Assembly (NCBI GenBank): GCA_041879295.1
Contig: CP047152.1
Location: 5,709,501 to 5,773,500, forward strand
DNA from: Pseudomonas putida
GTDB lineage: Bacteria; Pseudomonadota; Gammaproteobacteria; Pseudomonadales; Pseudomonadaceae
Length of the DNA stretch: 64,000 nt
Direction: 5' to 3'
In this document: positions 1-64,000 of the stretch, in pieces
Layout of the letters: each line of letters opens with the position of its first letter
How positions within the stretch are numbered: the stretch's first letter is position 1
The notes under the pieces: model-generated
What the model was told of the DNA's origin: nothing
The model's input: the letters and a program-made list of their open reading frames with translations, nothing else
The model's database searches: none
Program-made: the position numbers and the translations under genes

Positions 1-175
1 CGGTACGCGCACCGCGATGACGTTTTTCGAAGGTGCCGAAACCGACCAGGGTCACGGTGTCCTTGTCCAGGGCACCGGTGATGCTGTCGAGAATCGCGTT
101 CAAAACCTGATTGGCCTTTTCCTTGGTCAGGTCAGCCTTGTCGGCGATGACGGCGGCGAGTTCTGGTTTGCGCAT
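1..175 (-). CDS. hupA: DNA-binding protein HU, alpha-type (3' end outside window)
   Basis: Partial gene: the first 58 codons are present and the gene runs off the left edge. The N-terminus MRKPELAAVIADKADLTK and the segment VTLVGFGTFE are diagnostic of HU/IHF-fold nucleoid proteins (usual length about 90 residues). HU binds and bends DNA non-specifically as a dimer and compacts the nucleoid. The ATG at 175 is preceded by GAGG about 10 bases upstream. In Pseudomonas this gene sits next to rubB, as here. The product is certain; the paralogue name hupA (rather than hupB or hupN) comes from gene order. Confidence 0.9.
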   Translation of the reverse strand, partial: MRKPELAAVIADKADLTKEKANQVLNAILDSITGALDKDTVTLVGFGTFEKRHRGART

Positions 176-362
176 AGTGAAGCCTCTTTGACGGAATTCT
201 TGTTGTTATGCCGTGCTGCCTCTGGGAGCAGCGCTCAAGGCACCGCAGGCTCTAATCTGCGGCAGACGGGAGTGAGAATGGCACGAGCTCAGGGGCCGCG
301 CCAGTATCTGGGCGGCCATTGTGCAGGCAACAACAGGATAAATCCGACAGAACGCGCGCTAT

Positions 363-1511
363 TTACGCCATAACCGCTGGCAACTGACGATTCAGCGCCA
401 GCTTCTCCATCACCGCCGCTCCGGTGAGGGCGTAGCCCAGCAGCTTGCCGTCGGCATCTAGGCAGAGCACCTTGAGGTCACTGCCCTGCCCCTCTACCTG
501 CCAGATGCCTTCGCAGCCCTGTGGCGCCGGCGAGACAACCAGCGGACAGGCCGGGGTTTTCACGGTGATCGGCATCGGCCCGTAGGAAACGGCCGTCGGC
601 TTGCCCGCCAGGGTTTGCGCCAGCGCCCGGGCACAGCTCATCAGCGGCATCACATACAGCAGGTTGATGCCATCGACTTCGGCACAGTCGCCAAGGGCGA
701 AGATGTTGGCGTGTGAGGTACGTAGCTCGCGGTCTACGCTTACGCCACGATTGGTCTGCAGGCCGGCCGCGGCAGCCAGGTCGGTACGTGGGCGAAGGCC
801 GATGGCCGAAACCACCAAGTCGCAGACGATCACGCGGCCATCCGACAGGTGTGCCTCCAGGCCTTGGGTCACCTGCTGCAGGCGGGTCAGCACCGGCCCC
901 AAGTGGAAGCGCACACCCAGGCTCTCCAGCCCACCCTGCACTGCCGCCGCAGCGGCCGGGTGCAGCAGGGTCGGCATGACCTGTTCGCACGGAGCCACAA
1001 CGTCGACCTCGAAGCCGCCCAGGCTCATGTCGTTTGCAAATTCGCAGCCGATCAGACCGGCACCGAGGATCAGCACACGCTGCTTGCCAGCGGCGGCCGC
1101 ACGGAAGCGCGCGTAGTCTTCCAGGTCGTTGATCGGGAACACCAGATGGCCGCCATCACCCTCGATCGGCACCTGCACGGTCTGCGCCCCCCAGGCCAGC
1201 ACCAGGTCGCGGTACTCCACGGCCTCTTCGCCGATCCACAGCCGCTTGTGCCCCGGGTCGATGCCGCTGATGCGGGTATGGGTGCGGATCTCGGCATTAA
1301 GTTGCTCGGCCATAGCGCCCGGCTCAGCCATGCACAGGCCGTCGGCGTCCTTCTGCTTGGCAAAGCCCATGGAAAGCATCGGCTTGGAGTAGGAACGACC
1401 ATCGTCGGCGGTGATCAGCAACAGCGGCGTCTGCGCATCGAGCTTGCGAAATTCACGGGCCAGGTTGTAGCCCGCAAGGCCGGTACCGATGATTACCACA
1501 GGGGACGTCAT
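363..1511 (-). CDS. rubB: Rubredoxin-NAD(+) reductase
   Basis: 382-residue FAD/NAD(P)-dependent pyridine nucleotide-disulphide oxidoreductase-fold protein that passes electrons from NADH to rubredoxin, which serves alkane hydroxylases or oxidative-stress enzymes. Visible motifs are the FAD-binding GTGLAG (residues 9-14), the NAD-binding GAGLIG (150-155) and the second FAD motif [10 protein letters not shown] (about 272-281). There is no redox-active CxxxxC pair, as expected for this family. Rubredoxin lies immediately upstream with a 16-bp gap, so the two are probably co-transcribed. Synonyms in the literature include alkT. Confidence 0.93.
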
Positions 1512-1527
1512 GTCGTGCTTTCCTCGA

Positions 1528-1695
1528 TTAACCGATGGAGATCATTTCAAAGTCGCTTTTGCCGACGCCACAGTCGGGGCACAGCCAGTCTTCAGGCACA
1601 TCCTCCCAACGGGTGCCGGGGGCGATGCCGTCGTCGGGCCAGCCCTCGGCTTCGTCGTAGATCAGGCCACAGACAATACATTGCCACTTTTTCAT
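1528..1695 (-). CDS. rubA: Rubredoxin
   Basis: 55-residue iron protein starting [18 protein letters not shown]. Both Fe(Cys)4 knuckles are present: CIVCG near residues 6-10 and CPDCG near 39-43, with the usual spacing of about 29 residues. It is a one-electron carrier that takes electrons from the reductase encoded next. A single rubredoxin gene is seen, whereas P. aeruginosa has two in tandem at this position. The upstream region holds REP-type repeats rather than an obvious promoter. Confidence 0.95.
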
Positions 1696-1742
1696 CAGGT
1701 CTATTTCCTCGGTTCAGGCTGGGGCTTGTGCTGCTGATGGCC

Positions 1743-1810
1743 ACTTCGCGGGCAAGCCCGCTGCTGCAGCGACCGCGAAGGGCCTGGCGGTCTTGCCCGC
1801 GAACGGGGCC
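1743..1810. repeat. REP-type repeat pair
   Basis: Two P. putida-type REP units, with cores TTCGCGGGCAAGCCCGC and CTTGCCCGCGAA, lie in the gap between divergent rubA and ubiC. Each can fold into a hairpin. Such units are dispersed through this window, always between genes. Confidence 0.75.
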
Positions 1811-1918
1811 AGCACGCAATGCGTGGGGGCTTTGTAGCGGCCCTGCCGGCAGTATGCAAGCAGTTGGGGCAATCATGCTAAGCTCGCCGCCTCTCTGGCA
1901 GTAACAAAGCATACCGAC

Positions 1919-2476
1919 GTGTCGTACGAATCCCCGCAAGCAGCCGCTGTCGCGTGGCTGCCGTATTCACAACTGGCGACCGACATCGACCAGCCCACCC
2001 TAGACTGGCTGTTCGACGAGGGCTCGCTGACCCGCCGCCTGACCCGTCTGTCCATTGATCACTTTTCCGTCACCCCGCTGTTCGAGGGCTGGCAGCCGCT
2101 GCGCGATGACGAATGCCAAGCGCTGGGCATCGCTGCCGGTTCCGAAGGCTGGGTGCGCGAAGTGTACCTGCGCGGCCATGGCCAACCTTGGGTATTCGCC
2201 CGCAGCGTGGCCAGCCGCAGCGCCCTGGAACGTGGTGGTCTGGACCTGGAAAGCTTGGGCAGCCGCTCGCTGGGCGAGTTGCTGTTCTGCGACCAGGCGT
2301 TCATCCGTCATCCACTTGAAGTGTGCAGTTACCCACAGGCCTGGCTGCCGTCCGAAGCAGCACATGCGGCGCTTTGGGGCCGCCGCTCGCGCTTCGAGCG
2401 CAACGGCCTGGACCTACTGGTGGCAGAAGTGTTCCTGCCGGCATTGTGGCAAGCGGCCAAGGAGGAAAACCGCTGA
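1919..2476 (+). CDS. ubiC: Chorismate--pyruvate lyase
   Basis: 185-residue enzyme that releases pyruvate from chorismate to give 4-hydroxybenzoate, the first committed step of ubiquinone synthesis. UbiC hallmarks include LTRRLT near residue 40, [11 protein letters not shown] near 78-88 and the conserved [12 protein letters not shown] block near 116-127. The start is a GTG at 1919; no better ATG exists in frame. The stop overlaps the ubiA start by one base, indicating translational coupling. Confidence 0.95.
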
Positions 2477-3366
2477 TGTACCTGCAACTGCTCAAGTCGC
2501 TCAACCGCCTGCACCCACGGGCCTGGGACTTCGTCCAGCTCAGCCGCATGGACCGACCGATAGGCATCTACCTGCTGTTGTGGCCGACCCTGTCGGCAGT
2601 GTGGATTGCCGGCAACGGGTCACCAACCCTGGCCAATGTGCTCATTTTCGGCCTTGGTGTGGTGCTGATGCGCGCGGCCGGCTGCTGCATCAACGACTTT
2701 GCCGACCGCAAGGTTGACGGCCATGTCAAGCGGACCGCCGACCGCCCCCTGGCCAGTGGCCGGGTGCGGCTACGCGAGGCGCTGACACTGTTCGCGATTC
2801 TGGTCGGGGTGAGTTTCCTGCTGGTGCTGTGCACCAACAGCCGCACCGTCTGGCTGTCGTTCGGGGCGGTGGCCTTGGCGTTCTGCTACCCGTTCATGAA
2901 GCGCTACACCTACTACCCGCAGGTGGTGCTGGGGGCGGCGTATTCGTGGGGCATTCCCATGGCTTTCACAGCCGCTGGCGGTGAATTGCCGGCCGGCGCC
3001 TGGCTGCTGTATATCGCCAACCTGCTGTGGACGGTGGGTTATGACACCTATTACGCCATGGTCGACCGCGATGACGACCTGAAAATTGGCGTGAAATCGA
3101 CCGCGATCCTGTTCGGCGACGCCGATCGCAGCATCATCCTGACCCTGCAGCTGCTATCGCTGGGCTGCCTGTTGCTGGCCGGTAGCCGCTTCGACCTGGG
3201 TGGCTGGTTCCACCTTGGGTTGCTGGGTGCGGCGGCGTGCTTTGCCTGGGAATACTGGTCAACGCGCAAGCTGGACCGGGAATCGTGCTTCAAGGCATTT
3301 CTGCACAACCACTGGGCTGGGTTGCTGGTGTTTATCGGGGTAGTGCTGGATTACGCGCTGCGCTGA
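2476..3366 (+). CDS. ubiA: 4-hydroxybenzoate polyprenyltransferase
   Basis: 296-residue integral membrane prenyltransferase that attaches the polyprenyl tail to 4-hydroxybenzoate, using the product of UbiC. Both Mg-diphosphate-binding aspartate motifs are present: NDFADRKVD (residues 73-81) and [13 protein letters not shown] (about 189-201), separated by several hydrophobic helices. The frame stays open far upstream, but the ATG at 2476 has AAGGAGG 10-18 bases upstream and gives the standard family length. ubiC and ubiA form an operon. Confidence 0.96.
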
Positions 3367-3373
3367 GTAGTTT

Positions 3374-3392
3374 GGGGCTGCAGTGCAGCCCC
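3374..3392. terminator. Hairpin after ubiA
   Basis: Perfect inverted repeat GGGGCTGCA / TGCAGCCCC with a one-base loop between the convergent ends of ubiA and the secreted-repeat protein gene. There is no clear T-run, so it is a stem-loop boundary more than a textbook terminator. Confidence 0.5.
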
Positions 3393-3399
3393 GGCTAGC

Positions 3400-3783
3400 T
3401 CAAGGCTTGGCAACGTGCCAGACGTCTTTCATGCCGTCACCGGTCATGTCACCGGCCTTCTTGTCCTTGATGAAGGTATACAGTGGCTTGCCGTCGTAAG
3501 CCCACTGCATCGAACCGTCGTCACGCGTTACATGGGTCCATTTATCCTTAGGTGCTTCGTCTTCTTTCTTGACCATCAAAGGTGGCCAGTTCTTGGCGCA
3601 CTCGCCATTGCACATCGACTTGCCGCCCGCATCCTTGTCAAAGGTGTACAGGGTCATGCCGGCATGATCGACCCACATGCCGTCCTTCTCCATGGCATGG
3701 TGGGCCAACGCCACCCCCGGGAGCGCCAGCGCAGTGAAAAGGGCCATCCAGCTCAGCGTATGTCGTGTCATTGGATTCACCAT
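3400..3783 (-). CDS. Secreted COG4315-type repeat protein
   Basis: Small exported protein of unknown function, 123-127 residues. It has a signal peptide (MTRHTLSWMALFTALALPG, cleavage near ALA-HH) and two copies of the family motif: GMTLYTFDKDAGGKSMCNGECAKNWPPL-like near residue 42 and GKPLYTFIKDKKAG near 98. Neither of two nearby ATGs (3783 and 3771) has a strong Shine-Dalgarno; the 3771 start gives the more typical signal peptide. It faces ubiA and lies divergent from phoB. No biochemical role is known for the family. Confidence 0.8.
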   Translation of the reverse strand: MVNPMTRHTLSWMALFTALALPGVALAHHAMEKDGMWVDHAGMTLYTFDKDAGGKSMCNGECAKNWPPLMVKKEDEAPKDKWTHVTRDDGSMQWAYDGKPLYTFIKDKKAGDMTGDGMKDVWHVAKP

Positions 3784-3873
3784 TGTTTCGGGGGGAAATG
3801 AGTTCGAGTTGCCATTAAAGCGGCCCTCTGTAGCCTAGTTCAGTCACGGAATGTCGCCAGAACGGCCAACACC

Positions 3874-3891
3874 CTGTCACACAGCTGCAAT
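3874..3891 (+). promoter_or_regulatory. Pho box upstream of phoB
   Basis: CTGTCAC-ACAG-CTGCAAT is two PhoB half-sites in the usual 7+4+7 arrangement (consensus CTGTCAT-N4-CTGTCAT), ending 53 bases before the phoB ATG. It implies autoregulation of phoBR. Confidence 0.8.
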
Positions 3892-3944
3892 AATTCCGTT
3901 ATCTAATGCGGGCCAAGACACCGAATCCAGGAGAGGTTTTGAGC

Positions 3945-4634
3945 ATGGTAGGCAGGAACATTCTGATCGTCGACGACGAAGCGCCCATTCGCGAGATGAT
4001 CGCCGTTGCCCTGGAAATGGCCGGCTATGACTGCCTGGAAGCGGAAAACTCGCAACAGGCCCATGCGATCATCGTCGACCGCAAACCGGACCTGATCCTG
4101 CTCGACTGGATGCTGCCGGGCACCTCCGGCATCGAGCTGGCCCGCCGCCTGAAGCGCGACGAGTTGACCGGTGATATCCCGATCATCATGCTCACCGCCA
4201 AGGGTGAAGAGGACAACAAGATCCAGGGCCTGGAAGTGGGCGCCGACGACTACATCACCAAACCGTTCTCGCCGCGTGAACTGGTCGCGCGACTGAAAGC
4301 CGTGCTGCGCCGCACTGGCCCGAGCGACAGCGAAGCGCCGATCGAGGTCGGTGGCCTGCTGCTCGATCCGATCAGCCACCGCGTGACCATCGACGGCAAG
4401 CCGGCCGAGATGGGCCCTACCGAATACCGCCTGCTGCAGTTTTTCATGACCCACCAGGAACGCGCCTATACCCGAGGCCAACTGCTGGACCAGGTGTGGG
4501 GCGGCAACGTCTATGTCGAGGAACGTACCGTCGACGTGCACATCCGTCGCTTGCGCAAGGCACTGGGTGAAGCTTACGAGAATCTGGTACAAACCGTCCG
4601 GGGCACTGGCTACCGCTTCTCGACCAAGAGCTGA
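3945..4634 (+). CDS. phoB: Phosphate regulon response regulator PhoB
   Basis: 229-residue OmpR/PhoB-family regulator. The receiver domain (about 1-120) carries the acidic pair D10/D11, phospho-acceptor D54 and K106 in TKPF; a winged-helix DNA-binding domain (about 130-229) ends VRGTGYRF. PhoR phosphorylates it at low phosphate, and it then binds Pho boxes such as those upstream of phoB and pstS here. The ATG at 3945 is preferred over an in-frame ATG 39 bases earlier because AGGAGAGG lies just upstream and it gives the standard length. Confidence 0.97.
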
Positions 4635-4682
4635 TCGAGTTCCCGAGCGCCAAGCTGCACGTCGTTGTACAAGGACCGTCAA

Positions 4683-5990
4683 TTGAACCAGAACTGGCAC
4701 GCAACCCTGATTCGCCATCTGCTGTTGCTGATTACCGTCTGCCTGATCGGCGGGCTGGTAAGCGGCTACTACGGCTGGAGCCTGGCCATTGGCCTGGCGC
4801 TCTATCTGGGCTGGACCCTCAAGCAACTGCTGCGCTTGCACGACTGGCTGCGCAATCACCAACCCGACGAAGCACCGCCCGATGGCTACGGCCTGTGGGG
4901 CGAGGTATTCGATAGCATCTACCACCTGCAACGCCGCGACCAGCGCGTGCGGGGCCGCCTGCAGGCAGTGATCGACCGGGTGCAGGAGTCCACCGCCGCG
5001 CTGCGTGACGCGGTAATCATGCTCGACAGCGACGGCAACCTGGAATGGTGGAACCGCGCCGCCGAAACCCTGCTGGGCTTCAAGACACCACAGGACGGTG
5101 GCCAGCAGGTGACCAATCTGGTGCGCCACCCGCTCTTCAAAGAGTACTTCGAGGCGGAAAACTACCTCGAACCGCTGGAAATCCCTTCGCCGATCAATGA
5201 CCGCATGCGCGTGCAGTTGCACATCACCCGCTACGGCAACAATGAACACCTGATGCTGGTGCGCGATGTCACCCGCATCCACCAGCTGGAACAGATGCGC
5301 AAGGACTTCGTCGCCAACGTGTCCCACGAGCTGCGCACACCACTGACGGTAATCACCGGCTACCTGGAAACCCTGCTGGACAACGTCGAAGACGTGAACC
5401 CGCGGTGGAGCCGCGCCCTGCAGCAGATGAGCCAGCAAGGCTCGCGCATGCAAACCCTGCTCAACGATTTGTTGCTACTGGCCAAACTGGAAGCCACCGA
5501 TTACCCATCGGACAACCAGCCGGTGGCAGTCGATGCCCTGCTCGCCGCCATCAAGAACGACGCCCAGGCCCTGTCCGGGCCGCGCAACCAGCACATCAGC
5601 CTGGAAGCTGCGCCCGGCGTCAAGCTGAAGGGCAGCGAGTCGGAATTGCGCAGTGCCTTTTCCAATCTGGTGTTCAATGCAGTCAAGTACACCCAGGACG
5701 AAGGCAACATCCGCATCCGCTGGTGGGTCGATGCCCAGGGCGCTCATCTGTCGGTGCAGGACTCGGGGGTGGGCATCGATGCCAAGCACTTGCCACGCCT
5801 GACCGAGCGTTTCTACCGGGTAGACTCCAGCCGTGCATCGAATACCGGCGGGACCGGGTTGGGGCTCGCAATCGTCAAGCATGTGCTGATGCGCCACCGC
5901 GGCAAGCTGGAAATCAGCAGTGTACCGGGGCATGGCAGCACCTTTACCTGTCACTTTGCGCCAGCACAATTGGCCAACGAAAAGGCTTGA
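4683..5990 (+). CDS. phoR: Phosphate regulon sensor kinase PhoR
   Basis: 435-residue membrane histidine kinase. Two N-terminal hydrophobic segments (about residues 10-50) are followed by a PAS region (about 100-200), the dimerisation box NVSHELRTPLT with phospho-accepting H215, and the ATPase N, G1 (DSGVGI) and G2 (GGTGLGLAI) boxes. It monitors the Pst transporter through PhoU and controls PhoB. The TTG at 4683 is chosen because AAGGA sits seven bases upstream; another TTG at 4665 would add six residues. Cotranscribed with phoB. Confidence 0.94.
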   Translation: MNQNWHATLIRHLLLLITVCLIGGLVSGYYGWSLAIGLALYLGWTLKQLLRLHDWLRNHQPDEAPPDGYGLWGEVFDSIYHLQRRDQRVRGRLQAVIDRVQESTAALRDAVIMLDSDGNLEWWNRAAETLLGFKTPQDGGQQVTNLVRHPLFKEYFEAENYLEPLEIPSPINDRMRVQLHITRYGNNEHLMLVRDVTRIHQLEQMRKDFVANVSHELRTPLTVITGYLETLLDNVEDVNPRWSRALQQMSQQGSRMQTLLNDLLLLAKLEATDYPSDNQPVAVDALLAAIKNDAQALSGPRNQHISLEAAPGVKLKGSESELRSAFSNLVFNAVKYTQDEGNIRIRWWVDAQGAHLSVQDSGVGIDAKHLPRLTERFYRVDSSRASNTGGTGLGLAIVKHVLMRHRGKLEISSVPGHGSTFTCHFAPAQLANEKA

Positions 5991-6006
5991 GATTGGCGCT
6001 GATGCG

Positions 6007-6040
6007 CAGCCCTTCGCGGGCCCGCCCGCTCCCGCAGGGA
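6007..6040. repeat. REP-type repeat
   Basis: A single REP-like unit (CCTTCGCGGGCCCGCCCGCT followed by CCCGCAGGG) between phoR and its terminator. Confidence 0.6.
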
Positions 6041-6098
6041 CCGCAATAAATCCGCTGCCCTTTGCTTTTGCGGCCCCAGCCGCTACATTGGATTCCCC

Positions 6099-6125
6099 GT
6101 GCCAGCAAAAGCTGGCACTTTTTTT
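6099..6125 (+). terminator. Rho-independent terminator of phoBR
   Basis: GTGCCAGC-AAAA-GCTGGCAC followed by seven T residues, 108 bases after the phoR stop. Confidence 0.92.
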
Positions 6126-6163
6126 CTCTCTATCTCAAAGACGGACCCCGTAAAAACTCCATC

Positions 6164-7504
6164 ATGGACCCTTCCTCTGGTATCAGCCTCACCTCGTTAT
6201 TCGCCGATTTCGGCATGATCATCTTTGCCTTCCTGCTGGTGCTGCTCAACGGCTTCTTCGTTGCTGCGGAGTTCGCCATGGTCAAGCTGCGCGCCACACG
6301 CGTGGAGGCCATCGCCGAAAAGCACGGCTGGCGCGGCAACATCCTGCGCAAGGTTCACAACCAGCTCGACGCCTACCTGTCAGCCTGCCAGTTGGGTATC
6401 ACCCTTGCCTCGCTGGGCCTGGGCTGGGTGGGTGAGCCCGCCTTCGCCCACCTGCTGGAGCCATTGCTGGCCTATTTCGGCGTGGACAGCGCCGAGCTGG
6501 TCAAGGGGATCTCGTTCTTCGTCGCCTTCTTCGTCATCTCGTACCTGCACATCGTGGTCGGCGAGCTGGCACCCAAGTCCTGGGCCATCCGCAAGCCAGA
6601 GCTGCTGTCGCTGTGGACTGCGGTACCGCTCTACCTGTTCTACTGGGCAATGTACCCGGCCATCTACCTGCTCAATGCCAGTGCCAACACCATTCTGCGC
6701 ATTGCCGGCCAGGGCGAGCCTGGCCCGCACCACGAACACCACTACAGCCGCGAAGAGCTCAAGCTGATCCTGCACTCCAGCCGCGGTCAGGACCCAAGCG
6801 ACCAAGGCATGCGCGTGCTGGCCTCGGCCGTGGAAATGGGCGAGCTGGAAGTGGTCGACTGGGCCAACTCGCGTGAGGACATGATCAGCATCGACGCCCA
6901 TGCGCCTCTGAAGCAGATCCTGGCTCTGGTGCGCCGCCACAAGTTCAGCCGCTACCCGGTATACGACGCCGAGCGCGAAGAATTCACCGGCCTGCTGCAC
7001 ATCAAGGACCTGCTGCTGGAGCTGGCTGAGCTGGAGCACTTGCCAGAGACCATCGACCTGGAGGACCTTGCCCGGCCACTCGAACGCGTGTCGCGGCACA
7101 TGCCCTTGGCCCAGTTGCTGGAGCAGTTCCGTAAGGGCGGGGCGCACTTCGTACTGGTAGAAGAGGCCGATGGCAAGGTGATCGGCTACCTGACCATGGA
7201 AGACGTGCTGGAAGTGCTGGTGGGCGACATCCAGGACGAGCACCGCAAGACCGAGCGAGGCATTCTCGCCTACCAGCCGGGCAAGCTGCTGGTGCGCGGG
7301 GACACCCCGCTGTTCAAGGTCGAGCGCCTGCTGGGTATCGACCTTGACCACATCGAGGCGGAAACTCTGGCCGGGCTGATCTACGAGACGCTCAAGCGCG
7401 TCCCTGAAGAAGAGGAAGTGCTGGAGGTCGAAGGGCTGCGCATCATCATCAAGAAGATGAAAGGGCCCAAGATCGTACTGGCCAAGGTGCTGAAGCTGGA
7501 TTGA
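6164..7504 (+). CDS. CorC/HlyC-family membrane protein (CNNM-CBS)
   Basis: 446-residue inner-membrane protein of the hemolysin C/CorC family. The N-terminal CNNM (DUF21) domain has three or four transmembrane helices (about 12-190). It is followed by a CBS pair (about 225-350; for example FSRYPVYDAEREEFTGLLHIKDLL) and a C-terminal CorC-type transporter-associated domain. Relatives act in Mg/Co efflux or membrane repair; the substrate is not determined here. The ATG at 6164 matches the family N-terminus but has only a weak ribosome site. It lies next to phoBR in other pseudomonads without being a known Pho gene. Confidence 0.85.
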   Translation: MDPSSGISLTSLFADFGMIIFAFLLVLLNGFFVAAEFAMVKLRATRVEAIAEKHGWRGNILRKVHNQLDAYLSACQLGITLASLGLGWVGEPAFAHLLEPLLAYFGVDSAELVKGISFFVAFFVISYLHIVVGELAPKSWAIRKPELLSLWTAVPLYLFYWAMYPAIYLLNASANTILRIAGQGEPGPHHEHHYSREELKLILHSSRGQDPSDQGMRVLASAVEMGELEVVDWANSREDMISIDAHAPLKQILALVRRHKFSRYPVYDAEREEFTGLLHIKDLLLELAELEHLPETIDLEDLARPLERVSRHMPLAQLLEQFRKGGAHFVLVEEADGKVIGYLTMEDVLEVLVGDIQDEHRKTERGILAYQPGKLLVRGDTPLFKVERLLGIDLDHIEAETLAGLIYETLKRVPEEEEVLEVEGLRIIIKKMKGPKIVLAKVLKLD

Positions 7505-7516
7505 TGGTCCAATCGG

Positions 7517-8413
7517 TCAGGGGTTGCCGGCAGTGAAATCCGGCATCCCGCTGATCGGCCTGGCGAAGCGGTAAGGTATCGATTCCAGCGCCAACCCCAC
7601 ATTGCGCTGCACCACAAAATGCAGGTGCGGCCCAGTGCTGTTGCCGGTATTGCCCGACTTGGCCAGCATCTGGCCCTGCCGTACCCTTTGCCCCTCCGCC
7701 ACCACCACCGAACCGCGCATCAGGTGAAGGTATACGCCCATGGTGCCATCCGGGTGCAAAATCCTGACAAAGTTGCCCGAGGGGTTTGGGCCGCGCCCGC
7801 TCTGGCTGTTCTCCGTCTTCACCACCACCCCTTCCCGCGCGGCGATGATGGTGGTGCCTTCGGGCATGGCGACATCCATGGCGTAGCGCCCTTTGGGTCC
7901 AAAATGACTGACGCGGCCATTGGGGCCCTGAGTGACGCGGAACGGCCCGCCAATCCACGGGAACGCATAGCGGAAGCCCTGGGGCCGCTTACCCGGGTCA
8001 CCCATGGCCTGCAGCAGGGTCGAACGGTAGTTCAGCAGCAGCCCGGGCCGCCCCCTGAGCACACTGAGCATCTGCGTGCTGCGCGGCGGCAGCAGCCGAC
8101 GCACAATACGCGGGGCATCGCCGCCTTGTGCGTTGACCAGGTTGTCCAGCCGCAACTCTACCTCTACCGGCACGTGCAGCTCGTTACGTGCGGAAAAGCT
8201 CACACCACCGTCGAAGGTTTTCGCATTCAGCCGCACTTGGCCTTCGAGCGTTTCGACCATGGGCTCGCGCAGCACCAAGGGCTTGGCGCCGGGGCCAGGC
8301 CGGTCAGAATAGGAGATGACACCGGAATCGTCGGTGATCTTGTAGAGCGTCACGCCCTGGCTCGACGCTGAGGCCATGAGTAATGCACAGAACAGCAGCA
8401 GGCGGGCGGGCAT
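7517..8413 (-). CDS. Secreted M23-family peptidase
   Basis: 298-residue exported peptidase. A signal peptide (about 1-20) is followed by a DUF4124-like segment (TLYKITDDSGVISYSDRPG), a beta-rich middle, and a LytM/M23 Zn-peptidase domain (about 155-290) with ligand motifs HFGPKGRYAMD (HxxxxxxxxxD) and HLHF. It probably cuts peptidoglycan crosslinks in the periplasm. All zinc ligands look intact. It is convergent with the CorC-like gene (12-bp gap) and stands downstream of the response-regulator gene on the same strand. Confidence 0.88.
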   Translation of the reverse strand: MPARLLLFCALLMASASSQGVTLYKITDDSGVISYSDRPGPGAKPLVLREPMVETLEGQVRLNAKTFDGGVSFSARNELHVPVEVELRLDNLVNAQGGDAPRIVRRLLPPRSTQMLSVLRGRPGLLLNYRSTLLQAMGDPGKRPQGFRYAFPWIGGPFRVTQGPNGRVSHFGPKGRYAMDVAMPEGTTIIAAREGVVVKTENSQSGRGPNPSGNFVRILHPDGTMGVYLHLMRGSVVVAEGQRVRQGQMLAKSGNTGNSTGPHLHFVVQRNVGLALESIPYRFARPISGMPDFTAGNP

Positions 8414-8502
8414 GATAGTGGCTTTTTGACAGTTATGATCTGTCGAAGCCTAGCAGCGGGTTTTACGGTCTGTATTGCAGTTGGTCGGATGGGGCGAGGC
8501 AG

Positions 8503-8543
8503 GCTTTTGGCAGGAGCAGCCTTGTGCTGCGCCTGCCAAAAGC
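8503..8543. terminator. Long stem-loop after the response-regulator gene
   Basis: Outer arms GCTTTTGGCAGG / CCTGCCAAAAGC are perfectly complementary and inner arms AGCAGC / TGCTGC extend the stem. It sits 17 bases past the stop of the upstream minus-strand gene. The poly-T is inside the stem, so it could terminate in both directions or protect the 3' end. Confidence 0.6.
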
Positions 8544-8559
8544 ATGGCGCGGGGCCGGG

Positions 8560-9450
8560 TCAGGCACCAGGGGTGAAGTGCTTCTGCGCAGTGCCGCGGG
8601 CGATCAACCGAGAAAGGTAGTCGAGCTTCTGGGCATCCTGGTCGACAAACTTGAACGTCAACTGTAACCAGTCACTGTCAGGTTTTGGCTCCAACGCCGC
8701 GACAGCATGCAGGTAGCCGTTCAGGCGAGCGACTTCGGCACTTTCGCCCTGCTCCAAGTCCAGCACCGCACCTTCCAGCACCTGTGGCAGCGCTTCGCTG
8801 CGGCGTACCACCAGCAGTGCCTCTTTCAGGCTCAACGCCTTGATCACGCATGGCTGCGTGCCGCTGGCCAGGCGCAACTGGCCCTGGCCACGGCCGCTTG
8901 GCGCGGGGGCAGCCGGTGCGGGAGCCGCGACCAAAGGCTTGGCCGACGCTGGCGCTGGCGCCGCAACCTTGACCGCTTCCGGCTTACCCGCAGTCAACGC
9001 GTTCAACGAATCGTTGGCAAACGCCGAGTTGGCTCGCGCCGGGCCGATGGCCATCAGGCTGTCGAGCTTGCCGATCTTGGTCAGGGCTTTCTTAACCTTG
9101 GTCAGCAGTTGCTCGTTGGTGAACGGCTTGCCTACAAAATCGGAAACGCCCGCCTGGATCGCCTGAATGACGTTTTCCTTGTCGCCACGGCTGGTCACCA
9201 TGATGAACTGCAGGTTCTTCAGTGCAGGCTGCTGACGGCACCAGGTCAGCAGTTCCAAGCCAGACATTTCCGGCATCTCCCAGTCGCACAGGACCAGGTC
9301 GAACGCTTCCTTACCGAGCATGACCATGGCCTTGCGACCGTTGACCGCGTCTTCGATGGCCATACCCGGGAAGGCATTGCGCAGACACTTGCGGACCAGA
9401 TCACGGATAAACGGGGCGTCATCCACGACCAGCACATTCACTTTACTCAT
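8560..9450 (-). CDS. Orphan response regulator with C-terminal PilZ-like domain
   Basis: 296-residue protein. The N-terminal receiver (about 1-125) has D10/D11, phospho-acceptor D56 and K108 in GKPF. An Ala/Pro-rich linker (about 150-190) leads to a C-terminal domain (about 195-296) that resembles PilZ-type beta-barrels in general pattern (my inference). No kinase gene is adjacent. The position between the Pho block and an M23 peptidase is conserved in pseudomonads. Output is unknown; a c-di-GMP or cell-surface role is possible but unproven. Confidence 0.8.
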   Translation of the reverse strand: MSKVNVLVVDDAPFIRDLVRKCLRNAFPGMAIEDAVNGRKAMVMLGKEAFDLVLCDWEMPEMSGLELLTWCRQQPALKNLQFIMVTSRGDKENVIQAIQAGVSDFVGKPFTNEQLLTKVKKALTKIGKLDSLMAIGPARANSAFANDSLNALTAGKPEAVKVAAPAPASAKPLVAAPAPAAPAPSGRGQGQLRLASGTQPCVIKALSLKEALLVVRRSEALPQVLEGAVLDLEQGESAEVARLNGYLHAVAALEPKPDSDWLQLTFKFVDQDAQKLDYLSRLIARGTAQKHFTPGA

Positions 9451-9565
9451 CGATACTCCTTATGAATCCCGTCTAGCCTACTGCCAATGATGGCCACTTG
9501 CTACAACCTGGTCACGCCGGGACTTCTTCACATCGTTCGCGGGTGCCTGCCGGCTCTCGACCGCA

Positions 9566-9594
9566 AACGAAAACGCCCGGCCAAGGCCGGGCGT
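9566..9594 (-). terminator. Rho-independent terminator of the pst-phoU operon
   Basis: On the minus strand CGCCCGGCC-TT-GGCCGGGCG is followed by TTTTCGTTT, just past the phoU stop. Confidence 0.9.
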
Positions 9595-9612
9595 CGATGC
9601 TCGGGAGCAACC

Positions 9613-10383
9613 TTACTTATCGTCAGATTCGCCCGGAACATTAGCCTTTTCACCGTTGGCGACTGCAGTGCCCTGCACCTCTGCCGTCATGCGCTTGAGC
9701 CCCATGTGGCGCACATCGGTGCCGCGCACCAGGTAGATCACCAGTTCGGAGATGTTGCGCGCATGGTCGCCAATACGCTCCAGCGAGCGCAGCACCCAGA
9801 TCACGCTCAGCACCCGCGAGATAGAGCGCGGGTCTTCCATCATGTAGGTCACCAGCTCACGCAGCGCGGTCTTGTACTCGCGGTCGATGGTCTTGTCGTA
9901 CTGGGCCACCGACAGCGCCAGGTCGGCGTCGAAGCGGGCAAAGGCGTCCAGCGCATCACGGACCATGTTGCGCACCTGGTCGCCAATGTGGCGCACCTCG
10001 ACATAACCTCGCGGCGACTCGCCTTCTTCGCACAGCTGGATGGCGCGGCGGGCGATCTTGGTCGACTCGTCACCGATGCGTTCCAGGTCGATCACCGACT
10101 TGGAAATGCTGATGATCAGGCGCAGGTCGGAGGCCGCCGGCTGTCGGCGAGCGAGGATGCGCAAGCACTCCTCGTCGATGTTGCGCTCCATCTGGTTGAT
10201 CTGCTCATCGACCTCGCGCACCTGCTGGGCCAGACCTGAGTCGGCTTCGATCAGCGCGGTAACCGCGTCGTTGACCTGCTTTTCCACCAGCCCGCCCATG
10301 GCCAGCAGGTGGCTACGCACCTCTTCGAGCTCGGCGTTGAACTGCTGGGAAATGTGATGGGTAAGGCTATCTTTGTTGATCAT
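9613..10383 (-). CDS. phoU: Phosphate-specific transport regulator PhoU
   Basis: 256-residue all-helical protein with two PhoU repeats; the metal-binding signature ERIGDESTKIA appears near residue 100 and its partner ERIGDHARNISE near 205. It links the Pst transporter to PhoR, repressing the regulon when phosphate is ample. The C-terminus carries about 20 extra polar residues. It is the last gene of pstS-C-A-B-phoU, with 101 bases to pstB that hold a REP-like hairpin. Confidence 0.96.
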   Translation of the reverse strand: MINKDSLTHHISQQFNAELEEVRSHLLAMGGLVEKQVNDAVTALIEADSGLAQQVREVDEQINQMERNIDEECLRILARRQPAASDLRLIISISKSVIDLERIGDESTKIARRAIQLCEEGESPRGYVEVRHIGDQVRNMVRDALDAFARFDADLALSVAQYDKTIDREYKTALRELVTYMMEDPRSISRVLSVIWVLRSLERIGDHARNISELVIYLVRGTDVRHMGLKRMTAEVQGTAVANGEKANVPGESDDK

Positions 10384-10404
10384 CTTTTTGTCCTTTGGTA
10401 GCGC

Positions 10405-10484
10405 GGCCCTGTAGGAGCGGGTTCACTCGCGAACACCGGCAACGCCGGTGCCAGACACCGAGGTGCCTGTTTCGCGAGCGGCGC
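10405..10484. repeat. REP-type repeat between pstB and phoU
   Basis: TGTAGGAGCGGGTTCACTCGCGAA faces a degenerate partner TTTCGCGAGCGGCGC, forming an imperfect inverted pair inside the operon. It may stabilise upstream mRNA and lower phoU expression relative to pstB. Confidence 0.65.
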
Positions 10485-11318
10485 TTAGCCGTAGCGACCG
10501 GTGATGTAGTCTTCGGTCTGCTTCTTCGCCGGGTTGGTGAACAGGGTATCGGTATCCCCGAATTCGACCAGCTTGCCCATGTACATGAACGCGGTGTAGT
10601 CCGAAACACGCGCCGCCTGCTGCATGTTGTGGGTCACGATGACGATGGTGTACTTGGATTTCAATTCGTAGATCAGTTCTTCGACCTTCAAGGTCGAGAT
10701 CGGGTCCAGCGCCGAGCACGGTTCGTCAAGCAGCAGCACCTCTGGTTCCACGGCAATGGTGCGGGCGATGACAAGGCGCTGCTGCTGGCCACCGGACAGG
10801 CCCAGCGCCGACTCGTGCAGGCGGTCCTTGACTTCGTCCCACAAGGCCGCGCCCTTCAATGCCCACTCGACTGCTTCATCAAGCACGCGCTTCTTGTTGA
10901 TGCCCTGGATGCGCAGGCCGTAGACCACGTTCTCGTAGATGGTCTTGGGGAACGGGTTCGGCTTCTGGAACACCATGCCCACGCGCCGGCGCAGTTCGGC
11001 AACGTCTTCGCCCTTGCGGTAGATGTTGTTGCCATACAGGTTGATGGCACCTTCCACACGGCAACCGTCAACCAGGTCGTTCATCCGGTTGAAGGTACGC
11101 AGCAGGGTCGACTTGCCGCAGCCGGACGGGCCGATGAAGGCGGTCACACGCTGCTTTGGGATGTTCATCTGTACGTCGAACAGCGCTTGCTTGTCGCCAT
11201 AGAACAGGCTCAGGCCCGGCACTTCGATGGCCACGGTTTCTTCAGCCAGGCGCAGGCTCTGCTTGTTGCGGCCCAAGGCAGACATGTCGATGCCATGGGT
11301 GTGGGAATCTTGCTGCAT
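10485..11318 (-). CDS. pstB: Phosphate ABC transporter ATP-binding protein
   Basis: 277-residue ATPase of the high-affinity phosphate importer. Walker [10 protein letters not shown] (residues 63-71), signature LSGGQQQR (174-181) and Walker B VLLLDEP (194-200) are intact. The N-terminal 30-residue extension ([16 protein letters not shown]) is typical of Pseudomonas. The ATG at 11318 has GGAG six bases upstream; an ATG 12 bases earlier lacks one. Confidence 0.96.
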
Positions 11319-11390
11319 GGTCAACTCCATACGCTATCAAGTCGTTTCAAAGGGCCGCCCGGCTTACGGGCGGCGCGCTTGCAATCAGGG

Positions 11391-13061
11391 TCAGCTGTCC
11401 AGCGCCTTGTACTTCTCGCGCAGGTGGTTGCGGATCCACACGGCAGAGAGGTTGAGAGTCGCGATCACCAGCACCAGCAGCAACGCAGTGGCATATACCA
11501 GCGGCCGCGCGGCTTCGACGTTCGGGCTCTGGAAGCCGACGTCATAGATGTGGAAGCCCAGGTGCATGATCTTCTGGTCCAGGTGCAGGTACGGGTAGTT
11601 ACCATCCACGGGCAGCGACGGCGCCAGCTTTACCACACCCACCAGCATCAGCGGCGCCACTTCGCCGGCGGCACGGGCCACGGCGAGGATCATGCCGGTC
11701 ATCATGGCCGGGCTGGCCATGGGCAGGACGATTTTCCACAGGGTCTCGGCCTTGGTTGCGCCCAGCGCCAGCGAGCCTTCACGCACGGTGCGCGGGATAC
11801 GCGCCAGGCCTTCTTCGGTGGCCACGATAACCACCGGCACCGCCAGCAATGCCAGGGTCAGCGATGCCCACAGCAGGCCCGGAGTACCCAGCGTCGGCGC
11901 CGGCAGGGCTTCCGGGAAAAACAGGCGGTCGATCGAGCCACCCAGTACGTAGACAAAGAAACCCAGACCGAACACACCGTAGACGATCGCAGGAACACCG
12001 GCCAGGTTGTTCACCGCAATGCGGATAAGCCGGGTGACCGGGCCCTGCCTGGCGTACTCACGCAGGTACACAGCAGCCAGCACGCCGAACGGGGTGACGA
12101 TCACGGCCATGATCAGGGTCATCATCACGGTACCGAATATGGCCGGGAAGATACCGCCTTCAGTGTTGGCTTCACGCGGGTCTTCGCTGAGGAACTCCCA
12201 CACTTTGGTGAAGTAGCTACCCAGCTTGGTGAAGCCCGACATCGCGTTCGGCCGGATGGCATGCACCACTTTGCTCAGGTTGATCTCCACTTCTCGGCCG
12301 TTGGCATCGCGGGCCACCAGGCTGTCACGGGCAAAGGCCTGGTGCAGGCCGGTCAGGCGGTCTTCAATGGCCTTGTAGCGGCTATTCAGTTCGGCACGGT
12401 CGGCGTCCATATCGGCCTGTGCAGCGGCGTCCAGCTTGCCGTCCAGCTCCAGCTTGCGCGCCTGCAAGCGCAGGCGCTCGAGGCCATGGTTGATGGCACC
12501 GATGTCCTTCTTCTCGAGGCTTTGCAGCTCGTTGTTGAGTTGGTTGGCGCGCTTGAGACGGGCCTGCAGTTCGTTCCAGGCGGCAGGCCCCTCGGCGACT
12601 ACGCGGCCTTCTTCCTTGACGCTGACCAGGTAGCCGTAAAAATTGCCCCACTCGCGGCGCTCCAGGGCCATCAGATCGGCCGGGTGCTGTTCATCGACCA
12701 GCCAGTCGCCGACCACCCAGGTGAAGTCGCTACCATTGAGGTCGCGGTTACCCACCTTGATAAGCTCCCGGGTCATGAACTCCGGGCCTTGGTCAGGCAC
12801 CGGCAGGCCAGCCCCCTTCAGACGAGCCCGGGGTACTTCCTCCTTCTGCACCACTTCGCCAATGACGACGTGATCGGCCTGGCCCGGCACCTTGTAGGTG
12901 GCCTGGACAAGATCGGCCGGCCAGAAGTGGCCCAGGCCGCGCACGGCGATCACCGCCAGCAGGCCGACGGTCATGATCACGGCCATGGCCACCGCGCCGC
13001 CGCTCATCCAGACGCCTGGGGCGCCGCTCTTGAACCAGCCTTTGAGGGAATCCTTTTTCAC
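11391..13061 (-). CDS. pstA: Phosphate ABC transporter permease PstA, extended form
   Basis: 556-residue permease, nearly twice the E. coli length (about 296). TM1 (about 20-42) is followed by a large hydrophilic insertion (about 45-300) with a likely coiled coil (residues about 160-255, rich in Leu/Glu/Arg), then the standard permease core (about 300-550) with the EAA-type loop EGSLALGATKAETLWKIVLP. It pairs with the similarly enlarged PstC. The large periplasmic insert is a known pseudomonad feature of unclear function. Confidence 0.94.
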   Translation of the reverse strand: MKKDSLKGWFKSGAPGVWMSGGAVAMAVIMTVGLLAVIAVRGLGHFWPADLVQATYKVPGQADHVVIGEVVQKEEVPRARLKGAGLPVPDQGPEFMTRELIKVGNRDLNGSDFTWVVGDWLVDEQHPADLMALERREWGNFYGYLVSVKEEGRVVAEGPAAWNELQARLKRANQLNNELQSLEKKDIGAINHGLERLRLQARKLELDGKLDAAAQADMDADRAELNSRYKAIEDRLTGLHQAFARDSLVARDANGREVEINLSKVVHAIRPNAMSGFTKLGSYFTKVWEFLSEDPREANTEGGIFPAIFGTVMMTLIMAVIVTPFGVLAAVYLREYARQGPVTRLIRIAVNNLAGVPAIVYGVFGLGFFVYVLGGSIDRLFFPEALPAPTLGTPGLLWASLTLALLAVPVVIVATEEGLARIPRTVREGSLALGATKAETLWKIVLPMASPAMMTGMILAVARAAGEVAPLMLVGVVKLAPSLPVDGNYPYLHLDQKIMHLGFHIYDVGFQSPNVEAARPLVYATALLLVLVIATLNLSAVWIRNHLREKYKALDS

Positions 13062-13078
13062 GGATCGCTACCTTTCTA

Positions 13079-15367
13079 TCAAAGCGACGAGTATTTCTTG
13101 CGCAGACGCTGGCGAATCAGCTCGGCCAAGGTGTTCATGACGAAGGTGAACATCAGCAGCACCAAAGCAGCGAGGAACAGCACGCGATAGTGGCTGCCAC
13201 CGACTTCCGACTCCGGCATTTCCACGGCCACGTTGGCGGCCAGGGTGCGCATGCCCTCGAACAGGTTCATCTCCATCACCGGTGTGTTGCCGGTGGCCAT
13301 CAGCACGATCATGGTCTCGCCGACTGCACGGCCCAAGCCGATCATCAGCGCTGAGAAGATGCCCGGGCTGGCGGTGAGGATCACCACACGGGTCAGGGTC
13401 TGCCAAGGCGTCGCGCCCAAGGCCAGCGAGCCCAGGGTCAGACTGCGCGGCACACTGAACACGGCGTCTTCAGCAATCGAGTAGATGTTCGGAATGACCG
13501 CGAAGCCCATGGCAATACCGACCACCAGGGCGTTGCGCTGGTCATAGGTGATACCTAAGTCGTTGGTGATCCACAGGCGCATGTCACCGCCGAAGAACCA
13601 GCTTTCCAGGTGCGGGCTCATGGTCAGGGCGAACCAGCCGGTAAACAGGATGACCGGAATCAGGATCGCCGCTTCCCAACCATCCGGCACGCGCAGGCGG
13701 ATCGACTCCGGCAGCCGGCTCCAGACAAAGCCGGCCAGCAGGATACCGATCGGCATCAGCAGGAACAGGCTGAACACACCGGGCAAGTGGCCTTCCAGGT
13801 ACGGGGCCAAAAACAGGCCGGCGAAGAAGCCAAGGATCACCGTCGGCATCGCTTCCATCAGCTCGATCACCGGCTTGACCTTGCGGCGCATGCGCGGGGC
13901 CATGAAGTAGGCGGTATAGATGGCTGCAGCAATGGCCAGCGGGGCGGCCAGGATCATGGCGTAGAACGCGGCCTTCAAGGTACCGAAGGTCAGCGGCGAC
14001 AGGCTCAGTTTGGGCTCGAAGTCAGTGTTCGAAGCGGTCGATTGCCAGACGTATTTCGGCTCGTCATAGTTCTCGTACCACACCTTGCCCCACAGCGCGC
14101 TGAACGAAACCTCCGGGTGCGGGTTGCGCAGGCTCAACGGCAACAACTTGCCGCCTTCTTCGATAATGATTCGGTTGGCGCGTGGCGACAGGGCCAGGGT
14201 GCCAGGGCCTTCGGCAGCCTGCTCAACCAGCAGGGTTCGGTGTGCAGTGCTGTGGAACACGCCCAGTTTGCCTTCGGCGTCCAAGGCGATGAAGCCTTTG
14301 CGGCGCTCTTCGGCGTCGATCTGCACGATCGGTGCCTTGCCCATCTGGAAGGTACGGATCTGCTTGAAGCGCGATTCTCCATCCGGGTCACGGGCCATGA
14401 ACCATTGGGCCAGCCCGCCCTTGGAGTCACCGATGATCAGCGAAATGCCACCAACCAGCTGGGCGGTGGCGGTAATTTCGGTGTCGGCGCTTTCAGACAG
14501 CTTATAACGGCCATTGAGGCTCTTGTCGCGCAGGCTGAACACATCGGCCGTGGCGCGACCGTTGATCACGTACAGCCAGTGCTGGCGTGGGTCGATGAAG
14601 ATATTCTTCACCGTTTCGGTCATTTGCGGCAGTTCGATGCGGTTCTGCTCGGTGGTGACCTCTTCGGTCATCATGTTTTCCGTGCGGGTCAGCTCGACCA
14701 CCTGCAGCTGAGCACCGGTAGAGCCGGCCAGCAGCAGAGTGTCACCATTGACGTTGACGCTGACGTGGTCCAGCGCACGCCCCTGCTCGTCGAGCACGAA
14801 CGATTGCTCGCCGTACGGATAGTCGATGCCAGGGGTGATGGTTTTCTTGTTGTCCGGGTAGGTGATCTTGTAGGTGTGGTGGAACACCAGGGCCTGACCA
14901 TTGGACAAGCCCAGAACCACCAGCGCGCTGCCCGGCTGGTCAGTACTGATGGAAGTAACCTGGGTGTCCGCCGGCACTGCCAGATCGACACGCTTGAGTT
15001 CGTTACCGGTCTTGGTATCGAAGAACAATGCCTGGCCCTTGTCCGAAACACGCATCCCCACCTGATTCTGCTCTTCAAGCGCGATCATCAGTGGCTTACC
15101 GGCATCCTGCTGCAGCCATGTCGGCTCCAGGGCTTTCTTGCTGGTCAGCTCGGCACCCTGGAACAGTGGCAACACCACATAGGCCAGGTAGAAGAAGATC
15201 AACGTGATTGCCGCCAATACGGCAAGCCCGCCTACCAGTACATACCAGCGGGTCAGGCGGTCCTTGAGCGCGCGCATGCGACGCTTGCGTTGCAACTCGG
15301 GCGTATTGAAATCAATGCGCACGGGCTGGGAGTTTTGGGTCATGTTGGAATTGGCCAGATCATTCAT
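13079..15367 (-). CDS. pstC: Phosphate ABC transporter permease PstC, extended form
   Basis: 762-residue permease. One N-terminal membrane helix (about 46-68) is followed by about 400 periplasmic residues with repeated beta-strand patterns suggesting a beta-propeller-like fold (inference), then the normal permease core (from about 470) with the EAA loop RSLTLGSLALGATPWQTLTR. E. coli PstC is about 319 residues. The ATG at 15367 has AGGGTG five bases upstream; a GTG six bases earlier is also possible. pstA starts 18 bases downstream. Confidence 0.93.
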   Translation of the reverse strand: MNDLANSNMTQNSQPVRIDFNTPELQRKRRMRALKDRLTRWYVLVGGLAVLAAITLIFFYLAYVVLPLFQGAELTSKKALEPTWLQQDAGKPLMIALEEQNQVGMRVSDKGQALFFDTKTGNELKRVDLAVPADTQVTSISTDQPGSALVVLGLSNGQALVFHHTYKITYPDNKKTITPGIDYPYGEQSFVLDEQGRALDHVSVNVNGDTLLLAGSTGAQLQVVELTRTENMMTEEVTTEQNRIELPQMTETVKNIFIDPRQHWLYVINGRATADVFSLRDKSLNGRYKLSESADTEITATAQLVGGISLIIGDSKGGLAQWFMARDPDGESRFKQIRTFQMGKAPIVQIDAEERRKGFIALDAEGKLGVFHSTAHRTLLVEQAAEGPGTLALSPRANRIIIEEGGKLLPLSLRNPHPEVSFSALWGKVWYENYDEPKYVWQSTASNTDFEPKLSLSPLTFGTLKAAFYAMILAAPLAIAAAIYTAYFMAPRMRRKVKPVIELMEAMPTVILGFFAGLFLAPYLEGHLPGVFSLFLLMPIGILLAGFVWSRLPESIRLRVPDGWEAAILIPVILFTGWFALTMSPHLESWFFGGDMRLWITNDLGITYDQRNALVVGIAMGFAVIPNIYSIAEDAVFSVPRSLTLGSLALGATPWQTLTRVVILTASPGIFSALMIGLGRAVGETMIVLMATGNTPVMEMNLFEGMRTLAANVAVEMPESEVGGSHYRVLFLAALVLLMFTFVMNTLAELIRQRLRKKYSSL

Positions 15368-15467
15368 GCGCACACCCTAGCGGTCCCGTGTGACAAAAAC
15401 ATTACAAAGTGGTGACGCGCGAAAGCCCGCCGCACAGGGAACCTGGCTTCGGACTGGAAATTCGTGG

Positions 15468-15496
15468 AAGAGGCCGGGCTGTGGCACCGGCCTCTT
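15468..15496. terminator. Stem-loop between pstS and pstC
   Basis: AAGAGGCCGG / CCGGCCTCTT with a nine-base loop lies 10 bases past the pstS stop. With no T-run in the pst direction it is better read as an mRNA-stabilising or partial-termination element that lets pstS exceed pstCAB expression. Confidence 0.6.
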
Positions 15497-15505
15497 CTTA
15501 ATTAC

Positions 15506-16504
15506 TTACTTCTTTGCAACGTTACCGGCGTGCGACAGGCCCAGGTCAGCCAGGGTCTTGTCGACGACTTTGGCTGGCAGCGGGATGTAACCATCCTTCA
15601 CCACCACCTGCTGGCCCGCTTGCGACAGCACCAGCTTGACGAACTCGGCTTCCAGCGGGGCCAGAGGCTTGTTCGGCGCCTTGTTGACATAAACGTAAAG
15701 GAAGCGCGACAGCGGGTAGGTGCCGTTCAGGGCGTTGGCTTCATTGTCTTCAATAAATTCACCGCCGTCTTTCTTGGCCAGGGCTACGGTCCTGACGCTG
15801 GCGGTCTTGTAACCGATGCCCGAGTAGCCGATGCCGTTCAGCGAGGAGCTGATCGACTGAACGACCGAAGCCGAGCCAGGCTGTTCGTTGACGTTAGGCT
15901 TGAAGTCGCCTTTGCACAGCGCTTCTTCCTTGAAGTAGCCGTAGGTGCCCGATACCGAGTTGCGGCCGAACAACTGAATTGGCTTGTTGGCCAGGTCGCC
16001 GGTCACACCGACGTCGCCCCAGGTCTTGATCTCGGCCTTGCCACCGCACAGGCGAGTGGAGGAGAAGATGGCGTCAACCTGAGCCATGGTCAGGCCCTTG
16101 ATTGGGTTGTCCTTGTGCACGAACACGGCCAGGGCGTCGACGGCGACCGGGATGGCGGTCGGCTTGTAGCCGTACTTCTGCTCGAAGGCTTGCAGCTCGA
16201 CATCCTTCATCTTGCGGCTCATCGGGCCGAGGTTGGCGGTGCCTTCGGTCAGCGCGGGTGGCGCGGTAGAGGAGCCGGCAGCCTGGATCTGGATGTTTAC
16301 GTTCGGATATTCCTTCTTGTAGGCCTCGGCCCACAGAGTCATGAGGTTCGCGAGGGTGTCGGAACCGACGCTGGAGAGGTTGCCCGAAACACCGGTGGTC
16401 TTGGTGTAGGTCGGGATCGCAGGATCGACAGCGGCTACCGCGTTGGCGGTTGCAACGCCAGCGGCGGCAAAGGTAAGGGCCGCCATCAAACGCTTCAGTT
16501 TCAT
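15506..16504 (-). CDS. pstS: Periplasmic phosphate-binding protein
   Basis: 332-residue exported binding protein. A signal peptide (1-24, cleavage after AVA) is followed by phosphate-binding features typical of the pseudomonad PstS subgroup: [32 protein letters not shown] and [13 protein letters not shown]. It delivers phosphate to PstCA. It is the first gene of the pst operon and is directly preceded by an array of Pho half-sites. GGAG lies about eight bases before the ATG. Confidence 0.97.
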
Positions 16505-16578
16505 GCCTTGCTCCTAGCAGGAATATTGGGGTGTTGGATGGAACGGGCCCAAGTATCGGCAGGCCGCATGAATACGAT

Positions 16579-16607
16579 ATGACTTCATTGTGACAATTGG
16601 ATGAAAG
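16579..16607 (-). promoter_or_regulatory. Triple Pho half-site array upstream of pstS
   Basis: On the minus strand CTTTCAT-CCAA-TTGTCAC-AATG-AAGTCAT gives three half-sites at exact 11-bp spacing (consensus CTGTCAT), about 75-100 bases before the pstS start. It implies strong PhoB activation. Confidence 0.85.
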
Positions 16608-16628
16608 GCCATCACTGAAAACAGGCCC

Positions 16629-16722
16629 GGCCTCTTCGCGGCTAAAGCCCCCCCACAGGTTCGGTGTCGGCCTTTAGGCCTGTGCAACCCCCTGTAGGAT
16701 CGGCTTTAGCCGCGAAGAGGCC
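16629..16722. repeat. Inverted REP pair
   Basis: GGCCTCTTCGCGGCTAAAGC at 16629 faces GCTTTAGCCGCGAAGAGGCC at 16703-16722 between pstS and the MFS gene. The stem variant CGGCTAAAGCC differs from the CGGGCAAGCCC variant used elsewhere. Confidence 0.8.
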
Positions 16723-16739
16723 AGTAGCCGTAGCGCAGA

Positions 16740-18029
16740 TCAGCGCTTGTTGGCGAGCAGGTACAGGCCCACGGCCAGACCGACGGCGCAAAGGCCTGCC
16801 ACGTAGTAGGCAGGCGCCATCGGGCTCACCTTCAGCAATGCGGTCACCACCATCGGCGTCAGCCCGCCAAAGATGGCGTAGGCCACGTTGTACGAGAACG
16901 ACAACCCGCTGAAACGCACCACCGCCGGGAACGCCTTGACCATGACATAAGGCACTGCGCCAATCACGCCCACGCACAGGCCGGTGACGGCATACAGTGG
17001 GAACAGCAAATCGGGGCGGGTCGGCAGGCTGTGGTAGAAGGTCCAGGAGCTGGCCAGCAGCAGCAGGCTGCCGATCACGAACACGCGGCCCGCACCAAAG
17101 CGGTCAGCCAGGCTGCCGGCACCAATACAGCCGAAGCTGAGCAACACGATGGCCAGGCTGTTGGCCTTGAGCGAGTCGGTCGGGCTGATGTGGTAGAAGC
17201 TCTGCAGCAGCGCCGGGGTCATCAGGATGACCACCACGATGCCGGCTGAAAGCATCCAGGTCAGCAACATCGACAGGATGATCGGGCCACGGTGGTCGCG
17301 CAGCACAGCGCGCAGCGGCAGCTCCTCGGCCAGTGCCTTGCGTTGCTGCATTTCGGCGAACACCGGGGTTTCGTGCAGCCAACGGCGCAGGTACACCGAG
17401 AACAGGCCGAACACACCGCCAAGCAGGAACGGAATACGCCAGGCGTAGTCAGCCACTTCTTCCGCGCTGTACACGCTGTTGATCAGGGTCGCTACCAGCG
17501 AGCCCAGCAGGATGCCGGCAGTCAGGCCAGCGGTCAGGGTGCCGCAGGCATAGCCGGTGTTGCGAGCCGGCACGTGCTCGGAGACGAACACCCATGCACC
17601 CGGTACTTCACCGCCGATTGCCGCGCCCTGGATGACGCGCATCAACAACAGCAGGATCGGTGCCCACATGCCGATCTGCGCATACGTCGGCAGCAACCCC
17701 ATGATCAGGGTCGGCAGGGCCATCATGAATATGCTCAAGGTGAACATCTTCTTGCGACCAAGCAAGTCACCGAAATGGGCCATGATGATGCCGCCCAGCG
17801 GCCGCGCCAGGTAACCGGCGGCGAAGATGCCGAACGTTTGCATCAGCCGCAGCCACTCGGGCATGTCGGCCGGGAAGAACAACTTGCCCACCACCGTGGC
17901 GAAGAACACGAAAATGATGAAATCGTAGAACTCCAGCGCACCGCCCAAGGCGGACAGTGAGAGGGTCTTGTAGTCGCTGCGGGTCAGCGGCCGCGAGGGC
18001 TGCTCGATACTGCTGGGCACGGAGGTCAT
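16740..18029 (-). CDS. MFS transporter, metabolite:H+ symporter type
   Basis: 429-residue, 12-helix transporter of the sugar-porter-related metabolite:H+ symporter family (like ShiA/KgtP/ProP). It has the loop 2-3 motif GDLLGRKKMF near residue 85 and RVIQGAAIGGEVPGAWVFVSE near 135-155. The substrate is probably an organic acid or zwitterion but cannot be assigned. It stands alone; no operon partner is visible. Confidence 0.85.
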   Translation of the reverse strand: MTSVPSSIEQPSRPLTRSDYKTLSLSALGGALEFYDFIIFVFFATVVGKLFFPADMPEWLRLMQTFGIFAAGYLARPLGGIIMAHFGDLLGRKKMFTLSIFMMALPTLIMGLLPTYAQIGMWAPILLLLMRVIQGAAIGGEVPGAWVFVSEHVPARNTGYACGTLTAGLTAGILLGSLVATLINSVYSAEEVADYAWRIPFLLGGVFGLFSVYLRRWLHETPVFAEMQQRKALAEELPLRAVLRDHRGPIILSMLLTWMLSAGIVVVILMTPALLQSFYHISPTDSLKANSLAIVLLSFGCIGAGSLADRFGAGRVFVIGSLLLLASSWTFYHSLPTRPDLLFPLYAVTGLCVGVIGAVPYVMVKAFPAVVRFSGLSFSYNVAYAIFGGLTPMVVTALLKVSPMAPAYYVAGLCAVGLAVGLYLLANKR

Positions 18030-18390
18030 CGCTCGTTGTTCTCTTTGTAGGGCATGCAGGCCGCTCGGCGCGCGGCTTCTGGATTGGAGACAGGCGAAGA
18101 TAGCAAATTGCCGAGCTACGCCGAAAGCGATACAAAATCCACGTAGATATTCATGAATGCGCGGTCGTCGCTGGCCGTTATGCCCTATATACTGGCAGAT
18201 CGTAGGATTAGGTTGCTCCTAACGTGGGATGTTGTGCGAAAACGCCGGTCACTATTGTCAGGCGGTTTCGCAGAGTTTCCCTACGGCCGCCCAGTGAAAC
18301 GAAATCGGCGTAGTATGTTTCAAGCTGAATCGTTTACCCGGCCTTTGCGCCACACCAACGAAAAGCGTCACGGGTCAGAGGCCCCATCGC
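18030..18390. other. 361-bp intergenic region, no gene recognised
   Basis: Divergent promoter space between the MFS gene and the thioesterase gene. Short open frames here have poor codon use and no ribosome sites. No REP, terminator or known operator was recognised. Confidence 0.6.
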
Positions 18391-18789
18391 ATGATTGAGC
18401 TCGAACAAGAAGATCCAATCCCGCAAGGCGACCTGGCCTTGCAAATCACCGCATTGCCGCGAGAAACCAACGGGTTTGGCGATATTTTTGGCGGTTGGCT
18501 GGTTGCCCAAATGGACCTGGCAGGCACGGCCATGGCCAGCCGTGTCGCCGGCGGCCGCGTAGCCACCGTAGCCATCGACCGCATGGCCTTCCTGGTACCC
18601 GTCGCGGTAGGCGCACAGCTGTCTTTCTATACCCAGACCCTGGAAATCGGCCGCAGCTCGATCCAGATGATGGTCGAAGTGTGGAGCGACGACCCGCTGT
18701 CCAGCGAATGGCGCAAGGTCACCGAAGCGGTATTCGTCTTCGTCGCCATCGACGGCAGTGGCCGTACCCGCTCCGTGCCTCGTCGCTGA
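18391..18789 (+). CDS. Acyl-CoA thioesterase, YciA type (hotdog fold)
   Basis: 132-residue single-hotdog protein. The motif GDIFGGWLVAQMDLAG (about 30-45) contains the catalytic Asp of YciA-like thioesterases, followed by TVAIDRMAFLVPVAVG. It hydrolyses acyl-CoAs; substrate range is not predictable. Its stop lies 72 bases before the mutarotase start, so the two may be co-transcribed. Confidence 0.9.
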   Translation: MIELEQEDPIPQGDLALQITALPRETNGFGDIFGGWLVAQMDLAGTAMASRVAGGRVATVAIDRMAFLVPVAVGAQLSFYTQTLEIGRSSIQMMVEVWSDDPLSSEWRKVTEAVFVFVAIDGSGRTRSVPRR

Positions 18790-18860
18790 GCCTCGCTGGC
18801 GGTAAACTCATTGCATGTGCCCGGGTCCAAGGCCCACTGGCAATCAATGGGACGAACGCA

Positions 18861-19757
18861 ATGGCTACCTTTCAGGTCGTAACCGAGCAACATGGCGAAC
18901 TCAACTGTTGGCGTATCAGCAGTGACCGCGCCGAACTCCTGATCGCCCAGCAGGGCGCACAGGTCCTCAGCTACCAGCAGGTAGGCGAACCGCCGCTGCT
19001 GTGGCTGAGCGACCAGGCCATCTTCCGCCAGGGCAAGTCGGTACGCGCCGGGGTACCAGTGTGCTGGCCATGGTTTGGCAACCTGCAGCGCAACCCTCAG
19101 GCCGTCCAGGCCATGTACCAGGGAACACCGGCGCCTGCCCACGGGCTTGCGCGCACGCGTGACTGGCAATTGCTGGGTATTGAGGAAGTGGGCGAAACCC
19201 TGCGGATCGAGTTCGAACTGCCTGAAGCGCAGGGCGACCTGCCGGGTTGGCCTCATGATGTCGAGCTGAAACTGGTGGTGGAGATGGGCACAGAGCTAAA
19301 ACTGAGCCTGACCAGCCGCAACATGGGCAATACCCCCGTGACCATCAGTCAGGCCCTGCATAGCTACTTCGCGGTCAGCGATGTGCGCCAGGCGCGGGTC
19401 GAGGGTGTCGACGGGCTGGGTTATATCGAGACCCTGGCGGGCTGGGAACAGCGCCAGCAGCTGGGGGCACTGACGTTTGCCGGGGAGACGGACCGGATCT
19501 ACCTGAACACCCCGCAGACCCTCAGCATCGTCGACACGCATTGGAGTCGGCGGATTACCTTGACCAGCAGCGGCTCGCGCTCAGCGGTGATCTGGAACCC
19601 GTGGACCGAGCGGGCCAAGGAGCTGGCGGACATGGCTGACGATGGATGGCAGCGGATGTTGTGCATCGAGACAGCCAATGTGTGGGATGACCTGGTGGAG
19701 TTGAAGCCTGGGGCGAGTCATTCGCTGAGCGTCCAGATCGGTTGTGAAAATATCTGA
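18861..19757 (+). CDS. D-hexose-6-phosphate mutarotase (aldose 1-epimerase family)
   Basis: 298-residue YeaD-type galactose-mutarotase-fold enzyme that interconverts anomers of hexose-6-phosphates. Family landmarks are PLLWLSDQAIFRQGKSVRAGVPVCWPWFG near residue 45-73, the catalytic His in HGLAR near 94 and the late Glu in TNVWDD/VELKPG-like text. The ATG at 18861 matches family N-termini; the frame remains open far upstream but that part overlaps the thioesterase gene. Confidence 0.88.
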   Translation: MATFQVVTEQHGELNCWRISSDRAELLIAQQGAQVLSYQQVGEPPLLWLSDQAIFRQGKSVRAGVPVCWPWFGNLQRNPQAVQAMYQGTPAPAHGLARTRDWQLLGIEEVGETLRIEFELPEAQGDLPGWPHDVELKLVVEMGTELKLSLTSRNMGNTPVTISQALHSYFAVSDVRQARVEGVDGLGYIETLAGWEQRQQLGALTFAGETDRIYLNTPQTLSIVDTHWSRRITLTSSGSRSAVIWNPWTERAKELADMADDGWQRMLCIETANVWDDLVELKPGASHSLSVQIGCENI

Positions 19758-19776
19758 GCCCAGCACTTTTGTTGCC

Positions 19777-19870
19777 GGCCTCTTCGCGGGCTTGCCCGCT
19801 CCCACAGGTAACCCACAATTTTCGAGGCTTGTGGAGAACCTGTGGGAGCGGGCAAGCCCGCGAAGAGGCC
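19777..19870. repeat. Perfect inverted REP pair
   Basis: A 32-base REP (starting GGCCTCTTCGCGGGCTTGCC, 19777-19808) and its exact reverse complement (19839-19870) are separated by 30 bases, between convergent genes. The exact match of both arms suggests a recent or gene-converted REP doublet. Confidence 0.9.
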
Positions 19871-19880
19871 GGGCCAATTA

Positions 19881-20414
19881 TCAAAGGTCTGCGTCTTCTA
19901 CCACCCTCACCTTCCCCGCATCCAGCGCATAGGCCGCGTCGGCCAGGTCATTGCTGACCTTTTCCACCTTCAGCTTGCCGCTGACCCACAGCGGGGTGTA
20001 GATGTCATCGATCTTCAGGCCTTTCGGGTAGCGCACCAGTACCAACTGGTTGGGCGGCGGTGGCGGCACATGGATGCACGCACCCGGGTACGGCACCAGG
20101 AAGAACAACGTGCTGTTGCCCTTGGCGTCACTCTCCAGCGGCACAGGGTAGCCACCTAGGCGGATGTCCTTGCCATTCATGGCCGCAACGGTCTTGGTCG
20201 AATACATCACCGCAGGCAGGCCCTTGCTCTGCTTGAGGCCACCCTTGGCGGTAAAAGTGCCCATGGCTTCCGGTGAGTTGTGGTCGATTTCAGGCATTTG
20301 TTCCAGCGCCTTCTGGTCCGACCTGGGCATCAGCTCCAGCCAGTCGGTTTCGGGCAGTTCGGCATGGGCCAGCGTACTGGCCAACAGCAAGGGGACAAGG
20401 AAAAAGGCACGCAT
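19881..20414 (-). CDS. DUF3299 exported protein
   Basis: 177-residue protein with a clear signal peptide (MRAFFLVPLLLASTLAHA). The mature part includes LPETDWLELMP, GGYPVPLES and PPPNQLVLVRY, pattern of the DUF3299 family found near or in metal/lipoprotein export contexts. Function is unknown. The ATG at 20414 is chosen because it begins the signal peptide; the 36 upstream in-frame bases lie in a perfect hairpin. Confidence 0.78.
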   Translation of the reverse strand: MRAFFLVPLLLASTLAHAELPETDWLELMPRSDQKALEQMPEIDHNSPEAMGTFTAKGGLKQSKGLPAVMYSTKTVAAMNGKDIRLGGYPVPLESDAKGNSTLFFLVPYPGACIHVPPPPPNQLVLVRYPKGLKIDDIYTPLWVSGKLKVEKVSNDLADAAYALDAGKVRVVEDADL

Positions 20415-20417
20415 GAA

Positions 20418-20451
20418 AATGCTCGGCAACTCGAATGAATTGCCGAGCATT
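20418..20451 (-). terminator. Perfect hairpin directly before the DUF3299 start codon
   Basis: AATGCTCGGCAA and TTGCCGAGCATT (12-bp arms, 10-base loop) end three bases before the ATG at 20414 and are followed by TTTTC. It lies downstream of the GlsB-type gene on the same strand, so it looks like that gene's terminator, yet it also occupies the leader and Shine-Dalgarno region of the next gene. Confidence 0.7.
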
Positions 20452-20462
20452 CTAACCAGTAA

Positions 20463-20708
20463 TCAGCGTTTCTTGATGAATCCGTAGATCACCAGCAGGA
20501 CCACGGCACCGACCAGCGCACCAAAGAAGCCCGCCGCCTGCCCAGCCTGGTATATACCCAGCGCCTGGCCGCCATAGGTAGCCAACAAGGAGCCGGCAAT
20601 ACCCAGCAGGATGGTCATGATCCAGCCCATGCTGTCATCGCCCGGCTTGATGAAGCGGGCCAGCAGGCCGACGATGAGGCCGATGAAGATGGTTCCAATG
20701 ATACCCAT
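20463..20708 (-). CDS. GlsB/YeaQ/YmgE family membrane protein
   Basis: 81-residue stress-associated small membrane protein. It has three hydrophobic segments, MGIIGTIFIGLIVGLLARFIKPG at the start and the glycine-rich end GFFGALVGAVVLLVIYGFI. Family members are induced in stress or stationary phase; molecular role unknown. The ATG at 20708 has AGAGGG seven bases upstream. Confidence 0.88.
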   Translation of the reverse strand: MGIIGTIFIGLIVGLLARFIKPGDDSMGWIMTILLGIAGSLLATYGGQALGIYQAGQAAGFFGALVGAVVLLVIYGFIKKR

Positions 20709-20816
20709 GGCAATCCCTCTGCAGTGAAGTTGGAACAAGCCAAAGCCTAGACGGGCTTCGGCTTGCTGCCATATTCAGAGGGCGTGCCGCTTGCAGAAGT
20801 TCGATTCGATGCCCGA

Positions 20817-21899
20817 TCAGTTGCTGATCAGCGCCTCTACTTCGGCAATCTTGCGCTCGAGGGTGGCCATGTCAGCGCAGCGCAGGGTGGCGTGTCCAAC
20901 TTTGCGGCCAACCTTGAAGGCTTTGCCGTAGTGGTGCAGGTGGCAGTCCCCGATGGCGAGAACCTTGTCCACGGCCGGCACTTCACCGATGAAGTTGAGC
21001 ATCGCGCTCTCGCCCACCTTGGCGGTCGAGCCCAGTGGCAGGCCGGCAACGGCACGCAGATGGTTCTCGAACTGGCTGCACTCGGCACCTTCGATGGTCC
21101 AGTGCCCGGAGTTGTGCACACGCGGGGCTATTTCGTTGGCCTTCAAGCCACCATCTACTTCGAAGAACTCGAAGGCCATCACGCCAACGTAATCCAGCTT
21201 CTGCAACACGCGGCCGACGTAATCTTCGGCCAGCGCCTGCAGCGGGTGTGCCTGACTGGCCACCGACAGGCGCAGGATGCCGCTCTCGTGGGTGTTGTGC
21301 ACCAGCGGGTAGAAGCGGGTTTCGCCATCGCGGCCACGCACGGCCACCAGTGATACTTCGCCAGTGAACGGCACGAAGCCTTCCAGCAGGCATGGCACGC
21401 TGCCCAGCTCGGCGAAGGTACCCACCACGTCTTCTGGCGTGCGCAGCACCTTCTGGCCCTTGCCGTCGTAACCCAGGGTGCGGGTTTTCAGTACGGCCGG
21501 CAGGCCGATGCTGGCCACTGCGGCGTCCAGATCTGCCTGCGAGAGGATGTCGGCGAAGGCCGGAGTGGGGATGCCCAGGTCGCGGAACATGCTCTTTTCG
21601 AACAGGCGGTCACGGGCGATGCGCAGCGATTCGGCGCTGGGGTACACCGGCACGAACTGCGAAAGGAAGGCGACGGTCTCGGCCGGGACGCTTTCGAACT
21701 CGAAGGTGACCAGGTCGACTTCGTCGGCCAGCTGACGCAGGTGGTCCTGGTCGCCGTAGTCGGCACGCAGGTGCTCGCCCAGGGGCGCAGCGCAGGCGTC
21801 CGGTGCCGGGTCGAGGAAGGCGAAGTTCATGCCCAGCGGGGTACCCGCCAAGGCCAGCATGCGGCCCAGCTGGCCGCCACCGATTACACCGATCTTCAT
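20817..21899 (-). CDS. purK: 5-(carboxyamino)imidazole ribonucleotide synthase
   Basis: 360-residue ATP-grasp enzyme that converts AIR, bicarbonate and ATP to N5-CAIR in purine synthesis. N-terminal GVIGGGQLGRMLALAG, ATP-grasp LKTRTLGYDGKGQ and metal-binding NEIAPRVHNSGHWTIEG are intact. It follows purE by 10 bases, forming purEK. Confidence 0.97.
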   Translation of the reverse strand: MKIGVIGGGQLGRMLALAGTPLGMNFAFLDPAPDACAAPLGEHLRADYGDQDHLRQLADEVDLVTFEFESVPAETVAFLSQFVPVYPSAESLRIARDRLFEKSMFRDLGIPTPAFADILSQADLDAAVASIGLPAVLKTRTLGYDGKGQKVLRTPEDVVGTFAELGSVPCLLEGFVPFTGEVSLVAVRGRDGETRFYPLVHNTHESGILRLSVASQAHPLQALAEDYVGRVLQKLDYVGVMAFEFFEVDGGLKANEIAPRVHNSGHWTIEGAECSQFENHLRAVAGLPLGSTAKVGESAMLNFIGEVPAVDKVLAIGDCHLHHYGKAFKVGRKVGHATLRCADMATLERKIAEVEALISN

Positions 21900-21909
21900 G
21901 GGTTGAGCC

Positions 21910-22401
21910 TCAAGCCTGGCGCGGGTCTGGGTTGTCCAGCACGGTGTCGGTCTGTTCCGTGCGGAACTGCTTCAACGCCGCGTGGTACTGCGGGTACTTG
22001 GCGCCCAGAATGCTGGCCGACAACAGGGCAGCGTTGACTGCACCGGCACGGCCGATGGCCAGGGTGGCAACCGGCACACCGGCAGGCATCTGCACGATCG
22101 ACAGCAGCGAATCGACGCCCGACAGCATCGACGACTGAACCGGCACGCCCAGCACCGGCAGGTGGGTCTTGGCGGCGCACATGCCTGGCAGGTGGGCTGC
22201 GCCACCGGCACCGGCGATGATCACCTCGATGCCACGGCCCTCAGCCTCCTCGGCATACTGGAACAGCAGATCCGGGGTGCGGTGGGCGGAAACCACCTTC
22301 ACTTCGTAGGGAATGCCGAGTTTTTCCAGCATATCGGCGGTGTGGCTAAGGGTGGACCAATCGGACTTGGAGCCCATGATCACGCCAACCAGTGCACTCA
22401 T
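21910..22401 (-). CDS. purE: N5-CAIR mutase, catalytic subunit
   Basis: 163-residue class I PurE that rearranges N5-CAIR to [23 protein letters not shown] (catalytic His region) and [11 protein letters not shown] are conserved. The ATG at 22401 is preceded by GGAGAGG; the frame is open upstream but lacks family similarity there. First gene of purEK. Confidence 0.97.
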
Positions 22402-22445
22402 CGTCGAGCCTCTCCTGCAAGCGCCTTCTGGCGCGCTAAAAGCAA

Positions 22446-22479
22446 CAAGCCACGCAGGTGGGCCGGCGTGGCTTGTCAT
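22446..22479 (-). promoter_or_regulatory. Terminator-like hairpin in the purE leader
   Basis: ACAAGCCACGC / GCGTGGCTTGT (11-bp arms) lies 50-75 bases upstream of purE. On the purE strand it is followed by TTGCTTTT, so it could attenuate purEK transcription. No purine-riboswitch core was recognised. It could also be an operator. Confidence 0.45.
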
Positions 22480-22669
22480 ACGGATTCTGAATCGACCAGT
22501 CGGCCGAAGGCGCGGGATTGTAACGTATTTAAAGGCTGGCCGCCCACCCCTACAAGCACATGCCGGATCAAAGGGCAAGCTGTCTCGTGGGACAACTTTT
22601 TCCTGCTGCCTCGGGGTCGACGAGTGCTGCACGCTCGCAGCCCTTCCTCGAGCACTTTGGTACGTCTAC

Positions 22670-23296
22670 ATGAAAACTCCATGCTTCTTCGCACTTTCGT
22701 TTGGTCTGGCACTCAGCGTGCAATTGCCTAGTGCTTCGGCAGCCCAAGCGCTCACCGTCACCGTCTATGTGCACGACGACCTGGCCGATATGCACGACGG
22801 GCAATTGAACGAAGACTTCTTCCAGCATTGGCTGAACGAAATGCGCAGTTTCAGCCAACATCCCGTCGAAGTGATATTTCAACGCAATATAAAACACATA
22901 ACCGATATTGCTTATGCAGGAATGCCGTCCGAAAAGCTCCTGGATGCTTTCAGCCGGCAGGTGTATGCACAAAAGCGACACCGACTCTACTCCCTCATGG
23001 ATAAACATCTCCTGCTCACCCGCAACAGCTACGATCACAGCGGCCTGAACTACAACGCCGGCTTGGCCTATTTAAAGCAGAAAACAGCCATTGCCTCTGT
23101 GGCCGCATACGGTGCTGCAGCTCATGAAATTGGCCATCTTCTAGGCGCCACCCATGAAGACGCCGAACTGAAGTTCAATGGTTGGGTGTGTGAAACGTAC
23201 ACGCACCCCCGTGTACCGGCACGGTCCAACTGCTACCGCTACAGCGACAGGAATCGTGCAAATATCACTGATTACCTGAAGGAGAATTCAAAGTGA
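22670..23296 (+). CDS. Exported metzincin-like zinc protease, Met-turn not found
   Basis: 208-residue protein with a signal peptide (1-25, ending SASAAQA) and the full metzincin zinc motif HEIGHLLGATH (H152, E153, H156, G159, H162). Two cysteines, C174 and C188, could form a disulphide just after the active site. The usual Met-turn methionine is absent: no Met occurs after residue 110. Codon use is more AT-rich than flanking genes, suggesting transfer. The ATG at 22670 starts the signal peptide; the ribosome site is weak. Its end overlaps the convergent LysR gene by nine bases. Substrate unknown. Confidence 0.75.
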   Translation: MKTPCFFALSFGLALSVQLPSASAAQALTVTVYVHDDLADMHDGQLNEDFFQHWLNEMRSFSQHPVEVIFQRNIKHITDIAYAGMPSEKLLDAFSRQVYAQKRHRLYSLMDKHLLLTRNSYDHSGLNYNAGLAYLKQKTAIASVAAYGAAAHEIGHLLGATHEDAELKFNGWVCETYTHPRVPARSNCYRYSDRNRANITDYLKENSK

Positions 23297-24205
23297 CGCT
23301 TCACCTTGTGCTGCAGACGACTCCAGCTTGCGCCATAGCAAGCGGACGTTAGCCTTACGCACCAGCGCGCAGCGGTACAGGCGGATTTCCAGCGGCACAT
23401 GCCATTGGCTACCGCCGCAGATCGCCAGCTCACCGCGTTCGAGCTCGCCACGCATGGACAGGCGCGGCACCCAGGCGATGCCCATCCCTTCCAGGGCCAT
23501 GCTCTTGAGGCTGTCGGCCATGGCGGTTTCATAGACGGTGGTATACCGCAGGTTGCGCTGGCGCAGCAGTAAGTTGACCGAGCGGCCAAGGAATGCGCCG
23601 GCGGTATAGGCCAACAATGGCACGCTGCCCTCGCCTTCCAGGTCGAACAACGGCTTGCCATCGGCACCCACGGCGCACACCGGCAGCATTTCAGTGTTGC
23701 CCATGTGCAGCGATGGGAAGATCTCGGCATCCATCTGCAAGGCCGCGTCCGGGTCGTAGAACGCCAGCATCAGGTCGCAGCCGCCTTCGCGCAGTGCATG
23801 TACGGCATCTCCGACGTTGGTCGCAACCAGGCGGGTGGCGATGTTCAAACCGTCGTTGCGCAACTGGGCCACCCAACGGGGGAAGAAGCCCGACGCCAAG
23901 GAGTGCGCCGCAGCGACTTGCACCACTTCGCCCTGCCCGCCTTCAAGATGATGCAAATGACGGAGAATTTCGCTCAACTGGTCGACAACGGTACGCGCTG
24001 TGACGAGAAATAGCTGCCCGGCCTCGGTCAGCTCGATGGGTGTGCGAGAGCGGTTAACCAGTTGCAGGCCCAACGCCGCCTCAAGGCTGCGAATGCGCCG
24101 GCTGAAGGCCGGTTGGGTAACGAAACGCCGCTCTGCCGCCTGGGAAAAACTGCGGGTAGCGGCCAGAGCGCTGAAGTCTTCCAGCCATTTGCTTTCAAGG
24201 TTCAC
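23288..24205 (-). CDS. LysR-family transcriptional regulator
   Basis: 305-residue regulator. N-terminal helix-turn-helix WLEDFSALAATRSFSQAAERRFVTQPAFSRRIRSLE-type region (about 5-60) and a substrate-binding domain (about 90-300). It diverges from aspA and may regulate it; the orthologue sits upstream of aspA in other pseudomonads. GTG at 24205 has GGGAG nine bases upstream; ATGs at 24214 and 24241 lack suitable spacing. Confidence 0.85.
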   Translation of the reverse strand: MNLESKWLEDFSALAATRSFSQAAERRFVTQPAFSRRIRSLEAALGLQLVNRSRTPIELTEAGQLFLVTARTVVDQLSEILRHLHHLEGGQGEVVQVAAAHSLASGFFPRWVAQLRNDGLNIATRLVATNVGDAVHALREGGCDLMLAFYDPDAALQMDAEIFPSLHMGNTEMLPVCAVGADGKPLFDLEGEGSVPLLAYTAGAFLGRSVNLLLRQRNLRYTTVYETAMADSLKSMALEGMGIAWVPRLSMRGELERGELAICGGSQWHVPLEIRLYRCALVRKANVRLLWRKLESSAAQGEASL

Positions 24206-24387
24206 AAAGCACATCTCCCGGCGTGCACCAAAATGGAACACGCTCGAATATCAATTGGCGTCACATGAAACACTATGCCGTTTGTGCATAGGTTAGCGTG
24301 CAATAGCATTGGCCGCAAAAACACCTTCAGGCCTAGGATTGGCGCCATTCCGGCAGGTGCCGGGTCAAAATCGAGATGATATACATC

Positions 24388-25812
24388 ATGTCCTCTGCTG
24401 CATCGTTCCGCGTCGAAAAAGACTTGTTGGGTACCCTTGAAGTTCCTGCAGATGCCTACTACGGCATCCAGACCCTGCGCGCTGCCAACAACTTCCACCT
24501 CTCCGGTGTTCCGCTGTCGCACTACCCGAAGCTGGTCGTGGCCCTGGCCATGGTCAAGCAGGCCGCTGCCGACGCCAACCGTGAGCTGGGTCACCTGAGC
24601 GATGCCAAGCACGCTGCCATTTCTGCAGCCTGCGCCCGCCTGATAAAAGGCGATTACCACGACCAGTTCGTAGTTGACATGATCCAAGGCGGCGCTGGTA
24701 CTTCTACCAACATGAACGCCAACGAAGTCATTGCCAACGTTGCGCTGGAGGCCATGGGCCACCAGAAGGGTGAGTACCAGTACCTGCACCCGAACAACGA
24801 CGTGAACATGGCGCAGTCGACCAACGACGCCTACCCGACCGCAATCCGCCTGGGCCTGTTGCTGGGTCACGACGCGCTGCTGGCCAGCCTTGATAGCCTG
24901 ATCCAGGCCTTTGCTGCCAAGGGTAAAGAATTCGACCACGTACTGAAGATGGGCCGTACCCAGCTGCAGGACGCCGTACCAATGACCCTGGGCCAGGAAT
25001 TCCGCGCCTTCGCCACCACCATGAACGAAGACCTGCAGCGCCTGCGCTCGCTGGCTCCGGAACTGCTGACCGAAATCAACCTGGGTGGTACCGCCATCGG
25101 TACTGGCATCAACGCCGACCCTGGCTACCAGGCCTTGGCCGTACAGCGCCTGGCTACCATCAGCGGCCATCCGCTGGTACCGGCTGCCGACCTGATCGAA
25201 GCCACCTCCGACATGGGCGCTTTCGTGCTGTTCTCCGGCATGCTCAAGCGCACAGCGGTCAAGCTGTCGAAGATCTGCAACGACCTGCGCCTGCTGTCCA
25301 GCGGCCCGCGTACCGGCATCAACGAGATCAACCTGCCGGCGCGTCAGCCAGGCAGCTCGATCATGCCAGGCAAGGTCAACCCGGTTATTCCAGAGGCTGT
25401 AAACCAGGTGGCCTTCGCCATCATGGGCAACGACCTGGCCCTGACCGTCGCCGCCGAAGGTGGCCAACTGCAGCTGAACGTGATGGAGCCGCTGATCGCC
25501 TACAAGATCTTCGACTCGATCCGCCTGCTGCAACGCGCCATGGACATGCTGCGCGAGCACTGCATCGTCGGCATCACCGCCAACGAACAGCGCTGCCGCG
25601 AACTGGTCGAGCACTCGATCGGCCTGGTTACCGCACTGAACCCGTACATCGGCTACGAAAACGCCACCCGTATCGCCCGCGTTGCCCTGGAAAGTGGCCG
25701 CGGCGTACTGGAACTGGTGCGCGAAGAGAAGCTGCTGGACGACGCGATGCTCGACGACATCCTGCGTCCGGAAAACATGATCGCTCCACGTCTGGTTCCG
25801 CTGAAGGCGTAA
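24388..25812 (+). CDS. aspA: Aspartate ammonia-lyase
   Basis: 474-residue aspartase (fumarase/aspartase superfamily) that deaminates L-aspartate to fumarate and ammonia. The start VEKDLLGTLEVPADAYYGIQT is aspartase-like, and the signature loop GSSIMPGKVNP (about residue 326) carries the catalytic serine. An ATG at 24376 is also in frame, but 24388 fits family length and has GAG upstream. A strong terminator follows. Confidence 0.95.
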   Translation: MSSAASFRVEKDLLGTLEVPADAYYGIQTLRAANNFHLSGVPLSHYPKLVVALAMVKQAAADANRELGHLSDAKHAAISAACARLIKGDYHDQFVVDMIQGGAGTSTNMNANEVIANVALEAMGHQKGEYQYLHPNNDVNMAQSTNDAYPTAIRLGLLLGHDALLASLDSLIQAFAAKGKEFDHVLKMGRTQLQDAVPMTLGQEFRAFATTMNEDLQRLRSLAPELLTEINLGGTAIGTGINADPGYQALAVQRLATISGHPLVPAADLIEATSDMGAFVLFSGMLKRTAVKLSKICNDLRLLSSGPRTGINEINLPARQPGSSIMPGKVNPVIPEAVNQVAFAIMGNDLALTVAAEGGQLQLNVMEPLIAYKIFDSIRLLQRAMDMLREHCIVGITANEQRCRELVEHSIGLVTALNPYIGYENATRIARVALESGRGVLELVREEKLLDDAMLDDILRPENMIAPRLVPLKA

Positions 25813-25868
25813 TCAGGCCGCTGTAAACAGTCTCACCAGGTCGAGGGACTAGACACCTCTCAACCTTT

Positions 25869-25902
25869 CCAAGGCCCGAGCGCTTGCTTCGGGCCTTTTT
25901 TT
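25869..25902 (+). terminator. Rho-independent terminator of aspA
   Basis: AAGGCCCGAGC-GCTT-GCTTCGGGCCTT followed by eight T residues. Confidence 0.95.
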
Positions 25903-26043
25903 TGCCTGAAGGTTTTGGGGGCCGCTTTTGCGGGCCTTCGCGACACCAGACCGCGCCTGCAGAGTATGTGGTTTACCTGCAGCCCCGGATATCGGCACAC
26001 AACTTGCTCCATAATGCGTCCCAGCCCCACGGGATTACCCAGC

Positions 26044-27036
26044 ATGCTGCACAGCCACCTGACCACCCTCAACGCAGTTTCGCTGATTCTCAACGTCTTC
26101 CAGGCAGACGGTTGCGAGGCTTCAGCGCTGCTGGCCGGCAGCGGCATTGGCCCGGCAGACCTGGGGCATGCCGATGCGCGCATCACCACACAGCAGGAGT
26201 TGCAGGTTTGCGCCAATGCGGTGGCCCGACGCGAGGACATTGGCCTGGAGCTGGGCCAGCGCATGCATGTGTCGTGCTACGGCATGCTCGGTTACGCGCT
26301 GCTCTCCAGTGCCACTTTGGGTGACGCCTTACGCCTGGCGCTGCAATATCCGGCACTGCTGGGAACAGTCTTCAAGCTGCGCTTGCTCGACGACGGCCAA
26401 CGTGTCTGGTTCAGCGCCAGCGATTACCAGGACAGCCCGGCGCTGAGCGCTTTCAACGCCGAGTTCTGCCTGGTGTCGCTGAAAGTCATCTGCGACGACC
26501 TGCTTGGCCGTCCGTTGCCGCTGCTTGGCGCACGCTTTGAACACCCTCGCCCTGGTTACCACGCGCTCTATGCCGGAGCGTTTCCATGCCCGATCGGTTT
26601 CGCCGCCGAGGACAATGCCTTTGCCTTCGAACGGCGATGGCTGGATATGCCGCTGCCGCTGGCCGACCCGATTACTCACAAAGCCATGAGCGAGCGCTGC
26701 CGGCGCCTGAACCTTGAATTCACCGGTCGCCAGGCATGGCTGGGACGGATTCGCCAGCTGCTGGCGCAGCAACTGGACGCAGCCCCTGGGCTGGAAGGGC
26801 TTGCGCGGCAGATGAACTGCTCGTCGCGCACCCTGCGTCGGCATTTGCAGGCGCTGGGCTGCAGTTATCAACAACTGCTGGACGAACTGAGGTTCGAGCG
26901 GGCCAAGCAGTTGCTGGCCGATGAACAGATGCCGATCTACCGGATTGCGGAGACTTTGGGGTTCAGTGAGACGGCCAGTTTTCGGCATGCCTTCCAGCGC
27001 TGGAGTGGCGTGGCGCCCAGCCATTTTCGTGGTTGA
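26044..27036 (+). CDS. AraC-family transcriptional regulator
   Basis: 330-residue regulator with an arabinose-binding-type N-terminal domain (about 20-210; the ArgR/OruR/MmsR kind) and a C-terminal AraC helix-turn-helix pair (about 240-330: LARQMNCSSRTLRRHLQ and IYRIAETLGFSETASFRHAFQRWSG). It precedes acetylpolyamine amidohydrolase on the same strand, so control of that polyamine operon is plausible. The start is uncertain: ATG 26044 or 26011. Confidence 0.85.
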   Translation: MLHSHLTTLNAVSLILNVFQADGCEASALLAGSGIGPADLGHADARITTQQELQVCANAVARREDIGLELGQRMHVSCYGMLGYALLSSATLGDALRLALQYPALLGTVFKLRLLDDGQRVWFSASDYQDSPALSAFNAEFCLVSLKVICDDLLGRPLPLLGARFEHPRPGYHALYAGAFPCPIGFAAEDNAFAFERRWLDMPLPLADPITHKAMSERCRRLNLEFTGRQAWLGRIRQLLAQQLDAAPGLEGLARQMNCSSRTLRRHLQALGCSYQQLLDELRFERAKQLLADEQMPIYRIAETLGFSETASFRHAFQRWSGVAPSHFRG

Positions 27037-27044
27037 CCTGTTCT

Positions 27045-27138
27045 GGCCTCTTCGCGGGTAAACCCGCGCCTACAGGGGCGTCACAACCCCTGACGCCTTG
27101 GTGGCCATTGTAGGAGCGGGTTCACCCGCGAAAGGGCC
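27045..27138. repeat. Inverted REP pair
   Basis: GGCCTCTTCGCGGGTAAACC at 27045 faces TTCACCCGCGAAAGGGCC ending 27138. Between the AraC and amidohydrolase genes. Confidence 0.85.
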
Positions 27139-27333
27139 GGACCTGCCGGCCAATGCCCAAAGGCCGTTCACCGTTGCCGCCGCTGCCTTACCCGCGACGG
27201 GGCTGGGATAGGTCACCGCCCATCTGGCCATAGACCTTGGCCACATCGATCCCCTTTTGGCCGTTTGCGTCGTTCTCCCCTGCTGATCAGCCCGTAACAA
27301 TGGACCCACGCCAGTCCCCACCGGAGAACAACA

Positions 27334-28376
<1,043 letters not shown>

Positions 28377-28377
<1 letters not shown>

Positions 28378-29480
28378 TGGTCCGACTCAAACGTCTGCTC
28401 GCCCCGCTCATCGCTGCCACCCTGTCCACGGGCGCCCTGCATGCGCAAGCCGAGCAGCGTACCCTGCGTGTATACAACTGGTTCGATTACATCACCCCGC
28501 AGACCTTGACTGCGTTCCAGAAGGACAGTGGCGTCAAGCTGGTGTACGACATCTTCGACACCAACGAGGCGCTGGAGGCCAAGCTGCTAACCGGTAACTC
28601 CGGTTATGACGTGGTAGTGCCGTCCAACGTGTTCCTCGCCAAACAGATCGAAGCCGGGGTGTTCCAACCGCTGGATCGCAGCAAGCTGCCGAATTGGAAA
28701 CACCTGGACCCGGCGCTGATGAAGCTGATCGAAGCCAATGACCCGGGCAACAAGTTTGCCGTGCCGTATATGTACGGCACCGTGCTGATCGGCTTCAACC
28801 CGGCCAAGGTCAAGGCTGCACTCGGCGACAACGCGCCGGTGGACAGCTGGGACCTGATTTTCAAGGAAGAGAACATCGCCAAGCTCAAGCAGTGCGGCGT
28901 GGCCCTGCTCGACTCGCCGTCGGAGATTCTACCGGTGGCCCTGCAGTACCTGGGCTTGCCGCCGAACAGCGACAAACCGGCCGACTACAAGAAGGCCGAG
29001 GCGCTGATGCTGAAGATTCGTCCGCATATCACGTACTTCCACTCCTCGAAGTACATGGCAGATATCGCCAATGGCGACATCTGCGTGGCGGTGGGCTACA
29101 GCGGCAGCTTCTCGCAGGCTGCCAACCGCGCCCGCGAGGCGAACAACGGCGTGGTGGTGGACATGCGCCTGCCCAAGGAAGGCGCGCCAATCTGGTTCGA
29201 CATGCTGGCGATTCCAAAGGGCGCAGCCAACCCGGAGGATGCGCATACCTTCATCAACTACCTGCTGCGGCCAGAGGTCATTGCGCCGATCAGCGACTTC
29301 GTCGGGTATCCGAACCCGAACAAGGATGCGACCGACAAGGTGAATCCGACGATTCGCAACAACCCCAACCTGTATCCGACAGCAGAGGCGATGGCCAAGC
29401 TGTATACCCTCAAGCCTTTGACACGAAATGCCGAACGGGCCAGGACCCGCGCCTGGACGCGGATAAAGTCCGGTACCTGA
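28377..29480 (+). CDS. Polyamine ABC transporter substrate-binding protein
   Basis: 367-residue periplasmic binding protein of the PotF/SpuD/SpuE type. Signal peptide (about 1-26, ending AQA) then [38 protein letters not shown] and [17 protein letters not shown], all polyamine-pocket landmarks. No permease or ATPase genes are adjacent, so it presumably feeds a Pot/Spu transporter encoded elsewhere. Coupled to aphA. Confidence 0.92.
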
Positions 29481-29487
29481 TATTGAA

Positions 29488-29516
29488 CCGGGGGCTGCTT
29501 TGCAGCCCCCTTCATT
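29488..29516. terminator. Bidirectional terminator
   Basis: GGGGGCTGC-TTT-GCAGCCCCC then TTCATTTT, between the convergent binding-protein and MocR genes. Confidence 0.88.
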
Positions 29517-31041
29517 TTCTCCAGACTTTGCGTAGTTTCATCAAGGCCTCGGCTATCTCGCCCTCCGGCACCGCAGCAAAGCCCAACACCAGGCCTGCCC
29601 GTTTATCCACAGGCGCCTCGCTGTCCGCCAACCAGAAATTGCTCAGTGGCGTCACCTCCACCCCCACCGCCTCGGCCTTGGCCACCAGCTCCTGTTCCCG
29701 AGCAAAGTTATCCACATCGACCTTCACATGCAGCCCAGCCGCCACTTCCAGCATTGCGCCCAACCCCGGAATATCCACAGGCCAACCGGCCATGAGCACA
29801 TCGCGCCGCTTCAACGCCGCCTTGCGCATGCGGCGGATATGCCGCTGAAAATGCCCTCGCGCCATGAACTCGGCCATCACGCACTGGCTGCTGACCTCCG
29901 AATGCCGTACCGCCAACGCTTTGCCCTGGCTGAACGCCTGCACCAGACTTGGTGGTAGCACCAGGTAGCCCAGACGCAACGCCGGGAAGGCTATCTTGCC
30001 GAAAGTACCGACATACAGCACCCGCCCGTGCCGGTCGAGCGCCGCCAGCGGGGCCAGCGGGGCACCGCTGTAGCGATACTCGCCGTCGTAGTCGTCCTCG
30101 ATGATCCAGCCGCCACTGCGTTCAGCCCAGGCCAGCAATGCCAGGCGACGTGCAAGGCTCATGGTCACCCCGGTCGGGTATTGGTGCGCAGGCGTGACAT
30201 AGGTCAGCCGACAATCCGTCAACTGTTCGAGCCGGTCGCAGTCCAGCCCGTCTTCATCCACAGGTACGCCAACCACCCGCCCCCCCGCGAGCGTGAAGGC
30301 ATGCGCGGCCGCCCGATAGCCTGGGTTTTCCACAGCCACACCGTCGCCCGATTGCAGCAGCAACTGTGCACAAAGGCTGATGGCCTGCTGCGCACCGCTT
30401 GTGATCACAATTTGTTCAGCTGTGCAGTTCAGCCCCCGCGAGCGGCGTAAGTAGGCCGCAATCAGATCGCGCAAAGCCGGTTCACCTGCCGGGTCACCAT
30501 AGCCCAGTTGCGCAGGGGACGGGTTGCGCCAGAAACCCGCCTGTAGCTTGGCCCATACGTCAAACGGGAACAGGTCGAATGCCGGAATGCCGACTCGAAA
30601 TGCACGCGGCGCGCCACTTCTGGGAGGTGGTAAATGGTTGCTTTTCAGGCGCTGCAGAGGCTCACGGAAAAGTCTCTCGCTGGATAAATCCTCAGTATTT
30701 TCTTCAGGAAATGTGGATAAACCTGTTGATAAGCATAGGGATAACCCTGTGGATACTTCTGTGGACAGTTTGGGCAGTAGGCTAACGTAAGTGCCATCGC
30801 CGACCCGACTTTCGATGAAGCCCTCGGCATACAGCTGATCATAGGCGCGCACCACGCTGTTGCGTGAAAGCGCCAACATGGCAGCCAGGTCGCGCGTGGC
30901 CGGCAGCCGCGTACCACTGCTCAGACGCCCATCCAGTACCCGTGCTCGCAACGCCTGATACAGCTGCTGGCTAAGCCCGCGGCGGCGATCAAGGGCAATC
31001 CCGGCAGGGTCGAAAGGCAGTATGAGGGGGGACTCACTCAT
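29512..31041 (-). CDS. MocR-type regulator (GntR HTH fused to aminotransferase fold)
   Basis: 509-residue MocR/PdxR-type regulator: GntR winged helix (about 15-85), a linker, and a class I aminotransferase-like domain (about 145-505) with a PLP-lysine motif TFGKIAFPALRLGY. The linker (residues about 90-110) is a four-residue repeat of the form LST-x, encoded by five exact 12-bp repeats. It diverges from a PaiB/GNAT operon, with an inverted repeat between them. It likely senses PLP or an amine and regulates the divergent operon. Confidence 0.88.
   Translation of the reverse strand: MSESPLILPFDPAGIALDRRRGLSQQLYQALRARVLDGRLSSGTRLPATRDLAAMLALSRNSVVRAYDQLYAEGFIESRVGDGTYVSLLPKLSTEVSTGLSLCLSTGLSTFPEENTEDLSSERLFREPLQRLKSNHLPPPRSGAPRAFRVGIPAFDLFPFDVWAKLQAGFWRNPSPAQLGYGDPAGEPALRDLIAAYLRRSRGLNCTAEQIVITSGAQQAISLCAQLLLQSGDGVAVENPGYRAAAHAFTLAGGRVVGVPVDEDGLDCDRLEQLTDCRLTYVTPAHQYPTGVTMSLARRLALLAWAERSGGWIIEDDYDGEYRYSGAPLAPLAALDRHGRVLYVGTFGKIAFPALRLGYLVLPPSLVQAFSQGKALAVRHSEVSSQCVMAEFMARGHFQRHIRRMRKAALKRRDVLMAGWPVDIPGLGAMLEVAAGLHVKVDVDNFAREQELVAKAEAVGVEVTPLSNFWLADSEAPVDKRAGLVLGFAAVPEGEIAEALMKLRKVWRK
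29603..29716. repeat. Two perfect DnaA boxes in the MocR gene
   Basis: TTATCCACA at 29603-29611 and 29708-29716, with one-mismatch copies at 29771, 30254 and 30326. Part of the regional excess described under findings. Confidence 0.85.
30712..30768. repeat. Five-unit 12-bp tandem array of DnaA-box-like sequence
   Basis: Units begin at 30712, 30724, 30736, 30748 and 30760: TGTGGATAA (perfect reverse DnaA box), TGTTGATAA, TAGGGATAA, TGTGGATAC, TGTGGACAG, each plus three bases. They encode the LST-repeat linker of the MocR protein. Confidence 0.9.
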
Positions 31042-31043
31042 GG

Positions 31044-31092
31044 TATTGGACCTATCAAAACAGGCAGAAATGGCTCTTACATAGAACCAATA
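31044..31092. promoter_or_regulatory. Inverted repeat between divergent MocR and PaiB-like genes
   Basis: TATTGGACCTAT (31044-31055) and ATAGAACCAATA (31081-31092) match as reverse complements at 10 of 12 positions with a 25-base spacer. Candidate MocR operator. Confidence 0.5.
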
Positions 31093-31130
31093 GCCTGCCT
31101 AGGATGGAGCCATTCGACAAGGATCCCGCC

Positions 31131-31760
31131 ATGTACACCAGTAAGCCCCACCAGGAACACGACCTCACCCGCCTGCACCAGCACATGCTAGACACCCGCC
31201 TGGCCGTTCTGATCAGCCAAGGCGAGCAGGGCCTTCTGGCCACGCACCTGCCGGTGCTGGTCGATACCGCCGAGGGCGTTTACGGCACTGTGTATGCTCA
31301 CCTGGCCCGGGCCAACCGCCAATGGCAAGACCTGCAGCAAGGCGCAGAAGCGCTGCTGGTATTCCCCGGCGCCGATGCTTATGTCAGCCCCAGCTATTAC
31401 CCAAGCAAGGCCGATAACCCCAAGGTGGTGCCGACCTGGAACTACCTGGCGGTGCACGCTTATGGCCCGGCCGAAGTCATCCATGAGGCCGAGCCGCTAC
31501 TGGCTATCGTAAGCCGCCTGACCGACCGCCACGAACAGGGTCGCAGCGAACCATGGAAAGTCACCGATGCACCTGCCGACTACATCGAGGGCATGCTGCG
31601 TGCCATCGTCGGCATCCGACTGCCCATTGCGCGCCTTCAAGGTGCACGCAAGCTCAGCCAGAACCGCTCCGGGCAAGACGTCGCTGGCGTGCGCGAAGGC
31701 CTGACCGCCAGCCCCGATCAACTGGACAAACTACTCGCGGCGCACATGCGCCAAGCCTGA
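31131..31760 (+). CDS. PaiB-like FMN-binding protein
   Basis: 209-residue protein of the PaiB/FMN-binding split-barrel family (in Bacillus a negative regulator of sporulation and degradative enzymes, linked with the polyamine acetyltransferase PaiA). Landmarks HLPVLVD, GTVYAHLARANRQW and YVSPSYYPSK...VPTWNY are present. The ATG at 31131 has AAGGAT eight bases upstream. First gene of an operon with two acetyltransferases. Confidence 0.88.
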   Translation: MYTSKPHQEHDLTRLHQHMLDTRLAVLISQGEQGLLATHLPVLVDTAEGVYGTVYAHLARANRQWQDLQQGAEALLVFPGADAYVSPSYYPSKADNPKVVPTWNYLAVHAYGPAEVIHEAEPLLAIVSRLTDRHEQGRSEPWKVTDAPADYIEGMLRAIVGIRLPIARLQGARKLSQNRSGQDVAGVREGLTASPDQLDKLLAAHMRQA

Positions 31761-31772
31761 AGGAATAGCCCC

Positions 31773-32219
31773 ATGACCAGCGTTACTCTGCGCCCTGTCA
31801 CTGCCCAGGATCATGCCGCCTGGCACGCCCTGTGGCAGGCCTACTTGCACTTCTACGAGACCAAACTGGCCGATGCCATCAGCCTGAGCACCTGGCAACG
31901 CTTGCTCGACCCCAACGAGCCAACCCATTCGGCACTGGCCTGGGTCGACGGCAAGGCGGTGGGGATGGTCAACTTCATCTACCATCGTTCCAACTGGAGC
32001 ATCGAGAATTCCTGCTACCTGCAGGACCTGTATGTGGACAGCACGCAACGTGGCCTGGGCATTGGTCGACAGCTGATCGAGTACGTCTACACCACTGCCA
32101 AGGCCGACAACTGCATCAAGGTGCACTGGCTGACCCACGAAACCAACGCCACTGCCATCAGCCTGTACCAGCAGGTTGCAGAGCGGTCGGGTTTCATCCA
32201 ATTCCGCAAAGGCTTGTAG
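31773..32219 (+). CDS. GNAT-family N-acetyltransferase
   Basis: 148-residue GNAT. The acetyl-CoA-binding motif A LYVDSTQRGLGIGRQLIEYV (Q/RxxGxG/A) lies near residues 88-107, with LYQQVAERSGF near 130. Twelve bases after the PaiB-like gene. In view of the neighbouring polyamine genes, an amine substrate is plausible but not shown. Confidence 0.88.
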   Translation: MTSVTLRPVTAQDHAAWHALWQAYLHFYETKLADAISLSTWQRLLDPNEPTHSALAWVDGKAVGMVNFIYHRSNWSIENSCYLQDLYVDSTQRGLGIGRQLIEYVYTTAKADNCIKVHWLTHETNATAISLYQQVAERSGFIQFRKGL

Positions 32220-32226
32220 GTCGAAC

Positions 32227-32898
32227 ATGACAGACGCATTGAACTGGAAACCCGCCGCCACCCCCAAGGCCGAACCAATTGAAGGTCGCTTCATCCGCCT
32301 GGAGAAGCTCGATGCAGAGCGCCATGGCGAAGACCTCTGGGAGGTGCTGCAGGGGCCGGCCTCCGATCCGGTGCTGTGGGACTACTTGCCCTACGGCCCG
32401 TTCGCCGAACGTGCCGCCTTTGACCGCTGGCTGGAAGGCAATGCTGCTGGCCTCGACCCGCTTTTCTATACCGTCATCGACCGCGCCAGTGGCCAGGCCC
32501 AAGGCATTCTCAGCCTGATGTCGATCGTGCCTGACCACGGCCGAATAGAGATCGGGCACATCGCCTTCGGCGCCGCCATGCAGCGCACGCCCAAGGGTAC
32601 CGAGGCGGTGTATCTGCTGGGCAAGCTGGGCTTCGAGCTGGGTAATCGACGACTGGAGTGGAAGTGCAATAACGCCAATGCCCGCTCCAAACGCGCGGCA
32701 GAACGATTCGGCTTCGTCTACGAAGGGGTGTTCCGCAAGCACCTGGTGGTCAAGGACCATAACCGCGATACGGCTTGGTACTCGATTACCGATGATGAAT
32801 GGCCGGCGGTAGCTGCCGGGTTTGAGCGATGGCTGAGCGAGGAGAACCAGCAGCCGGGTGGCCAGGTGGATAGCCTTGAGGTGTGCCGCAAAGGTTGA
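32227..32898 (+). CDS. GNAT-family N-acetyltransferase, RimJ/RimL type
   Basis: 223-residue GNAT of the larger RimJ/RimL-like group: GRFIRLEKLD, LSLMSIVPDHGRIEIGHI, GTEAVYLLGKLGFELGNRRLEWKC and KRAAERFGFVYEG. Start ATG 32227 eight bases after the previous gene's stop; third gene of the operon. Substrate unknown. Confidence 0.88.
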   Translation: MTDALNWKPAATPKAEPIEGRFIRLEKLDAERHGEDLWEVLQGPASDPVLWDYLPYGPFAERAAFDRWLEGNAAGLDPLFYTVIDRASGQAQGILSLMSIVPDHGRIEIGHIAFGAAMQRTPKGTEAVYLLGKLGFELGNRRLEWKCNNANARSKRAAERFGFVYEGVFRKHLVVKDHNRDTAWYSITDDEWPAVAAGFERWLSEENQQPGGQVDSLEVCRKG

Positions 32899-32917
32899 AC
32901 GGTGTGCTGAATCAGCT

Positions 32918-32986
32918 GGCCTTTTCGCGGATGAACCCGCTCCTGCGGGGGATGCGCGTCATGAGGTGGACTACCCGCGAAGAGGC
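32918..32986. repeat. REP-type repeat with degenerate partner
   Basis: GGCCTTTTCGCGGATGAACC at 32918 and a short partner CTACCCGCGAAGAGGCT at 32971-32986. Confidence 0.65.
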
Positions 32987-33001
32987 TAGTGAATCCGGCA
33001 C

Positions 33002-33026
33002 AAAAAAAGGGGAGCATCCGCTCCCC
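33002..33026 (-). terminator. Rho-independent terminator of pycB
   Basis: On the minus strand GGGGAGC-GGAT-GCTCCCC followed by seven T residues. Confidence 0.92.
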
Positions 33027-33058
33027 AGAGGTTAACCACTTGTAGATGAGGGCTTAAA

Positions 33059-34867
33059 TCAGCCTTCGATCTCGATCAGGATCTCACCCGGCGTCACGCG
33101 ATCACCCTTGGCCACATGGATGGCCACGATCTTGCCGGCGATGGCTGCCTGCACTTCGGTTTCCATCTTCATGGCTTCGGTGATCAAGACCGCCTGGCCG
33201 GCCTTGACCATGTCACCTTCCTTGACCAGCACATCAACGATGTTCCCTGGCATGGTGGTGCTTACGTGGCCAGGGTCAGTAGCTTGTTTGCGCTTGCTAC
33301 CGCCACCGCTGACGAACTCGTTGAGCGGCTCGAATACCACTTCTTCCGGCATGCCGTCGATCGACAGGTAGAAGTGACGCTTGCCTTCGGCCTTAACGCC
33401 CACACCGGTGATGTCGACGCGGTAGGTTTCGCCGTGAACGTCGATGACGAACTCGGTCGGCACGCCTTCACCACCTGGGGCAGCCACGGCACCGGCTTCC
33501 GGAATCGGCAGCAGAACTTCAGGCGTCAGCGTGCCAGCTTCGCGTTCTTCGAGGAACTTGCGGCCAATGTCCGGGAACATGGCGAAGGTCAGCACGTCCT
33601 CTTCGCAACGGGCCAGGGCACCGATGTCGCTACGCAACTTGGCCATTTCCGGCTTCAGCAGGTCAGCCGGGCGCACATCGATCACTTCTTCGCTGCCGAT
33701 AGCCTGGCGACGCAGTTGTTCGTTGACCACACCCGGGGCCTTGCCATAACCACCTTGCAGGTACAGCTTCACCTCATTGGTGATGGTCTTGTAGCGCTCA
33801 CCCGCCAGCACGTTGAAGAAGGCCTGGGTGCCGACGATCTGCGAGGTCGGGGTGACCAGCGGCGGGAAGCCGAGGTCTTCACGAACACGCGGGATCTCGG
33901 CCAGCACTTCGTTCATGCGGTTAAGGGCGCCCTGCTCCTTGAGCTGGTTGGCCAGGTTGGAAATCATGCCGCCCGGTACCTGGTTGACCTGCACGCGGGT
34001 GTCCACCGTTGTGAACTCGCTTTCGAACTGGTGATACTTCTTGCGCACGCCATAGAAGTACAACCCGATTTCCTGCAGAAGCTCCAGGTCCAGGCCGGTG
34101 TCGAATTCGCTGCCCTTGAGTGCAGCAACCATCGACTCGGTACCCGGGTGGCTGGTGCCCCAAGCGAAGCTGGAGATGGCGGTGTCGATGTGGTCGGCGC
34201 CATTTTCCACGGCCTTGAGCTGGCACATGGCAGCCAGACCGGCGGTATCGTGGGAGTGGATGAACACCGGCAGCGACTGTTCAGCCTTCAGCGCCTTGAC
34301 CAACTCGCCAGTGGCGAACGGGGTCAGCAGGCCAGCCATGTCCTTGATCGCCACCGAGTCGCAACCCATGGCTTCCATCTGCTTGGCCTGCTTCACGAAG
34401 GCTTCGATGGTGTGTACCGGGCTGGTGGTGTAAGCGATGGTGCCCTGGGCGTGCTTGCCGGCGGCCTTGACCGCTTCGATGGCCACGCGCAGGTTACGCA
34501 CGTCGTTCATGGCGTCGAAAATGCGGAACACATCAATGCCGTTAACCGCAGCCTTGGCGACGAAGGCCTTGACCACGTCGTCGCTGTAGTGGCGGTAGCC
34601 CAACAGGTTCTGACCGCGAAGCAGCATTTGCAGGCGGGTGTTGGGCAGCGCTGCACGCAGCTTGCGCAGGCGCTCCCACGGGTCTTCCTTGAGGAAGCGC
34701 ACGCAGGCGTCGAAGGTGGCACCACCCCAGACTTCCAGCGACCAGTAGCCAACCTTGTCGAGCTTGTCGCAGATCGGCAGCATGTCTTCGGTACGCATGC
34801 GGGTGGCCAGCAGGGACTGGTGAGCGTCGCGCAGGATCGTGTCGGTTACGTGAATTTTCTTGGACAT
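33059..34867 (-). CDS. pycB: Pyruvate carboxylase subunit B (carboxyltransferase plus biotin domain)
   Basis: 602-residue protein: HMG-CoA lyase-like carboxyltransferase (about 1-460; starts TDTILRDAHQSLLATRMRTEDML) and C-terminal biotinyl domain with EAMKMETE (Lys biotinylation site near 568). With PycA it forms acetyl-CoA-independent two-subunit pyruvate carboxylase that replenishes oxaloacetate. Homologous to oxaloacetate decarboxylase alpha (oadA), but no oadB/oadG is present. ATG at 34867 has GAGGAAC upstream. Confidence 0.93.
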   Translation of the reverse strand: MSKKIHVTDTILRDAHQSLLATRMRTEDMLPICDKLDKVGYWSLEVWGGATFDACVRFLKEDPWERLRKLRAALPNTRLQMLLRGQNLLGYRHYSDDVVKAFVAKAAVNGIDVFRIFDAMNDVRNLRVAIEAVKAAGKHAQGTIAYTTSPVHTIEAFVKQAKQMEAMGCDSVAIKDMAGLLTPFATGELVKALKAEQSLPVFIHSHDTAGLAAMCQLKAVENGADHIDTAISSFAWGTSHPGTESMVAALKGSEFDTGLDLELLQEIGLYFYGVRKKYHQFESEFTTVDTRVQVNQVPGGMISNLANQLKEQGALNRMNEVLAEIPRVREDLGFPPLVTPTSQIVGTQAFFNVLAGERYKTITNEVKLYLQGGYGKAPGVVNEQLRRQAIGSEEVIDVRPADLLKPEMAKLRSDIGALARCEEDVLTFAMFPDIGRKFLEEREAGTLTPEVLLPIPEAGAVAAPGGEGVPTEFVIDVHGETYRVDITGVGVKAEGKRHFYLSIDGMPEEVVFEPLNEFVSGGGSKRKQATDPGHVSTTMPGNIVDVLVKEGDMVKAGQAVLITEAMKMETEVQAAIAGKIVAIHVAKGDRVTPGEILIEIEG

Positions 34868-34878
34868 TATGGGGTTCC

Positions 34879-36294
34879 TCACAGGCCTGCGTGGGCGGCG
34901 ATGGCGGCAGCGATGGCCAGGGCCAGCTCTTCGGGTTTGCGCTTGATCGAGTAGTTGGTCAATTCAGGGTGGCTTTCGACGAAGCTGGTATTGAACTGGC
35001 CGCTACGGAATTCCGGATTGCGCAGGATTTCCTGGTAGTACGCGGCGGTGGTCTTCACCCCTTGCACGCGCATGTCGTCCAGGGCCCGCAGGCCGCGGTC
35101 CATGGCTTCTTCCCAGGTCAACGCCCACACCACCAGTTTCAGGCACATGGAGTCGTAGAACGGCGGAATGGTATAGCCGGTGTAGATCGCCGTGTCGGTA
35201 CGCACGCCTGGGCCGCCGGGGGCATAGTAACGGGTGATCTTGCCGAAGCTGGGCAGGAAGTTGTTTTTCGGGTCTTCAGCATTGATACGGAACTGCAAAG
35301 CGTAGCCACGGTGCTGAATATCTTCCTGCTTGACCGACAGTGGCAGCCCCGAGGCAATGCGGATCTGCTCGCGAACGATGTCGATCCCGGTGATTTCCTC
35401 GGTAATGGTGTGTTCCACCTGCACCCGGGTGTTCATTTCCATGAAGTACACTTCGCCATCGGCGAGCAGGAACTCCACAGTACCGGCGTTCTCGTAATTC
35501 ACCGCTTTGGCCGCACGCACCGCCAGGTCGCCGATGTAGGCTCGCTGCTCGGGAGTGAGCTGTGGGCTCGGGGCAATTTCGATGAGCTTCTGGTTACGGC
35601 GCTGGATAGAGCAGTCGCGCTCGAACAGGTGCACTACGTTGCCGAAGCTGTCACCGAGAATTTGCGCCTCGATGTGCTTTGGGTTGACGATGCACTTCTC
35701 CAGGAACACTTCGGCCGAACCAAAGGCCTTGGTCGCCTCGGAAATTACCCGCGGGAAGTTCTGTTCCAGTTCTTCACGGCTATTGCAGCGGCGAATACCG
35801 CGGCCGCCACCACCGGAGGTGGCCTTGAGCATCACCGGATAACCGATGCGGTCACCTTCGCTCAGGGCTTCATGAATATCGGCAACGTTGCCTTCGGTGC
35901 CCGGGGTTACCGGCACACCGGCGGCAATCATGGTGCGGCGCGCTTCGGTCTTGTCGCCCATACGGCGGATCACGTCGGCGGCCGGGCCAATGAACTTGAT
36001 CCCGCGCTCGGCGCAAATCTCTGCCAGTTCGGCGTTTTCCGAAAGGAAACCATAGCCCGGGTGCAGGGCATCACAGCCGGTTTCCACAGCCAGGTTCACC
36101 AGCTTGCGCGGGTTCAGGTAACCGGCCAGCGGCTCGGCACCGATGCTGTGGGCTTCGTCAGCGCGCTTGACGTGCAAGGCATGCCGGTCGGCGTCGGAAA
36201 AGATCGCTACCGAGCGAATGCCCATCTCGGCGCAAGCACGCACGATCCGAACTGCGATTTCACCTCGGTTGGCGATCAGGATTTTTTTTATCAC
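34879..36294 (-). CDS. pycA: Pyruvate carboxylase subunit A (biotin carboxylase)
   Basis: 471-residue biotin carboxylase, starting IKKILIANRGEIAVRIVRA, with the ATP-grasp glycine loop SGGGGRGIR near 166 and MNTRVQVEHTITEEITG near 286. It carboxylates the biotin on PycB using bicarbonate and ATP. The pycB start is 11 bases downstream, so they form an operon. It diverges from a LysR gene. Confidence 0.95.
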   Translation of the reverse strand: MIKKILIANRGEIAVRIVRACAEMGIRSVAIFSDADRHALHVKRADEAHSIGAEPLAGYLNPRKLVNLAVETGCDALHPGYGFLSENAELAEICAERGIKFIGPAADVIRRMGDKTEARRTMIAAGVPVTPGTEGNVADIHEALSEGDRIGYPVMLKATSGGGGRGIRRCNSREELEQNFPRVISEATKAFGSAEVFLEKCIVNPKHIEAQILGDSFGNVVHLFERDCSIQRRNQKLIEIAPSPQLTPEQRAYIGDLAVRAAKAVNYENAGTVEFLLADGEVYFMEMNTRVQVEHTITEEITGIDIVREQIRIASGLPLSVKQEDIQHRGYALQFRINAEDPKNNFLPSFGKITRYYAPGGPGVRTDTAIYTGYTIPPFYDSMCLKLVVWALTWEEAMDRGLRALDDMRVQGVKTTAAYYQEILRNPEFRSGQFNTSFVESHPELTNYSIKRKPEELALAIAAAIAAHAGL

Positions 36295-36401
36295 TGGAGT
36301 CTTCCCAAAGCCGTAGGAACAGTCGAGCCGGTTCTACCGGTCGGCGCGTGACCAGACGTTGCTGGCCAGTCGCGTATTCACCCTAGCGCTGTAGGTCGAT
36401 A

Positions 36402-36421
36402 AACAAAAATCAATATTTGTT
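36402..36421. promoter_or_regulatory. Candidate operator between pycA and pycR
   Basis: AACAAAAATC / AATATTTGTT is a near-perfect palindrome in an AT-rich divergent promoter region, about 63 bases before pycR. It has the T-N11-A shape favoured by LysR regulators. Confidence 0.5.
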
Positions 36422-36483
36422 AGAGGCTGTATTAGTAAAAGCTTATAGTTGGGTAACAGGGTGTTGCCGAAGAGCCGATTAAA

Positions 36484-37446
36484 ATGCGTAAGTCCTTGAT
36501 GCGTATGACATTGCGTCAACTCCAGATCTTCAATGAGGTGTGCGATTTGCGCTCGTACAGCCGTGCTGCGGAGGAGATGGCGCTGACGCAACCCGCCGTT
36601 AGTCTACAGATTCGCCAGCTCGAAGAGCTGATCGGCCAGCCACTGTTCGAGTACGTGGGCAAGAAGCTATACCTGACCGAGGCGGCCGAGGCCCTTCAGC
36701 GCGCCAGCCACGATATCTTCGGGCGCCTGGAAAGCCTGGACATGCAGCTGTCGGACATGCAGGGCTCATTGCAGGGTCAGTTGAAACTGGCGATCGAGTC
36801 CAGTGCCAAGTACTTCGTGCCACACCTGTTCGCCGCCTTCAAGCAGCGTCACCCGGAGGTCAACCTGACCCTGACGGTAGTCAACCGTGCCCAAGCCATC
36901 CGCCGCCTTTCCGATAACCGCGACGACCTGATCATCATGTCGATGGTGCCGCAAGACATGGGCCTGGAGTTTCTGCCGTTCCTCAACAACCCGATCGTTG
37001 CGGTTGCCCCGCCGAACCACCCGCTGTGCAAGCTGGAGCAGTTGCGCATGCAGGACCTGGAGCCTCATACCCTGTTAGTCCGCGAGCAGGGTTCGGGAAC
37101 ACGCAAGGCGTGCGAAGAGTACTTCAAGGACAAGCGCGTGCATTTCGCCCAGACGCTTGAGGTAGCCTCGGCCGATGCCCAGCGCGAATGCGTGATCGCC
37201 GGCTTGGGGATCGCCCTGCTGACCCGTCACGCAGTCAACCTGGAACTGGCCACCGGTGTGCTGAAGGAATTACCGGTCGAGGAACTGCCGCTGTACCGTA
37301 GCTGGTGCGTGGTGCAGGCCAAGGCCAAGCGGCAGTCGCCGGTGGCCTTGGCGTTCCTGGCATTCATCCGCGGCGAACGTGCGTTGATCAGCGCGCTTGT
37401 TGAACGTTTTTCGGGGAAGTTGCCGCCGATGACTGCCATACCGTGA
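36484..37446 (+). CDS. pycR: LysR-family regulator of pyruvate carboxylase
   Basis: 320-residue LysR protein: HTH MTLRQLQIFNEVCDLRSYSRAAEEMALTQ-type region (about 8-65) and effector domain (about 95-300). In P. aeruginosa the divergent orthologue PycR regulates pycAB. Its end overlaps the convergent PA3496-type gene by 59 bases. Confidence 0.87.
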   Translation: MRKSLMRMTLRQLQIFNEVCDLRSYSRAAEEMALTQPAVSLQIRQLEELIGQPLFEYVGKKLYLTEAAEALQRASHDIFGRLESLDMQLSDMQGSLQGQLKLAIESSAKYFVPHLFAAFKQRHPEVNLTLTVVNRAQAIRRLSDNRDDLIIMSMVPQDMGLEFLPFLNNPIVAVAPPNHPLCKLEQLRMQDLEPHTLLVREQGSGTRKACEEYFKDKRVHFAQTLEVASADAQRECVIAGLGIALLTRHAVNLELATGVLKELPVEELPLYRSWCVVQAKAKRQSPVALAFLAFIRGERALISALVERFSGKLPPMTAIP

Positions 37447-37606
37447 GTGCTTGCAGCTCAGGGTAGTCCGCCAGGTCGCGGAGCAGTTGACGTTGGTCGC
37501 AATAGCTTTCGATCGCGCGGCGGTATTCCATGCGGCGCTGATCCTTTTCCTGCTGCTTGCGAGCCTTGGCGTTGGGTTGGTACGTACCGTCGAAGTCACG
37601 AGCCAT
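37388..37606 (-). CDS. PA3496-family small protein
   Basis: 72-residue, highly charged protein (MARDFDGTYQPNAKARKQQ...RRMEYRRAIE) resembling the PA3496 family of small pseudomonad proteins with a proposed envelope role. GGGAGACAGG upstream of the ATG supports translation. Function unknown. The last 20 codons overlap pycR antisense. Confidence 0.65.
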   Translation of the reverse strand: MARDFDGTYQPNAKARKQQEKDQRRMEYRRAIESYCDQRQLLRDLADYPELQALTVWQSSAATSPKNVQQAR

Positions 37607-37709
37607 TGCCTGTCTCCCAGATAGGATGCGAGAGTTTCAGACTGGCCTTGATGGTTTACCGTTTTGCGGTGGAATGGTGACAGAATCGTGAATTTTCACG
37701 GCCTGTACC

Positions 37710-37787
37710 GGCCTCTTTCCACAGGAATTGCACCGATTTATAGAGGCGCACAGTACCTGTGGGAGCGGGCAAGCCCGCGAAGAGGCC
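37710..37787. repeat. REP pair with one internally deleted arm
   Basis: Intact 32-base REP CCTGTGGGAGCGGGCAAGCC... at 37756-37787. The facing copy at 37710-37725 is only GGCCTCTTTCCACAGG, as if the palindromic stem had been removed. Confidence 0.8.
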
Positions 37788-37801
37788 AGTACAGGTTGAA
37801 T

Positions 37802-38668
37802 TCAGTCGTCTGTAGCCTTGATCGACTTGGGCGACAGACGCAGGCTGCGCAAGCTGCGCTTCACGCTCTTCAGGTGGTTGACCAGGCTAGGCCCGCGCGC
37901 CATGGCAACGCCCATGGCCAGCACGTCGATCACCACCAGGTGGGCAATACGCGAGGTCAGAGGGGTATAGATCTCGGTGTCTTCATGCACGTCGATCGCC
38001 AGGTTGACCGTCGACAGCTCGGCCAGCGGCGTCTGGCTGGGGCACAGGGTAATCAGGTTGGCGCCGCTCTCACGCACCAGGTTGGCGGTGATCAGCAGGT
38101 CCTTGGAACGGCCCGACTGGGAAATACACACCGCCACATCACCCGGTTTCAGGGTAACCGCCGACATCGCTTGCATGTGCGGGTCGGAATACGCTGCCGC
38201 GCTGAGCAGCAGGCGGAAGAATTTGTGCTGGGCATCGGCTGCAACCGCACCGGACGCGCCAAAGCCATAGAACTCTACCCGCTGCGCCTGGGCCATGGCG
38301 CTCACTGCTTGTTGCAGCGCCTGCGGATCAAGGTGCTCGCGCACTTCCATCAGGGTGTGCAGGGTGGTGTCGAAGATCTTCAGACTGTAGTCGGCGACCG
38401 AGTCATCTTCGTGGATGGCAAACTGACCGAAACTGGCCCCTGCAGCCAGGCTTTGTGCCAGCTTCAGCTTCAGGTCCTGGAAGCCCGAGCAGCCAATGGC
38501 CCGGCAGAAACGCACGATGGTCGGTTCACTGATACCCACGCTGTGCGCCAAGTCGGCCATGGAGCTGTGCATGACGGCAGCCGGGTCGAGCAGCACGTGG
38601 TCGGCCACTTTCAGTTCCGATTTGCGCAGCAGGTGGCGCGATTGGGCGATATGTTGCAACAGATTCAC
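37802..38668 (-). CDS. hexR: HexR, RpiR-family repressor of glucose catabolism
   Basis: 288-residue regulator: N-terminal HTH_6 (about 1-77; GISEPTIVRFCRAIGCSGFQDLK) and a SIS sugar-phosphate-binding domain (about 125-260; SAVTLKPGDVAVCISQSGRSKD). KDPG relieves its repression of zwf/edd/gap in P. putida. It diverges from zwf around a matching operator. Confidence 0.94.
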   Translation of the reverse strand: MNLLQHIAQSRHLLRKSELKVADHVLLDPAAVMHSSMADLAHSVGISEPTIVRFCRAIGCSGFQDLKLKLAQSLAAGASFGQFAIHEDDSVADYSLKIFDTTLHTLMEVREHLDPQALQQAVSAMAQAQRVEFYGFGASGAVAADAQHKFFRLLLSAAAYSDPHMQAMSAVTLKPGDVAVCISQSGRSKDLLITANLVRESGANLITLCPSQTPLAELSTVNLAIDVHEDTEIYTPLTSRIAHLVVIDVLAMGVAMARGPSLVNHLKSVKRSLRSLRLSPKSIKATDD

Positions 38669-38711
38669 AGGCTGGACTCGGTTATGATCGGCTTGCCGGG
38701 TTGTAGCTTTC

Positions 38712-38727
38712 TTGTAGTTATACTACA
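38712..38727. promoter_or_regulatory. HexR operator
   Basis: TTGTAGTTATACTACA, an imperfect palindrome matching the HexR consensus TTGT-N8-ACAA, lies between hexR and zwf. Confidence 0.85.
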
Positions 38728-38771
38728 TGGACGCCAACCCGCCCAGTTAAACGAACGTGGAGAGTGGCGGT

Positions 38772-40214
38772 TTGACTATTCCTTGCGACATTCTGGTCTT
38801 CGGCGGCACCGGTGATCTGGCCCTGCACAAATTGCTTCCGGCGCTCTACCACCTGTTTCGCGAGGCCCGTCTGAACCCTGCCGTGCGGGTCATCGCACTG
38901 GCCAGACGCAACCTGCCACGCCTCGACTACCTGAAACTTGCCGAACGCCATTGTCGCGCGCAGATTGCCCGCAGCGACTTCGACGAGGAGGTGTGGCAGC
39001 GGTTTTCTGCACGGGTCGACTACTTCCCGATGGATGCTTCACAAAGCGCCGACTTCGGCCGCCTGGCACGCTACCTGGGCGAACCCGGTGGGCTGACGCG
39101 CATCTTCTACCTGGCCACCGCTCCCAACCTGTTCGTGCCGATTGCCAACCACCTGCGCATTGCCGGACTGGCCGACACCGAAGCGCGCATCGTGCTGGAA
39201 AAACCGATCGGCCATTCGCTGGAATCCGCCACTGCCATCAATGAAGCGATTGGCACGGTGTTCGAAGAAAGCCAGGTGTTCCGCATCGACCACTATCTGG
39301 GCAAGGAAACCGTGCAGAACCTGATGGCCCTGCGTTTTGCCAATGCCCTGCTGGAGCCGGTGTGGCGCAACAACCAGGTCGACCATGTCCAGATCAGCGT
39401 TTGCGAGACGCTGGGCGTAGAAAACCGCGGTGCCTACTACGATCGCGCCGGGGCTATTCGCGACATGCTGCAGAACCACCTTCTGCAACTGCTGTGCCTG
39501 GTGGCCATGGAGCCACCTGCGCAGTTCGAGGCCGAAGCGGTACGCGACGAAAAGGTGAAAATCCTGCGCGCCCTCAAGCCGATCACTGGCCAGGATGTGC
39601 AGGACAAGACAGTACGCGGCCAATATGGCGCCGGGCGTATCGGCGGCCAGGAAGTGCCGGCCTACTACTTTGAAAAGGATGTCGACAACGACAGCGATAC
39701 CGAGACTTTCGTGGCCATCGAGGCGCACATCGACAACTGGCGCTGGGCGGGCGTGCCCTTCTATCTGCGCACTGGCAAACGCATGGCGCGGCGCGCTTCG
39801 CAGATCGTCATCCAGTTCAAGCCAGTGCCTCACGAACTGTTCAGCGGCGGCCAGGTCAACCAGCTACTGATACAGCTGCAACCGGACGAACGCATCAGCC
39901 TGCGCATGATGACCAAGAGCCCAGGCAAGGGCATGCGCCTGGAGCCCGTGGAGCTGGACCTTAATCTGGCCCAGGTGTTCAGCCAGACTCGCCGCTGGGA
40001 AGCCTACGAGCGTTTGCTGCTGGATGTGCTCGAAGGTGATTCGACACTGTTCATGCGCCGCGATGAAGTGGAAGCAGCCTGGGCCTGGGTAGATCCAATC
40101 ATCAAGGGCTGTGAAGAGCACTTCCAGGCGCCCCGCCCCTACCCGGCTGGCAGTTCTGGGCCCGAGCAAGCCAACAGCCTGCTCGCCAGGCATGGCAGGC
40201 ACTGGCATGGCTGA
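38772..40214 (+). CDS. zwf: Glucose-6-phosphate 1-dehydrogenase
   Basis: 480-residue enzyme oxidising glucose-6-phosphate to 6-phosphogluconolactone. NADP motif FGGTGDLA (residues about 9-16), active-site RIDHYLGKE and GPFYLRTGKRM-like VPFYLRTGKRM are present. The start appears to be TTG at 38772 (TIPCDILVFGG); GGAGAG lies upstream. P. putida has several zwf genes and the copy beside hexR and uvrD is a distinct isozyme (zwf-3 by gene order). No pgl or edd follows. Confidence 0.93.
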   Translation: MTIPCDILVFGGTGDLALHKLLPALYHLFREARLNPAVRVIALARRNLPRLDYLKLAERHCRAQIARSDFDEEVWQRFSARVDYFPMDASQSADFGRLARYLGEPGGLTRIFYLATAPNLFVPIANHLRIAGLADTEARIVLEKPIGHSLESATAINEAIGTVFEESQVFRIDHYLGKETVQNLMALRFANALLEPVWRNNQVDHVQISVCETLGVENRGAYYDRAGAIRDMLQNHLLQLLCLVAMEPPAQFEAEAVRDEKVKILRALKPITGQDVQDKTVRGQYGAGRIGGQEVPAYYFEKDVDNDSDTETFVAIEAHIDNWRWAGVPFYLRTGKRMARRASQIVIQFKPVPHELFSGGQVNQLLIQLQPDERISLRMMTKSPGKGMRLEPVELDLNLAQVFSQTRRWEAYERLLLDVLEGDSTLFMRRDEVEAAWAWVDPIIKGCEEHFQAPRPYPAGSSGPEQANSLLARHGRHWHG

Positions 40215-40428
40215 ATTACCTGCGCGTTGACGCTACCTTCAATCTGAAACAGGCGCAGATAAAGTTCAAAGGGGCGAAGTCCTTTGCCTTGAAGGCCATT
40301 GACTGACCATGCGTCAGCCAGCTTGCGCAGGCCGTAGCTGACCCCGGACCGATGAGCGGGATGCAGCCAGGTGAATATTCATACAGTAGATATTTGCCCC
40401 TTACCCGGCATCGCCCTAGAATGGCCCG

Positions 40429-42615
40429 ATGCGCACAGACGACCTCTCTCTCCTGCTGAACTCCCTCAACGATGCCCAACGCCAGGCCGTAGCGGCCACG
40501 CTTGGGCGTCAACTGGTGCTTGCCGGTGCCGGTTCCGGTAAAACCCGCGTGCTGGTACACCGTATCGCCTGGCTGATCCAGGTCGAGCAGGCATCGCCGC
40601 ACTCGATCCTGTCGGTGACGTTCACCAACAAGGCCGCAGCAGAAATGCGCCAGCGGATCGAACAACTGCTGGGCATCAACCCGGCAGGCATGTGGGTCGG
40701 CACCTTCCACGGCCTGGCCCATCGTCTGTTGCGGGCCCACTGGCAGGAAGCACGGCTGGTGCAGAATTTCCAGATCCTCGACAGCGACGACCAGCAGCGT
40801 CTGATCAAGCGGGTGATGCGCGAGTTGGGCCTGGACGAGCAGAAGTGGCCGGCACGCCAGGCCCAGTGGTTCATCAACGGGCAGAAAGACGAAGGCCTGC
40901 GCCCGCAGCATATCCAGGCGGGGGGCGACCTGTTCCTGGCGACCATGCGCGAGGTCTACACCGCCTACGAGCAGGCTTGCGAGCGCGCCGGGGTCATCGA
41001 TTTCTCCGAGCTGCTGCTTCGCGCCCTGGACCTGTGGCGTGACCACCCGGGCCTGCTGGAGCACTATCAGCGACGCTTCCGCCACGTGCTGGTGGACGAG
41101 TTCCAGGATACCAACGCCGTGCAGTACGCCTGGTTGCGCCTGCTGGCACGCGGCGGCGACAGCCTGATGGCGGTAGGCGATGACGACCAGTCGATCTACG
41201 GCTGGCGCGGCGCCAAGATCGAAAACATTCACCAGTACACCGCCGACTTCCCCGACGCCGAAATGATCCGCCTGGAGCAGAACTACCGCTCCACCGGCGG
41301 CATCCTCAAGGCGGCCAACGCGCTGATCGCCAATAACAGCGGGCGCCTGGGCAAGGAACTGTGGACCGACATGGGCGAAGGCGAACCACTGACCCTGTAC
41401 GCGGCCTACAACGAGCACGATGAAGCGCGCTATGTAGTGGAAACCATCGAGAGCCTGGTCAAGCAGGGCAATGCGCGCAACGAGATCGCCATCCTGTACC
41501 GCTCCAACGCCCAGTCGCGAGTGCTGGAAGAAGCCCTGCTGCGTGAGCGTATCCCCTACCGCATCTATGGCGGCCAGCGCTTCTTCGAGCGCGCCGAAAT
41601 CAAGAATGCCATGGCGTACCTGCGCCTGATCGAAGGGCGTGGCAACGATGCCGCTCTGGAGCGGGTGATCAACGTGCCGCCGCGCGGTATTGGCGAAAAA
41701 ACTGTCGAAGCCATCCGCGAGCACGCCCGCCACAGCCAGCTGTCCATGTGGGAAGCCATGTGCCAGCTGCTCGCTGCCAAGGCCCTGAAGGGTCGCGCCG
41801 CCAGTGCCCTGGGGGCCTTTATCGAGCTGATCGAGGGGCTGGCCGCCAAGGTCGTGGACATGCCGCTGCATACCATGACCCAGACCGCCATAGAACAGTC
41901 CGGCCTGATCACCTATCACCAGGAAGAAAAAGGTGAAAAGGGCCAGGCACGGGTAGAAAACCTTGAGGAACTGGTCAGTGCCGCACGCAACTTCGAGTCC
42001 ACCGACGAAGACGCCGACCTGTCCCCGCTCTCGGCCTTCCTTGGCCACGCCTCACTCGAAGCTGGCGATACTCAGGCTGACGAGCATGAAGACAGCATCC
42101 AGCTGATGACCCTGCACAGCGCCAAAGGCCTTGAGTTCCCCTATGTGTTCCTGGTGGGCATGGAAGAAGGCTTGTTCCCGCACAAGATGAGCCTGGAAGA
42201 ACCCGGCCGCCTGGAAGAGGAACGACGCCTGGCCTATGTAGGCATCACCCGCGCCATGCGCCAGCTGGTCATGACCTACGCCGAAACACGCCGCCTTTAT
42301 GGCAGCGAGACGTATAACAAGGTGTCGCGTTTCGTGCGTGAAATTCCGGCCGGCCTGGTTCAGGAAGTACGCCTGTCCAACAGTGTCAGCCGCCCGTTCG
42401 GCGGGGCCAAGACGGCCACCAACAGCAACCTGTTCGCCAATGCCAGCATTCCGCAGACCGCGTTCAACCTTGGCCAGCGTGTGCAGCATGCAGTATTCGG
42501 CGAAGGCGTGATCCTCAACTTCGAGGGTTCTGGCGCTCAGGCGCGGGTGCAGGTGAACTTTGCCGAAGGTAGCAAATGGCTGATGCTGGGGTATGCCAAG
42601 CTCGAGGCTGTCTAA
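40429..42615 (+). CDS. uvrD: DNA helicase II
   Basis: 728-residue superfamily 1A helicase for nucleotide-excision and mismatch repair. Motifs: Walker A GAGSGKT (about 33-39), DEFQDTN (II), DDDQSIYGWRGA (III), LEQNYRST (IV), TLHSAKGLEFPYVFLVG (V) and AYVGITRAM (VI). The C-terminal QRVQHAVFGEGVILNFEG is the UvrD RNAP-binding Tudor-like domain. The 214 bases upstream hold no recognised element. Confidence 0.96.
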   Translation: MRTDDLSLLLNSLNDAQRQAVAATLGRQLVLAGAGSGKTRVLVHRIAWLIQVEQASPHSILSVTFTNKAAAEMRQRIEQLLGINPAGMWVGTFHGLAHRLLRAHWQEARLVQNFQILDSDDQQRLIKRVMRELGLDEQKWPARQAQWFINGQKDEGLRPQHIQAGGDLFLATMREVYTAYEQACERAGVIDFSELLLRALDLWRDHPGLLEHYQRRFRHVLVDEFQDTNAVQYAWLRLLARGGDSLMAVGDDDQSIYGWRGAKIENIHQYTADFPDAEMIRLEQNYRSTGGILKAANALIANNSGRLGKELWTDMGEGEPLTLYAAYNEHDEARYVVETIESLVKQGNARNEIAILYRSNAQSRVLEEALLRERIPYRIYGGQRFFERAEIKNAMAYLRLIEGRGNDAALERVINVPPRGIGEKTVEAIREHARHSQLSMWEAMCQLLAAKALKGRAASALGAFIELIEGLAAKVVDMPLHTMTQTAIEQSGLITYHQEEKGEKGQARVENLEELVSAARNFESTDEDADLSPLSAFLGHASLEAGDTQADEHEDSIQLMTLHSAKGLEFPYVFLVGMEEGLFPHKMSLEEPGRLEEERRLAYVGITRAMRQLVMTYAETRRLYGSETYNKVSRFVREIPAGLVQEVRLSNSVSRPFGGAKTATNSNLFANASIPQTAFNLGQRVQHAVFGEGVILNFEGSGAQARVQVNFAEGSKWLMLGYAKLEAV

Positions 42616-42746
42616 AGCCCACAAGGGTCGGGCCTGCCAACTTTGTAACATCAGGCAAAAGCTCGAAACACTATGTCGCTGGTCATGTGCCTGGGAACCT
42701 GTGCACCATGACGCGCGTGCAATCCACAACAGGGGATATCCCACTT

Positions 42747-43601
42747 ATGCAACGTTTTCTTAGCATCGCACTGGCGCTCTGCGTCGGCCTGACGCTGAGC
42801 CTGGACGCCAGCGCCAAGCGTTTCGGCGGCGGCAAGAGCTCGGGCTCCGCGCCTATCCACCAGACCCGCCAGGCTACGCCAACCACGCCTGCAGCCGCGC
42901 CGACCGCACCTGGCCGTGCACCGGCTGCCGCAAGCGGTGCTTCGCGCTGGTTGGGCCCACTGGCCGGCCTCGCCGCCGGTGGCCTGCTGGCTTCCATGTT
43001 CATGGGCGACGGTTTCGAAGGCTTCCAGATCATGGACTTCCTGATCGTGGCGCTCATCGCCTTCCTCGTGTTCCGCTTCATCGCCGCGCGCCGCCGCCAG
43101 CAGCAGCCACAAATGGCCATGCCGGGCCATGCGCCGATGCAGCGTGAGGCTCACGCTCAGCCTGCGCAACCGTCGATTTTCGGTGGTTCGGCCGCACCTG
43201 CTGCCGCAGCAGCCCCGGTGATCAACGCGCCGGCCTGGTTCAACGAGCAGAGCTTCCTGGCTGCAGCCCGTAGCCATTTCCAGTCGCTGCAGCAGCACTG
43301 GGATGCCAACGAAATGGACAAGATCAGCGAGTTCGTTACCCCGCAAATGCTCGAGTTCCTCAAGCGTGAGCGTGCTGAACTGGGTGATGGCTTCCAGTCT
43401 ACCTACATCGATAACCTGGAAGTGCAGCTGGACGGTGTCGATGATCGCGCCGACCGCACCGACGCTACCCTGACCTTCCGTGGCGTGTCGAAGAATTCGC
43501 GCTTCGACCAGGGCGAAGTGTTCAGCGAAAGCTGGCACATGGTTCGCGCCCAAGGCGAGAACCAGCCTTGGCTGGTAGCCGGTATCCGTCAAAACGGCTA
43601 A
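42747..43601 (+). CDS. Tim44-like domain membrane protein
   Basis: 284-residue protein: signal peptide (about 1-24), Ala/Pro/Thr-rich stretch, glycine-rich and hydrophobic helices (about 70-115; GPLAGLAAGGLLASMFMG, IMDFLIVALIAFLVFRFI) and a C-terminal Tim44-like domain (about 165-284; AAARSHFQSLQQHWDANEMDKISEF). Bacterial function is unknown. ATG 42747 preceded by AGGGGATAT. A terminator follows. Confidence 0.85.
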   Translation: MQRFLSIALALCVGLTLSLDASAKRFGGGKSSGSAPIHQTRQATPTTPAAAPTAPGRAPAAASGASRWLGPLAGLAAGGLLASMFMGDGFEGFQIMDFLIVALIAFLVFRFIAARRRQQQPQMAMPGHAPMQREAHAQPAQPSIFGGSAAPAAAAAPVINAPAWFNEQSFLAAARSHFQSLQQHWDANEMDKISEFVTPQMLEFLKRERAELGDGFQSTYIDNLEVQLDGVDDRADRTDATLTFRGVSKNSRFDQGEVFSESWHMVRAQGENQPWLVAGIRQNG

Positions 43602-43623
43602 TCGCTGCGTGCTAAACAGAGAA

Positions 43624-43652
43624 CCCCGGGCTTGCCCGGGGTTTTTGCTTTT
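43624..43652 (+). terminator. Rho-independent terminator
   Basis: ACCCCGGGC-TT-GCCCGGGGT followed by TTTTGCTTTT, after the Tim44-like gene. Confidence 0.93.
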
Positions 43653-43714
43653 GCCAAAGTGGGCTACTAGGGTATAAGGCGCAGCGTTGTCATCTAGGTT
43701 AGAGGAAGTGAACC

Positions 43715-44122
43715 GTGGAAGAAGTGATCGAACAACTCCGTGAAGCGAATGAGCCGGTACCGGTGCCCTTGGAGCTTCCCGACGAAGACCAACTGGTAGA
43801 GATCGAAGAGCAGCTGTTCATCAATATTCCATTCGTGTTCAAAGAGTTTCTGCTGACCGTAAGTGATGTGGTTTACGGCTCCCTTGAGCCTGTTACCGTC
43901 ACTGATCCGCAGTCGCACACCTACCTGCCAGATGTGGCATCCAATGCCTGGGATGCCGGCGTACCGCGTGACCTGATTCCGCTGTGCCAGGACGGCGACA
44001 ATTACTATTGCGTCGAAGAAGACGGCACCGTGGTGCTGTGGGATGCCGAAGAGGAAATTGTCGGCGAAGACAGCTGGGAATCGGTGTGGCACTGGGCGCG
44101 AGATGTTTGGCTGGAGAGCTGA
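43715..44122 (+). CDS. SMI1/KNR4 (SUKH) family protein
   Basis: 135-residue acidic protein with the SUKH fold pattern: LPDEDQLVEIEEQLFINIPFVFKEFL (about 20-46) and LIPLCQDGDNYYCVEEDGTVVLWDAEEE (about 87-114). Superfamily members are often immunity proteins for secreted nucleases, but no toxin is adjacent and the gene is widely kept in pseudomonads, so a housekeeping role is possible. Start is GTG at 43715 with GAGGAAG upstream. Confidence 0.8.
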   Translation: MEEVIEQLREANEPVPVPLELPDEDQLVEIEEQLFINIPFVFKEFLLTVSDVVYGSLEPVTVTDPQSHTYLPDVASNAWDAGVPRDLIPLCQDGDNYYCVEEDGTVVLWDAEEEIVGEDSWESVWHWARDVWLES

Positions 44123-44195
44123 TCGCTAGAGCCTATAGAGAAGCTCGCGATCTGAGGCAGGAAAAATGACGTCTTAGCGCGTCAAGGTCGTTAAA

Positions 44196-44220
44196 TCGCC
44201 AGGCTTTCCACGCCTGGCGA
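44196..44220. terminator. Stem-loop after the antiporter gene
   Basis: TCGCCAGGC / GCCTGGCGA with a seven-base loop, between convergent genes; followed on the minus strand by ATTTAA. Confidence 0.6.
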
Positions 44221-44276
44221 CATCGCTATAGCCCATCTTCTCGGCGAACGGGAGATCTTGCCTCGGGCGCAACCCC

Positions 44277-46037
44277 TCAGTGCGAGTTTTCGCGACTGTT
44301 CTCCAGCGTCTCCAACAACGCGATCTGCATGCGCGTGTGCACGCGGATGAACCAGCGCCACAACAACGCCACCACCACCGCAGCCACCACGGCAATCACC
44401 AGCAGCAATTCGCTGGTGGGCAGAATGCTGGCGGACAATGCCGACAGCAGCAGGAAAATCACCAGCAGCGACAACAGCGGGATCACTTCGGCGATCACAC
44501 GGCGCACGCGCTGGGTATGTCGCCCGGCCATTTCCGGCTTCACGCCCATCTCTGCCAGTAGCATCGAGAGTGCCTTTAGCTTGCGGTACGCGGCGATCAG
44601 GAAAGGCAGTGACAGCAGCAATGCAGCCCCCCAAATGATGGCCTTCTGCTGGCTTACATCGCTGACCCACTCACTGAGCCAATTGCCGATACGCCCTGCA
44701 AAGTAGCCGCCACTGAAGAAGATGGCGATCACCAGCGCCAGGTTCACCCCCACCTGCAACAGGATGCGCCGGATCATCGCCGCCAGCATGGCACTCTCGC
44801 CCTGCGGCTGGATGTTGCGCAACCACTCACCATATAAAGACAGCACGCGTGCGAGGCGAGCGGGCACCACATTGCCCAGTTTCTGCGACAACGGGTCAGC
44901 CGCGCGGATCAGGTAGGGTGTCAGCAGCGTAGTGATTGCCGATACTGCCACCGCCACCGGGTAAAGGAAGTCGCTGGTCACCTGCAGGGTCATGCCCAGC
45001 GCGGCAATGATGAAGGAGAACTCGCCGATCTGCGAAAGCCCCATGCCAACACGCAGTGACGTGCGCCCATCATTACCGGCAATGAACGCCCCCATGCCAC
45101 AAGACAGCATCTTGCCCAGTACCACCGCCAACGTAATGACCACGATCGGCCAGGCATAGTCGAGGAGCACCTGAGGGTCAATCATCAGACCAATGGCGAC
45201 GAAGAAGATGGCGCTGAAAAGGTCGCGTACGGGCTCGATCAAGCGTTCAATTTTCAATAGCTGCCGTGATTCGGCCATGATCGCGCCAATCAGGAAAGCG
45301 CCTAGCACCATGCTGTATTCCAGCTTCACTACCAGCAGGCAGAAGCCGAAACACAGGCCCAGAACGGTGATCAGCAACATTTCGTTGCTTTCGAACCTGG
45401 CGACGTAGGCCAATAACCGCGGCACCAGCAAAATACCGATGACGAGGGCGACGATCATGAACAGCGACAGTTTGCCGACAGTGGAGAACACCTCACCCGA
45501 GCTGACCGTGCCGCTGACCGCGATACCTGACAGCAGGGCAATGATACCGATGCCAAGAATGTCCTCGACGATCAACACGCCAAAAATCAGCTGGGCAAAG
45601 CGCTCGTTCTTCATCTTCAAGTCGTTGAGCGCCTTGACGATGATGGTGGTGGAGGAAATGGCCAGGATGGCGCCCAGGAACAGTGAATCCATGGTACTCC
45701 AGCCAAACCAGCGGCCAATCTCGAAGCCGATCCAGATCATCAGCACGATTTCCAGAAACGCTGCGATAAATGCCGTGGCGCCGACCTTGAACAGCTTGCG
45801 CAGGCTGAACTCGAGCCCCAGACAGAACATCAAGAATATAACCCCCAGTTCGGCGAGGATCTTGATGGTTTCTTCGTCATGAATCAGACCGAACGGGGGG
45901 GTGTGCGGGCCAATGATGAAGCCGGCGACAATGTAACCCAGCACCACCGGCTGTTTGAGGCGGTGAAAAAGAATGGTGACGACGCCAGCGATCAGCATGA
46001 TGACTGCCAAGTCCTGGATGAAGCTGATGGCATGCAT
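44277..46037 (-). CDS. CPA2-family cation:proton antiporter
   Basis: 586-residue membrane protein. About 12-13 helices (about 5-410) carry CPA2 motifs including FLMFCLGLEFSLRKL, AISSTTIIVKAL, GVLIVEDILGIG (conserved Asp) and GAFLIGAIMAES. A C-terminal part (about 410-586) with further helices resembles mechanosensitive-type or YbaL-like extensions but no TrkA-N domain is seen. Likely K+/H+ or Na+/H+ exchange. ATG 46037 follows AAGGAG; the in-frame upstream extension lacks one. Confidence 0.88.
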   Translation of the reverse strand: MHAISFIQDLAVIMLIAGVVTILFHRLKQPVVLGYIVAGFIIGPHTPPFGLIHDEETIKILAELGVIFLMFCLGLEFSLRKLFKVGATAFIAAFLEIVLMIWIGFEIGRWFGWSTMDSLFLGAILAISSTTIIVKALNDLKMKNERFAQLIFGVLIVEDILGIGIIALLSGIAVSGTVSSGEVFSTVGKLSLFMIVALVIGILLVPRLLAYVARFESNEMLLITVLGLCFGFCLLVVKLEYSMVLGAFLIGAIMAESRQLLKIERLIEPVRDLFSAIFFVAIGLMIDPQVLLDYAWPIVVITLAVVLGKMLSCGMGAFIAGNDGRTSLRVGMGLSQIGEFSFIIAALGMTLQVTSDFLYPVAVAVSAITTLLTPYLIRAADPLSQKLGNVVPARLARVLSLYGEWLRNIQPQGESAMLAAMIRRILLQVGVNLALVIAIFFSGGYFAGRIGNWLSEWVSDVSQQKAIIWGAALLLSLPFLIAAYRKLKALSMLLAEMGVKPEMAGRHTQRVRRVIAEVIPLLSLLVIFLLLSALSASILPTSELLLVIAVVAAVVVALLWRWFIRVHTRMQIALLETLENSRENSH

Positions 46038-46376
46038 GGCGTGATACTCCTTATCTCGTCTTTTTATGAATGCCTGGTCAGACCGCTCCTGCCGAGGCAA
46101 CCCTGAGCGAGCAGCAAGTACATACTGTATTGAATGCAGCGACGCCCATGTTGCATGGGCGCACTCAGGTTAACATCGCACTCCGCCGCTAAAAGTCGGT
46201 GCAATATGCAGAAACAGATCGGCTGGAAAAGCGCTCGTGATGGCATGATCAGCGTGACGACAGCGCGCCAGCCAACGTCCCGTATCAGCAAGGCAAATTC
46301 AAAGAGGGGAACAGAAGTGTCAGCAGATAACGCCCTCCATTCGCCCGATTCAGCGCAACCTCACCGTGAGCACACT
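46038..46376. other. 339-bp divergent intergenic region
   Basis: Promoter space between the antiporter and thioesterase genes. A 46124-46138 CTGTATTGAATGCAG resembles but does not match a LexA box. AGAGGGG before a GTG at 46317 could give the thioesterase a 20-residue longer N-terminus. No other element recognised. Confidence 0.5.
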
Positions 46377-46862
46377 ATGGAACCTGGAAACGCCCAGCTG
46401 AGCATGACCGTCCTGATGACCCCGGACATGGCCAACTTTTCTGGCAACGTACATGGCGGCACCCTGCTCAAGTACCTCGACGAAGTGGCTTATGCATGCG
46501 CCAGCCGTTATGCCGGCAGCTATGTGGTGACCCTGTCGGTCGACCAGGTGATCTTCCGTGAACCCGTACATGTGGGTGAACTGGTGACCTTCCTGGCGTC
46601 AGTCAACTACACCGGCAACACTTCGATGGAAGTTGGCATCAAAGTTGTGACCGAGAACATTCGCGAGCGCTCGGTGCGCCATTCCAACAGCTGCTTCTTC
46701 ACCATGGTCGCGGTCGATGACAACCGCCGCCCAGTGCCGGTGCCGCCGCGCCAGCCGTACAGCAGCGAAGAAAAACGCCGCTTCCTGCAGGGCCAGCAGC
46801 GCCGGCAGATCCGCCAGGAACTGGAAAAGCGCTACCAGGACCTGAAAACCGACGCCATTTAA
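46377..46862 (+). CDS. Acyl-CoA thioesterase, hotdog family
   Basis: 161-residue single-hotdog thioesterase: [33 protein letters not shown] carries the catalytic N...GG/D pattern of the YciA/BACH-like family; [15 protein letters not shown] follows. The C-terminal 30 residues are Arg/Gln-rich. Start ATG 46377 fits homologues; GTG 46317 is an alternative with a better ribosome site. Its end overlaps pdxY by four bases, convergently. Confidence 0.88.
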
Positions 46863-47731
46863 AGCGCCAGCAACTGCGCCTCGAAGCGCACCCGTGGGTG
46901 CGCAATGCGGTCCTGGGCCCGTACCAGCTGCAATTCGTAGCTGGCGCAGGCCTGGGTTTCCAGCAGCACTTCATGCACTGCCGCAGCGGTGAACTCGAAT
47001 GCCTGCACCCAGCTGTCGCCAAGCAGCACGCGGGCCAGGAACAGGCCTGAGGTCAGGTCACCCACCCCAACCGGCTGACGCGGGAACGCCAGCAGCGGGC
47101 GGCGCAGGTGCCAGCTGTGCTCGGCGGTCACCAGCAACATTTCGAACTGTTCTTCGGCCCGCCCGGGGTACGCCAGGTGCTTGACCAGTACAACCTGCGG
47201 CCCACGCTGCAGCAGGCTACGCGCCATGTTCACGCAATCCTCCAGCGACTGGGCGCGGCGCCCACAGAAGCTGTCCAGCTCCAGCTGGTTGGGGCACAGG
47301 ATGTCCGCCGTGGCTGCCGCCTCGTCAAGCAGGAACTCACTGACTTCCGGCGGCACGATGCAGCCTTTTTCCGGGTGCCCCATGACCGGGTCGCACAGGT
47401 ACAAGGCTTTTGGGTTTACCGCCTTGATCCGCTCGACGCCGGCCAGGATCGCTCGCCCTTGTTCGGCGCTGCCCAAATAGCCGGAAAGCACTGCATCGCA
47501 GTGGCCCAGCTCGCCGATGTTGGAAATGCCTTCCACCAACGCAGGAATTTGCGCTGGGGCAAGCACTTCACCCGCCCACTGGCCATACTGTGTGTGATTG
47601 GAGAACTGCACGGTATTGAGTGGCCAGGCATTGACCCCGATACGCTGCATGGGGAATACCGCGGCGCTGTTGCCGGCGTGGCCGAACACCACGTGGGACT
47701 GAATGGCGAGCAGGTGCGGGGTACGTTTCAT
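46859..47731 (-). CDS. pdxY: Pyridoxal kinase
   Basis: 290-residue ribokinase-fold enzyme of the PdxY type, phosphorylating pyridoxal for salvage of PLP. Landmarks: [39 protein letters not shown] and the catalytic [12 protein letters not shown] (anion hole/Asp). ATG at 47731; the frame runs open upstream through the divergent DUF3301 gene without family similarity. Confidence 0.95.
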
Positions 47732-47851
47732 GCGGGAGGTTTCCAAAGCTGTTTCAAGGATTGTGCGCAGCGCAGTATGAACTCGATTGCTACCTGTACG
47801 ACAGGCCAGGAACGCAGTTAAGCTGGATCTACCTGTTTGGAGCATATGCAA

Positions 47852-48244
47852 ATGTTGACCCTGGAGAACCTCTTCGTCCTGATGCTGGTAGCCACGGCAG
47901 GCGCTTGGTTGTGGCACAACCATGGGTTGCGTGAAAAGGCCCTGGAACGGGTCAAACAGCATTGCGCCAAACTCGACCTGGAGTTGCTTGACGATGCCGT
48001 AGCGCTCAAACGCATCGCCTTTGTCCGGGATGCCAATGGCCGAAAGCGCCTGGCACGCGTCTATGCCTTCGAGTTCACCGTCACGGGTGAGCAACGTCAC
48101 CCCGGCACCGCGACCCAGTTCGGCGCCCACAGTGTGCAGATCGAACTGGCGCCCTACCCGTTCGAAATCAAGACCCCACCACGCGCCGACAACGTCATAG
48201 AGATGCAGCAATGGCGCCAGGAACACAACCGCTGGCGCAACTGA
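47852..48244 (+). CDS. DUF3301 membrane-anchored protein
   Basis: 130-residue protein with one N-terminal membrane helix (about 5-22; [18 protein letters not shown]) and a basic cytoplasmic part containing [22 protein letters not shown], the DUF3301 hallmark. Function unknown. ATG 47852 is chosen because GGAG lies nine bases upstream; ATG 47846 is too close to it. Its stop abuts the stop of the convergent CobW gene. Confidence 0.82.
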
Positions 48245-49216
48245 TCAACTGACGCGACATTCATTCAACCCGGCTTGCAACGCGGGTTGCGGTTGCGGCT
48301 GATCGAAAATCAGCTCGATACGGCTGTCCCTGCGCCAGTCGCTGGGCTGCCAAGCGGGCATATCCCCATTCAGCCCATTGAATGACCACCAGCCTTCCAT
48401 GCTGTGGATAACGCCCTTCGCCCGTCGCCATGGCCATGCACATAAGAAAACCTTTAGCCGCTGTGGATAAAACTGTTGGCCAGGGTGCCATCGCCAGCCA
48501 ATACTCCAACCGCCCTCCCCTTGCTGGACAAGGCAAATCGGCTGACTGGGGTCAGCCCACAGTGCTGCTGGGGCGATTGCAGGATTGTCGACAATCCTGC
48601 TTTTCAAAAACGGGCTGTCAACAATCTGTGGAGGCACCGTCGGGAGGCCGGCCAAAGGCAGCTGCCCTTGCACGGTCCACATGATCCTCTTTTCTTTAAA
48701 TTTATTACTTATCAACAATTTATGTATTTCATCCACAGCCTCTGACTTATTAAAAACCACGCTTTCAGAGGCGTTGAAAGCCTGCTGTTGAGCCTCTGGA
48801 AGCGGCTCGTTTCGAGCCATGGCCTGGGCATCCACAACCATCAGAAGTGGTTGAATTGTCAGCACTCCAACCCAAGGCGCCTGTTGCAACTGAGCCAGCA
48901 GCTGCAACGGATGGCCCAGGCCGGAAGGTTCGATAAACAGCCGGTCAGGCCGGGATTTGCGCAGTAAACGGCCGAGGCCGACCTGAAACGGCATACCGTT
49001 GACGCAGCACAGGCATCCGCCCGCCACCTCGCCGATGGCGATGCCGTCTTCGTCACGGCTGAGCAAGGCTGCATCCAGGCCGACCAGGCCGAACTCGTTG
49101 ATCAATACCGCCCAGCGCTCGTTTGCAGGGCGCTGGGCCAGCAAGTTACGGATCAAAGTGGTCTTACCAGCACCCAGCGGGCCAGCAATTACATGGGTGG
49201 GAATGTTCTGCAACAT
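48245..49216 (-). CDS. CobW-family GTPase / zinc metallochaperone
   Basis: 323-residue G3E P-loop protein: Walker A GPLGAGKTT (about 12-20), metal-binding GGCLCC (CxCC type, about 66-71), SGLGHP and NKSEAVDE (NKxD-like). Relatives insert zinc into client proteins under zinc limitation. Third gene behind a Zur box. Its DNA is peculiar: it contains two perfect DnaA boxes, a 22-bp perfect palindrome and an 18%-GC stretch that encodes a Lys/Ile-rich segment unlike the rest of the protein. Confidence 0.88.
   Translation of the reverse strand: MLQNIPTHVIAGPLGAGKTTLIRNLLAQRPANERWAVLINEFGLVGLDAALLSRDEDGIAIGEVAGGCLCCVNGMPFQVGLGRLLRKSRPDRLFIEPSGLGHPLQLLAQLQQAPWVGVLTIQPLLMVVDAQAMARNEPLPEAQQQAFNASESVVFNKSEAVDEIHKLLISNKFKEKRIMWTVQGQLPLAGLPTVPPQIVDSPFLKSRIVDNPAIAPAALWADPSQPICLVQQGEGGWSIGWRWHPGQQFYPQRLKVFLCAWPWRRAKGVIHSMEGWWSFNGLNGDMPAWQPSDWRRDSRIELIFDQPQPQPALQAGLNECRVS
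48579..48600. repeat. 22-bp perfect palindrome inside the CobW gene
   Basis: GCAGGATTGTC followed directly by its reverse complement GACAATCCTGC, then TTTT. The core ATTGTCGACAAT resembles GntR/FadR-type operators. Confidence 0.85.
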
Positions 49217-49256
49217 GGCGTGGCTTCAGGCGGCGGTGATGCCTCACTATGCGCTG

Positions 49257-49883
49257 TCAGGCCAGCCAGTCAAGGCTGAGCAGCAAACGCCCCTGCTGTG
49301 CCGAAGGCGACCGATGAACCAGGCCTGCCCCTTCATTACCCCGCCATTTTTCGCCTTTAAGTATCGCCACCTCGCCGGCTTGCAGGTGCTGGATGTTATC
49401 CACAGATGGCTGAGCTGTGTGTAACTCACTACGACAGCTATCCTGCTCTTGCAACCACTCGCTACCTGGGCCGACGTAAGTGGTGAGCAGGCGCAATGGC
49501 ACGTTATCCACATGGAAACGCGGGCACATCGGAGCGTTCAGAACGCGCAAGCGCAAACCGATCCGTCGGGCGCCAACCAGACAGGTATAAGCCGCCACCA
49601 ACCAGGTCACATCAGCAACGAAAGCTTCATATCCATGCAAATCCGCCGCTTCACGCAGCAGATCTGCCAATACCGGCTTCTGCTCCTCGTCCACATCGAT
49701 CACCCGCTGATCAGCCAAGGGCTGGCCAAGGCTGATCACCAATGCTGCAAAGTCCTCCAACTGTGGAGGCAAGCGCCGCCGCCATACGGCCAGATTCACG
49801 CCATCCTGCAGCACTCCGGCCAGCACCTGAGGCGTCTCGCCAAACACCTGAAAGATATCCACAGGCCGGTGCGCCAGGTTCAT
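49257..49883 (-). CDS. DUF1826 domain protein
   Basis: 208-residue protein of the DUF1826 family (about 30-200): conserved blocks [32 protein letters not shown] and GLVHRSP. Cys and His residues ([15 protein letters not shown]) suggest a metal or cofactor site. In pseudomonads it accompanies zinc CobW genes. Overlaps the upstream CobW gene by four bases (ATGA), so they are translationally coupled. Biochemical role unknown. Confidence 0.82.
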
Positions 49884-51088
49884 GCTGCCGCCTCCTCATG
49901 CCATGGGCCAAATGGATCAGGTAGGCGCAACCAGCCCATGTGGCCCAAGTCCATTTCTTGATCCGTCAACAGGCATGCATCGAGGGCTGTGGATAATTTT
50001 TCGAAGTCGATATTCTGCCCGATAAACACCAACTCCTGGCGGCAGTCACCAGTCTCAGCGGTCCAGTGTTTCAAGATCGCGGTCGTGTTATCCACATCCT
50101 GTGGCCACTGCTCGCGTGGCACGAAGCGCCACCAGCGGCCAGCCAGACCCTGTCGCATCATGCCGCCCGCTTGCGACCAGCTGCCAGCTTCCTGATATTT
50201 GCTGGCCAACCAGAAAAAGCCTTTGGAACGCAGCAGCCGTCCGTTGCTCCAGTCCGTGTGGATAAAGTCGTAAAAGCGCTGTGGATGAAGCGGCCGTCGA
50301 GCCTGCCAGGTCATGGCCGCGATACCGTACTCTTCGGTTTCTGGCACATGCTCACCGCGCAGCTCCTGCAACCAGCCTGGTGCTTGGGCCGCCTGATCGA
50401 AGTCGAACAGCCCGGTGTCGAGGATACGTGCCAGCGGCACTTGGCCCATGACCATGGGTACGATCTGCGCCCGGGCATTGAGGCTGCGCAAAATGGCGAT
50501 GAGTTCGTCGCGCTCATGTTGGCTGATCAGGTCGATCTTGCTCAGCAGCAGCACATCTGCGAACTCGACCTGCTCGATCAGCAAATCACTGATCGACCGC
50601 TCGTCTTCTTCGCCCAACGTTTCACCGCGGCTGGCCAGGCTGTCTGCTGCCTGATAGTCGCGCAGGAAGTTCAAGCCATCGACCACGGTGACCATGGTGT
50701 CCAGCCGCGCCATATCAGACAGGCTGCGGCCTTGTTCGTCGCGGAAAGTGAAGGTCTCGGCCACTGGCAATGGCTCAGAGATACCGGTGGACTCGATCAG
50801 CAAATAATCGAAACGCCCTTCTTCGGCCAGCCGCGCAACCTCCTCAAGCAGGTCTTCGCGCAACGTGCAGCAAATGCAGCCGTTGCTCATCTCGACCAGT
50901 TTCTCTTCAGCGCGGTTGAGGCTCACATTGCGCTGCACCTCGCTGGCATCGATGTTGATTTCACTCATATCGTTGACGATAACCGCGACCCGAAGGTTGT
51001 CGCGGTTGCGCAGCACATGGTTGAGCAGCGTGCTCTTGCCGGCGCCGAGAAAGCCGGACAGCACGGTGACGGGGAGACGATTGGACAT
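49880..51088 (-). CDS. CobW/ZigA-type zinc metallochaperone GTPase
   Basis: 402-residue G3E GTPase with Walker [16 protein letters not shown] metal motif (CxCC), ESTGISEP and SKIDL, and the C-terminal CobW_C domain (about 275-390; [12 protein letters not shown]). Similar proteins (ZigA, ZagA, YeiR) deliver zinc under starvation. ATG 51088 has GAAGAGG upstream; it starts 47 bases downstream of a Zur-like palindrome. First gene of a three-gene operon. Confidence 0.92.
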
Positions 51089-51134
51089 GGCGAACCTCTT
51101 CAGGCAGACGCATTCGAAACGATGCATTGCATAA

Positions 51135-51149
51135 TGTTATAAGATAACA
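51135..51149. promoter_or_regulatory. Zur box
   Basis: TGTTAT-AAG-ATAACA palindrome, matching the gamma-proteobacterial Zur operator core (GTTATnnnATAAC), just upstream of the CobW operon. Predicts induction by zinc limitation. Confidence 0.85.
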
Positions 51150-51202
51150 ATACACTTTCGCCAAGTGGTTCTCGACGGACGAGTGCTCACAGGGGATGAA
51201 AA

Positions 51203-51583
51203 ATGAATCTGCCACGCGTCATGGCATTGTTGTTGCTCACCATGCCCGCCTCGCTGTTGGCCATGCCGCAAGGCAGTAAATTGGCCCTCTGTACGCGAAG
51301 CGCGACGCTACTCGCCTGCCAGGACGGCAAAGGCAACTACTACAGCGTGCGCACCGAAGGCACCACCTTCTACCTTCGCGGCTACGACTTCACCAGCCGC
51401 CGACTGTGGGCACAAACCAACAGCCGCTATGGCACGTTGACTTTTTTTACCGGCTTGGCCAGTGATGGTGAGACCTGGGTGGGTTACAGCCGTCGCGTAG
51501 GCTGGACCACCTTGAACCGCGTATCCAGTTCCAGCGGGGAGCGCTTCAAGGTGCATTGCAGCTTGATCGAGGGTTGCCGTTGA
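51203..51583 (+). CDS. Small exported protein, unknown function
   Basis: 126 residues: signal peptide (about 1-20, ending SLLA), then a small domain with four cysteines (C30, C39, C119, C125) and repeated aromatic beta-strand patterns (TTFYLRGYDFTSRRLWAQ, GETWVGYSRRVGWTTLNR). Glyoxalase- or C-type-lysozyme-inhibitor-like folds are possible; none is recognised with confidence. It diverges from the Zur-box operon. Confidence 0.7.
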   Translation: MNLPRVMALLLLTMPASLLAMPQGSKLALCTRSATLLACQDGKGNYYSVRTEGTTFYLRGYDFTSRRLWAQTNSRYGTLTFFTGLASDGETWVGYSRRVGWTTLNRVSSSSGERFKVHCSLIEGCR

Positions 51584-51730
51584 CGCCTTCTTTTGTTTGG
51601 AAGGCTTTTCCTCTGCTGCCTATTTGCACGTCAGCTTCGAGCACTTGCTGAAAACGCCGGCCTTGATCAGCTCTCCGTCAGGCCGAAAAGCTAAGCCGCA
51701 ACCACATCGAGGCAAGGACCGAAAATGAAA

Positions 51731-51746
51731 TGTTCCACGTGGAACT
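51731..51746. other. parS chromosome-partitioning site
   Basis: TGTTCCACGTGGAACT contains the palindrome GTTCCACGTGGAAC, the Pseudomonas version of the ParB-binding parS core (consensus TGTTNCACGTGNAACA). It lies in a 271-bp intergenic region. Pseudomonad parS sites cluster near oriC, which agrees with the gene content. Confidence 0.9.
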
Positions 51747-51854
51747 ATTCGTTTCCCGACCGACTCCTGGAACTACCCAGGCTCGGCTGCTCGAACGACA
51801 GCAGAGGCCTGCATGCCCACGACGGGGTTGCCACCAGCCATTGGTAATGGAACT

Positions 51855-52382
51855 TCAGCTGCGCGGTTTGACCGCCCCGCAGTCATTGCCTAACCACACC
51901 GCACGCGTGTTCATGCTGCCTTGCTGCTGCACACCCGAAGCGTTGAACGTGCCACTGACCTGGGTGGTGAATTCCCGATCACTGAGGAATGTAGCCTTAC
52001 CACTTCCCTGCGCCTTCGGGCAGCTGAACTGAAACTTCCAAACGTTACCGGTACGGTCGGTAATCTTCTGCGTGCAGCCCGATTGCGGGTCTTGCAGAGG
52101 AATGTCATTCGTTGCCACCTGTTCTGGTGTCAGGCACGAACGCACACCCTTGCCACCTACACTGACCCCTTGTTTGGCCAACACCCCTTCCATCATTGCG
52201 CGCTGCTCGGGCGGCAGGTTTTTCAACTGGCCGAGCATGAATTCCATGTCGGGTAGCGGTTTGCCATCGACCAGCATGTTGCTGGTGGTCAGCTCCCACA
52301 AACCCGGTTGCAGCATCTGGGCTTGCACCAGCGGACTGCTCATGCCTAGGGCCAACGCCAACAGTGGCAGACGAATCTTCAT
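51855..52382 (-). CDS. DUF3617 exported protein
   Basis: 175 residues: signal peptide (about 1-21, ending VQA), then the DUF3617 pattern QPGLWELTTSNM, CLTPEQV, GCTQKITDRTGNVWKFQFSC and NTRAVWLGNDCG. A periplasmic protein of unknown function, common in proteobacteria. Divergent from cls. Confidence 0.87.
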   Translation of the reverse strand: MKIRLPLLALALGMSSPLVQAQMLQPGLWELTTSNMLVDGKPLPDMEFMLGQLKNLPPEQRAMMEGVLAKQGVSVGGKGVRSCLTPEQVATNDIPLQDPQSGCTQKITDRTGNVWKFQFSCPKAQGSGKATFLSDREFTTQVSGTFNASGVQQQGSMNTRAVWLGNDCGAVKPRS

Positions 52383-52514
52383 GGATGAACGCTCCTGGAA
52401 AAAAGCCGGTCAAACGGGCCGGACTGAGCCTTAGACGCCAAATCCACCTGCAGGTTGCAGGCGGACCGGGAACGTGTTCTGTTACCTCAAGTGTACTCGG
52501 CAAGCAGGATGCAT

Positions 52515-53954
52515 ATGGATTACCACAGCCCCTACTTCTTTGGTTACCTACTCGGCCTGATCCACCTGCTGGGTATGGTCGCCGCACTGCATGCGCTGTT
52601 CACGGTGCGGACAGCTCAGGGGGCCATTGCGTGGGCGATGCCCTTGCTCTTCATCCCCTACCTCACCTTGATCCCCTATCTGATTTTCGGTGCCCGCTCG
52701 TTCTATGCCTACATCAAGGCTCGGCGTCAGGCCAACCAGGAAATGCACGTGGCCATGGCCAACCTCAACTGGCGGCCCTGGGTTGAAGAAGCCCTTACCG
52801 CTCGCGAGTCCGAAAGCTACACAGCCTTGCGCGCCATGCCCAAGCTGGGTCGCATGCCATGCCTGGCAAATAACCAGGTGAAACTGCTGATCAATGGCAA
52901 GGCCACCTTTGATGCCATCTTCGCAGCCATCGAAAAAGCACGCGATGTGGTACTGGTGCAGTTCTTCATCATTCATGACGACAATCTCGGCAAGGCACTG
53001 CAGCGACTCTTGCTACGCAAAGCCGCCGAAGGCGTGCAGGTGTTCGTGCTGTACGACCGTGTCGGTAGCCACGCCCTGCCGGCCAGCTACAGCCAGGTGC
53101 TGCGCGACGGTGGTGTGCAGATCCATGCATTCGCCACCCGTCGCGGCTGGTTCAACCGCTTTCAAGTGAACTTCCGCAACCATCGCAAGATTGTGGTGGT
53201 GGATGGCTTGCTCGGCTTCATCGGCGGTCACAATGTGGGAGACGAGTACCTGGGTGAACATCCACAGCTTTCCCCCTGGCGTGACACCCACGTACAGATC
53301 AGCGGGCCGGTACTGGCCTGCTTGCAAGAATCTTTTGCCGAGGACTGGTACTGGGCCACGCGCCAGCTACCGCCGCTGATCCTGCCCGATACGTACCCGG
53401 ATAACGGCGTGCTGTGTCAGGCCTTGGCCAGCGGCCCGGCAGACCCACAAGAAACCTGCTCGCTGTTCTTCCTTGAAGCGATTCATTCGGCCACCCGCAG
53501 GGTGTGGATCACCAGCCCCTACTTCATCCCTGACGAGGCCGTGTTCGCCGCCTTGCGACTGGCGGTGCTACGGGGAGTCGATGTGCGGGTGCTGATCCCG
53601 TCACGGCCTGACCACCGCATCGTCTACGCTGCCTCCAGCCTGTTTGCCTTCGAAGCAGTTCGCGCGGGGGTACGTATGTTCCGTTACCAACCCGGGTTTC
53701 TGCATCAGAAGGTGGTACTGGTGGATGACGACATCAGCGCCATTGGAAGCGCCAACCTGGACAACCGCTCGTTCCGCCTGAACTTCGAGATTACCCTGCT
53801 GACAGTCGATCGCGGCTTCGCCGACCAGGTCGAGCACATGCTCCACGAGGACTTCGAACAAGCGCGGGAAATTACTGCAGAAGACACCCAGGACACCCAT
53901 CGACTACAGCAATTGGGGATGCGGATTGCGCGACTGATATCGCCGATTCTTTAG
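52515..53954 (+). CDS. cls: Cardiolipin synthase A
   Basis: 479-residue phospholipase-D-family enzyme that condenses two phosphatidylglycerols. Two N-terminal helices (about 5-60) are followed by two HKD motifs: HRKIVVVDG (about 223) and HQKVVLVDD (about 400), each with downstream GS/N residues ([17 protein letters not shown]). ATG at 52515 (M D Y H S) is preferred; AGGA lies five to eight bases upstream. An ATG two codons earlier is also in frame. Confidence 0.95.
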
Positions 53955-53972
53955 GGTGAGCACACCCGTTGA

Positions 53973-54000
53973 AAGCGGCCTTTTCGCGAAAAAGGCCGCT
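53973..54000. terminator. Palindromic REP-like hairpin after cls
   Basis: AGCGGCCTTTTCGCG / AAAAAGGCCGCT forms a long hairpin between convergent cls and cfaB, possibly a bidirectional terminator. Confidence 0.65.
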
Positions 54001-54037
54001 CCTGCAAAGCCATATCAGGGCTGTGACGCTTACGATT

Positions 54038-55222
54038 TCAGCGGTACAAGTCTTCCCGCGTCCAAGGCAGGTCATGATGCCCGTCGGCGTATGGCTTCAC
54101 TGCCAATATCTGGTGCAGGTTGATCCAGCCCTTCTGAAAGGCGTAGGCACACCCGGCCAAGTACAAACGCCAGATCCGCAGAGTCTTCTCAGGCACCAGC
54201 GCTGCTGCCTTGTGCAACTGGTTCTCCAGGTTCTCGCTCCAGTGGTGCAAGGTTTTAGCGTAGTGCAGGCGCAGGCTCTCTACGTCCACTACCTCCAGCC
54301 CAGCTTCACAGATACTGGCGCTGATCATCGACAGGTGCGGCAGTTCGCCGTGGGGGAATACATAGCGATCGATGAACTCACCCGCCCCGCGCCCGACCGG
54401 TCGGCCATCGACGTGCTTGGCAGTGATGCCGTGGTTCATCACCAGTCCCCCTTCCCTCACCGCCCCGAACAGCTTCTGGCAGTACAGCGCCAGGTTGGCA
54501 TGCCCGACATGCTCGAACATACCCACGCTGACAACCTTGTCGAAGCGACCATCCTGGGGCAGATCGCGGTAGTCGAGAATCTGCAGGTCGACCTTGTCAG
54601 CAAGCCCTTCCGCTTGCACTCGCTTGCGGCCTAACTTCAATTGCTCCTTGCTCAGGGTAATGCCGAACACCTTGGCGCCATACTCACGGGCAGCGAACCG
54701 CGCCAACCCACCCCAACCACAGCCGACATCGAGCAGGTAGTCACCGGCATCCAGACGAAGCTTGCGGCACAGGTGGTCGAACTTGTCCTGCTGCGCCTGG
54801 TCGAGCGTATTGTCCGGCTCACGGAAGTAGGCGCAAGAATAGGCCATGTCCTGGTCCAGCCAAAGCTGGTAGAAGGCGTTGGACACGTCATAGTGGTAGG
54901 AGATCGCTTTGGCGTCGGTGCTCTTGTCATGAGACAAACGTTGCGGTGGCGTTTCATCCTCATCCGCCAGCAGCGCTTCACTCAGTTCGTCGCACACGCG
55001 GATGGCCTCACCGATATCGCCTTCAAGCTCCAGCTTGCCTTCGACGAATGCAGTGCCCAGCTGGTCCATGCTTGGGTGGGTCAACTGGCTGATCAGCTGT
55101 GGTTCCTTGACCAGAATGGTGACCTGAGGACTAGGCCCAAGATCAAAATGGTTACCGTCCCACAGCTTCAGCCTCAGCGGCAGATGCAAGCTCTGCAATG
55201 CAGGTGGAAGTTGAGCAAGCAT
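54038..55222 (-). CDS. cfaB: Cyclopropane-fatty-acyl-phospholipid synthase
   Basis: 394-residue SAM-dependent methyltransferase that cyclopropanates unsaturated acyl chains of membrane lipids. SAM motif I LLDVGCGWGGLARFA (about residue 170), catalytic-region YSCAYF and MFEHVG are present. The ATG at 55222 has a very strong AGGAGG ribosome site (ACAGGAGGGG); further upstream in-frame codons are leader. In P. putida this is the main, RpoS-dependent stationary-phase CFA synthase (cfaB). Confidence 0.95.
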   Translation of the reverse strand: MLAQLPPALQSLHLPLRLKLWDGNHFDLGPSPQVTILVKEPQLISQLTHPSMDQLGTAFVEGKLELEGDIGEAIRVCDELSEALLADEDETPPQRLSHDKSTDAKAISYHYDVSNAFYQLWLDQDMAYSCAYFREPDNTLDQAQQDKFDHLCRKLRLDAGDYLLDVGCGWGGLARFAAREYGAKVFGITLSKEQLKLGRKRVQAEGLADKVDLQILDYRDLPQDGRFDKVVSVGMFEHVGHANLALYCQKLFGAVREGGLVMNHGITAKHVDGRPVGRGAGEFIDRYVFPHGELPHLSMISASICEAGLEVVDVESLRLHYAKTLHHWSENLENQLHKAAALVPEKTLRIWRLYLAGCAYAFQKGWINLHQILAVKPYADGHHDLPWTREDLYR

Positions 55223-55343
55223 GAAACACCCCTCCTGTCCGTAATTGGCCACGACGCCTAATATTTCGAACGTCATCGGATCAGAGTAGTTCATCTGTAG
55301 GATGTTTCCTCTAAGCAAGACCATGGTCTAGAACCAACTGATC

Positions 55344-55352
55344 TTATCCACA
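55344..55352 (+). repeat. Perfect DnaA box in the cfaB-lpd3 intergenic region
   Basis: TTATCCACA between the divergent cfaB and lpd3 promoters; the only perfect box outside a coding region. Confidence 0.8.
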
Positions 55353-55430
55353 CAGCAGATTGTATACAATTTCCGCATCTCAGCTTAACCTTGTGCCCCT
55401 CTCGCGCTTCTACATCCTGGAGTTGAACCC

Positions 55431-56831
55431 ATGAAAGTCTATGACGTGGTGATCATCGGCGGTGGCCCTGGCGGCTACAACGCAGCCATCCGTGCTGGCC
55501 AGTTGGGCCTGAGCGTTGCTTGCGTGGAAGGCCGCTCGACCTTGGGCGGTACCTGCCTGAACGTCGGCTGCATGCCATCCAAGGCACTGCTGCATGCTTC
55601 GGAGCTTTACGAAGCGGCCAGCGGTGACGAGTTCGCCCACCTCGGTATCGAAGTCAAGCCTACCCTCAACCTCGCCCAGATGATGAAACAGAAGGATGAG
55701 AGCGTGGCAGGCCTGACCAAGGGCATCGAATACCTGTTTCGCAAGAACAAGGTCGAGTGGATCAAAGGCTGGGGCCGCCTGGATGGCATCGGCAAGGTCG
55801 TGGTCAAGGCCGAAGACGGCAGCGAAACAGCGTTGCAGGCCAAGGACATCGTCATTGCCACCGGCTCTGAGCCCACCCCTCTGCCAGGTGTGACCGTCGA
55901 CAACCAGCGCATCATTGACTCGACCGGCGCGCTGTCGCTGCCGCAAGTGCCCAAGCACCTGGTCGTCATCGGTGCTGGCGTGATCGGTCTTGAGCTGGGT
56001 TCAGTCTGGCGCCGCCTGGGTAGCCAGGTCACCGTCATCGAATACCTGGACCGCATTTGCCCAGGCACTGACACGGAAACCGCCAAGGCCCTGCAGAAGG
56101 CTCTAGCCAAGCAAGGCATGGTGTTCAAGCTGGGCAGTAAAGTGACTCAGGCTACCGCAGGTGCAGATGGCGTCAGCCTGACGCTGGAGCCTGCCGCCGG
56201 GGATACCGCAGAATCGCTGCAAGCCGATTACGTGTTGGTGGCTATCGGCCGTCGCCCTTATACCAAAGGGCTGAACCTGGAAAGCGTGGGCCTGGAAGCC
56301 GACAAGCGCGGCATGCTCGGCAACGAGCACCACCGTACCTCAGTACCAGGTGTCTGGGTGATTGGCGACGTCACTTCGGGCCCGATGCTGGCGCACAAGG
56401 CCGAAGACGAAGCGGTGGCCTGTATCGAACGCATCGCCGGCAAGCCCCACGAGGTCAACTACAACCTCATCCCTGGCGTGATCTATACCCGCCCAGAGAT
56501 GGCCACCGTGGGCAAGACTGAAGAGCAGCTCAAGGCCGAAGGGCGTGCCTACAAGGTTGGCAAGTTCCCCTTCACCGCCAACAGCCGTGCCAAGATCAAC
56601 CACGAGACCGAAGGATTCGCCAAGGTCATCGCCGATGCCGAAACCGATGAAGTACTGGGTGTGCACCTGGTGGGCCCAAGCGTCAGCGAGATGATTGGTG
56701 AGTTCTGCGTGGCTATGGAGTTCTCGGCCTCGGCAGAAGATATCGCCCTCACCTGCCACCCGCACCCGACACGCTCCGAGGCCCTGCGCCAGGCGGCGAT
56801 GAATGTGGATGGCATGGCCATGCAAATCTGA
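55431..56831 (+). CDS. lpd3: Dihydrolipoyl dehydrogenase LPD-3
   Basis: 466-residue E3 flavoprotein that reoxidises dihydrolipoamide. FAD motif GGGPGG (10-15), redox-active disulphide GGTCLNVGCMPSK (C42, C47), NAD motif GAGVIGLELG and the C-terminal HPHPTRSEA (catalytic His-Glu) are intact. P. putida has three lipoamide dehydrogenases; the monocistronic copy at this location is LPD-3. No E1/E2 genes are adjacent. Ribosome site CTGGAG upstream of ATG 55431. Confidence 0.94.
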   Translation: MKVYDVVIIGGGPGGYNAAIRAGQLGLSVACVEGRSTLGGTCLNVGCMPSKALLHASELYEAASGDEFAHLGIEVKPTLNLAQMMKQKDESVAGLTKGIEYLFRKNKVEWIKGWGRLDGIGKVVVKAEDGSETALQAKDIVIATGSEPTPLPGVTVDNQRIIDSTGALSLPQVPKHLVVIGAGVIGLELGSVWRRLGSQVTVIEYLDRICPGTDTETAKALQKALAKQGMVFKLGSKVTQATAGADGVSLTLEPAAGDTAESLQADYVLVAIGRRPYTKGLNLESVGLEADKRGMLGNEHHRTSVPGVWVIGDVTSGPMLAHKAEDEAVACIERIAGKPHEVNYNLIPGVIYTRPEMATVGKTEEQLKAEGRAYKVGKFPFTANSRAKINHETEGFAKVIADAETDEVLGVHLVGPSVSEMIGEFCVAMEFSASAEDIALTCHPHPTRSEALRQAAMNVDGMAMQI

Positions 56832-56864
56832 CCAGTCTCATTCGCTGCGTCGGGCCATGAACAT

Positions 56865-56936
56865 GATCTGGATCTGGATCTGAATTTGGATCTGGATCTG
56901 GATCTGGATCTGGATCTGGATCTGGATCTGGATCTG
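56865..56936. repeat. GATCTG hexanucleotide microsatellite
   Basis: Twelve consecutive 6-bp units, eleven GATCTG and one AATTTG (fourth), starting 33 bases after the lpd3 stop. It lies in the 3' untranslated region before the terminator. Each unit has a GATC site. Confidence 0.95.
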
Positions 56937-56976
56937 AGTCGTATGAGTTAGTGGCCGTTCTCTGACAATCAGAAAA

Positions 56977-57005
56977 GAAAAACCCTCCGGTTGGAGGGCT
57001 TTTCT
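56977..57005. terminator. Terminator of lpd3
   Basis: AAAACCCTCC-GGTT-GGAGGGCTTTT; A-run and T-run flank the stem so it can act in both directions. It lies just outside the Tn7-like left repeat. Confidence 0.9.
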
Positions 57006-57014
57006 GGATTTAGA

Positions 57015-57085
57015 GAATTAAAACTGTCGCGGGAGCGTCCCGTTTTCGGCGGCCTTCAGCCTCAGAGGACATGCAAAACTGTCGC
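57015..57085. repeat. Left-end TnsB-like binding sites
   Basis: GAATTAAAACTGTCGC and CAAAACTGTCGC in direct orientation 59 bases apart. Confidence 0.75.
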
Positions 57086-57185
57086 AAGGCGCAGAAATGT
57101 AGCTTATTTCCATCATCCTCAAAGACCTGATTGATGTCGTCACGCAGATGGCATCGCGCTAGGTCATGTTGAAATCGTTGTTCTG

Positions 57186-57667
57186 TTGCTGGGCGCTATT
57201 GTTGAATACCTGACTCGTAGGCGAGGTAACGCTGGCAGGCTGGCCCAAGAGATGCGAGCCAGTCCGAAAGGCGCAAGAATTGGACAATGGATGGTTGAGC
57301 ATGAAAATGCGTTGAAGAGTAGGCCTGACTTGCAGAAGGCTGAAGCGCGCAAAGGAGCAATAGGTTCACAAGAAGCCCCCGCCCCAGCGCCTACACCTCG
57401 CTCTGATACTAGTTCTCCAAGGGATCTCAAGCCGAAGAGATCATATGAGAATCCTGGCAATTTGATTCCAACGCAATCCAGATCTGAAATGTCCGGTTCG
57501 CAGATTAAGCGCCTCACGAAAGCTATGGAAAAGAATGGGTTCAACCCAAATCATCCGGTTGATGTTTGGAGGAATCCCAGCACAGGGCGACTGGAAATCC
57601 AAGACGGAGACCATAGGGCGGCAGCAGCCAAAAAGCGGGCATTGAAAAAATTCCAGTCGAAGTTTAG
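57186..57667 (+). pseudogene. Polymorphic-toxin C-terminus with ParB-fold nuclease domain, truncated and frameshifted
   Basis: About 155 codons. A hydrophobic start (LLGAIVEYLTRRRG, TTG first codon) and Pro/Ala-rich linker precede a ParB/Srx-type domain with LTKAMEKNGFNPNHPVDVW and IQDGDHRAAAAKKRAL, typical of the C-terminal toxin of large secreted polymorphic toxins. No delivery domain remains. After ALKK, an A-run of six (57645-57650) shifts the frame: with one more A it would read KKIPVEV-stop, the normal ending of this domain, with the stop at 57665-57667. As it stands the frame continues into the immunity gene. Confidence 0.72.
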
Positions 57668-57677
57668 GAGTGATGTA

Positions 57678-58004
57678 ATGACTAAACAATATAAAGCTGC
57701 ATTTATAGTCCCGATCAGGGCCAGCAGGATCCTCGGAGAGGATGGCTGGGAGTTTGAAAGCTCTGAGCGCTTGTCTAAAAATCTTTGCAATCACTTAATT
57801 GAAAATCTAAGAGTTAAGTTTATAGAAGAGTATTGCGACATAATTAAATATGCAGGCGAAGGCATAAGGATGTCTTTACTGCTCGACGATAATCAAGAGG
57901 TAGAAGTTATTTATTTACAGTTATCAGTCGAGGCATTAGCTTCCCTGTCCGAGATGTGCCAAAGCATTGATATCTCTTCTGAAGCAGAGTTTTTTGTGCC
58001 TTGA
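57678..58004 (+). CDS. Putative immunity protein of the ParB-fold toxin
   Basis: 108-residue protein beginning MTKQYKAAFIVPIRAS. The ATG at 57678 has TAGGAG nine bases upstream, 10 bases after the toxin's restored stop. Sequence is AT-rich compared with neighbours, a sign of transfer. No known family recognised; the immunity role is inferred from position directly behind the toxin domain. In the present sequence it is also readable as the C-terminus of one 272-residue fusion. Confidence 0.6.
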   Translation: MTKQYKAAFIVPIRASRILGEDGWEFESSERLSKNLCNHLIENLRVKFIEEYCDIIKYAGEGIRMSLLLDDNQEVEVIYLQLSVEALASLSEMCQSIDISSEAEFFVP

Positions 58005-58179
58005 AAAATTCAGTCTTTTGGGGTAGTTCTATAGATGGACTGAAGTAGCCTCTGTTTTTCGCGCCCGCAAGCTAAGTCGTATGGGGCTCCGCAGGACGTC
58101 TGCCCAGAACCTATAGGCTCTGACGGCTCAACCCGCATGCCCATGACATAGCGGGTACCAGCAGTGTTCACGGCCACCG

Positions 58180-58530
58180 CTACTCCTCTCTAACGCAGTC
58201 AGGGCAGAACCAAGCAACCGGCTCACTGTATTGCACACCGGGAGAAATATAGTCGCTTCCGGAGTATGAAATATCCCAATCATTCTTAATGACATGAAAT
58301 GCGGCGTGCATCGTGTGACAGTGAACAAGCCGATTGAAACCATACCAACCAGGCCACCCGAATTCTGCAGCGAGCATCCGGACTGCATCGGCCTTGATCA
58401 CACGGCTAGTAGCAGCCAGGGTTTCGAATGTAGCTGCCTTTGGATCGCCCCAACAGAGGAGCAAGTTTCTTCTCACGTATGACTGAAGAGATTCATCAAC
58501 CTGTATGGGAGGGGCATCAGAAAACGCCAG
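58180..58530 (-). pseudogene. TniQ/TnsD-like N-terminal fragment
   Basis: About 115 codons with the TniQ N-terminal pattern PPIQVDESLQSYVRRNLLL and, near the end, WFCPDCVREE, the first zinc-finger half (CPxC) of TniQ/TnsD targeting proteins; a stop follows immediately and the remaining zinc finger and C-terminus are missing. No good start codon precedes the DES motif; GTG at 58476 is the first available. It reads inward from the right end of the element. Confidence 0.62.
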
Positions 58531-58605
58531 ATTTCGGTAGGGAGGGGTGGACCGGGCAGGAGGGTGAGCCGTCCGATGGGGGGAAGCGAGAGCTTTCCTC
58601 CATCG

Positions 58606-58641
58606 GCGACAGTTTTAATTGTTCGAAAACAGTTTTAATTC
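58606..58641. repeat. Right-end TnsB-like binding sites
   Basis: GCGACAGTTTTAATT (58606) and ACAGTTTTAATTC (58629), 20 bases apart in direct orientation, inverted with respect to the left end. Confidence 0.75.
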
Positions 58642-58674
58642 AACAAAACCATTTCATCAACACCTGACTACCCG

Positions 58675-60510
58675 TTACTCGACAGTCACCGACTTGGCCA
58701 GATTACGAGGCTGGTCAACGTCGGTCCCCTTGAGCACGGCCACGTAATAAGACAGCAATTGCAGCGGAATGGTGTACAGGATTGGCGCCAGGGCATCGGC
58801 AATGTGCGGCACCTTGATCACGTGGGTGCCTTCGCCATTGGTCATGCCAGCGTGCTCGTCGGCGAACACGACCAGCTCGCCACCACGGGCACGCACTTCC
58901 TGCAGGTTGGACTTCAGCTTCTCAAGCAGTTCGTTGTTCGGTGCAACGGTGACCACCGGCATGTCGTTGTCCACCAACGCCAGCGGGCCGTGCTTCAACT
59001 CGCCTGCTGGGTAAGCTTCGGCGTGGATGTAGGAGATTTCTTTAAGCTTGAGAGCACCTTCCATCGCCACCGGGTACTGCGCGCCGCGGCCGAGGAACAG
59101 GGTATGGTGCTTGTCGGCGAACAGCTCGGCAATTTTCTCGACGGTGGCATCCATGGCCAGGGCTTCGCCCAGGCGGGTCGGCAGTCGACGCAGCTCTTCA
59201 ACCAGCTCAGCTTCGACACCGGCTTCCAGCGTACCGCGCACCTGACCAAGGGCCAGGGTCAGCAGCATCAGCGAAACCAGCTGGGTGGTGAACGCTTTGG
59301 TCGAAGCCACGCCGATTTCAGGGCCGGCCAAGGTCAGCAGGGTCAAGTCCGACTCGCGTACCAGCGAGCTGATACCCACGTTGCAGATCGCCAGGCTGCC
59401 AAGGAAACCCAACTCCTTGGCGTTGCGCAGTGCGGCCAAGGTATCGGCGGTTTCGCCGGACTGCGAGATGGAGACGAACAGCGTGTCCGGCTGCACCACC
59501 ACCTTGCGGTAACGGAACTCGCTGGCCACTTCCACCTGGCAAGGGATGCCGGCCAGGCTTTCCAGCCAGTAACGCGCAACCATACCGGCGTGGTAGCTGG
59601 TGCCACAGGCAACGATCTGCACGTTGCGCACCTTGGCAAACAGGTCGGCAGCTTGCGGGCCAAAGGCCTGGACCAGCACGTTGTCCTTGCCCAGGCGGCC
59701 TTCAAGCGTGCGCTGAACAACGCTTGGCTGCTCGTGAATTTCCTTGAGCATGAAGTGGCGGTAAGCGCCCTTGTCAGCAGCCTCGGCACCTTCGTGATAC
59801 TGCACGGTTTCGCGCTGGACCTTGTTGCCCTGCTGGTCCCAGATAGAGACCTGATCACGGCGGATTTCAGCGATGTCGCCTTCTTCCAGGTACATGAAGC
59901 GGTCAGTAACCTGACGCAGCGCCAGCTGGTCGGACGCCAGGAAGTTCTCGCCAAGGCCCAGGCCGATTACCAGCGGGCTGCCACTGCGTGCGGCGACCAG
60001 GCGGTCCGGCTGCTTGGCACTGATCAGCGCCAGGCCGTAAGCACCATGCAGGCGCTTCACCGCCGCCTTCAGGGCGTCGGTCAGGTCTGGAATGCTCTTC
60101 AAGGTGTGGTGGATCAGGTGGACGATGACTTCGGTATCGGTCTGCGAAGTGAAGACATAGCCCAGCCCCTTCAGCTCTTCGCGCAGCTCTTCGTGGTTTT
60201 CGATGATGCCGTTGTGCACCACGGCCACGTCATTGCCCGAGAAGTGCGGGTGGGCGTTGCCTTCAGTCGGCGCGCCGTGGGTAGCCCAACGGGTGTGGGC
60301 AATACCCAACTGGCCTGCCAACGGCTCATCAGCAACAGCAACCTCCAGCTCGCTGACCTTGCCGATGCGGCGGCGGCGCTGCAGTTCACCGGTCTGGGTG
60401 AGTACAGCCAAACCGGCGCTGTCGTAACCGCGGTATTCAAGACGCTTGAGGCCTTCGATCAGGATGGCTGTGATATTACGCTCGGCGACAGCACCAACGA
60501 TTCCACACAT
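58675..60510 (-). CDS. glmS: Glutamine--fructose-6-phosphate aminotransferase
   Basis: 611-residue enzyme making glucosamine-6-phosphate for peptidoglycan and LPS. N-terminal nucleophile C2 of the Ntn glutaminase domain (1-240) and two SIS isomerase domains (from about 285; [22 protein letters not shown] [10 protein letters not shown]). Its end LAKSVTVE is the conserved TnsD-binding attTn7 target. It follows glmR by three bases; the Tn7-like relic lies just downstream. Confidence 0.97.
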
Positions 60511-60513
60511 GTT

Positions 60514-61290
60514 TTATTGCTCCTGGCTGATCGCGGCGCAGATCAGGTTGATGCCGCGGGCTTGAATTTGTTCGCGCGCTGCTGCTGGCAGGCGTTCATC
60601 TGTAATAAGGGTGTGTACGCTGCCCCAGGGCAGCTCGAGGTTAGGGATCTTGCGCCCCACCTTGTCCGACTCGACCATCACGATCACTTCACGGGCAACT
60701 TCGGCCATGACCCGGCTCAGCCCAAGCAGTTCGTTGAAGGTAGTGGTACCCCGGCCGAGGTCGATGCCGTCGGCACCGATGAATAATTGGTCGAAATCGT
60801 AGGAGCGCAGTACCTGCTCCGCGACCTGGCCCTGGAACGATTCAGAATGCGGGTCCCAGGTGCCACCGGTCATCAGCAGCACCGGCTCGTGTTCGAGGTC
60901 GCAGATTGCACGGGCCACATTGAGCGAATTGGTCATCACCACCAGGCCTGGCTGGCGCCCCAGCTCGGGGATCATTGCCGCCGTGGTACTGCCGCTGTCG
61001 ATGATAATGCGCGCATGTTCACGGATTCGCCCTACGGCGGCACGCGCAATGGCCTTTTTATAAGAAGAGACGGGTTGTGCCGGTTCACCGAGCAACTCTT
61101 GCGGCACCGGCACCGCACCACCGTAGCGGCGTAACAACAAGCCGTTGGTTTCCAAGGCGGCAAGGTCTTTGCGAATAGTCACTTCCGAGGTGGCGAAACG
61201 CTTGGCCAACGCGTCCACACTTACCTCGCCCTGCTCGCTGAGCAAAGCCAGAATATTGTGTCGCCGTTGTGGTGTGTTTCGTTTCGACAT
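60514..61290 (-). CDS. glmR: DeoR-family regulator GlmR
   Basis: 258-residue DeoR protein: N-terminal HTH (about 5-60; SVDALAKRFATSEVTIRKDLAALE) and a DeoR sensor domain with IIIDSGSTTAAMIPEL and GADGIDLGRGTTTFN. In P. aeruginosa and P. putida it lies between glmU and glmS and is thought to control amino-sugar synthesis. Two TTTCGA-based palindromes lie upstream. Confidence 0.9.
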   Translation of the reverse strand: MSKRNTPQRRHNILALLSEQGEVSVDALAKRFATSEVTIRKDLAALETNGLLLRRYGGAVPVPQELLGEPAQPVSSYKKAIARAAVGRIREHARIIIDSGSTTAAMIPELGRQPGLVVMTNSLNVARAICDLEHEPVLLMTGGTWDPHSESFQGQVAEQVLRSYDFDQLFIGADGIDLGRGTTTFNELLGLSRVMAEVAREVIVMVESDKVGRKIPNLELPWGSVHTLITDERLPAAAREQIQARGINLICAAISQEQ

Positions 61291-61300
61291 GTGCGTTTAA

Positions 61301-61315
61301 GTTTCGATTCGAAAG
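61301..61315. promoter_or_regulatory. Candidate DeoR/GlmR operator
   Basis: GTTTCGATTCGAAAG, an odd palindrome centred 18 bases upstream of the glmR ATG. A direct GTTTCG-TTTCGA repeat at 61277-61289 lies inside the start region. Confidence 0.55.
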
Positions 61316-61424
61316 TTAATGGTTGCAATCAAAACCTAAGACGAGCGATCCGTCAAGCTGTCGTTGACCTGTGGATAGTTTGCCTCTGCTTTGACGCGGT
61401 CCTTTATGCGCGGCAGCGCCAATA

Positions 61425-61458
61425 AAAAAGCCGACTTATTCACATAAGTCGGCTTTCG
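61425..61458 (-). terminator. Rho-independent terminator of glmU
   Basis: AAAGCCGACTTA-TGTGAA-TAAGTCGGCTTTTTT on the minus strand, after the glmU stop. Confidence 0.92.
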
Positions 61459-61465
61459 ATCGAAA
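61454..61465. promoter_or_regulatory. Second candidate GlmR operator
   Basis: TTTCGATCGAAA, a perfect 12-bp palindrome 15 bases past the glmU stop region, sharing the TTTCGA half-site with the site at 61301. Confidence 0.5.
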
Positions 61466-61479
61466 CGGCTGTGAATAAC

Positions 61480-62847
61480 TCAGCTCTTCTTGATCTTCTC
61501 AGGGCGCTTCCAGCCCGAAATGTTGCGCTGGCGTGCACGAGCTACAGCCAGGTCACCGGCTTCTACAACCTGGGTGATGGTCGAGCCGGCTGCGGTGGTC
61601 GCGCCGGCTTTGATTTCCACAGGCGCCACCAGCGAGTTGTTCGAACCGATGAACACGTCTTCACCCATCACGGTCTTGAACTTGTTGGCGCCATCGTAGT
61701 TGCAGGTGATGGTGCCGGCGCCGATATTGGTGCGCGCACCGATTTCGGCATCACCCAGGTAGGTCAGGTGACCAGCCTTGGCCCCTTCACCCAGGTGGGC
61801 GTTTTTCAGTTCAACGAAGTTACCCACATGGGCCTTGGCGTCCAGTACGCTGCCCGGGCGCAGGCGAGCAAACGGGCCTGCATCGCTGCCTTCTCCCATC
61901 ACGGCGCCTTCGAGGTGGCTATTGGCCTTGACCACCGCGCCTTTGCGCAGGGTCGTGTTCTTGATCACGCAGTTAGGGCCGATCTGCACATCGTCTTCGA
62001 TGACCACCTTGCCTTCGAGAATCACGTTGATGTCGATCAGCACGTCACGACCAACGCTTACTTCACCACGAACATCGAAGCGTGCCGGGTCACGCAGGGT
62101 AACCCCCTGAGCCATCAGACGGCGGCCTTCACGCAACTGGTAGTGACGCTCCAGCTCGGACAGCTGGCGGCGGTCGTTGGCGCCCTGCACTTCCATAGGG
62201 TCGTGCGGCTGTTCAGTTGCCACCACCAAGCCATCGGCCACTGCCATGGCAATTACATCGGTCAGGTAATACTCGCCCTGAGCGTTGTTGTTCGACAGGC
62301 GGCCCATCCAGTCGGCAAGGCGCGCGGCTGGCAGTGCCAGAATTCCGGTGTTGCCTTCCTTGATCGCTTTTTGCGCGTCGTTGGCGTCCTTGTGCTCAAC
62401 GATGGCAGTTACCTTGCCCTGCACGTCACGCACGATCCGGCCATAGCCGGTCGGATCATCGAGGGTGACGGTAAGCAGTCCCAGTTGCTGATCGTTGGCC
62501 TTCGCCAACAGACGCTGCAGGGTCTCCACTTCGATCAACGGCACGTCGCCGTATAACACCAGCACAGTGTCAGCGGTCAGCGCCGGCAGTGCCTGCGCAA
62601 CAGCATGACCGGTACCCAGCTGTTTATCCTGCATCACGAAATTCAGGTCGTCAGCGGCCAGGCGCTCGCGAACCAGTTCGGCACCATGGCCAATGACCAC
62701 ATGAATACCTTGCGGCTGAAGTTGGCGCGCGCTGTGGATAACATGGCCGAGCATGGAATTGCCAGCTACCGGGTGCAACACTTTGGGCAGCGCCGAGCGC
62801 ATGCGGGTGCCTTGGCCGGCGGCGAGAATAACGATATCGAGTGACAT
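61480..62847 (-). CDS. glmU: Bifunctional GlcNAc-1-phosphate uridylyltransferase / GlcN-1-P acetyltransferase
   Basis: 455-residue enzyme making UDP-GlcNAc, two steps after GlmS. N-terminal nucleotidyltransferase [22 protein letters not shown] (about 7-28) and C-terminal left-handed beta-helix of hexapeptide repeats (from about 250). A perfect DnaA box at 62733-62741 lies within the gene. Separated from atpC by a strong terminator. Confidence 0.97.
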
Positions 62848-62903
62848 TACTGGCTACCAATCCTGGGCGGTCAGTGAAAGACCGTGGGGAGAAAACAGAA
62901 AAA

Positions 62904-62934
62904 GAAAAAGGGTAGCCGAGGCTACCCTTTTACT
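62904..62934 (-). terminator. Rho-independent terminator of the atp operon
   Basis: On the minus strand AAGGGTAGCC-TC-GGCTACCCTTTTTC; A-run on the other side allows bidirectional function. Confidence 0.93.
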
Positions 62935-62966
62935 CAATCGCAACAGCAGTTATCAGCCTTGGCCGA

Positions 62967-63386
62967 TTACTTGCCTCTGCGCATTTGCTGGACGGTACGC
63001 AGCTGAGCTGCGGCCTCGGCCAGACGTGCGGCGGCGGCACTGTAGTCGAAGTCCGCGCCTTTCAGATTCAGGGCGTTCTCGGCGGCCTTGAGGGCCTCCT
63101 GAGCCTGAGCTTCATCCAGGTCTGTAGCACGTTGCACGGTATCGGCAAGCACCTTGACCATGTTCGGCTGAACCTCGAGGAAACCACCAGAGATGTAGAA
63201 CACCTCTTGTGCGCCACCCTGCTTGGTCAGCGTGATCGGACCAGGCTTGAGATTGGTGATCAGCGGCGCATGGCCTGGAGCGATACCAAGATCACCCAGG
63301 TTACCGTGCGCAACCACCATCTCGACCAGGCCGGAGAAGATCTCTCCTTCCGCGCTGACGATATCGCAATGGACTGTCATAGCCAT
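62967..63386 (-). CDS. atpC: ATP synthase F1 epsilon subunit
   Basis: 139-residue subunit of the F1 rotor stalk, with an N-terminal beta-sandwich ([29 protein letters not shown]) and a C-terminal helical hairpin ([25 protein letters not shown]). It couples rotation and can inhibit ATP hydrolysis. ATG at 63386 has GAGG seven bases upstream. Last gene of the atp operon. Confidence 0.97.
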
Positions 63387-63429
63387 CTGCTTGCCTCAAC
63401 CTGATAGCGCCCCTTGCGGGGCGCAGGAA

Positions 63430-64000
<571 letters not shown>

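Follow-up and report, generated by a model that had tools for sequence, protein, structure and literature searches.

Why seven perfect DnaA boxes should be packed into 1.9 kb of coding DNA, inside an operon for zinc-related GTPases, was the question raised by this locus. The window, that is, the whole 64-kb stretch of DNA that was analysed, corresponds to C1:5709501-5773500 of a 5,789,152-bp Pseudomonas contig that starts with dnaA, and the seven-box cluster lies 29-31 kb from that gene. The perfect 9-mer TTATCCACA was found at all seven predicted positions, exact in letters and coordinates, within 1,863 bp. Two copies lie in the gene for GTPase 2 (48403-48411, minus strand, peptide VIHS; 48462-48470, minus strand, FYPQ), two in the DUF1826 gene (49396-49404, plus strand, SVDN; 49504-49512, plus strand, HVDN) and three in the gene for GTPase 1 (49988-49996, minus strand, LST; 50088-50096, plus strand, DVDN; 50257-50265, minus strand, FIHT). 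They are spaced 59 to 934 bp apart, and five of them are held in 870 bp (49396-50265). Their different peptides and their occurrence in all three codon phases across three genes, as originally claimed, were verified.

All three genes are read from the minus strand. GTPase 1 (49880-51127, 415 aa; Pfam cobW 4e-55, CobW_C 2.2e-23) and GTPase 2 (48245-49216, 323 aa; cobW 1.3e-39, CobW_C 6.7e-06) are of the CobW/COG0523 type, and the gene between them encodes a 208-aa DUF1826 protein (49257-49883; Pfam DUF1826 2.4e-63). Among named genomes, GTPase 1 had its nearest relatives in P. monteilii, at 97%, and in P. parafulva, at 93%, which puts the window in the putida group. A search with the Zur consensus gave a Zur-like palindrome, GTTATAAGATAAC, upstream of GTPase 1 (51136-51148, plus strand; 1 match compared to 0.00 expected). 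COG0523-DUF1826 gene clusters under Zur have been described in Pseudomonas (PMC2770081), and because of that description and the palindrome the zinc label is fair for this operon. An RNA element was rejected, there being no Rfam match in 44000-56000.

The expectation of well under one box per 64 kb was borne out by dinucleotide shuffles of the window, which gave a mean of 0.16 boxes (largest 2) compared to the 12 perfect boxes present. Besides the cluster, three boxes of the same field lie in a GntR/aminotransferase (MocR-type) gene at 29603, 29708 and 30712 (29603-30720), one lies at 55344-55352 (plus strand) outside the longest-ORF gene calls, and one at 62733-62741 (minus strand). The box was absent from the neighbouring cls, cfa and pdxY genes. 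When genes were shuffled so that the protein and the codon counts were kept, GTPase 1, with three boxes compared to 0.19 expected, was matched in none of 10,000 shuffles; the DUF1826 gene, with two compared to 0.39, in 293 of 10,000; and GTPase 2, with two compared to 0.21, in 121 of 10,000. The three boxes of the MocR-type gene were reached in 2 of 10,000 codon shuffles. The clustering itself was also rare: at least seven boxes in 1,863 bp occurred in 17 of 20,000 trials in which the 43 origin-nearest boxes were jittered by up to 25 kb, and in none of 5,000 trials (largest 6) in which all 113 chromosomal boxes were jittered by up to 100 kb.

Conservation was followed in codon alignments of 90 GTPase 1, 73 DUF1826 and 66 GTPase 2 sequences, window included, from Pseudomonas and near kin (some Stutzerimonas and Halopseudomonas). 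Eleven distant loci (L070-L080), L101 (the window again) and sequences covering less than 85% of the gene, carrying an internal stop or falling below 74, 45 and 50% identity for GTPase 1, DUF1826 and GTPase 2, respectively, were left out. Boxes were found at 17 alignment positions with 132 occurrences, whereas 300 permuted motifs averaged 0.19 positions (largest 3) and 0.41 occurrences (largest 12). The most widely kept was the 48403 box, present in 43 of 66 sequences where amino acids and codon usage predict 1.32, and a second GTPase 2 position, unused in the window, carried the box in 33 compared to 1.24 expected; these expectations ignore kinship, and the minimum number of changes on the GTPase 1 tree (which took in 63 of the 66 GTPase 2 and 71 of the 73 DUF1826 sequences) was 11 at each of these two positions and 1 to 5 elsewhere. 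The boxes are thus conserved beyond codon expectation.

The six other window boxes were confined to close relatives, at 3 to 8 sequences each: 48462 in 4 of 66 (window, L007, L001 and L005), 49396 in 8 of 73, 49504 in 6 of 73, 49988 and 50257 in 6 of 90 each, and 50088 in 3 of 90. Among the 9-mer windows of its gene, 48403 alone ranked high (98.8th percentile of conservation). Five others, being restricted to close relatives, ranked between the 6th and 53rd percentile, and the most common 9-mer at 49504 differs from the box. The number of boxes per operon was 8, 3, 5, 6, 7, 4 and 6 in seven putida-like operons and 0 to 3 in 50 others (14 without any), and the positions varied among the putida-like relatives. 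Box number is therefore better kept than place, and selection appears to act on the local number of boxes more than on their exact position.

The encoded peptides were then compared between sequences with and without the box. At the LST, DVDN, HVDN, SVDN/PVDN and FYPQ positions, the box peptide was absent from every box-free sequence, and at the FIHT/FIHK/FIHR position one such sequence had it, so that in six of the nine columns tested at most one box-free sequence carried it. The clearest case was position 49504 of the DUF1826 gene, where all six sequences with the box read HVDN and 65 of the 67 box-free ones read HVDH. In GTPase 2, by comparison, three positions had the peptide in box-free sequences as well (5, 6 and 9 of them), so that the amino acids there are not bound to the box. 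A replication signal can accordingly shape protein sequence, VDN and LST occurring at these sites almost only with the box. Codon shuffles, alignment expectation, permuted motifs and peptide comparison agree that protein sequence fails to explain the boxes, as had been proposed, and on these sequence comparisons we conclude that selection acts on the DNA 9-mer.

The surroundings of the locus are those of the replication origin. The DnaA gene starts at C1:4 with its RDHTTVLHACRK stretch intact, and four boxes at C1:5788785-5789056 adjoin it; oriC of P. putida has been placed between rpmH and dnaA (PMC3056050). The cluster does not have the position of an oriC, being approximately 30 kb from dnaA, whereas the four boxes adjoin that gene. 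In 10 genomes (own, G003, G005, G012, G015, G017, G019, G020, G059 and G060) the operon was found approximately 29-129 kb from dnaA, a count that leaves out G023 (a match of 65%, probably to a paralogue), G061 (at 785 kb, without an adjacent GTPase 2), G010, G014 and G018; among the genomes counted, there was no comparable case of an operon relocated far from oriC that could serve as a natural experiment. Sites with at most one mismatch to the parS consensus numbered three in total, at C1:3072, C1:3702 and C1:5761231. The last of these (51731-51746 of the window, plus strand, one mismatch) lies 1.47 kb from the last box, in agreement with the original statement of a parS 1.5 kb away. A terminus search with the dif consensus gave no match, and distances are therefore given from dnaA only.

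On the own genome 114 boxes were found compared to 13 for the reversed motif. Of these, 113 are chromosomal (100 positions from the genome listing and the last 13 from individual stretches), and 103 of the 113 lie within 1 Mb of oriC. Counted by distance from oriC, 25 boxes fell below 50 kb, 17 between 50 and 125 kb, 3 between 125 and 250 kb, 18 between 250 and 500 kb, 40 between 500 and 1000 kb, and 10 farther out. Box density was 250/Mb inside 50 kb compared to 1 to 5/Mb beyond 1 Mb, and was lumpy without a smooth gradient, with 12/Mb at 125-250 kb and 36-40/Mb at 250-1000 kb. The 235,652 bp around oriC held 42 boxes compared to a mean of 0.57 (largest 5) for 200 permuted motifs, and near the opposite side of the chromosome there was 1 box in 60 kb. 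Box density is thus far from uniform across the chromosome. With the boxes also conserved among relatives, two of the three outcomes named beforehand as refuting the proposal failed to appear. The seven-box cluster was the densest 1.9 kb of the chromosome, exceeding oriC (4 boxes) and the next densest stretch (5 boxes in 1.9 kb at C1:364591). As a special locus, it stands as the densest node, unusual even against the local background; it is not isolated but part of an origin-centred field.

Two other stretches of this chromosome were seen to be rich in boxes. The five boxes at G000:C1:364591-366482 (L154) include three outside crude ORF calls, and a similar spacing occurs at G057:C2:203955-205803. 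On the other side of oriC, G000:C1:82065-107660 (L087, L088) holds 16 perfect boxes and is the richest 26 kb of the chromosome. The strands were 27 plus and 32 minus on one arm and 24 and 30 on the other, respectively, without arm-specific strand bias. For 51 boxes in the stretches read, the surroundings differed, with a mild preference for G on either side (27 and 26 of 51), and the spread of a repeat element as the source of the boxes was rejected on account of these differing contexts. Outside the cluster the boxes lean intergenic: crude ORF calls cover 91% of the sequence, yet 15 of 51 boxes fall outside them, so that some boxes may have regulatory roles.

The enrichment was found in most of the genus. 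In the Pseudomonas sample, 49 of 59 genomes had at least five times as many boxes as the reversed-motif control (median 6.9) and 4 of 59 had less than three times as many, compared to 4 of 91 genomes at fivefold or more (median 1.7) in other families of the order. G015 carried 18 boxes in 140 kb near oriC compared to 0 in 60 kb far from it, and G019 carried 29 in 100 kb compared to 0 in 40 kb. In KUIN-1 (G059), among the matches listed (100 of 111), 85 lay no more than 1.05 Mb away and a single one at 2 Mb or beyond, the interval from 2.002 to 4.096 Mb being empty. The genus members G013, G014, G027, G028 and G054 had few boxes (16 to 32), so some Pseudomonas lines may have lost the field or may never have acquired it.

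Other arrangements of boxes were observed along these chromosomes. An inverted pair of perfect boxes 5 bp apart occurs approximately 1.44 Mb from oriC at G000:C1:4346020-4346042 (L151:2521-2543), and the same pair is present in KUIN-1 (G059:C1:1723664-1723686, L155:2465-2487) and at G057:C1:575909-575931. In L151 and L155 it sits inside a longer palindrome (AAGGTTATCCACA ... TGTGGATAACCTT) by a small gene (APWNF...); the pair may be a target of some other DNA-binding protein or belong to a promoter under DnaA control. In KUIN-1, four boxes on one strand were found within 0.55 kb, between ORFs (G059:C1:5541877-5542420, L156), and a similar group in W4I3 (G060:C1:131426-131949), both approximately 0.5 Mb from dnaA.

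Several explanations can be set against these data. That chance, codon usage or a spread repeat produced the 9-mers has a negligible probability: the counts in the DUF1826 gene and GTPase 2 would each, taken alone, be moderately unusual, but the permuted-motif and codon tests refute this account, and the window shuffles, the differing contexts and the peptide comparison also speak against it. A machine like datA of E. coli, in which the cluster and an IHF site would form a complex stimulating DnaA-ATP hydrolysis, so that spacing and IHF would matter, finds some footing in the sequence, since a single IHF-consensus match occurs in the cluster and the 8 kb around it, and this match lies inside the cluster (48710-48722, plus strand, in GTPase 2, overlapping TTATCAACA), in an AT-rich stretch (48670-48759); L001, L003, L005 and L007 have it at the corresponding place in the gene. 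It is missing in L002, L004, L006 and nearly all others, however, and 3-4 relatives (L006, L104, L105 and L106) bear a full DnaA box in its place. GTPase 2 genes held 6 IHF matches where 2.0 were expected, and two of the six lay in another part of the gene; judged from these sequences, 48710-48722 is easier to read as a variant DnaA box than as an IHF site. E. coli datA has five boxes and an IHF site, is non-coding, and keeps its boxes and spacings (PMC4585315). The Pseudomonas cluster is broadly similar in its dense DnaA boxes fairly near oriC (7 in 1.86 kb, 5 of them in 870 bp, where datA has about five in about 1 kb), but is coding, lacks a conserved IHF site or spacing and differs in box positions even among putida-like relatives, which makes such a machine improbable. 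Of the datA-like titration first suggested, titration remains the most natural reading, and the strict form with fixed boxes and a required IHF site is unsupported. The stretch at 48670-48759 has 27-28% GC inside a 58% GC region and is also found in L001, L005 and L007.

A role in organising the origin region, in which the boxes would keep DnaA close to the origin and, with ParB at parS, serve segregation or domain structure, or would act as a reservoir feeding oriC, would fit a box field centred on oriC and parS-like sites near it, one of them 1.5 kb from the cluster. Yet three parS-like sites compare with 113 boxes that extend to 1 Mb, shared position was the only tie found between the two, and such proximity would be expected of any origin-proximal locus; we regard this role as unlikely, if conceivable. 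Control of the zinc operon by DnaA through these boxes, although DnaA is a known transcription factor (PMC8203912), is very improbable. The seven boxes are all intragenic, even the one nearest to the GTPase 1 start lies approximately 860 bp downstream of it, the Zur-like site at 51136-51148 has none nearby, and the MocR-type gene and many others bear boxes. The suggestion that zinc-stress genes are tied to replication status thus found no support, the enrichment spanning unrelated genes.

The reading we favour, with some confidence, is that these are selected DnaA boxes forming the densest node of an oriC-centred field of approximately 1 Mb on each side, and that a DnaA sink is the most likely mechanism. 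Binding of DnaA to the boxes and a titrating effect are what we infer from their sequence and arrangement. Each initiation would quickly add to the high-affinity sites, of which the 236 kb around oriC hold 42, since most of the field is copied early; the extra sites would bind newly made and released DnaA, and this binding of free DnaA would delay re-initiation. Boxes would come and go inside genes at a cost in rare codons and amino-acid changes, one or two positions being retained across much of the genus. Against this reading stand the 14 of 50 non-putida operon copies without a box, the lumpy course of the density, the intergenic lean of the boxes elsewhere and the 4 of 59 genus genomes below three times the control. 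SeqA was not found in the own genome (the E. coli control was positive), and a DnaA-like protein of 271 aa, which may be Hda, was present. A wider proposal is that in most Pseudomonas a megabase-wide field of boxes in coding sequence is the main brake on re-initiation, replacing SeqA sequestration, with selection altering codons and amino acids of unrelated proteins while positions turn over and local density is kept; this we put forward tentatively, as a possibility that we would not yet expect to hold.

The boxes of the field are single. Among 51 boxes, a same-strand partner matching at least 6 of 9 letters at 2-3 bp was no commoner than at other offsets, and the best partner of the seven cluster boxes matched 5 of 9; a reading as double boxes, the type of target seen by ChIP in E. 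coli, was rejected for lack of any partner excess. In E. coli ChIP-seq, DnaA prefers box pairs 2-3 bp apart, and 13 of 32 consensus singles had a peak (PMC11317965). This singleness is the strongest point against strong DnaA binding at each box.

Groups of DnaA boxes outside oriC are known from other bacteria. DARS1 and DARS2 of E. coli are such groups and have a conserved core of three boxes (PMC4585315); the Pseudomonas cluster differs in lacking a compact core, its smallest spacing being 59 bp and its positions turning over. In Bacillus subtilis, boxes are likewise clustered outside but near oriC, and deletion of all six oriC-proximal clusters led to early initiation, which was read as DnaA being held there (PMC5295017, on Okumura 2012), although the same article elsewhere calls the clusters not significant for control. 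The Pseudomonas cluster is likewise a group of several consensus boxes in a short stretch outside oriC (7 in 1,863 bp, approximately 30 kb from dnaA), but its seven boxes are all coding and part of a 103-box field over 2 Mb. In E. coli and Salmonella, the surroundings of oriC are richer in boxes than in permuted motifs, an enrichment proposed and tested as titration (Olivi 2025, PMC12371093), and box density in Pseudomonas also peaks at oriC above permuted motifs. E. coli boxes prefer the lagging strand, as an extra feature and not a requirement (PMC12371093), whereas the own Pseudomonas chromosome is without arm-specific strand bias. Titration in the Pseudomonas field would follow the scheme demonstrated in E. 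coli (PMC12371093), to which the Bacillus deletions also point.

Clusters of DnaA boxes near oriC and origin-near enrichment are therefore known kinds. No report of an origin-centred box field in Pseudomonas was found in a search that covered mostly titles and the beginnings of abstracts, with bioRxiv and most subscription papers outside its scope. As far as these searches show, what is new is the occurrence of such a field in Pseudomonas, how strong it is when the strict consensus is counted, and its embedding in genes, where it affects amino acids. The idea of initiator titration is decades old but has resisted proof, in E. coli owing to the overlap of SeqA, RIDA, datA and DARS (PMC12371093). 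Pseudomonas would offer a clean test of titration, since boxes are approximately tenfold scarcer far from the origin than close to it, synonymous changes could eliminate them, and this member of the genus has no detectable SeqA.
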